Shown: positions 1-32,068 of the stretch, piece after piece
Layout of the letters: every line of letters starts with the position of its first letter
How positions within the stretch are numbered: the first letter of the stretch is position 1
Origin: Trueperaceae bacterium
GTDB lineage: Bacteria > Deinococcota > Deinococci > Deinococcales > Trueperaceae
DNA: 32,068 bases
Assembly: GCA_036381035.1 (NCBI GenBank)
Contig: DASVDQ010000045.1
Coordinates: 1-32,068, forward strand
Direction: 5' to 3'
Program-made: the position numbers and the translations under genes
The notes under the pieces: model-generated
Database searches by the model: none
Told to the model about the DNA's origin: nothing
The model's input: only the letters and a program-made list of their open reading frames with translations

Positions 1-249
1 GGCTTCCATCCGCTGCGACCACGCGGCCATGCCGGCCGCGTACCGCTCCGCTAAGCGGCCGGCGGCGCTCTCGATTCGGAACCACTCAGGCGACGCCTGC
101 TCTAGCAGGCCTATAAGCTCCTCCCGGCGGGCGCGTAGAGCGGGGGAGAGGAACGTCTCTGCCGTCTCCGTAGCCGTGATTAGCGCCTCGCCGGCGTGCG
201 GCCGGCCGGCCTCCAGGCGGGCCAAGCGGGCGCGGACGCGCCTAGACAT
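1..249 (-). CDS. Unrecognised element protein, C-terminus cut by window edge
   Basis: An open frame starts at ATG 249 and runs off the left edge of the window, giving at least 83 residues. The visible part begins MSRRVRARLARLEAGRPH and is charged and helical with no motif I recognise. The start overlaps the TAG stop of the upstream gene by 8 bases (CATGTCTAG), the packing typical of phage and plasmid operons, so the two are probably cotranscribed and translationally coupled. It is the last visible gene of a minus-strand operon reading away from attR. I cannot assign a function. The frame, the overlap and the codon use shared with its neighbours (including CTA leucine codons) are the reasons for calling it real. 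Confidence 0.55.
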   Translation of the reverse strand, partial: MSRRVRARLARLEAGRPHAGEALITATETAETFLSPALRARREELIGLLEQASPEWFRIESAAGRLAERYAAGMAAWSQRMEA

Positions 250-499
250 GCGCGGATGCTCTCAGTTGCGCCTCTAGCGCTTCCAGGCGGGGCAGTAGCT
301 CGGCCTGCTCATGCACGCGGGCGTAGGCGCCGCCGAGGGTCGCCACGGCATTGCAGGCTCTCAGCACGTCCGCCGGGGTCGCTTCCGGGTCGCGCATGAC
401 TTCCTCTGCGGCCAGGAGGGCGCCCCACATGACACGACGTAGGGCGCCAATATCCCCCGCCTTACGGCGCCTAAGACGCGGCGTTCTCGCGTTGCTCAC
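242..499 (-). CDS. Small helical element protein, unknown function
   Basis: This frame encodes 85 residues from GTG 499, with a weak Shine-Dalgarno (GGAAG) 4 nt upstream. The product has a basic N-terminus (residues about 5-13 are rich in Arg and Lys) followed by alpha-helical sequence with a heptad-like C-terminal stretch (LLPRLEALEAQLRA). I see no domain that I can name. Small helical proteins with a basic head are common near packaging or replication genes in phages, but that is context only. It lies 27 bp after the 248-aa gene and overlaps the next gene by 8 bp. Confidence 0.55.
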   Translation of the reverse strand: MSNARTPRLRRRKAGDIGALRRVMWGALLAAEEVMRDPEATPADVLRACNAVATLGGAYARVHEQAELLPRLEALEAQLRASAHV

Positions 500-526
500 G
501 GCACTTCCTCCGCCTACCCCGGGGGG

Positions 527-1273
527 TCACGCCCTGCGGCTCCTGAGCGTGAAGGCTCGAGTCTCGCTCAGCACGTAAGGGATGCGGGCGGCGGCCGCGT
601 ACCGCTGGCGGCGGTCCCACTCGCGCCGGCCGCGCTCGTCTAGCAGGCGCGGCATGAGGTCGGCGCGGGCGTGCGCCCACTCGATCAGAGGCCCGTGCGC
701 GACGTTCTGGCCGGCCGCGCCACCCCGCACGTTGTCGCTGCGCTGGGCGCGTGAGCGGATGTAGTTCGTACCCCACTCGGTCGCCACCAGTAGGTAGCTC
801 ACCATAGGGTCGGCGTCGTGCTCGACTAGTTCGCGCATCCGGCGGGGTAGCTGCGCCGGCGCCACGCCGTCTAGCAGCATGCGGGCGTCACTGCGGGCGT
901 TCGCCAGCTTCGCTTCCAGCAGCACCGGGTCGTCCACTGGTGGGCGCACTTCCGGAGGGCGAGTTTCGCCGGCCAGGTCACGCGCGGCGGCCTCGGCAGC
1001 GGCTACCTGCGCGGCGCTGGCTTCGCTCCAGGCGGCCAGGACCTCGGCGGCGCGGGCGGTCTTACCCTCTGCGGTCAGGTGCGGGTCCGTCTGGACGTCG
1101 TGCAGGTCGGCGTCTAGCTTGGTGAGGTCCTGGTAGAAGCCCGTAGCGGCCGCCTCCAGTCGCTCCAGCTTGGGATCATTGGGCGCGGACTTTCGTATGG
1201 CTCGGAGGTCGGCTAGTGCGCTTTCGCGCAGGACGCCGATCGTGCGGGGATTGAAGGTTGGCGCGGTCGTCAT
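527..1273 (-). CDS. Hypothetical 248-aa element protein, coiled-coil rich
   Basis: The ATG at 1273 has a GAAGG ribosome site about 2 nt upstream. Residues about 30-110 are Ala/Glu/Leu rich and likely form long helices or a coiled coil. A proline-rich hinge follows (about residues 105-117, RPPEVRPPVDD), then a second helical domain with WGTNYIRSR near residue 168. There is no signal peptide or membrane segment. I do not recognise the family. Position and composition would suit a phage scaffold-like or structural accessory protein, but nothing in the sequence proves that. The gene lies 17 bp downstream of the HTH gene in the same direction and is probably cotranscribed with it. Confidence 0.6.
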   Translation of the reverse strand: MTTAPTFNPRTIGVLRESALADLRAIRKSAPNDPKLERLEAAATGFYQDLTKLDADLHDVQTDPHLTAEGKTARAAEVLAAWSEASAAQVAAAEAAARDLAGETRPPEVRPPVDDPVLLEAKLANARSDARMLLDGVAPAQLPRRMRELVEHDADPMVSYLLVATEWGTNYIRSRAQRSDNVRGGAAGQNVAHGPLIEWAHARADLMPRLLDERGRREWDRRQRYAAAARIPYVLSETRAFTLRSRRA

Positions 1274-1290
1274 GCCTTCACCGTAGGGGT

Positions 1291-1560
1291 CTAGGCGGCG
1301 GCGCCTTCGACGTTGGCCATGTCGGCCACGTCGGCCACTTTGGCCAGCGTTGCCGCCTGCCAGTCCGGCTCGATCAGCATCAGGCGGGCGACACGTTCCA
1401 CCTCGGAGACGGGTATGGACCAGGGTGACTGCCTGAACAGCCTCACGCCCCGTATGGCTCCCCGCGCCAGGTGCCGCCGCAGTGTGCGCTCAGGGATGCC
1501 TAGCGCGGCCGAGGCCTCGCGGACCGTGAGCGGTTCGGAGGGGCGGTCGCCAGCGCTCAC
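1291..1560 (-). CDS. Helix-turn-helix DNA-binding protein (excisionase/MerR-like fold)
   Basis: The chosen start is GTG 1560, because GGAGG sits 8 nt upstream; the TTG at 1575 would precede that site. The 89-aa product has a clear HTH near residues 12-40 (LTVREASAALGIPERTLRRH) followed by a wing-like RLFRQSPWSIPVSEVERVARL. This pattern is typical of excisionase-family or terminase small-subunit-like DNA-binding domains. The C-terminus is Ala/Val rich. The 129-bp leader upstream has no gene and contains a perfect inverted repeat (1638-1657), suggesting a separate promoter and possibly self-regulation. Roles as excisionase, repressor or small terminase are all possible, and the sequence does not decide between them. 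Confidence 0.65.
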   Translation of the reverse strand: MSAGDRPSEPLTVREASAALGIPERTLRRHLARGAIRGVRLFRQSPWSIPVSEVERVARLMLIEPDWQAATLAKVADVADMANVEGAAA

Positions 1561-1637
1561 TGCGCCGGCCTCCAAGGGGGTAGCCCGCCGGCCGTAGACG
1601 CCCCGTCAGGCGGTAGGGCAGGGGCGAAAGTGGGCGC

Positions 1638-1657
1638 CTGATAATCCCACTTATCAG
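1638..1657. promoter_or_regulatory. Inverted repeat CTGATAA-N6-TTATCAG, candidate operator
   Basis: Perfect 7-bp arms are separated by TCCCAC in the 129-bp gap upstream of the HTH gene (1561-1689). The arms are AT-rich against a GC-rich background. The likely role is an operator for the adjacent HTH protein or another element repressor. No convincing -35/-10 pair was identified, and the remainder of the gap shows nothing else. Confidence 0.4.
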
Positions 1658-1689
1658 TGACGATGAAGGGGTATGCGGCATGCGCGGCG

Positions 1690-1956
1690 CTATGCATCTT
1701 CGCCCTCCGCGCGTGCCGCCTCGGCCTGGAGTCTAGCGCGTTCCAGTTCGACGCTCACTCGGAACGCGGCGTTGCGGTGCCGCCGCGCGGCTTCTAGGTA
1801 CCGGCGCTTGGCGTCTTTCACGTGATCCTCGCTTGCCACGCCTAGCTGGTACGCGGCCTCGGCGCGGGCAGCAAGCTCCAGCGCGGCGGCGGCCGCCATG
1901 GCCAGCCGACCGATAGGGTCACGCCTTGTCTCGCCGTTGGCGTCGTCACGTGGCAT
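1690..1956 (-). CDS. Small alanine-rich helical element protein
   Basis: This frame encodes 88 residues from ATG 1956, with the start overlapping the end of the upstream gene by 11 bases. The protein is almost entirely predicted helix, Ala/Arg/Glu rich (for example LELAARAEAAYQLG and ARRHRNAAFRVSVELERARLQ), and has no recognised domain. Low complexity makes the call less secure, but the overlap with the upstream frame, the direction shared with the operon and the lack of a competing frame support it. The function is unknown. Confidence 0.5.
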   Translation of the reverse strand: MPRDDANGETRRDPIGRLAMAAAAALELAARAEAAYQLGVASEDHVKDAKRRYLEAARRHRNAAFRVSVELERARLQAEAARAEGEDA

Positions 1957-2305
1957 GCGGGACGCTCCGGCGGGGATGCCATACGGCTAGAGCAACGGCC
2001 ACCGGGCGCGGCGAGGTCGCTACGCGTGCCGGCAGGCCAGGAACGATAGGGGCGAGGGTCGCACCTGCGTGTGACTGGCCGGGGTCGTGCACGGTCAGGA
2101 AGTCTCCAGCGGCGGGGTCGCGCATCAGCACCAGGTCGCCCGCCTGCGGCTCCAGTTCGTCGCAGAGGACCAGCATGGTGCCGACCGGCGCGAGGTCGTG
2201 CGCTTCGGGCGTGGCTTGGTCCGCGCCTGTCACGCGCCGTAGGCGCAGGGCCTTGGCCGGGTAGTGCTCAGGGATGGTGCGGGTGGTCGTGGCGGCGTTG
2301 CTCAT
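1946..2305 (-). CDS. Small element protein with weak S24/LexA-like C-terminal pattern
   Basis: A longer open frame extends to 2458, but the start at ATG 2305 (MSNAATTT) is preferred: it has GAGGG just upstream and leaves an 85-bp intergenic space. The product is 119 aa. Residues about 40-65 (VGTMLVLCDELEPQAGDLVL) loosely resemble the S24 peptidase fold of phage repressors (G-S-M...GD.VL), followed by a beta-rich end with VAVALAVWHP. However, the catalytic Ser would be Thr and no catalytic Lys is visible, so self-cleavage activity is unlikely. It may be a degenerate repressor C-domain or an unrelated beta-barrel. The fold assignment is tentative; that it is a gene is more secure. Confidence 0.5.
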   Translation of the reverse strand: MSNAATTTRTIPEHYPAKALRLRRVTGADQATPEAHDLAPVGTMLVLCDELEPQAGDLVLMRDPAAGDFLTVHDPGQSHAGATLAPIVPGLPARVATSPRPVAVALAVWHPRRSVPHAT

Positions 2306-2343
2306 GCCCTCAGTCTCCACCGCTCCGCCGTGCCCGTTCTGCA

Positions 2344-2373
2344 TAAACTGCATGTGCATCGGCCGTGTGCAAC
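2344..2373 (-). promoter_or_regulatory. Putative promoter/operator region with motifs shared with 3784-3844
   Basis: The 85-bp gap 2306-2390 carries a weak minus-strand TTGCAC (2372-2367), 17 nt upstream of AGTTTA. It also holds TGTGCAAC (2366-2373) next to ATGTGCATCGGCCG (2352-2365). Both motifs recur in the only other long regulatory gap of the element (TGTGCAAC at 3784-3791, the 14-mer at 3831-3844). This suggests a common regulator controls both promoters. The -10 match is poor. Confidence 0.35.
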
Positions 2374-2390
2374 TTTTTCCCACGCCGCCG

Positions 2391-2759
2391 TCATGCGGCC
2401 GCCAGGTCGGCCAGGACTTCCCAATCAACGGGCCAGCCCTCAGCCTCCAGCCGCGCAAGTTCGGAGGTCAGTACGTATCGGCGGCGCCGGCTGCGGTGTT
2501 GGACGAACGCGATCTCGCGCCGGTCCATGCGCCCGCGAAGCATGCCCTCGCTCCAGGCCAGCGCGGCGGCGGCATACGACGGCGGCAAGAGGGTAGGCAG
2601 GCCTACGGGGACGCCGTAAGGGTTTCGCGGCCAGTCGGCGGCTGTGTTGCCGTCAGGCTCGAACCTCACACGACACTCGGCGCATGTGGGTGCCTCGGCT
2701 GATAGAACGGCCGCGCCGCAGCCGGGGCAGACGTAGCGGGTAGCAGTTGCAGTCAGCAT
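2391..2759 (-). CDS. Zinc-ribbon protein downstream of the replication initiator
   Basis: This frame encodes 122 aa from ATG 2759, which overlaps the stop of the initiator gene by 7 bases (ATGCTGA), so the two are probably translationally coupled. Two CxxC knuckles (Cys11, Cys14, Cys26, Cys29; CPGC and CAEC) form a rubredoxin-like zinc ribbon. The rest is a helical domain with a basic patch (RSRRRRYVL, about residues 89-97) suited to nucleic-acid contact. In lambdoid phages the gene following O encodes the helicase loader P. This protein occupies that place but shows no AAA+ motif and no similarity to P that I can see. A replication accessory or regulatory role is inferred from context alone. 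Confidence 0.6.
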   Translation of the reverse strand: MLTATATRYVCPGCGAAVLSAEAPTCAECRVRFEPDGNTAADWPRNPYGVPVGLPTLLPPSYAAAALAWSEGMLRGRMDRREIAFVQHRSRRRRYVLTSELARLEAEGWPVDWEVLADLAAA

Positions 2760-3574
2760 GGCTGGCTCGCTTCCGCGGATCGCTTGTCCTCAGCGTCGCC
2801 TTGGCCGTCAGCACGGGTCATCGGCCAGTCGGGAGCGGCCGGCCAGCCCAACTGCGGGTTGTATCTGGCGGATACAGCATTAGTGACTGAGTACCTGGTT
2901 CTCTGACTACCTTCCCCCCTGACTGCATCTCTTGCTCTTATGGGCGGGCCCGGTTCGTCCCGTCCTGGGCGGGCTTCCGGCGATTCATGCTGTATCCCGC
3001 AGATACGGTCCCCTGTATCTGGCGGATACAGGCCGTGAGGGTCCGTATCCCACGGATACAGCGCCTCGGTGGCCTCCACTGACTCAGCAGTGGTAGCCAG
3101 GTCATCGGCTTCCAGCAACTCAGGCCCTGTAGAGAGATCATCGCCCTCGGCCGGCCCCGCGGCCGCCACCGGCGCTGTGCCGTCCATGCCTGTTAGCTTG
3201 ACGAGCTGAGTCTTGTTCTCAGGGCCAAGTACGTAGACGGACGGCCCGGGACTGGTGTGGTCAAGCTTCGCAAGTAAGCCCCGGGCGCTCAGCCATGCGA
3301 CGGCCCGAGGCACGCTCGCCTCGCTTACGCCGGCACGCACGGCCAGGTCCCGCCGGCTAATAGCGATGAGCGCCCGTTGGCGGCTGTCTAGCCGTACCAG
3401 TTGCCGGTTGCCCGGCCGGTCCATCCGGTAGGCGAGACGCCACAACGCCCAAAGGACCTCGCGTGCGGGCAGTGGCACTCTGACCAGCGCATCAAGCACA
3501 GCGTCATGCGCCGCCGTGTAGTCGCTCGCAGGTCGCAGCCAATGGGGGAGGCGATTCTGGTATGCTTTTGACAC
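2753..3574 (-). CDS. Replication initiator-like winged-helix protein (phage O-like)
   Basis: The start chosen is GTG 3574 (VSKAYQNRL), 11 nt after GGGAG (3590-3586); GTG 3586 would overlap that site and the frame opens as far up as 3727. The 273-aa product has an N-terminal winged HTH (about residues 75-115; RRDLAVRAGVSEASVPRAV, then ARGLLAKLD). A low-complexity acidic linker follows, then a Tyr/Pro/Asp-rich central part. Four iteron-like palindromes lie within the coding sequence (residues about 172-195 and 233-238). That is the layout of lambda O: DNA-binding N-domain, origin iterons in mid-gene, C-domain contacting the next replication protein. The assignment rests on architecture and gene order, not on recognised identity. 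A plasmid Rep with an internal origin is the alternative. Confidence 0.6.
   Translation of the reverse strand: MSKAYQNRLPHWLRPASDYTAAHDAVLDALVRVPLPAREVLWALWRLAYRMDRPGNRQLVRLDSRQRALIAISRRDLAVRAGVSEASVPRAVAWLSARGLLAKLDHTSPGPSVYVLGPENKTQLVKLTGMDGTAPVAAAGPAEGDDLSTGPELLEADDLATTAESVEATEALYPWDTDPHGLYPPDTGDRICGIQHESPEARPGRDEPGPPIRARDAVRGEGSQRTRYSVTNAVSARYNPQLGWPAAPDWPMTRADGQGDAEDKRSAEASQPC
2861..3059. other. Candidate replication origin: four iterons plus low-GC patch
   Basis: Four copies of the hyphenated palindrome GTATC-N5-GATAC lie at 2861-2875, 2992-3006, 3015-3029 and 3045-3059. The third extends to perfect 8-bp arms (3012-3032). Read in alternating orientation they fit GTATCC-N3-(A/G)GATAC. 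Between the first and second copies, bases 2881-2940 are 50% GC with one strand pyrimidine-rich, against roughly two thirds GC nearby, and could be the unwinding element. The whole block is inside the putative initiator gene, as in lambda. No experiment-like proof is visible in sequence. Confidence 0.5.
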
Positions 3575-3635
3575 CGCGCTTATCACTCCCTTTGGGGAGG
3601 CCGTTGCCCCGGTTGTCGCCGGGGCTTCTTCTTTC
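3573..3635 (+). ncRNA. Candidate antisense RNA over the initiator translation start
   Basis: On the plus strand an extended -10 (TGGTATGCT, 3558-3566) predicts a start near 3573. An intrinsic terminator follows: arms GCCCCGG/CCGGGGC (3606-3612, 3619-3625), then TTCTTCTTTC. The roughly 60-nt RNA would be complementary to the initiator GTG (3574) and its ribosome site. It also contains a 5-bp hairpin CTCCC-TTTG-GGGAG (3586-3599), whose UUUG loop fits the YUNR U-turn motif of antisense regulators. On the mRNA the same hairpin would pair the Shine-Dalgarno sequence. The call is inferred from the coincidence of promoter, stem-loops and terminator. Confidence 0.4.
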
Positions 3636-3717
3636 GCCTCCCAAGTGGGCGCTCGGGACCTGTGTCGCCCTACGCTCCTACCGGCAATTCTACCAGAGTT
3701 CGATGCAGTACCCGCGG

Positions 3718-3801
3718 AGTATAACAACTGTTATAGGGGCTCGGCGGCGAGTTACTACAGTTGTAGTAGTTACCCTTAGCCGTTGTGCAACATTTTGCAC
3801 A
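3718..3801 (-). promoter_or_regulatory. Initiator operon promoter with three phased palindromes
   Basis: Three inverted repeats are centred at 3727.5 (TATAACA-AC-TGTTATA, 3720-3735), 3760.5 (TACTACA-GT-TGTAGTA, 3753-3768) and 3792.5 (TGTGCAA-CATT-TTGCACA, 3784-3801). Their spacing of 33 and 32 bp is about three helical turns. The first two share T-N3-ACA-N2-TGT-N3-A. A minus-strand extended -10 (TGTTATACT, 3726-3718) overlaps the first palindrome, so a bound repressor would block it; no good -35 is visible. The leader to the GTG at 3574 would be about 135 nt. Confidence 0.45.
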
Positions 3802-3868
3802 CACCGGCGTGTAATGCTCCGCCAGGGGCAATGTGCATCGGCCGAGGCCGGCCCTCGGCTACCCGGTC

Positions 3869-3890
3869 TGGACCCCCTAGTGGACCCCCT
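3869..3890. repeat. Direct repeats TGGACCCCCT, possible integrase arm sites
   Basis: Two exact 10-bp copies (3869-3878 and 3881-3890) are 12 bp apart, about 120 bp inside the tRNA remnant. Closer to it is a second direct repeat, GGTGCGAAA/GGTGCAAAG (3977-3985 and 3987-3995). Tyrosine integrases of tRNA-targeting elements bind short arm-type repeats in this position. The assignment is positional; no integrase gene is in the window. Confidence 0.3.
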
Positions 3891-4005
3891 TGCGCCATGC
3901 CAAGAGTCGCCGCAAGGCTTGGCAGGCGCCGGCTGTGTAGGCAGTAGGCGCCGTCGTGAACGTAATCTTGAGATGTGGTGCGAAACGGTGCAAAGGTCCT
4001 TCCAG

Positions 4006-4053
4006 CGATTCGTAATCGGCAGGTCGTCGGTTCGAATCCGACCGTTGGCTCCA
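4006..4053 (+). other. attR: 3' remnant of tRNA-Thr(CGT)
   Basis: The 3' part of a tRNA is present: anticodon loop TTCGTAA with CGT at 4011-4013, variable loop, a perfect T-arm (GTCGG-TTCGAAT-CCGAC, 4026-4042), acceptor strand CGTTGGC, discriminator T4050 and encoded CCA (4051-4053). The 5' half is missing: the anticodon stem mismatches beyond 4006 and no GCCAACG acceptor strand occurs upstream. This is the duplicated tRNA end left by site-specific integration, so the element lies to the left and the intact tRNA beyond the window. The stretch 3802-4005 holds only the repeats noted at 3869-3890 and 3977-3995; 4093-4205 shows nothing. Confidence 0.75.
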
Positions 4054-4058
4054 ACAGG

Positions 4059-4092
4059 AACCCCGTCCGAGACGCGACTCCCGGACGGGGTT
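4059..4092. terminator. Hairpin after the tRNA remnant
   Basis: Perfect 11-bp arms AACCCCGTCCG/CGGACGGGGTT surround a 12-nt loop, 6 nt after the tRNA CCA. It is probably the original terminator of the tRNA gene, retained on the host side of attR. The T-tract is minimal (TTCTGCTC). It could also end the minus-strand YVTN transcript. Confidence 0.6.
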
Positions 4093-4205
4093 CTGCTCGC
4101 GCGGGCGTCCATGGACGCCGCTGACCCCAAGACCTGACCGCGAAAGCACGCGATGGCTCCGCGCCCGCGCTTCGGCTGCGGCATCGGCGCGTGGGCGGAG
4201 AGCCC

Positions 4206-5249
4206 CTACCTGTCGCCCCCGAGCCTGACCAGCGCCAAGCCGTCCGGCTCCCTGCCGGCCGGCAAGGTCCTCATCACCGACAGCGAGGCCACGTCGACCT
4301 CGAAGACGTCGCCGCCGGCGGTGGCTGCCACGAAGAGGCGCGCGCCGTCCGGCGTCGCGATCGTCCCCACCGGGAGCGAGCCGCGCGGCAGCGACACGCT
4401 GCCCCGCCTCTCGTGGGAGGCGGCGTCGAAGAGCAGCACCTGGTCGTCGCGGTAGCAGGTGACGGCCATCAGGTCGTCGCCCACGGGCGTGACGCGGATC
4501 GGCACGGCGCAGGTCGGCAGCACGTCGAGGGGCGCGAGGTCGTCGGGGCTGAGCACGTGCACCTCGTCCTCGTCGTTGCTGCCGACCCACAGCTCGGAGC
4601 CGCCGGGGGCGAGCGCGATGCCCTCCGCGCCGGCGCCCACCTCCGCGGACGTCACGGCGCCTCCGCGCAGGTCGAGCCGGGCGACGGCGCCTCCGGCGAT
4701 GTTCGCGGCGAAGGCCGCCGACCCGTCGGCGGCGGCGACGACCATGTGCGGCTGGCGCCGGCCGGTGGGGTAGACGGTGCGCTGGGAGTCGTCGGCTAGG
4801 TCGAAGGCGAGCACGGCGTCGTCGGCCTCCACGGTGACGAGGACGGTGCTCGTGCCGGGCACGAGGGCGAGGCCGTGCGGCATGGTCTGGGGTCGCGTCG
4901 ACACCGTGCGGACGACCTCGCGCGACTCGAGGTCGATGACGGCCACGCCGGTGCCCGGGGAGCCGCGCCTGCCGTAGAGGCTGACGAGCGCGAGCGGCGA
5001 GCCGGTGGGGGAGGAGCTCGCCGGCACGGCCAGCACCTCGTGCGGTCCGGCCCCGACGTCGACGCGCCACGCCGCCTCGCCGGAGGCGAGGTCGATGCCC
5101 ACGAGCTGCCCGGCCGACTTGTCGACGACGAGGAGGTGCGTCGGCGGCTCGTTCACTGCTGGCCCCTCCCCGGCCGCGGCGCACGCCAGGACCAGCCCGC
5201 CGACGAGCGCGGCGAGCGGGCGCCCCAGCGTCCCCACTGGCCTCGTCAC
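4206..5249 (-). CDS. Exported YVTN-family beta-propeller protein
   Basis: The start is GTG 5249, with no Shine-Dalgarno but TACGCT 6 nt upstream, consistent with a leaderless mRNA. The 347-aa product has an N-terminal hydrophobic signal (about residues 8-22) ending VLAC at Cys23. This is a plausible but imperfect lipobox, so the protein is exported and may be lipid-anchored. From residue 38 on, repeated blades of about 40-45 aa carry motifs such as HLLVVDKSAGQLVGIDLASG, PHGLALVPG, LFVAAT and EPDGLAL, the hallmark of YVTN/lactonase-like seven-bladed propellers. There is no catalytic signature, so a binding or scaffold role is as likely as lactonase activity. It is divergent from the TrhA gene, with starts only 22 bp apart. 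Confidence 0.8.
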   Translation of the reverse strand: MTRPVGTLGRPLAALVGGLVLACAAAGEGPAVNEPPTHLLVVDKSAGQLVGIDLASGEAAWRVDVGAGPHEVLAVPASSSPTGSPLALVSLYGRRGSPGTGVAVIDLESREVVRTVSTRPQTMPHGLALVPGTSTVLVTVEADDAVLAFDLADDSQRTVYPTGRRQPHMVVAAADGSAAFAANIAGGAVARLDLRGGAVTSAEVGAGAEGIALAPGGSELWVGSNDEDEVHVLSPDDLAPLDVLPTCAVPIRVTPVGDDLMAVTCYRDDQVLLFDAASHERRGSVSLPRGSLPVGTIATPDGARLFVAATAGGDVFEVDVASLSVMRTLPAGREPDGLALVRLGGDR

Positions 5250-5255
5250 GGGTCC

Positions 5256-5265
5256 AGCGTACACT
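5256..5265. promoter_or_regulatory. Overlapping divergent -10 elements
   Basis: TACGCT on the minus strand (5261-5256) lies 6 nt before GTG 5249, and TACACT on the plus strand (5260-5265) lies 5 nt before GTG 5271. Both fit TANNNT placed for leaderless transcripts, and they share two base pairs, so the two polymerase sites exclude each other. No good -35 is seen for either. Confidence 0.45.
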
Positions 5266-5270
5266 CGGTC

Positions 5271-5975
5271 GTGGCAGACGGCGTCGCGGGCGGACAGGTG
5301 CCGGGGAGGCGCGGCCCGAGCCGGGCTCGCACCGGCATCAGGGAGCCGGTGAACGGCCTCACCCACATCGCCGGCGCGGCCGTGGCGCTGGCGGCGACTG
5401 TGCCGCTGGTGCTCCTGACCCGCGGCGACCGGCTCGACGGCGCCGCCTCGCTGGTCTTCGGCCTCACCTCGGTGCTGGCCTTCGTGGCCAGCTCGCTGCT
5501 CCACTCCCTGTGGGTCGCGCCGGCCCGCGAGCTGTGGCTGCGGCGCTTCGACCACGCCGCGATCTTCACGCTCATCGCCGGGACCTACACGCCCATCTTG
5601 GTGCAGGCGCTGCGCCCCGAGAGCCCGCGCCTGGCCTGGACCGTGCTGGCCATCGTGTGGACGATCGCCGCCTGCGGGCTGGTGTTCAAGCTCCTGTGGA
5701 TCCACGCGCCGCGGTGGCTCTCCACGGCTCTCTACCTGCTGATGGGCTGGCTCGTCGTCGGCGCGATCGTGCCGGTGGCGCGGGCGCTGGGCCCGGCGAG
5801 CGTGGCCTGGATGGCCGCGGGCGGCCTGGCCTACACGGTCGGCGCCGTGATCTACGGCCTCAAGCGCCCGAACCTGCGGCCCGGCTTCGGCTTCCACGAG
5901 CTGTGGCACGTGCTGGTGCTCGTCGGCTGGGCCTGCCACGCCGTGATGGTCTACCGCGTCGCGCTGGCGGCCTGA
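5271..5975 (+). CDS. trhA: TrhA/hemolysin III family integral membrane protein
   Basis: The 234-aa product from GTG 5271 has seven membrane spans. Family motifs are present in order: REPVNGLTH near residue 24, SSLLHSLW, FDHAAIFTLIAGTYTPI, and C-terminal FHELWHVLVLVGWACH. The conserved Ser/His, Asp and HxxxH residues match the metal-binding set of the PAQR/TrhA superfamily. Members modulate membrane energetics and fluidity in bacteria; haemolysis is a historical label. The start is placed upstream of REPVNG because that motif is conserved. GTG 5349 would cut it, while GTG 5271 has TACACT 5 nt upstream. The 3' end overlaps the convergent glucan synthase gene by 25 bp. Confidence 0.85.
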   Translation: MADGVAGGQVPGRRGPSRARTGIREPVNGLTHIAGAAVALAATVPLVLLTRGDRLDGAASLVFGLTSVLAFVASSLLHSLWVAPARELWLRRFDHAAIFTLIAGTYTPILVQALRPESPRLAWTVLAIVWTIAACGLVFKLLWIHAPRWLSTALYLLMGWLVVGAIVPVARALGPASVAWMAAGGLAYTVGAVIYGLKRPNLRPGFGFHELWHVLVLVGWACHAVMVYRVALAA

Positions 5976-8900
5976 GCCGCGGCGCGCGCCAGCGCCACCT
6001 CGACCCTGTGCACCCGACCGTCGTCGACGAGCGGCACCTCGCCGCGCTCGGCCTCGCGCCCGTCGACGGTCACCGTGGTATGGACGGCGTCGTCCGCCGC
6101 ACGCACCTCCACCTCGTAGACGCTCGAGCCGTAGCGGTACCGCAGCGTGAAGCCCGGCCAGGAGCGCGGCATCAGGGGCCTGATCAGCAGCTTGTCGGCG
6201 CGCCTCCGCACGCCCAGCAGCCCCTCGACGGCGAAGCGCCACAGCCAGGCGGCCGAGCCCGTGTACCAGGTCCAGCCGCCGCGGCCGACGTGCGGCGGGT
6301 GACCGCCGATGTCGGCGGCGACCACGTACGGCTCCACGCGGTAGAGCGCGCAGTCCTCGCGCGTGACGGCGCGGCGCATGGGCGAGAGGTAGCGGAAGAG
6401 GTCGTGGGCGCGGTCGGCGTCGCCCAGCTCCGCGAACGCCCAGGCCGCCCACACGGCCCCGTGGGTGTACTGGCCGCCGTTCTCCCTGATGCCGGGCGGG
6501 TAGGCGGCGATGTAGCCCGGGTCGGCGCCCCGCCCCGTGAACGGCGGGGTGAAGAGCCTGACGAGCGCGTGCTCGTCGTCGACGAGCCTCTCGTCGGCGG
6601 TGGCCATGCTCAGCCGCGCGCGGGCGGGCTCGGCGGCGCCCGACAGCACCGACCAGGCCTGCGCGATCACGTCGATCTCGCACTCCGGCTGGCCCCTGGC
6701 GCCGAGCGGCGAGCCGTCGTCGTAGAAGGCCCTGATGTAGCGGTCCCAGTCCCAGGCGCGCTCCTCGATGGCCGTGACGAACGCGTCGGCGCGGGCCTCC
6801 AGCTCGTCGGCGCGCGCGTGGAGGTCCCGCAGGCGGCACAGCGGCGCGAAGCGGCGCAGGGCGGCGACGAGGAACCACGCCAGCCACACGCTCTCGCCGC
6901 GTCCGCCCGCCCCCACGCGGTCGAAGCCGTCGTTCCAGTCGCCGGTGCCTATGAGCGGCAGGCCGCGCGGGCCCGTGCGGGAGGCGCGGTCGAGGGCCCG
7001 CAGGCCGTGCTCGAGGAGCGTGGCCGAGAGGCGGCCGGGGGCGTACTCGGCGTAGCGCTCGTGCTCGTCGTCGGCCAGCGGCGCGCCCTCGAGGAAGGGC
7101 GCCTCCTCGTCTAGCACGCCCTCGTCGCCCGTCGCCTCCACGTAGAGCGCGGTGACGTAGGGCAGCCAGACGAGGTCGTCGGTGATCTTGGTGCGCACGC
7201 CCCGCGCCCCGGGCGGGTGCCACCAGTGCAGCACGTCGCCCTCGGGGAACTGGCGCGACGCGGCGAGCAGGAGCTGCGCGCGCGTGAGGTGCGGGGCCGT
7301 GTGCAGCAGCGCCAGCGAGTCCTGTAGCTGGTCGCGGAAGCCGATCGCCCCGCTCGACTGGTACGTCGCCGTGCGACCCCAGAGCCGGCAGGCGACGACC
7401 TGGTGCAGCAGCCAGCGGTTCACGAGGAGGTCGAGGGCCGGGTCGGGCGTGCTGACCTGGAGCTGGCCGAGGAGCTCGTCCCAGCGCTCGCGCGCCTCGA
7501 CCAGGCCGGCCTCGCGGCGCGCGTAGCGGCGCGCCAGGTCGCGGGCCTGCGCGTCGTCGTCGCCCTGGCCGAGCGCGAACACCGCCACGGCCTCGCCGTG
7601 CGGCGGGACGTCGAGGTGCACCTGCAGGGCCGTCATGGGGGCCGCCACGCCCTCGACGCGCCCGCTGAGCCCGATGCGCGTGAGGGCCGCCGGCCGGCGG
7701 CGGCCCCCGCCGCCGTAGAACTCGTGGCGGTCGGCCGTCACGCCGTGGACCGCGCGGTCGCTGGCGAGGAACGCGACCCGCCCCGGGTGCTCGAGGTGGA
7801 ACGGGTTCGCGACCAGCACGGCGTTGGAGGCGGTGTCGAGGCGACACCTGAGGTACGGCGCGGAGCCGACCCGGTCGACGCCGAGGACCCAGTCGACGGC
7901 GTACGTGGCCGTCACGCGCCGGGGCCTGCCCGTGGTGTCGCGCAGCCTCAGCTCCACGACCTTGACGGTGGCGTCGGGCGGCACGTGGACCGACATTGCC
8001 TGGTCGAGTCCGTGGCTGGCGTGCCGGAACGTGGTGGCGGCGGCCTCGTGGGTGACCGCGTACTCGGCGTCGGGCGAGGGCGGGCACGGCAGCGGGGTGG
8101 GGCTCCACACCGCCGCCGTCTCCTCGTCGCGCAGGTAGAGCGCCTCGCCGCTGGGGTCCACGAGGGGGTCGTTCGCCCACGGCGTCAGGCGGTTCTCGCC
8201 GCTGTTGAGGCACCAGGTCGTCGACGCGCCCGACTCGCTGACCAGCGTCCCGAACCGCTCGTTCGCCAGCACGTTCACCCACGGGGCCGGCGTGGGCTGG
8301 CGCGGCGTCACGCGGACCGTGTACGCGGTCCCGCCCGGCTCGAAGCCGCCGTGACCGTTGTAGAAGGCGAGGCGACCGGGTTCGAGCCGCCCGCGACGCG
8401 CCCCCTCGTCGGCGGGCAGCGGCGGGCTCGGCGTCCGCACCGGACGCAGACGCGGCAGCGGCGCCGGCACGTCCGCCAGCTCGGCGAGCTGCTCGTCTAC
8501 CGGCCTGCCGGGCTCGAGCACGACCCGCGCGGCCGCGTGCAGCGTCGCGCGCTCCGCATCCGTGAGCGTCCGGCCGCGCACCACGTGTACGCCGCCGTCG
8601 CGATCGAGCCAGCCCTCCACGTGGCGGGCGCTCACCAGGCGCCTGATGCGCTCCGCGAGCGGCTGGTCGTAGGCGTCGTCGTGGTCGTTGAGCAGCACGA
8701 GGTCGAAGGCCAGGCCGCGTCCGCGCGCGTAGGACTGCGCCGCGAGCGCCAGGTCGACGGTCTCCTCGACGTGCACCTCGCCCAGCGGCAGCAGCACCAC
8801 GGGCAGGTCGCCGGACAGCCCGAAGCGCCACAGGCCGCCCACGCCGGAGCGGGGCGGTTCGCCGCGGTCGCGCCGCACCGGACGCTGGTAGACGAGGGAC

Positions 8901-11900
8901 GAGATCAGCCGCTGCGCCGTGCGCCAGCGCGCCGAGTCGAGGCCCAGGCGCTCCAGCTCGAGGCCGGCGCGCTCGGCGGCGCGCTCCAGCGCGCGGTCCA
9001 CGGCGGCGAGCGTGCCCACGTAGGCCATCGCGGCCTCGGTGTCGGCGCGCGAGCGACCCGCGGCGGCCACGAAGGCGAGCCTCGAGGTGCCGTGGGCCCT
9101 GACTGTGAGCCCGGCGCGCAGGGCGACGACGGGGTCGAGCGGGTTGGTCACGACCCCGCCGAGGGGAGAGGGTCCGCGCAAGGCGGCGGGCAGCCGGTAG
9201 TCGCCCCAACGCCCGAGGAAGCGCTCCCTGTCCGTCTCGATGCTCACGGCCGGCTCCCGGCCCACGGGCGCGACGACGGCGTGGCGCCACACGACCTCGG
9301 CGTCGCGCGGCGAGCGCCGGCGGCGCCTCAGCTCCACCACGCCCGGCGCGGGCTCGCTCGCCTCGACGAAGAGCTTGACGAACGCCGGGTGGCGACGGTC
9401 CTCGCCGTCCGGCGCCAGCACCGGCTCCGCCGCTCGGGTCAGCGCCAGGCGACGCGGGCGGCCCTCCAGCTCGCCCACCTCGACGCGCCACAGCTCGACG
9501 TCGTGGTCGGGGTCCACGGCGGCGTCCACCGTCACGAGCAGCCCGTCGCCCCTGACCCGGTACCTGATGACGTGGGGCAGCACCTCGACCTCGAAGCCCG
9601 CCGCCGCGGCGGCGCCGGGCGCGAGCAGCGGCCTGGTCGTCCCGGCGTCGAGGTCGGTGAGGTAGAGCCACTGGCCGCCTGCGGGCAGCACGGGGTCGGG
9701 CCGCCAGCGCGACAGGGCCACGCCGCGCCACTGGGCCTTGCCGCCGCCGCGGTCGTCGAGCAGGAGCTGGTAGCGTCCGTTGCCGAGCGGGAACGCTAGC
9801 GGCATGCGCCCGCGCGGCACGACGTGCCACGGCTCCACGCGGACGGGGCGCCCGCCAGGCGGCAGCTCCCCGGCGCGGGCGTGCTCCGGCCTCTCCAGCG
9901 GTCCGGCCAGCGGCGTGCGCTCGTAGAGCACCGGCGCCACGGCCGCGACCCTGGCGTCGGCGTGGAAGCGCGACGGCAGGTCGGCGCCCGCCACGGCGTT
10001 GCCCAGCGCGTTGAGGACCATGGCCTGGTGGTGCGCCATGTAGGTGCGGACGACCACGGCGGGCTTGCCGAGCGGCAGGCGGGCGGGCGTGAAGTCGACG
10101 GCGTCGTAGAGCCCGTAGATGCCGCGGGCACCGTGCGCCTCGAGCGCGTCGAGGTTCTCCAGCACGGCCTGGGGCGCCACGGGCAGGGCGAGCACGGACG
10201 CGTAGGGGGCGATCACGTGGTCGCGGACGTCGCGTCGCAGGGCGAGGTCCTCGACGCCGAACGCCCTGTACTGGTACTCGCCGTCGGCGCCCACCAGGGC
10301 GAACGCCGACTCGGACACGCCCCACGGCGTGCCCCTGGCGCGGGCGTGCGCGCGCTGGGCGTTGACGGCGTTGACGCAGGCGTCGTGGAGCAGGGTCCAG
10401 CGCGGCATGCGCGTGAGCAGAGGCGGCATCAGGTACTCGAAGGCGGTGCCGCTCCACGACAGCAGGGCGCGGCGGCCGCCCACGCCGCCGAAGGGGCGCG
10501 ACAGGTGCACCCAGTGGTCCGTCGGCACCCGGCCGAGCGCGATGGCGACGAGGCTCAGCAGGCGGGACTCCGAGGCGAGCATGTCGTAGGCGGGCTCGTC
10601 GAGGTCGTCCTCGTCTGGCCGGTAGCCCAGCCGGAAGACGCGCCGCCAGTCGTCGAAGAGGAAGTCGAGCTCGGTCTCCGCCACGAAGCCCTCGCACAGC
10701 GTGGCCAGGTGGGCTGTGGTCTCGAGGGTCGTGCGCAGCAGGTCCTCGGCGGCGTCGACGGCGCGGCGCAGGCGGTCGCACCACTCGACGACGCCGTGCT
10801 GTCCGAGACCGCCCAGGCCCGTGGCCGCGGCGGAGCGCAGCTCGGTCAGGAGCTCCCTGACGCGTCCGTACACGGCCGGCAGCTCCGCCAGCGGCACGCT
10901 CACCGGGAGCGAGGAGAGCGCGTCCCTCGTCCGGCCGACCTCGGTCGCCTCCTGCGCCCGTCGCAGCGCCGTGGGCGCCTCGGCGAGGGCGCGGTGCCAC
11001 GGCAGCAGGAGGGCGACGTCGCGGTCGATGGCCTCGGCGTCGGCGACCACGCGGCGGCGCCACTCGGCGAGGGCCGCGAGCTCGTCGGCCCTGAAGCGGC
11101 GGGTGCCCCGCAGCAGCGGCAGCACGCTCTCGTCCACCTCGGCGAGGCGCCTCCGCATGGTCCCGAGCAGCTCCGGCCAGCGGTGCTCGTCGTCGAGGGC
11201 CGCGGCGACCTCGGAGCGCAGGGCGGCGAGCAGCTCCACCGTGCGCCCCCCTGGGTCGACCGCGCCCACCACGTCGCCGGCCACGCCCAGGCTGTCGAGG
11301 AGGCCCTCCCAGCGCTCGCGCCGCCACGCCCGCTTGCCGGGCAGCTCGAGCAGCGCCTGCCGCAGCGTCAGCAGCGCGGCCAGGAGGTTGCCGCTGTCGA
11401 CCGCCGAGACGTAGCGGGGCCGCAGCGGCCTCAGGGTCCTCGTGTCGTACCAGTTCAGGAAGTGGCCCCTGACGCGCTCGAGGCGGCCCAGCGTCTCGAA
11501 CGCGCGCGCCAGGCGCGCCGTGAGCCCCACGAGGCCGAGGTAGCCGAGGTCGTAGGCCGTGACGCACGACGTGAGGTAGAGGCCGACGTTCGTCGGGGAG
11601 GTGCGGTGCGCCACCGTCGCCAGCGGCTCCTCCTGGAAGTGGTCGGGCGGCAGCCAGTTGTCCTCCGGCCCGACGAAGCGCTCGAAGAAGTGCCACGTCT
11701 GACGGGCCAGGCGCCGCAGCCTGGCGCGCTGCCGCCGGCTGGGCACGTAGGCCTGCTCGGGGACGCTCCGCCCGGTGACGGCGGCCAGCCACGGCGCGAC
11801 CGTCCACAGCGCCAGCACCCACGCGGCGCCGGCCACGGCGCCGGGTGAGAGCGCCGGCAGGGCCACCGCCAGCGCCAGGGCGAGGAGCGGTGAGACGGCC

Positions 11901-14368
11901 ATGCGCCGCCACGCCGCCGCGAGCGTGAGGCTGCCCAGCGCCCGCTCGGCGCCCGCGGCCGTCGTCCACTGCAGGAGGTGGCGGCGCGTGACGGCGAGCC
12001 GGTAGAGCGTCGTGACGATCGCGCGCACGCGCACCCAGGCGTCGTGCGCCAGCGTCGTGGTGCGCCACGCCAGGCGTCCGAGGTAGCGCAGCACCGCCGT
12101 GGAGCCCGCCCTGGCGGCGCCCGGGTAGCGCAGGTGCAGCAGCCTGTCGAGGAGCTCCGGCAGCTCGGGCACCGCCTCGAACGCCAGCACGAACAGCGTC
12201 CACGAGGTCGCCGTCGGCACGCCGGCCAGCCAGCCGAGGGCCAGCAGCGCCACCTCGGCCGGCCTGGCGAGGCTGGCGACGAGCGGCAGCGTGGCCTGCC
12301 ACCTGGCCACGCGCGACGCGCTGGCCAGTCCGAGCCGGCCGGGGCGCAGCAGGAAGGGCAGCACCTGCCAGTCGCCCCGCGTCCAGCGGTCGAGCCTGAC
12401 GGTCTCGGCGATGTGGTGGCGCGGCTCGCGCTCGAGGACCTGGCAGTCGCCCACGTGCGCCACGCCGCCGAGCATGCCCTCGAGCAGGTCGTGGCTCAGG
12501 AGCGCGTTCTCCGGCGCCCGGCCGAGGACCGTCGCGGCGAACGCCCTCACGTCGAAGAGCGCCTTGCCCTGGAACAGGCCGCGGCCGAAGAGGTCCATGA
12601 ACGCGTTCGAGACGCGGTGGTGGTAGAGGTCGATGGGCGCCCCGCCCGACATGAGCAGGCGCAGGTAGGTGGCGCGCTCCGACTCGGGGTGCTCGTCGAG
12701 CCGCGGCTGGGCGAACGTGTAGCCCCGCCTGAGGCTCCGCCCGTCGGCGGCGACGTACGGCCTGTTCAGGGGGTGGGCGAGACAGGCGATCAAACGCGTC
12801 GCCTCCCCGGGCGGCAGGGTCGTGTCGGCGTCGAGGGTCAGCACGAAGGCCAGGCGCCCCCGCAGCTCGGGACCCAGCGGGTCGTCGAGGTAGGTGCCGC
12901 GCTCGCCCGTGGTCAGGAGACGCACGAGCTCCTCGACCTTGCCGCGCTTGCGCTCCCAGCCGATCCACTTGCCCTCGCCGTGGTTGTAGAGGCGCCGGCG
13001 GTGCAGCACGAAGAAGCGCCGCTCCTGGCCGCCGGTCAGCCTGGCGTCGAGGTCGGCGACGCGCCGCCTGAGGTAGGCCAGCAGCTCGTCGTCGCCCGGC
13101 GTCGTCTCGGCGTCGGCGTCGGCGAAGTCCGTCAGCAGCGCGTACCAGATGCGCGGGTCGGGGTCGGCGGCGTGGTGCAGCTCCAGGCGCGCCGCGAGGG
13201 CGTCGACGTCGTCCTCGCCGGCGACGATCGCGGGCACCACGAGCAGGGTCTCGGCCCCCTCCGGCACGCCGCGCTCGGGGTCGAAGCGCGGGAGGAACCG
13301 GGGCGGCACGGCGCGGGCCACGACCCAGTGGACCAGGGCCGTGGCGCTCGTCACCGCCGGCGCCACGACGAGCAGCGCCGCCAGCGCGGCCAGCCACGGC
13401 GAGACGGCGCCGGCGGCCGCCACGACGGGCACGCCGAGGGCCACGGAGAGCAGCGCCACCGACGGCGCGTAGAGCCACGCCCTGTGGGAGGGCAGGCGGA
13501 GCTCCCGCACCAGCCGGTGGTCGCGCCCGAGGCCCAGGACCTCGGCCAGCTCCGCGGTCCCGGCGTCGACGAGGTAGTACCCCACGTGCCTCGCCTCCGA
13601 CGGCGCGTCCGGGCCGGCGGAACGTGCCGCCTCGACGGCGCGCCGGGCGACCTCGTGCTCCGGCACGCCGCCGGCGGCGGCGAGGCGGGCGACGGCGTGG
13701 CGGTAGTGGTCGCGCGACGCGAAGTCCATGCGCCGGTAGACTCCGGCCGGGTCCTCGCGCAGCACGGCCTCGACGGGCGAGAGCTCCTCGACGAACCGGA
13801 GCCAGTTCCAGCGCTCCAGCGCCACGAGGCTCCTGACGGCGGCGGCCACGGACGCGTTCGCCTCGGCGGTGGGGGTGGGGTCGAGGAGCGCGGCCAGGGT
13901 CGCCTCGAGGCGCTTGAGCGAGACGAGCCGGAGGAAGTTCGGCAGCGACCAGAGCTCGGCCTGTGTCAGGCCGTCGGCGGCGGCCACGCGGTGCACGACG
14001 AGGCGGAGCTCCTCGGGCGAGAACTCGCCGCCGGCGAGGTCGAGCGCCGCCTCCGCCATCGCCGCCGCGCGGTAGCGCCCGGCCAGCGGGCCCTCGACGT
14101 AGCGCGGCAGCGGCCCCAGGTCCGCCGGCGTGAGCCCGGTGCGGACGTGCCTGAGGGCCCGCTGGACCGTGGGCCAGTTGTCGAGCAGCCACTCGCGCCC
14201 CACGCTGGGCGGGCCCTGCTCCTCGCGCGCCGCCAGCTCCTTGACGAGGTCGCGCGGCACCCGCGGCGGACGCAGTCGCGGCGCCTCCGCGCGCCCGCGC
14301 GGCGACCCCACCGGCGCGAGCAGCGCGGCCTCCCAGCCAGAGCGCCCCGCGCCCGTCGGCAGCGTCAT
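5951..14368 (-). CDS. ndvB: Cyclic beta-1,2-glucan synthase (NdvB/ChvB type)
   Basis: At 2805 aa this is the normal size for the family. It builds, elongates and cyclises beta-1,2-glucan from UDP-glucose at the inner membrane. A GT84 domain has DAD at 513-515 (LTLDADTTLPPG) and an RW motif at 661-662 (RLDRWTRGDWQ). Membrane spans lie at about 300-350 and 690-865. A glycoamylase-like chain-length domain begins near 895 (NWLPPDHFQ, HRTSPTNVG, LNWYDT, DSGN 991-994). A C-terminal GH94 phosphorylase domain spans about 2030-2740, with WVNVLANERFG, GFRDQLQDSL (about 2343) and GDWNDG (2476-2481, general-acid region). The start at ATG 14368 is 7 bp after the stress-protein gene, so the two form an operon. 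No NdvA-type exporter is nearby. All key motifs look intact. Confidence 0.93.
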   Translation of the reverse strand: MTLPTGAGRSGWEAALLAPVGSPRGRAEAPRLRPPRVPRDLVKELAAREEQGPPSVGREWLLDNWPTVQRALRHVRTGLTPADLGPLPRYVEGPLAGRYRAAAMAEAALDLAGGEFSPEELRLVVHRVAAADGLTQAELWSLPNFLRLVSLKRLEATLAALLDPTPTAEANASVAAAVRSLVALERWNWLRFVEELSPVEAVLREDPAGVYRRMDFASRDHYRHAVARLAAAGGVPEHEVARRAVEAARSAGPDAPSEARHVGYYLVDAGTAELAEVLGLGRDHRLVRELRLPSHRAWLYAPSVALLSVALGVPVVAAAGAVSPWLAALAALLVVAPAVTSATALVHWVVARAVPPRFLPRFDPERGVPEGAETLLVVPAIVAGEDDVDALAARLELHHAADPDPRIWYALLTDFADADAETTPGDDELLAYLRRRVADLDARLTGGQERRFFVLHRRRLYNHGEGKWIGWERKRGKVEELVRLLTTGERGTYLDDPLGPELRGRLAFVLTLDADTTLPPGEATRLIACLAHPLNRPYVAADGRSLRRGYTFAQPRLDEHPESERATYLRLLMSGGAPIDLYHHRVSNAFMDLFGRGLFQGKALFDVRAFAATVLGRAPENALLSHDLLEGMLGGVAHVGDCQVLEREPRHHIAETVRLDRWTRGDWQVLPFLLRPGRLGLASASRVARWQATLPLVASLARPAEVALLALGWLAGVPTATSWTLFVLAFEAVPELPELLDRLLHLRYPGAARAGSTAVLRYLGRLAWRTTTLAHDAWVRVRAIVTTLYRLAVTRRHLLQWTTAAGAERALGSLTLAAAWRRMAVSPLLALALAVALPALSPGAVAGAAWVLALWTVAPWLAAVTGRSVPEQAYVPSRRQRARLRRLARQTWHFFERFVGPEDNWLPPDHFQEEPLATVAHRTSPTNVGLYLTSCVTAYDLGYLGLVGLTARLARAFETLGRLERVRGHFLNWYDTRTLRPLRPRYVSAVDSGNLLAALLTLRQALLELPGKRAWRRERWEGLLDSLGVAGDVVGAVDPGGRTVELLAALRSEVAAALDDEHRWPELLGTMRRRLAEVDESVLPLLRGTRRFRADELAALAEWRRRVVADAEAIDRDVALLLPWHRALAEAPTALRRAQEATEVGRTRDALSSLPVSVPLAELPAVYGRVRELLTELRSAAATGLGGLGQHGVVEWCDRLRRAVDAAEDLLRTTLETTAHLATLCEGFVAETELDFLFDDWRRVFRLGYRPDEDDLDEPAYDMLASESRLLSLVAIALGRVPTDHWVHLSRPFGGVGGRRALLSWSGTAFEYLMPPLLTRMPRWTLLHDACVNAVNAQRAHARARGTPWGVSESAFALVGADGEYQYRAFGVEDLALRRDVRDHVIAPYASVLALPVAPQAVLENLDALEAHGARGIYGLYDAVDFTPARLPLGKPAVVVRTYMAHHQAMVLNALGNAVAGADLPSRFHADARVAAVAPVLYERTPLAGPLERPEHARAGELPPGGRPVRVEPWHVVPRGRMPLAFPLGNGRYQLLLDDRGGGKAQWRGVALSRWRPDPVLPAGGQWLYLTDLDAGTTRPLLAPGAAAAAGFEVEVLPHVIRYRVRGDGLLVTVDAAVDPDHDVELWRVEVGELEGRPRRLALTRAAEPVLAPDGEDRRHPAFVKLFVEASEPAPGVVELRRRRRSPRDAEVVWRHAVVAPVGREPAVSIETDRERFLGRWGDYRLPAALRGPSPLGGVVTNPLDPVVALRAGLTVRAHGTSRLAFVAAAGRSRADTEAAMAYVGTLAAVDRALERAAERAGLELERLGLDSARWRTAQRLISSLVYQRPVRRDRGEPPRSGVGGLWRFGLSGDLPVVLLPLGEVHVEETVDLALAAQSYARGRGLAFDLVLLNDHDDAYDQPLAERIRRLVSARHVEGWLDRDGGVHVVRGRTLTDAERATLHAAARVVLEPGRPVDEQLAELADVPAPLPRLRPVRTPSPPLPADEGARRGRLEPGRLAFYNGHGGFEPGGTAYTVRVTPRQPTPAPWVNVLANERFGTLVSESGASTTWCLNSGENRLTPWANDPLVDPSGEALYLRDEETAAVWSPTPLPCPPSPDAEYAVTHEAAATTFRHASHGLDQAMSVHVPPDATVKVVELRLRDTTGRPRRVTATYAVDWVLGVDRVGSAPYLRCRLDTASNAVLVANPFHLEHPGRVAFLASDRAVHGVTADRHEFYGGGGRRRPAALTRIGLSGRVEGVAAPMTALQVHLDVPPHGEAVAVFALGQGDDDAQARDLARRYARREAGLVEARERWDELLGQLQVSTPDPALDLLVNRWLLHQVVACRLWGRTATYQSSGAIGFRDQLQDSLALLHTAPHLTRAQLLLAASRQFPEGDVLHWWHPPGARGVRTKITDDLVWLPYVTALYVEATGDEGVLDEEAPFLEGAPLADDEHERYAEYAPGRLSATLLEHGLRALDRASRTGPRGLPLIGTGDWNDGFDRVGAGGRGESVWLAWFLVAALRRFAPLCRLRDLHARADELEARADAFVTAIEERAWDWDRYIRAFYDDGSPLGARGQPECEIDVIAQAWSVLSGAAEPARARLSMATADERLVDDEHALVRLFTPPFTGRGADPGYIAAYPPGIRENGGQYTHGAVWAAWAFAELGDADRAHDLFRYLSPMRRAVTREDCALYRVEPYVVAADIGGHPPHVGRGGWTWYTGSAAWLWRFAVEGLLGVRRRADKLLIRPLMPRSWPGFTLRYRYGSSVYEVEVRAADDAVHTTVTVDGREAERGEVPLVDDGRVHRVEVALARAAAQAASATR

Positions 14369-14375
14369 GGCGCGC

Positions 14376-15329
14376 TCAGTGGCCCGGGCGCTGCTCCGCG
14401 GCCGCCGCCACGGCGGCCGCCACCGCGCCGGCCTCCAGGTCCTGGACGACGAGCAGCGGGGCCGACCCGAAGCGCGCCAGCGTCTGCACGGTCCTGCCGA
14501 ACGGCAGGCTGCCCGTGCCCGAGGCGCCGTGGGCGCAGGCCACCACGAGGTCGGGCTCCTCGCGCGAGACGGCCTCGTGCAGGTGCTCCGGCGCGCCGTG
14601 GTGCCCGTGGACGAGGCCGCGCGCCCTCACGCCGTCGGTGGCCAGCCGGCCCGCCAGGGCGGTGAGGTACGCCTCTGCCTCGGCCTGGTTCGTCTGCATC
14701 AGCCTCTCGAGGTGGCGCCGCGCCTCCGGCGAGCGCAGCGTGCCGTTGAGCAGGCCGAGCGGCGTGATCACGTGGCAGAGGAGCAGCTCGGCGTCGTGCG
14801 CCTTGGCGATCTCGCCGGCGGCGGCGACCGCGTACTCGGCGCGCTGCGAGCCGTCGAGCGGCGCCACGATGCGGCGGTAGCCGCGCCGCCCGGCGTCGTC
14901 GGCGGGCGGCGGGGCGTCGGTCCGCGCCAGCAGGACGGAGACGCTGGGCAGCGAGAACAGCTTGTGCGCCACGGAGCCGAGCCCCGTCCCGTCCCCGCCC
15001 CCGTGCCCGCGGGCGCTGAGGACGACGAGGTCGTGGTTGTGCTCGACGGCCCAGCGCGCGATGGCGTCGGCCGCCTGGCCGTCGACGACCGCCACCTCGA
15101 CGTCGGGGACGTCGTTGGCCAGGCGGCCGGCCACCTCCTCGAGGTACGCCGTGGCCCGGCCCCGCTCGAACTCGTAGCCGAGCGGGTCCCAGCCGGCGGC
15201 GGCCGTGGGCTCCAGGACGTGGAGCAGCGTGACCTTTACCGGCGCGACGCGCGCGAGCGCCCTGACGTGGTCGAGGGCGGCCTCGGCACGCTGCGACGTG
15301 TCCAGAGGGACGAGCAGACGCTGGAACGT
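14376..15329 (-). CDS. Tandem universal stress protein with apparent ACG start
   Basis: The 317-aa product has two UspA domains. Domain 1 begins FQRLLVPLDTSQRAE; domain 2 begins near YRRIVAPLDGSQRAEYA. Each has a late glycine-rich motif (LSARGHGGGDGTG and ACAHGASGTGSLPFG) resembling the ATP-binding G-x2-G-x9-G(S/T). No ATG, GTG or TTG exists in frame where the family starts. ACG 15329 sits exactly at the expected MFxRxLVPLD position, 9 nt after AGGAGG (15344-15339). The nearest in-frame usual start, GTG 15134, would remove most of domain 1, and GTG 15339 is out of frame. Either ACG initiates or an ATG has been mutated or misread. The gene is cotranscribed with ndvB, 7 bp apart, suggesting stress-linked glucan synthesis. 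Confidence 0.8.
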   Translation of the reverse strand, partial: TFQRLLVPLDTSQRAEAALDHVRALARVAPVKVTLLHVLEPTAAAGWDPLGYEFERGRATAYLEEVAGRLANDVPDVEVAVVDGQAADAIARWAVEHNHDLVVLSARGHGGGDGTGLGSVAHKLFSLPSVSVLLARTDAPPPADDAGRRGYRRIVAPLDGSQRAEYAVAAAGEIAKAHDAELLLCHVITPLGLLNGTLRSPEARRHLERLMQTNQAEAEAYLTALAGRLATDGVRARGLVHGHHGAPEHLHEAVSREEPDLVVACAHGASGTGSLPFGRTVQTLARFGSAPLLVVQDLEAGAVAAAVAAAAEQRPGH

Positions 15330-15413
15330 GGGACGCCACCTCCTCCCTCGCCAGGCCCCGAGCCTGACGATGGTGCGGGTTTTCGTTGACGAGAGGGCGG
15401 AGACCCCGCGGTA

Positions 15414-15444
15414 ACCCGTTGACGGGTCCGCACGGAGACTCCGT
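15414..15444 (-). promoter_or_regulatory. Paired palindromes upstream of the usp-ndvB operon
   Basis: Two short inverted repeats, ACCCGT-TG-ACGGGT (15414-15427) and ACGGA-GAC-TCCGT (15432-15444), lie 85-115 bp upstream of the stress-protein start. CGTTGAC occurs twice, 33 bp apart (15384-15390 and 15417-15423). These could be operator sites. No confident -35/-10 pair was found on the minus strand. Confidence 0.3.
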
Positions 15445-15469
15445 CAGCGTTCGTAGTCCAGGATACAGG

Positions 15470-15513
15470 GCGCCGGCGTCCCCACCCCCGCCGCGGGCTA
15501 CGTACGCCGGCGC
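15470..15513 (-). terminator. Hairpin directly after the P5C dehydrogenase stop
   Basis: Perfect 10-bp arms GCGCCGGCGT/ACGCCGGCGC enclose a 24-nt GC-rich loop, immediately downstream of the stop at 15515. There is no T-tract, so Rho-independent strength is uncertain. Confidence 0.4.
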
Positions 15514-15514
15514 G

Positions 15515-17071
15515 TCAGAAGCGCTCGGTGACGGTCTTCACCTCGGTGAACAGCCGCAGGTAGTCGGGTCCGCCGGCCTTCGAGTTCGTGCCGGAGAGGT
15601 CGAAGCCGCCGAACGGCTGCACGCCCACCAGGGCGCCGGTGATCTTGCGGTTGACGTAGAGGTTGCCGACGCGGAACTCGCGCCTGGCGCGCTCGATGCG
15701 GGCGCGGTCGCGGCTGATCAGACCGCCCGTGAGCGCGTAGGTCGTGGAGTTCGCGTACCTCAGGGCGGCGTCGAAGTCGGGGGCCTCGAGGACCGCGACG
15801 ACCGGACCGAAGATCTCCTCGCAGGCGATCCTCGCGCCGGGCGGCACGTCGGCGAAGACCGTGGGCTGCACGTAGTAGCCGGGACCCGCGTCGGCCGCCC
15901 TGCCGCCGCCCGTAGCCAGGCGTGCCTCGCCCTTGCCGGTCTCGAGGTAGCCGAGGACCTTGTCGTACTGGCGCTGGTTGATGACGGCGGCGACGTCGTG
16001 GTTCTCCTCGGCGGGGCCGACGCGCAGCGCCTCGACTGCGGCGACGAAGCGCTCCAGCACCTCGTCGTAGACGTCCTTCACGACGATCAGGCGGCTCATC
16101 GCCGAGCACTTCTGCCCCTGGAAGCCGAAGCCGCTGGTCACGGCCGCGCTCACCGCCAGGTCGAGGTCCGCGGTCTCGTCCACGACGAGCGCGTCCTTGC
16201 CGCCCATCTCGAGGAACACGCGCTTGACCCAGCGCTGCCCCGGCTGCAGCCTGGCGGCGCGCTCGTTGATGCGCAGGCCGGTCGCCACGGAGCCCGTGAA
16301 GTTCACGAAGCGGGTGCGCGGGTGGTCGACGAGCGCGTCGCCGAGGTCGGCGTCGGCGCCGGTGAGCAGGTTGATCACCCCCGGCGGGAAGCCGGCCTCC
16401 GCGACCATCTCCATGAACTTCGCGGCGATGACGGGCGTGCTGGGCGACGGCTTGAGGATCACGGCGTTCCCCACCACGACGGGCGCGACGGTCGTGCCCA
16501 CCAGGATCGCCAGCAGGAAGTTCCACGGCGGTATGACCACGCCCACGCCCATGGGCTGGTAGAAGCTCGTGTTCTCCTCGCCCGGGTAGTGGTGCGTGCG
16601 GAGCGGTGCTTCCAGGCGCAGGGCCTCGCGCGCGTAGTACTCGCAGAAGTCGATGGCCTCGGCGACGTCGGCGCTGGCCTCGACGTAGTTCTTCGCGGCC
16701 TCGAACACCTCCCACGCCGCCAGCTCGGCGTGGCGCCGGCGCATGATCGCCGCGAGCTTCACGAGGTAGCGGGCGCGCTCGAGCATCGTCAGCCGCGACC
16801 AGCCCTCGTAGGCCTCGTACGCCGCGGCGAAGGCCGCCTCGACGTGCTCCGCCTTGCCCAGCGACGCCCGGCCCACGACGCGGTCGGGGAAGCAGGGGTC
16901 GAGCGAGTCGAGGCGCTCCGCGGTGTGGACGGGCTCGCCGCCGATCACGAGCGGGTAGTCGCGCCCGAGCCGGTCCCTGACGTCGTCGAGGGTCAGGCGG
17001 AAGCTCGCGAGGACGTCGGGGTCCGAGAAGTCCAGGAAGGGCTCGTTGCGGTAGGGTTCGAACGGTTCCAT
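15515..17071 (-). CDS. rocA: 1-pyrroline-5-carboxylate dehydrogenase
   Basis: The 518-aa product oxidises glutamate semialdehyde (from P5C) to glutamate with NAD+, the second step of proline catabolism. It has the full aldehyde dehydrogenase set: PPWNF 181-185, the nucleotide-fold motif FTGSVATG, catalytic Glu288 in LEMGGKD, catalytic Cys322 in GQKCSAMSR, and EEIFGPVV. Length and residue positions match the stand-alone Thermus-type enzyme rather than the fused PutA. ATG 17071 has GGGAGAG about 5 nt upstream. The gene is 106 bp downstream of proline dehydrogenase on the same strand, so the two form a catabolic operon. Nothing is missing. Confidence 0.95.
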   Translation of the reverse strand: MEPFEPYRNEPFLDFSDPDVLASFRLTLDDVRDRLGRDYPLVIGGEPVHTAERLDSLDPCFPDRVVGRASLGKAEHVEAAFAAAYEAYEGWSRLTMLERARYLVKLAAIMRRRHAELAAWEVFEAAKNYVEASADVAEAIDFCEYYAREALRLEAPLRTHHYPGEENTSFYQPMGVGVVIPPWNFLLAILVGTTVAPVVVGNAVILKPSPSTPVIAAKFMEMVAEAGFPPGVINLLTGADADLGDALVDHPRTRFVNFTGSVATGLRINERAARLQPGQRWVKRVFLEMGGKDALVVDETADLDLAVSAAVTSGFGFQGQKCSAMSRLIVVKDVYDEVLERFVAAVEALRVGPAEENHDVAAVINQRQYDKVLGYLETGKGEARLATGGGRAADAGPGYYVQPTVFADVPPGARIACEEIFGPVVAVLEAPDFDAALRYANSTTYALTGGLISRDRARIERARREFRVGNLYVNRKITGALVGVQPFGGFDLSGTNSKAGGPDYLRLFTEVKTVTERF

Positions 17072-17149
17072 GTCGCTCTCCCGTCGGCGCGTCCCGCCCG
17101 CGCCTGCGGCGCGCGGTCGCGCGGTTCTCGTGGTCGTGGCCGCGGGTGC

Positions 17150-17166
17150 GGGGCCGGCCCGGCCCC
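17150..17166. other. Intercistronic GC hairpin between the proline genes
   Basis: GGGGCCGG-C-CCGGCCCC is a near-perfect palindrome in the 106-bp gap between the two proline genes. With the adjoining GCG/CGC bases it could extend around a bulge. It has no T-tract and is more likely an mRNA processing or stability element than a terminator. Confidence 0.3.
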
Positions 17167-17177
17167 CGCGGCGCCGG

Positions 17178-18110
17178 TCAGCCGAACAGGCCCCGCAGCA
17201 CGAAGCCCAGGTTCGCCGGGCGCTCGGCCAGGCGACGGCTGTAGTAGCCGTACCAGTCGTCGCCGAAGGGCACGTAGAGGCGCAGCGGCCGGCCGGCCGC
17301 GGCGAGGCGGTCCTGCAGGTGCGGCCGCACGCCGTAGAGCATCTGGACGCCGTACGCGTCGGCGCTCAGGCCCGCGGCGTCGACGTGCGCCAGGGCCCGG
17401 TCGAGCAGGCGCTCGTCGTGGGTCGCGATGTCCACGTGCGCCCCCGCGGCGAGGCCGCGAGCCACCAGGCCCATGAACGCCTCGTCGACGTCCCGCTTCG
17501 ACCGTAGCGCCACGTCCTCCGGCTCGCTGTAGGCGCCTTTGACGATGCGCAGCGTCGGCCGCGGCGCCAGCTCGAGGAGGCGTCCGAGGTCGCCGGGCGT
17601 GCGGTGGAGGTAGCTCTGCAGGACGGTGGCCACGTGGTCGTGGCCGCGGCGGCGCAGCGCGAGGTAGAGGTCGAGGGTGCCGTCGACGTAGGCGGAGCTC
17701 TCCATGTCGAGGCACATCGTCCCGCCGACGCGTCCGAGCGCGCACGCCAGCTCGTGGGCCAGCTCCAGCGCCAGCGCGGGGGAGACGCCCAGGCCGAGCT
17801 GGCTGGGCTTGACGCTGAAGTACGGCTCCACGCCGGCCTCGTGCACGCCCTCCACCGCCGCGGCGATGCGGGCCGCCGACTCGCGCGCCGCGGCCTCCGA
17901 GGCCACGAACTCGCCGAGCACGTCGATGATCACGCCCTTGCCGCTGGCCTCTATGGCCTTGAGCTTCGGCAGCGCCGACTCCAGGTCGGGCCCGGCGACG
18001 AAGCGGCCCACGCCCAGCCTCCAGCCGTGCCGCTCCACGAAGCCGCGCACCCACCGCGCGTCGGCCGTCGCGAGGACCGCGCGCCGGTACAGGTCGTCGA
18101 GCTGCGGCAT
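17178..18110 (-). CDS. putA/prodh: Proline dehydrogenase (stand-alone, Thermus type)
   Basis: The 310-aa FAD enzyme oxidises L-proline to P5C and passes electrons to the quinone pool. Family motifs along the TIM barrel are KPSQLG 101-106, LDMES 134-138, LQSYL 164-168, RIVKGAY 188-194, ATHD 229-232, QMLYGVR 256-262 and the C-terminal active-site block YVPFGDDW...RRLAERP (279-298), whose Arg pair binds the proline carboxylate. Size matches monofunctional ProDH of Thermus and Deinococcus. The start is ATG 18110, with TAAGAT 9 nt upstream and no clear Shine-Dalgarno, so the leader is very short. It is first gene of the operon with rocA. No local proline regulator is present. Confidence 0.94.
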   Translation of the reverse strand: MPQLDDLYRRAVLATADARWVRGFVERHGWRLGVGRFVAGPDLESALPKLKAIEASGKGVIIDVLGEFVASEAAARESAARIAAAVEGVHEAGVEPYFSVKPSQLGLGVSPALALELAHELACALGRVGGTMCLDMESSAYVDGTLDLYLALRRRGHDHVATVLQSYLHRTPGDLGRLLELAPRPTLRIVKGAYSEPEDVALRSKRDVDEAFMGLVARGLAAGAHVDIATHDERLLDRALAHVDAAGLSADAYGVQMLYGVRPHLQDRLAAAGRPLRLYVPFGDDWYGYYSRRLAERPANLGFVLRGLFG

Positions 18111-18119
18111 ACGGGGCTC

Positions 18120-18125
18120 ATCTTA
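18120..18125 (-). promoter_or_regulatory. -10 element of the proline operon
   Basis: TAAGAT (18125-18120) is 9 nt upstream of ATG 18110, implying a nearly leaderless mRNA. An inverted repeat CACGCGC-GAC-GCGCGTG (18170-18186) lies about 45 bp further upstream and could be an operator. No -35 was recognised. Confidence 0.4.
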
Positions 18126-18248
18126 CCCGCGGGGCCCGCGCCCCCGGACCGCGACCGGGTCGGCTCATACACGCGCGACGCGCGTGCCCCACGGGCCTTA
18201 GTAAGACTTCCGACAGCCCACGGGGAAGCGGCGGCGCTACGCTTCTTG

Positions 18249-18374
18249 ATGACGCGCGGCCGGGTCCCGGTTCCTCACGTGGACAGCAGGGTGACCGCGG
18301 CGGGCGCCCTCCGAGGTGAGTCGATGCGTGTAGTCGCGGGCCACCGTCTTCCCGGTGGGAGGAGACCCGAGTGA
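18249..18374 (+). CDS. Possible small leaderless ORF coupled to the phosphatase gene
   Basis: A 41-codon frame starts at ATG 18249, 5 nt after TACGCT (18238-18243), the TANNNT arrangement also seen at neighbouring gene starts. It ends at TGA 18372-18374, which overlaps the phosphatase GTG in a GTGA junction. The peptide (MTRGRVPVPHVDSRV...) is basic with no recognised motif. It may be a true small protein, a leader that couples translation, or chance. The phosphatase also has its own strong ribosome site (GGAGGAG) inside the end of this frame. Confidence 0.35.
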   Translation: MTRGRVPVPHVDSRVTAAGALRGESMRVVAGHRLPGGRRPE

Positions 18375-18934
18375 ACCTGCTCTTCGTGCGCCACGGCGAG
18401 ACGGACTGGGCGCTGGTGGAGTCGCGAGGGGCCAGGGGGTGGGCCAAGGACTTCGCGCCGCTCACGCAGCTCGGTCGCCTGCAGATCGACACGATCGCCC
18501 GCGACTACCGGCTCAAGGAGGCGGAGGCGATCCTCTGCAGCACGTTCACGCGCGCGCTCGAGTCGGGGGCGCGCCTGTCGCGTGCCCTCAACAAGCCGCT
18601 CTACGTCGAGCACGACCTCCACGAGTGGCTGCCGCAGAAGGACCCGCTGGCCGACTACGACGACCGCATGCTGGCCGAGGCGAAGAAGACCCTCTCCGGC
18701 ACGGCGCCGTTGCCCGAGCCCGCGCCGTGGGAGAGCCTGGAGGAGGTGCGCAGCCGCGTGCTCGGCGTGCTGCGCCGCTACAAGCGCTTCAACACGCTGA
18801 TCGTCGTGACGCACGGCGTGGTGATCAGCAGCATCATCGGGGTCGACAGGCAGGTGGAGCACGCCGAGATCGTCCCCTACACCCTCGACCTCGACGAGGA
18901 GCAGACGGCGCCGGCGGTAGAGTCTCACCCGTGA
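18371..18934 (+). CDS. Histidine phosphatase superfamily protein
   Basis: The 187-aa product from GTG 18371 has GGAGGAG about 6 nt upstream. The catalytic RHG motif lies at 7-9 (FVRHGETDW), Arg61 in CSTFTRALES, acid candidate Glu85 in HEWLP, and the second His148 in VVTHGVV. These residues define the phosphoglycerate mutase-like histidine phosphatases, which pass phosphate through His8. The substrate cannot be told from sequence; broad-specificity phosphatase, cobalamin-pathway and sugar-phosphate enzymes share the fold. It is the first gene of a two-gene unit with the GNAT acetyltransferase, with a 4-bp GTGA overlap. Confidence 0.88.
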   Translation: MNLLFVRHGETDWALVESRGARGWAKDFAPLTQLGRLQIDTIARDYRLKEAEAILCSTFTRALESGARLSRALNKPLYVEHDLHEWLPQKDPLADYDDRMLAEAKKTLSGTAPLPEPAPWESLEEVRSRVLGVLRRYKRFNTLIVVTHGVVISSIIGVDRQVEHAEIVPYTLDLDEEQTAPAVESHP

Positions 18935-19560
18935 CGGCACGGGTGACCCTGCCCTACGAGGGCGACCTCGAGGGGCGCGTCGTCCGCCTCACGCCCCTGA
19001 GGCGCGACGACGTGCCCGCGCTCCTCGCGATCGCGAAGGCGGCGCCGCACGAGTACGACCTCACCTCCACGCCGCGCGACGAGGCGGAGGCCGACGCCTA
19101 CTTCGGCGAGGCGCTGGCCGAGGTCGCGGCGGGCACGGCTCACGTGGTGACGGTGAGGGACGCCGCGGGCACGGTCATCGGCACGTCGCGTCTGCGCGCC
19201 TACGACGCCAGGCACCGACGCTGCGAGCTCGGTTACACCTGGTACCACCCCGGCGTGTTCCGCACCGCCGTGAACACCGAGTGCAAGCTGCTGCTCCTCG
19301 AGCTGGCCTTCGAGGGCCTGGGCGTGAACCGCGTGCAGATCCAGACCGACGCCCGCAACCTGCGCTCGCAGCGCGCGGTCCTCGCGCTCGGCGCCGAGTT
19401 CGAGGGCGTCCTGCGCCGGCACATGGTGGCCAAGGACGGCTACGTGCGGGACAGCGTGATCTTCTCGATCGTCGACACGACCTGGCCGTCGGTGCGGCTG
19501 CGCCTGCGCGAGCGGCTGGAGGAGCGCCTCGCGCGCGGCGCGCCGAGCCCCGCCGGCTGA
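18931..19560 (+). CDS. GNAT N-acetyltransferase (RimJ/RimL-like)
   Basis: The 209-aa product from GTG 18931 overlaps the phosphatase stop (GTGA), so the two are translationally coupled. It shows the Acetyltransf_3 pattern: N-terminal VVRLTPLRRDDVPALLAI, a core strand with GTVIGTSRL and CELGYTWYHP, and the later VNRVQIQTDARNLRSQRAV followed by GAEFEGVLRRHMV typical of RimJ/RimL and spermidine-type members. The acceptor (protein N-terminus, antibiotic or small amine) is unknown. The last 25 residues are Arg/Glu rich. It ends 58 bp from the convergent Crp/Fnr gene, with a hairpin between them. Confidence 0.87.
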   Translation: MTARVTLPYEGDLEGRVVRLTPLRRDDVPALLAIAKAAPHEYDLTSTPRDEAEADAYFGEALAEVAAGTAHVVTVRDAAGTVIGTSRLRAYDARHRRCELGYTWYHPGVFRTAVNTECKLLLLELAFEGLGVNRVQIQTDARNLRSQRAVLALGAEFEGVLRRHMVAKDGYVRDSVIFSIVDTTWPSVRLRLRERLEERLARGAPSPAG

Positions 19561-19564
19561 GGGA

Positions 19565-19619
19565 ACGTCCCGCCCGCGCCCGACCGTTCCTCCTGCGGCT
19601 CGCGGCGAGCCCGGGACGT
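19565..19619. terminator. Nested hairpins between convergent genes
   Basis: ACGTCCC (19565-19571) pairs with GGGACGT (19613-19619) around an inner stem-loop GGCTCG-CGG-CGAGCC (19597-19611). It sits between the convergent GNAT and Crp/Fnr genes and could serve both. There is no T-tract. Confidence 0.35.
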
Positions 19620-20323
19620 CAGCGGATGCCGTGCAGGATCTCTTCGAGGCCCTCGGGGTCGGTGATGAAGACCTCCTTGGGCCGCGTCTCGATCACGCCC
19701 TCGGACTCCAGCGCCTTGAGGGCACGCGTGACGGTCTCGCGCGACGTGCCGGCCAGGTTCGCCAGCTCCTGGTGCGTGAGGCGCACGAGCGCGCGGTCCT
19801 CGGCGAGGTCGACGACCCCGCCGCGGTAGAGGCGCAGCAGCACGTAGGCGACGCGCCCCTGCGCGTCCTGGTAGGAGAGCACCTGCGACTCGTCGTCCAT
19901 GCCGCGCAGCCTGGCGGCCAGCGTGCTCGTGAGGTTGAGGTTCATCGCCGGGTAGTCGGAGATGAGGCGCCGGAAGTCGTCGTTGAAGAGCAGGTAGCAG
20001 TGGACCTCGTTCAGGGTCGTGACCGTGGCGCTGCGCGTGGTCTGGCCGAGCAGCGCCATCTCGCCGAAGAACTCCGGCGGCTGGAGGATGGCGAGGGTCT
20101 TCTCGTGGCCGCCCAGGTCCACCTTCGACAGCTTCACGAGGCCCTTCGCCATGATGTAGAGGGCCTCGCCCTTGTCGCCCTCCTGGAAGATCGTCGCGCC
20201 GGGCTCGAACACCCGCTTGCGCACCGCGGAGGCCGCGATCTCGAGAGCGCGCTCCGGCACGCCGTGGAAGAGCGGGACCCTGGCCAGTTGCTCCTTGATC
20301 TCGCCGACGGTCTCGGCTGCCAT
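19619..20323 (-). CDS. Crp/Fnr family transcription regulator
   Basis: The 234-aa product from ATG 20323 has GGAGGT 4 nt upstream. The N-terminal cyclic-nucleotide-binding barrel spans about 15-120. Its phosphate cassette FFGEMALLGQTTRSAT (85-100) keeps the Glu and the Arg-Ser pair that contact cAMP in CRP, so ligand binding is plausible. A dimer helix follows at about 125-150, then a winged HTH at 181-212 (LTHQELANLAGTSRETVTRA). No Fnr-type cysteine cluster is present. It is divergent from the LolD-like ATPase gene, with starts 68 bp apart. Targets are unknown, but a CRP-like half-site lies at the solute-binding-protein promoter 0.8 kb away. Confidence 0.92.
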   Translation of the reverse strand: MAAETVGEIKEQLARVPLFHGVPERALEIAASAVRKRVFEPGATIFQEGDKGEALYIMAKGLVKLSKVDLGGHEKTLAILQPPEFFGEMALLGQTTRSATVTTLNEVHCYLLFNDDFRRLISDYPAMNLNLTSTLAARLRGMDDESQVLSYQDAQGRVAYVLLRLYRGGVVDLAEDRALVRLTHQELANLAGTSRETVTRALKALESEGVIETRPKEVFITDPEGLEEILHGIR

Positions 20324-20379
20324 CTGACCTCCAACCGGCCGCGCGCCGCGCCACTCCCGTGCTTTCGCGGTCCAGAACG

Positions 20380-20385
20380 TATAGT
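20380..20385 (+). promoter_or_regulatory. -10 element for the LolD-like ATPase
   Basis: TATAGT is followed after 6 nt by GTG 20392, and no Shine-Dalgarno is present. This is the leaderless arrangement seen at several starts in this window. No -35 was recognised. Confidence 0.5.
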
Positions 20386-20391
20386 ACCAGC

Positions 20392-21108
20392 GTGGCGAGC
20401 GTGCTGGCGTGTGAAGGAGTGCGCCGCCGCTTCCGCACCCCCGCCGGAGACGTGGAGGTCCTGCGCGGCGTGGACCTCACGGTCCGCGCCGGCGAGCTGG
20501 CCGTGATCCTGGGGCCGAGCGGCTCGGGCAAGAGCACCCTGCTCCACGTCCTCGCCGGCCTCGACAGGCCCGACGCCGGGGAGGTCTGGTGGGGGGAGAC
20601 GCCGCTGAGCAGCCTCGACCGCTCCGCGCTGGCGGCGCGGCGCGCCGGGAACGTCGGGCTGGTGTTCCAGCAGCACTACCTGCTCGAGGACCTCACGGCG
20701 CTGGAGAACGTGCTGCTGCCCATGCGCATCGTCGGCGACGTCGACGAGCGGCGCGGCCGCGAGCTACTCGAGGCGGTCGGGGTAGCGCACCGCGCCGGGC
20801 ACCTGCCGTCGCACCTCTCGGGGGGCGAGCGTCAGCGCGTCGCCGTCGCGCGCGCGCTGGCGCTCGACCCGCCCTGCCTCATCGCCGACGAGCCGACGGG
20901 CTCGCTCGACCGTCCGCGCGCGCTCGAGGTGTTCGGGCTGCTGCGCGACCTGGCGGCCGAGCGCGGCAAGGCCGTGACCCTGGTGACGCACGACGAGACG
21001 CTGCTGGGCGAGGCGCGCCGGCCCGGGGTGCGGGTGTCGGTCTACCGCCTGACCGACGGCGTGCTCGTGGGGGACGCCGCCCTGGCGCCGCCGCTGAACG
21101 CACCGTGA
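20392..21108 (+). CDS. Orphan ABC ATPase of the LolD/MacB type
   Basis: The start at GTG 20392 (VASVLACEGV) is preferred to the upstream GTG 20359 because TATAGT lies just before it. The 238-aa product has Walker A GPSGSGKST 41-49, Q-loop VFQQHY with Gln93, signature LSGGERQ 142-148, Walker B CLIADEP 162-168, D-loop GSLD and switch His in TLVTHD. FQQHYLL and the TGSLD ending are typical of the LolD/FtsE/MacB subclass, which works with FtsX-like permeases in lipoprotein or envelope export. No such permease gene is next to it. The next gene belongs to a family 5 solute-binding system that uses a different ATPase class. Confidence 0.88.
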   Translation: MASVLACEGVRRRFRTPAGDVEVLRGVDLTVRAGELAVILGPSGSGKSTLLHVLAGLDRPDAGEVWWGETPLSSLDRSALAARRAGNVGLVFQQHYLLEDLTALENVLLPMRIVGDVDERRGRELLEAVGVAHRAGHLPSHLSGGERQRVAVARALALDPPCLIADEPTGSLDRPRALEVFGLLRDLAAERGKAVTLVTHDETLLGEARRPGVRVSVYRLTDGVLVGDAALAPPLNAP

Positions 21109-21127
21109 AGTGGCGCCGCAGGCACAC

Positions 21128-21143
21128 TGTGATAATCTCCACG
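21128..21143 (+). promoter_or_regulatory. Extended -10 with overlapping CRP-like site
   Basis: TGTGATAAT (21128-21136) is a good extended -10 (TGn-GATAAT), giving a leader of about 60 nt. The same bases form TGTGA-N6-CCACG, matching 8 of 10 positions of the CRP consensus TGTGA-N6-TCACA. A regulator bound here would repress. The leader contains a hairpin GCCTCG-CCCCTT-CGAGGC (21161-21178) and a strong GGAGGTG ribosome site. Confidence 0.5.
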
Positions 21144-21202
21144 CGTACCGCAAGAGTCGGGCCTCGCCCCTTCGAGGCGAGCAAGCAGATCTTGGAGGTG
21201 TC

Positions 21203-22771
21203 ATGAAGAAGCTAGTGACGGCTCTCCTGGCCCTGGCGTTCCTAGGCCTGGCGAGCGCTCAGACCCTCGTCTACGGGACGAGCGGGTTCCCGTCGTCGCT
21301 CGACGCCGTCGACTCGCAGGACGGCAACTCGCTCGTGGTCAGCTCGCAGATCACCGAGCGCCTCGTCGACTTCGAGCCCGGCGGCACCGACCTGGTGCCC
21401 GGCCTCGCCACCGAGTGGAGCGCGAACGAGGACGCCACGGTGTGGAACTTCGTGCTCCGCGAGGGCGTGACGTTCCACGACGGCACCCCGTTCGACGCCG
21501 AGGCGGTGAAGTTCAACATCGACCGCTGGAACGACCCGAACCACCCGTACAGCGGCCGTGACCAGGGCAAGACCTTCGTGCCCTGGGGCTGGGTCTTCGG
21601 CGGTCCTATCGGCGAGGGCAACCTGATCCAGGAGGTCAGCGTCGTCAACGACCACGAGGTCCAGATCACGCTGACCAAGCCGGCGCCGTTCCTGCCCGCG
21701 CTGTTCGCGGCCATCTACTTCCAGTTCAGCAGCCCGACGGCGATCATGGAGAACGGCGTGGCCTACGGCACGCCCTCCGTGGGCGCGGTCGGCACCGGGC
21801 CCTTCAAGTTCGTCGAGTGGGTCGAGGGCGAGCGCATCGTCCTCGAGCGCAACGACGACTACTGGGGCGGCCCTGCCCAGGTCGAGCAGGTCGTGTTCCG
21901 CGGCATCCCCGAGCCGACGGCTCGCCTCGCCGAGCTGCAGGCAGGCACCATCGACATCGCCGTGCTGCTGTCGGCCGACGACCTGGCGACGATCGAGAAC
22001 GACCCGAACCTCAAGGCCGTGATCCCCGAGACCGAGCTGAACGTCGGCTACATCGCCATGCACCAGGCGACCGAGCCCCTCGACAACCCGCTCGTCCGCC
22101 AGGCGATCGCCCACGCCATCGACCGCGACGCGATCATCGAGGCGTTCTACGGCGGTCTCGGCGTGCCGGCGCAGGGCTTCATCCCCTCGACGATGTTCGG
22201 TCAGCCCGAGCCGTGGCCGTACGACTACGACCCCGAGCGCGCCCGCGAGCTCCTGGCCGAGGCCGGATACCCCGACGGGTTCTCGGTCGACTTCTGGTAC
22301 ATGCCGGTGAGCCGGCCCTACTACCCGGCGCCGCAGCCGATCGCCGAGACCATCGCCAGCTACCTGGCCGAGGTGGGCATCGAGGCCAACCTGCAGACCG
22401 AGGACTGGACGACGTACCTCGCCGACTACCAGACCGGCAAGTTCCCCATGTACATGCTGGGCTGGAACGCCGACTACGCCGACCCCGACAACTTCCTCAT
22501 GACGTTCTTCGGGCCCACGGCCCCGAACGACCTGGGCTGGGACGACGCGGAGGTCCGCGACATGCTCCAGCAGGCCCGCCAGGTCGCCGACCCCGACGTG
22601 CGCGCCGCCCTCTACTCCGAGGTCGGCAACGCCGTCGCCGAGGCCGTCCCCTCGATCCCGTTCGCGCACAACCGCACGCTGAACGCCGTGCGCGCGAACA
22701 TCGACGGCTGGATCGCCAGCCCGCTCGGCTACTCGTCGGTGAGCCTGCACTCCGTCTCGAAGGCCGAGTAA
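21203..22771 (+). CDS. Family 5 extracellular solute-binding protein (DppA/OppA-like)
   Basis: The 522-aa product from ATG 21203 has GGAGGTG 3 nt upstream. A signal peptide MKKLVTALLALAFLGLASA is probably cut before Gln20 (ASA/Q). It has no lipobox, so it is periplasmic rather than lipid-anchored. The mature protein has the SBP_bac_5 features: VPGLATEWS, an FxLREGVTFHDGTPFDAEAV-type segment, GTGPFKFVEW, NPLVRQAIAHAIDRDAII and YDPERARELLAEAGYPDG. The family binds di- and oligopeptides, nickel, haem or oligosaccharides; the ligand is not evident. It is the first gene of an operon with two permeases and manA. Confidence 0.92.
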   Translation: MKKLVTALLALAFLGLASAQTLVYGTSGFPSSLDAVDSQDGNSLVVSSQITERLVDFEPGGTDLVPGLATEWSANEDATVWNFVLREGVTFHDGTPFDAEAVKFNIDRWNDPNHPYSGRDQGKTFVPWGWVFGGPIGEGNLIQEVSVVNDHEVQITLTKPAPFLPALFAAIYFQFSSPTAIMENGVAYGTPSVGAVGTGPFKFVEWVEGERIVLERNDDYWGGPAQVEQVVFRGIPEPTARLAELQAGTIDIAVLLSADDLATIENDPNLKAVIPETELNVGYIAMHQATEPLDNPLVRQAIAHAIDRDAIIEAFYGGLGVPAQGFIPSTMFGQPEPWPYDYDPERARELLAEAGYPDGFSVDFWYMPVSRPYYPAPQPIAETIASYLAEVGIEANLQTEDWTTYLADYQTGKFPMYMLGWNADYADPDNFLMTFFGPTAPNDLGWDDAEVRDMLQQARQVADPDVRAALYSEVGNAVAEAVPSIPFAHNRTLNAVRANIDGWIASPLGYSSVSLHSVSKAE

Positions 22772-22785
22772 GTCACTAGCCAAGC

Positions 22786-22821
22786 GCGGCCGGGCAGCCC
22801 CTTCCTGGGGCGCCCGGCCGC
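22786..22821 (+). terminator. Intercistronic stem-loop after the solute-binding-protein gene
   Basis: A 15-bp stem with one bulged A (GCGGCCGGGC-A-GCCCC, loop TTCCT, then GGGGC-GCCCGGCCGC) lies 15 bp after the stop. It lacks a T-tract. In ABC importer operons such a hairpin usually protects the binding-protein mRNA and lowers permease expression. Confidence 0.55.
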
Positions 22822-22848
22822 CGTCCGCCCTCACGGGAGAAGGCGTAC

Positions 22849-23900
22849 TTGACGGCCTACCTGCTGCGCCGCGTGCTGGGCCTCGTGCCCGTGCTCATCG
22901 GCGTGACCCTGCTCATCTTCTTCCTCACGCGCGTCATCCCCGGCGACCCGGCGACGGCCATGCTGGGCCAGCGCGCGGCGCCCAACCTCGTGCAGCGCCT
23001 GCGCACCGACCTGGGGCTCGACCGCCCCCTGTTCGTCAACCTCCAGAAGGCGCAGGAGACTGGCGACTGGCGCGACTTCTTCGACAGCCAGTACTTCTCT
23101 TTCATGGCGGGGCTGCTGAGGTTCGACCTCGGCCGCTCCATCTACACGCTCATCCCCATCACCGAGAGCCTGCGCCACCGCTTCGCGGCCACCTTCGAGC
23201 TGACGCTGGCGGCCATGGTCTTCGCCGTGGCCATTGGGGTGCCCGCGGGCGTGTTCGCGGCCACGCGCCGCGGCACGCTCGCCGACACGGCGATGATGCT
23301 GCTCGCGCTCTCGGGCGTGTCGTTCCCCGTGTTCTGGCTGGCCATCATCATGATCTACGTCTTCTCGGTGACCCTCGGCTGGCTGCCGCCGTCCGGCCGC
23401 CTCTCGGTGGGCCTGTCGCTCGAGCCGGTCACGGGCATCTACGTCATCGACGCGCTGCTGCGCGGCCAGGGGAGGGCGGCCCTCGACGCCGCCAGGCACC
23501 TGGTCATGCCGGCGCTGGCGCTGGGCTCGATCCCGCTGGCCATCGTCGTGCGCATGACCCGGTCGGCGATGCTCGACGTGCTGGGCCAGGACTACGTGCG
23601 CACCGCCCGCTCGAAGGGCCTCAGCGAGCGCCGGGTGGTGCGCGTGCACGCGCTGCGCAACGCCCTGCTGCCCGTGGTGACGGTCATCGGGCTGTCGTTC
23701 GGCTCGCTGCTCTCCGGGGCGCTGCTGACCGAGACGGTGTTCAGCTGGCCGGGCATCGGCCGCTGGGTCTACGACGCGATCGCCGCCCGCGACTACCCGG
23801 TGATCCAGGGCGGGGTGCTGTTCGTGGCGGTGATGTTCGCGATCGTGAACCTGCTCGTGGACATGACCTACGCCCTCATCGACCCCAGGATCCAGTACGC

Positions 23901-23904
<4 letters not shown>
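22849..23904 (+). CDS. ABC importer permease, DppB type
   Basis: The 351-aa product from TTG 22849 is preceded by GGAGAAGG 6 nt upstream; the weak TTG start may keep its level below that of the binding protein. The N-terminal signature YLLRRVLGLVPVLIGVTLL leads into FFLTRVIPGDPA. The six-span core carries the EAA loop at about DYVRTARSKGLSERRVVRVH, and the C-terminal ETVFSWPGIGRW is typical of DppB/OppB. A loop at about residues 65-85 (NLQKAQETGDWRDFF) is longer than in E. coli DppB. It pairs with the following DppC-type gene, overlapping by 4 bp (GTGA). Confidence 0.92.
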
Positions 23905-24800
<896 letters not shown>

Positions 24801-24809
24801 GCCTTGCCG

Positions 24810-25826
24810 ATGACGCCGCCTGGCGACCCCGTCACGCCGGTCCTCCGTCGACCGCTGCCGCTGCGGCCGCGCTTCGTGCGCCGCGTCTGGGGCGGGGGAG
24901 CCCTGCCGGACCTGCTGGGGAGCGGCGACCCGGCCGACGAGCCGGGTGCTGACCCCGTGGGCGAGGCGTGGCTGGCCGACGGGCCCAGTGTCGTGGCGAG
25001 CGGGCCCCTGGCCGGGGCGACGGTCGCGGAGCTCGCCGCCAAGCACGGCGCCGACCTGCTGGGGACCGTGCCGGTGGCGCGCTACGGCCGGCGGCTGTCG
25101 CTGCTGGTGAAGCTCCTCGACGCGTCCGCCGACCTCTCGGTCCAGGTGCACCCGGACGACGCGTACGCGCTGGAGCACGAGGCGGCGTCCGGCCACCTGG
25201 GCAAGACCGAGGCCTGGTACGTCCTGCGGTCCGCCCCCGGCGCGGCGGTGCTGCGCGGCTTCGCGCGCGACGTGACGCCGGACGAGGTGCGCGCCGCGGC
25301 GGAGGACGGCACGCTGACGCGCCTGCTGCGCCGCGTGCCGGTGCGCAAGGGCGACGTGGTGGTGAACCCGGCCGGCACGGTCCACGCCGTGGGGGCCGGC
25401 CTGCTCCTCTACGAGGTCCAGCAGTCGAGCGACCTCACCTACCGCCTCTTCGACTACGGGCGCGTGGACGCCTCCGGCGAGCCGCGCGAGCTCCACCTCG
25501 ACCACGCCCTGGCCGTGGCCGACATGGCGGCGGCGCCGCCGTCGCTGCCGCGGCCGCCCGCGGCGTCACCGGGCCGCTGGCGGCGGCTGGTCGAGAGGCC
25601 GGAGTTCGTCCTCGACGCCGTGCTGCTGCGCCCCGGCGCGGACGCGGCGGGCGCGACGAGCCCCGCGAGCTGCCAGGTGCTCACGGCGGTCTCCGGGACG
25701 GCGACGCTGGCGGCGGGCGGCGAGGTGCTCCGCCTGGCGACCGGCGGCACGGCGCTACTGCCGGCGGCGCTGGGGTCCTACGAGCTCTCGGGGGACGGCG
25801 AGGTGCTGCGCGCGGCCGTCGCGTGA
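24810..25826 (+). CDS. manA: Mannose-6-phosphate isomerase, class I
   Basis: The 338-aa cupin-fold zinc enzyme interconverts mannose-6-phosphate and fructose-6-phosphate. Visible motifs are the metal-site VQVHPDD 111-117, GKTEAWYVL 131-139 and, later, NPAGTVHAVGAGLLLYEVQQSSDLTYR in pieces: the second metal His and the substrate-side segment. The size fits the short Bacillus-type ManA. ATG 24810 is chosen; TTG 24804 is in frame but has no better ribosome site, and neither has a Shine-Dalgarno. It lies 9 bp after the DppC-type gene and is probably in the same operon, which hints that the transporter ligand may contain sugar. Confidence 0.9.
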   Translation: MTPPGDPVTPVLRRPLPLRPRFVRRVWGGGALPDLLGSGDPADEPGADPVGEAWLADGPSVVASGPLAGATVAELAAKHGADLLGTVPVARYGRRLSLLVKLLDASADLSVQVHPDDAYALEHEAASGHLGKTEAWYVLRSAPGAAVLRGFARDVTPDEVRAAAEDGTLTRLLRRVPVRKGDVVVNPAGTVHAVGAGLLLYEVQQSSDLTYRLFDYGRVDASGEPRELHLDHALAVADMAAAPPSLPRPPAASPGRWRRLVERPEFVLDAVLLRPGADAAGATSPASCQVLTAVSGTATLAAGGEVLRLATGGTALLPAALGSYELSGDGEVLRAAVA

Positions 25827-25890
25827 GGCGCTCCCGCCGGCGCGACGCAACCGGATACGCGGCCCTCGAGCGGCGCAAGGGTCGAGCGAA

Positions 25891-25921
25891 GCGGCCGCGC
25901 CCCACCCACGGGCGCGGCCGC
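25891..25921. terminator. Convergent terminator between manA and lon
   Basis: Perfect 12-bp arms GCGGCCGCGCCC/GGGCGCGGCCGC surround a 7-nt loop in the 118-bp gap between convergent genes. It is symmetrical, so it could act in both directions. No T-tract follows on either strand. Confidence 0.55.
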
Positions 25922-25944
25922 GGCAGGCTCGTGGGGACAGAGGA

Positions 25945-28341
<2,397 letters not shown>

Positions 28342-28403
28342 GGCCCAAGTAGAACCCCGCCCGCGCCGCGCGCTCCGTAAGGTGGCTGACTACGCGCTCG
28401 GCC

Positions 28404-28419
28404 CGTAAGCCAGCTTACG
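28404..28419. promoter_or_regulatory. Palindrome CGTAAG-N4-CTTACG upstream of lon
   Basis: Perfect 6-bp arms lie 63 bp upstream of the lon start, in a 176-bp gap. It does not match the HspR, CtsR or HrcA consensus sites. A further CGTAAG occurs near 28376. It is possibly an operator, and no sure promoter was found. Confidence 0.3.
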
Positions 28420-28473
28420 AACGGCGGGTTCCCTCCTCAGGGGGCCGGCGCTCCCTCTCGGCTCGGGCGGCGC

Positions 28474-28498
28474 GCCGCTCGCGGCCGGGTCGAGCGGC
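28474..28498 (-). terminator. Hairpin downstream of the beta-CASP RNase gene
   Basis: Arms GCCGCTCG/CGAGCGGC surround a 9-nt loop and begin 20 nt past the stop of the minus-strand RNase gene. No T-tract is present. It is a likely transcript end before the lon promoter region. Confidence 0.4.
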
Positions 28499-28517
28499 TC
28501 GCGATGGGGTCGAGGCC

Positions 28518-29894
28518 TCAGAGCTCCAGCGGCACGCCCAGCTCCGGGCACCTGACGCGGCGCCCGGCCGCCCGCTGGGCGTCGGCGAAGCCGGCCATCG
28601 CCTCGGGCTCGCCGTGCACGAGGAGCAGCTCGGCGGTGGGGGAGGCGGCGACGAAGGCCTCGAGGTCGCCGCGGTCGGCGTGAGCGGAGAAGCCGCCGAT
28701 CGTGTGGATGCTCGCCTTCACCGCGATCTCCTCCCCGAAGATCCTGACCACCTTGGCGCCGTCGACGAGCGCGCGTCCCAGCGTGCCGCGCGCCTGGTAG
28801 CCGACGATGACGATGCTGGCGGCCTCCCGCCACAGGTTGTGCTTGAGGTGGTGCAGGACGCGCCCGCCGGTCATCATCCCCGAGCCCGCCATGATCACGG
28901 CGCCGCCGTGGACGTCGTTGAGGCGCTTCGACTCCTCGGTCGTGACCGTGAAGATCAGCGAGGGCGGAGCGAACGGGTCGCCGCCGGACGCGAACACGGC
29001 CGCGACCTCCGGCTCGAGCTCGGCGATGCCGTCGCCGTAGACACGCGTCACCTGGGTCGCCATCGGCGAGTCGAGATAGACCGGTATGTCAGGGATGATG
29101 CCGAGGGCCTTCAGGCGGTAGAGCTCGTAGAGCACCTGCTGCGCGCGCTCGACGGCGAAGGTCGGGACGATCACGTTCCCGCCGGCCTCCAGGGCCCGGA
29201 CTATCACGGACGCGAACTCCTCCCTCGTCGCCTCGAGCGAGCGGTGCGAGCGGTCGGCGTACGTCGTCTCCAGCACCACCGCGTCGGCGTCCCGCGGCGG
29301 CGAGGCCGAGACGTGGAGGGCGCTCTGCCCGTTGCCGAGGTCGCCGGAGAACACGACCCGTCTACCCTCCGCCTCGACCTCCAGGTAGGCGCTGCCCAGG
29401 ATGTGGCCGGCGCGGCGGTAGGTGACGCGCACGCCCGGCAGCGGCTCGAACGGCTCGTCGTAGGCCGCCGGGCGGAAGCGGGCGATGGCCTCCTCGGCCT
29501 CCGCCGCCGTGAAGAGGGGCCCCGGCACCTCGTGGGCCCGGCCCGCCCGCGCGGCCCTGCGCAGCTCCCTCTCGTGGTCCTCGCGCGCCAGAGCGGCGGC
29601 GTCGCGCAGGATGATGGCCGCGATCTCGCGCGTGCCTGGCGTGGCGTGGAACTCGCCGCGGTAGCCGAGGCTGACGAGCCGCGGCAGGCGGCCGACGTGG
29701 TCGAGGTGCCCGTGCGTGACGAGCACCGCGCCCAGGCCGCCGGGGTCGAAGGGGAAGGGGCTCCTGTTCAGCGCCTCCAGCTCGGCGGGCCCCTGGAACT
29801 GCCCGCAGTCGACGACCAGCGTCCCGCCGCGGGTCTCGAGCAGGTGGCAGCTCCCCGTGACAGTGCGCGCCGCGCCGGCGCAGGTCAGCCTCAC
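28518..29894 (-). CDS. MBL-fold beta-CASP ribonuclease (CPSF-like, TTHA0252 type)
   Basis: The 458-aa product from GTG 29894 overlaps the upstream gene stop by 4 bp (GTGA). The metallo-beta-lactamase core has HGHLDH 61-66, the second metal motif AGHILGSAY and SGDLGNG. An inserted beta-CASP domain contains VPTFAVERAQ and LDSPMA. The C-terminal RMMBL motif GFSAHAD and a final HGEP motif complete the two-zinc site. This set defines bacterial CPSF73-like RNases such as Thermus TTHA0252, distinct from RNase J, which is longer. The likely role is RNA processing or decay in the cytoplasm. All metal ligands are present. Confidence 0.92.
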   Translation of the reverse strand: MRLTCAGAARTVTGSCHLLETRGGTLVVDCGQFQGPAELEALNRSPFPFDPGGLGAVLVTHGHLDHVGRLPRLVSLGYRGEFHATPGTREIAAIILRDAAALAREDHERELRRAARAGRAHEVPGPLFTAAEAEEAIARFRPAAYDEPFEPLPGVRVTYRRAGHILGSAYLEVEAEGRRVVFSGDLGNGQSALHVSASPPRDADAVVLETTYADRSHRSLEATREEFASVIVRALEAGGNVIVPTFAVERAQQVLYELYRLKALGIIPDIPVYLDSPMATQVTRVYGDGIAELEPEVAAVFASGGDPFAPPSLIFTVTTEESKRLNDVHGGAVIMAGSGMMTGGRVLHHLKHNLWREAASIVIVGYQARGTLGRALVDGAKVVRIFGEEIAVKASIHTIGGFSAHADRGDLEAFVAASPTAELLLVHGEPEAMAGFADAQRAAGRRVRCPELGVPLEL

Positions 29895-30793
29895 GCGGCC
29901 GCCCACGTGAGCCGGCCGGCCCCCAGGCTCGCCGCCACCCGCCCCGCCTCGCGCAGGTGGGAGAGGTAGGCCGACACGGTGCAGTGGTTCAGGTGGTAGC
30001 GGGGGAGGTCGTCCATGACCAGCCCCAGCTCGGTCCCCACGCGGGCCAGCACCTCCTCGGTGGTCGCGCCGTCGCAGGCGGCCAGAACCGCCTCCTCGGC
30101 GCGCGCCACCGAAGCCCGGTTCGCCGCCGCGATGCCGGGCAGGTCCTCGGTGACCTCGCCGTGCCCCGGCAGCAAGACGCGGGCGCCGCTCGCTGCCACG
30201 ACGTCGAACGCGGCCTTCTGCGCGCCCACGTCCTGGCCGAACGGCAGCGGGTAGCGCGCCAGCGTGGCCGGCCCGAACACGGCGTCGGAGGCGATGAGCA
30301 CGTCGTCGACCAGCACGGCCAGCATGCGGTGGGCGTGGCCGCGCACGTCGAGCAGCTCGAGCCGCAGGCCGGCGACCTGGAGGGGCCCGGCCTCCACCTC
30401 GGCGTGCACTGGCGACGGCTTGGCCTGCAGCCACTTGGTGGTCATCTCCGGCGGCGGCTTGGCCCCGTGGAAGAGGTAGACGGGCTCGAGGTACGGCGAC
30501 CTGATCACGCTCGCCTCGATCGTCGGCGCGTGGACGACCGCCTCCGGGTACTGCCTCACGAGGTAGTCGTTGCCGCCGAAGTGGTCGGCGTGGCTGTGCG
30601 TGTTGACGACCGCCGCCAGCGTCAGGCCCAGGTCCTCGAGCGCGCGCCTGACGCGCCGGCCGTGGTCGGAGTCCTGTCCCGTGTCCACCACCACCGCCCG
30701 GCCGCCGTCGCCCGCGACGATCGCCGAGTTCACGGCGCCGGTCAGCGCGTAGACGCGGTCGGAGAGCCGCACCGGAGGCTCGTGCTTGGCCAT
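29891..30793 (-). CDS. MBL-fold metallo-hydrolase
   Basis: The 300-aa product is read from ATG 30793. The frame extends upstream to 30934, but that extension is Arg/Pro low complexity and TAGCTT lies 5 nt before ATG 30793. It has the metal motif HSHADH 66-71 (VVNTHSHADHFGG), VRGHAHRMLAVLVDD with the third His, an Asp bridging segment LIASDAVFG and the late LLPGHGEV. It resembles glyoxalase II-like or general single-domain MBL hydrolases. The C-terminal helical region contains HLNHCTVSAYLSHL. The substrate is unknown. It is coupled to the downstream RNase gene, so the two MBL proteins are made together. Confidence 0.88.
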   Translation of the reverse strand: MAKHEPPVRLSDRVYALTGAVNSAIVAGDGGRAVVVDTGQDSDHGRRVRRALEDLGLTLAAVVNTHSHADHFGGNDYLVRQYPEAVVHAPTIEASVIRSPYLEPVYLFHGAKPPPEMTTKWLQAKPSPVHAEVEAGPLQVAGLRLELLDVRGHAHRMLAVLVDDVLIASDAVFGPATLARYPLPFGQDVGAQKAAFDVVAASGARVLLPGHGEVTEDLPGIAAANRASVARAEEAVLAACDGATTEEVLARVGTELGLVMDDLPRYHLNHCTVSAYLSHLREAGRVAASLGAGRLTWAAA

Positions 30794-30798
30794 GCCCC

Positions 30799-30804
30799 AA
30801 GCTA
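30799..30804 (-). promoter_or_regulatory. -10 element of the MBL gene pair
   Basis: TAGCTT (30804-30799) is 5 nt upstream of ATG 30793. GGGG directly before the ATG is a poor ribosome site, so a leaderless mRNA is likely. The rest of the gap to rsmB (30794-30952) shows nothing else. Confidence 0.35.
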
Positions 30805-30952
30805 ACAGGGCGCGGCGGCGCGCCGTGCGTGGGGGAGGGCGCTCACGAGATGCCGAAGGCGGCCTTGGGCCGGTCGGCGCCGGTCGCTGGGCGCCGCCGC
30901 TCTGGCCACCGCCCCGGGCCCGCCGCCACCGCACGCCGCCCGGGACCGCGCC

Positions 30953-32068
30953 TCACGACCGCCTCTCGAACCGCGCGAGGTAGAAGCCGTCGAGCCCTCT
31001 CAAGGGCAGGAGGTACGCGCCCACGCGCGCCGGCAGGAGCGTGCCCGGTGCCGCCGGCAGGGGCAGCGGCGCGAAGCCGGGCGCCTCCTCGAGGAACGCG
31101 GCGGCCCGCTCCACCCCCTCTTCCGGCGTCAGCGAGCAGACGGCGTAGAGGAGGGTGCCCTCGACCCTCACGGCGCGGGCGGCGGCGCGCAGCATCTGCG
31201 CCTGCAGCCCGGCGAGCCGCGTCACGTCCTCCGGCCCCAGGCGCAGCTTGATCTCGGGGTGGCCGCGCAGCGTGCCGGTGCCGCTGCACGGCGCGTCGAG
31301 GAGCGCGCGGTCGCCCGCCGGCGTGCCCGCGGGCGGCCAGCCGGCCGTGAGGTCGGCGACCACGTGCTCGGCCGCCAGGCCCAGGCGCGCGAGGTTGCGC
31401 TCGGCGGACGCGGCGCGCTTGGCCGACGCCTCGACGGCCACGACGCGGGCGCCCGCGGCGGCCAGCGTCGCGGTCTTCACGCCGTGGCCGGCCGCCAGGT
31501 CGTAGACGAGCTCCCCGGCGCGGGCGCCGAGGAGCCTGGCCGCGTACAGCGAGGCCGGGTTCTGCGGCTGCACGAGCCCGTCCCCGAACGCGCGGAGGTC
31601 GGCCAGCGGGACCGGCGAGCGCACCGAGAGGGAGCGCGGCAGGGCGCCGGCGCCGGCGTCCTCGGGGAGGGGCAGGTCGGGGCCGGGCCTCACCTCGCAG
31701 CCCTGCGCGAGCAGCGACTCCTCGGCCCCCTCGCGCACCGCGGTGAGCCACAGCGGCTCGGGCTCCAGCATCGCCAGCGCGGCGGAGACCGCCGCCTCCC
31801 TGCCCAGCGCGGCCTGGAACCTCTCGAACAGCCAGGCCGGCAGCGACAGGTCGCGCTCGGGGTCGACGGCCCCCGCCGCCCCGGTTCGCCCGGACGCGCC
31901 CTCGCCCTGGGCCGTGGCGCGCGCCAGCCGTCGCAGCACGGCGTTGACGAGGCCGGCGTGCCGCCCGCTCACGCCCTTCACGACCTCGACCCAGGCGCTG
32001 ACGGCGGCGTAGGGGGGAGTCCCCCGCCACAGCAGCTCGTAGGCGCCGAGCCGCAGCGCCGCCGACAC
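30953..32068 (-). CDS. rsmB: 16S rRNA m5C967 methyltransferase RsmB, N-terminus cut by window edge
   Basis: The visible 371 residues run from the right edge to the stop; a full RsmB is usually about 430-450 aa, so some N-terminal sequence is missing. The GTG at the edge is probably not the real start. A NusB-like segment (ALRLGAYELLWRG, later HAGLVNAVLRRL) precedes the SAM domain: VYDLAAGHGVKTATLAA (motif I, with His where Gly-Gly is usual), DAPCSGTGTLRGHPEIK (motif IV with Cys) and YAVCSLTPEEG (motif VI, catalytic Cys). The enzyme methylates C967 of 16S rRNA using SAM. The last residues FYLARFERR match the family end. Confidence 0.93.
   Translation of the reverse strand: MSAALRLGAYELLWRGTPPYAAVSAWVEVVKGVSGRHAGLVNAVLRRLARATAQGEGASGRTGAAGAVDPERDLSLPAWLFERFQAALGREAAVSAALAMLEPEPLWLTAVREGAEESLLAQGCEVRPGPDLPLPEDAGAGALPRSLSVRSPVPLADLRAFGDGLVQPQNPASLYAARLLGARAGELVYDLAAGHGVKTATLAAAGARVVAVEASAKRAASAERNLARLGLAAEHVVADLTAGWPPAGTPAGDRALLDAPCSGTGTLRGHPEIKLRLGPEDVTRLAGLQAQMLRAAARAVRVEGTLLYAVCSLTPEEGVERAAAFLEEAPGFAPLPLPAAPGTLLPARVGAYLLPLRGLDGFYLARFERRS

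Follow-up and report, generated by a model that had tools for sequence, protein, structure and literature searches.

Replication origins that lie inside the gene of their own initiator have been documented for lambda/Stx O (PMC7466680), for 80alpha ORF20 and SPP1 G38P (PMC5499656) and for pSK41 Rep (PMC5703833). Lambda O has an N-terminal DNA-binding domain, four 18-bp dyad-symmetric iterons in mid-gene at 20-24 bp spacing, and an adjacent opening region (PMC7466680). In 80alpha, a mid-gene palindrome cluster (CCAACGTTGG, CCGTTAACGG and others) lies inside the annotated rep_origin, and ORF20 is not complementable in trans (PMC5499656). In pSK41 Rep (RepA_N), the winged-helix N-domain binds four central Rep boxes, and the origin itself codes for the linker; pPR9 Rep has an HTH_36 N-domain (PMC5703833). 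A further family, referred to here as L009, comprises HTH_36/DnaD-like initiators of Staphylococcus and Listeria phages (e.g. IME1318_01). Its genes encode a winged helix followed by palindromes, and many members carry the exact palindrome GTATC-N5-GATAC at 22-23 or 45 bp spacing.

Herein, we analysed a stretch of 32,068 nucleotides (the window) from a Trueperaceae bacterium, in which a minus-strand gene, rep, shows a comparable layout. We consider it highly likely that the product of rep initiates replication of an integrated element (prophage or satellite) and that an origin of the lambda O type lies inside the gene. The start site of the element's replication is very probably located within its initiator gene. 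The layout itself is already known; the protein and the host lineage are new. The features of the gene are as follows.

2753-3574, minus strand: rep, candidate replication initiator of 273 aa, with GTG at 3574 and the ORF open to 3727
3227-3463, minus strand: predicted winged helix-turn-helix domain, residues ~38-116 (AF2 model)
3284-3316, minus strand: predicted recognition helix, residues ~87-97, SEASVPRAVAWL region (AF2 model), resembling SEATAERSLQLL of L103
3045-3059, no strand assigned: palindrome 1, GTATCCCACGGATAC, exact GTATC-N5-GATAC and first in the direction of the gene
3015-3029, no strand assigned: palindrome 2, GTATCTGGCGGATAC, exact match
2992-3006, no strand assigned: palindrome 3, GTATCCCGCAGATAC, exact match
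2881-2940, no strand assigned: patch of 50% GC, purine-rich on the coding strand, a putative opening region
2861-2875, no strand assigned: palindrome 4, GTATCTGGCGGATAC, exact match

The four palindromes reported by the first-pass annotation, which was made from the sequence of the window, are all exact and lie within 199 bp inside the gene. Two of the four share an 18-bp identity (TGTATCTGGCGGATACAG). Together they span nt 515-714 of the 822-nt rep, a later position than the 0.39-0.48 of lambda. We counted the motif across the genome (3,433,486 bp, 170 contigs), and the four copies in rep were the only ones; no similar density was found elsewhere in the host. Base composition predicts ~0.35 copies per genome, and the reversed-pattern control gave 0 copies in the same 3.43 Mb. 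A repeated peptide or codon usage might be thought to generate such sites, and two of them do encode similar peptides (LYPWDT and LYPPDT). However, the four sites fall in reading frames 2, 2, 1 and 0 of rep and, being spread over three frames, are not a peptide repeat. Chance fares no better: in 20,000 synonymous-codon shuffles with the protein held fixed, 0, 1 or 2 sites arose but never four, and the four found against 0.35 expected genome-wide are packed into one short segment. The reading frames and the shuffles together rule out both a coding repeat and chance, to which we assign a negligible probability.

The palindromes flank the patch at 2881-2940, the order in the coding direction being three palindromes, the patch and one palindrome. 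The GC content of the patch is exactly 50%, compared with 65% for the rep gene and 68% for the element. On the coding strand, 68% of its bases are purines, a skew equalled in 32 of the 3,990 60-bp windows of the element. The composition, strand asymmetry and flanking sites described for this 60-bp patch were therefore confirmed, but it is not unique, since GC as low occurs in 83 of the 3,990 windows, including some upstream of the gene at 3650-3800 and around 3950. Third-codon-position GC over the palindromes and the patch is 0.50-0.55, against 0.60-0.80 in the rest of the gene, a drop that is expected where the DNA has a second function. Among the related palindrome arrays that we compared, purine asymmetry beside the array was no general feature. 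GC downstream of these arrays was lower than that of the gene (p ~4e-4) and not clearly lower than the GC upstream (p 0.07).

We then consider the protein. The AF2 model of Rep contains an N-terminal winged helix, which agrees with the earlier description of a winged-helix protein. The block-mean pLDDT is 72-87 over residues 71-120; the rest of the model is of low confidence, and the overall mean is 54.6. The top Foldseek matches of the model were MarR/CRP regulators and the plasmid initiator N-domain structures 4pt7/4pql, and the latter superposed on it with the lowest rmsd among these top matches (2.4). We take 4pt7 and 4pql to be staphylococcal RepA structures. The recognition helix of Rep (SEASVPR) is most like those of L103 and L010 (SEATAER), both of which also carry GTATC palindromes.

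At the sequence level, the winged helix of Rep is generic. Rep gave no profile match to Pfam Phage_rep_O (PF04492) or RepA_N, no match to HTH_36 (PF13730) at E<=0.01, and did not reach the threshold of the initiator PHROG families. HTH_Crp_2 matched with E 0.0028, below its cut-off, and an initiator profile scored the CRP-family regulator of the window better than Rep. Given this generic similarity, Rep could not be called an initiator with certainty from its sequence and fold, and the layout carries most of the weight. A protein search of genome contigs, 100 related genomes, phages and plasmids returned no close homologue of Rep. The sole close match was a 241-bp relic in an IMG/VR phage contig, L006, which ends before the palindromes. 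At 10000-10240 of this contig (IMGVR_UViG_3300027275_000001), the sequence is near-identical to window 3461-3671, which covers the rep promoter and N-terminus; it has a 30-bp tandem duplication and breaks off inside the gene. Replication genes of its own seem to be present on this contig, and the stretch is either a remnant of recombination or a chimera of the assembly.

Comparison with the described systems showed both likeness and difference. The parallel with lambda O, proposed in the first-pass annotation, holds in the sense of "works like": the locus has an N-terminal winged helix, iterons beyond the midpoint of the gene, a stretch of lower GC and an overlapping downstream gene. By sequence, Rep falls outside the lambda O family, and the repeat also differs as had been stated, the lambda iteron being ATCCCTCAAAACGAGGGA and that of rep GTATC-N5-GATAC. 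Moreover, the locus lacks a P-like loader and offers a low-GC patch (50% GC in a 65% GC gene) in place of an AT-rich tract as its putative opening region. The L009 proteins have 17% identity to Rep and belong to low-GC hosts. Their array is followed by a long C-terminal region annotated as DnaD-like, whereas only ~35 residues follow in Rep. The layout of 80alpha is like that of rep, with another half-site and with a DnaC-like loader gene after ORF20. The RepA_N and pPR9 Rep proteins differ in having a RepA_N or HTH_36 N-domain by sequence, a DnaG-binding C-domain and a plasmid context. Since intragenic origins are a known kind, the term "undescribed replicon" used for this locus is appropriate for the protein and the element but not for the type of origin.

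The gene lies in a segment with the following additional features.

4006-4053, plus strand: attachment site, 3' half of tRNA-Thr(CGT), the element/host junction (comparison with related genomes)
3575-4005, no strand assigned: regulatory region upstream of rep, internal to the element, with operator-like palindromes at 3720-3735 and 3753-3768
2391-2759, minus strand: overlapping downstream gene for a zinc-ribbon protein of 122 aa, with an ATGCTGA overlap with rep
1291-1575, minus strand: excisionase-like HTH protein of the element
527-1273, minus strand: gene common to a second element on contig C24 (34% identity)

In related genomes, an intact Asp-Phe-Thr tRNA cluster occupies this position and the match to the window starts at the same base, while no complete tRNA was found in the window. 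The shared start of the match at the tRNA-Thr half and the lack of a complete tRNA indicate that an integrated element is truncated by the start of the contig and that 1-4005 represents one of its ends. The excisionase-like protein further supports a mobile element. The tRNA-Thr half is present once, the other end of the element was not found in the assembly at the sensitivity used, and no tie was established between the rep element and the integrases on contigs C14, C23 and C99. Another prophage end is probably present in the genome at 1-7000 of L366 (contig C23), a lower-GC stretch with a tyrosine integrase that ends near a tRNA-Arg. The claim of a coupled downstream replication gene needs correction. 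The stop of rep overlaps the next gene, comparable to the 4-nt overlap between O and P of lambda, but the zinc-ribbon product has no recognisable similarity to a helicase loader. The element gave no Rfam match, and no sigma-70-like promoter was found in it. The near-perfect palindromes upstream of rep, TATAACA-AC-TGTTATA (3720-3735) and TACTACA-GT-TGTAGTA (3753-3768), look like repressor operators. In addition, TGTGCATCGGCCG is repeated at 2353-2365 and ~3833-3845, beside TTGCACA/GTGTGCAA motifs; both copies are intergenic in the element and could be shared regulatory sites.

The same genome holds a second integrated element at 6100-11501 of L375, which is cut by the end of contig C24. Its genes encode an AlpA/HTH_17 protein, a RepB_primase, a DUF3631 protein and a protein homologous to that of window 527-1273; no homologues of 530-1273 were found in viral contigs and phages. 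The two elements are probably of one type and differ in their replication modules. The presence of rep in one element and of RepB_primase and DUF3631 in the corresponding region of the other looks like a swap of replication modules. Such genes in the sister element are what would be expected if the rep segment is a replication module.

To see how far the arrangement recurs, we scanned IMG/VR for two copies of GTATC-N5-GATAC within 30 bp and used the reversed palindrome as a control. The paired palindrome occurred in 101 stretches and the reversed control in 12, and none of the 12 lay in an initiator gene. By our count from the lists of ORFs, ~71 of the 101 stretches have the array within an ORF that resembles an initiator and begins with a winged-helix domain. 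The array is located just after the winged helix, often at a relative gene position of 0.40-0.48. The contigs that encode these proteins range from 29 to 70% GC, and the 24 chosen representatives have 12-27% identity to Rep. When these were aligned with Rep (25 sequences), 18 matched a PHROG "replication initiation protein" family and 15 matched HTH_36. Phage_rep_O was matched by two, both of which bear GTATC and neither of which is Rep. No paired palindromes were found in 110 other genomes of the host phylum. Many of the pairs in cellular genomes fall between genes, and the motif is therefore not diagnostic of an origin when taken alone. In the literature searched, which lay mostly outside subscription journals, we found no mention of the palindrome as a phage origin motif. 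A Clostridiales MAG (JAQSXR; L126, L130, L133, L134, L143 and others) contains many dispersed intergenic TTGTATCA-N3-TGATACAA pairs, where the same palindrome perhaps has a different role, as operators or a mobile repeat.

The L009 family allowed the repeat to be compared with the protein that is presumed to read it. We gathered L009 homologues by protein alone, blind to the motif, which yielded 80 loci. At least two exact GTATC palindromes near the gene were found in only 21 of them. Many others have palindromes at the same positions in the gene (about +332, +354 and +377), built from the half-sites TGCTC, TACCC, GGTCA, GTGCC or TGTTC, and several groups have no clear perfect palindrome there. 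Loss of the palindromes from homologues that keep the protein, which the first-pass annotation had named as evidence against an origin, is thus seen in part in this distant family: most lose GTATC, yet many keep another palindrome in its place. A different palindrome at the same place supports the origin reading rather than refuting it. Furthermore, the half-site is paired with the start of the recognition helix. GTATC goes with SVIT, SLIT, SVMT or SLMT ([VL][IM]T), TGCTC with SNAT (NAT), TACCC with SENT (ENT), and GGTCA with GEST (EST). This pairing, a descriptive pattern in related sequences taken without phylogenetic correction, suggests that the repeat and the DNA-reading helix change together.

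By analogy with the described systems, we infer the following course from the computed features, namely the palindromes and their non-random occurrence, the predicted winged helix, the recurrence of the layout and the half-site/helix covariation in one other family. The element would first excise. The winged helix of Rep (residues ~38-116) would then bind the GTATC half-sites, probably as one dimer per palindrome. The half-site centres are 10 bp apart, or one helical turn, which would place both subunits on the same side of the double helix. Together, the array at 2992-3059 and the single site at 2861 may form an O-some-like complex, which would melt the low-GC stretch between them. The host helicase would be loaded at the opened stretch, and theta replication could follow.

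An alternative is that Rep is a transcriptional regulator that uses the palindromes as its own in-gene operators, for autoregulation or as a transcription roadblock, without any origin. Its winged helix, being of a generic type, has scores similar to those of CRP/MarR regulators. Palindromes of 15 bp with 5-bp half-sites are typical operators, and many such pairs are placed between genes in cellular genomes. However, the sites in rep are more than 500 bp inside the gene and away from the promoter, which has other palindromes beside it (3720-3768). In addition, the same palindrome recurs in the middle of phage genes whose products match replication-initiator profiles, and the annotated and genetically supported origin of 80alpha has the same layout. 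A regulator is unlikely on this evidence.

A role of the palindromes in partition (centromere-like), recombination or packaging appears highly unlikely. Clustered palindromes are also used in partition and packaging, and the element does encode an excisionase-like protein; against this, no ParA/ParB-like gene was recognised in the 4 kb of the element that is present, and in the related family the half-site covaries with the recognition helix that the same gene encodes, which points to the gene's own protein as the binder. It is also conceivable that the origin is there but dead, in a decaying remnant with a non-functional Rep, because only one end of the element is seen with no integrase beside it, and L006 contains a relic of this gene. 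The intact ORF, the four perfect palindromes and the open neighbouring frames leave this an even slighter probability. An origin inside the rep gene therefore remains our preferred reading.

This reading places a lambda-like intragenic origin in a GC-rich bacterial lineage, with a protein that has no known relatives. It also means that palindromes within a winged-helix gene can reveal an origin of this type even where close homologues are lacking. If the half-site changes with the recognition helix, a specificity code for phage origins becomes directly testable; such a code would assist the search for origins in phages and satellites that have not been cultured, as well as the construction of minireplicons for hosts without vectors. 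We tentatively propose, as an idea that we would doubt somewhat more than believe, that winged-helix phage initiators across phyla share an origin grammar. This would consist of in-gene 15-bp palindromes after the winged helix, each with two 5-bp half-sites 5 bp apart and placed at ~2, 3 or 4 helical turns. The half-site would be set by the N-terminal part of the recognition helix and could switch between close relatives, and GTATC would be a recurrent solution that was reached or kept in many lineages, including this element. If this were true, the sequence of an initiator could directly reveal its origin and the incompatibility group of that origin. A shared grammar with a switching half-site is a more interesting lead than a single new origin.

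Among host relatives, L242, L243 and L246 are among the strongest HTH_36 genes, and they carry 7, 6 and 4 palindromes, respectively, in arrays located just after the winged helix. The half-sites are GTGAA in L242, GTAAA/GTCAA in L243 and CGGAA in L246, and the spacing is mostly 21-23. At 1716-1865 of L242, seven GGTGAAC-N3-GTTCACC palindromes follow one another at 21-23 bp, which makes this an especially regular candidate origin.
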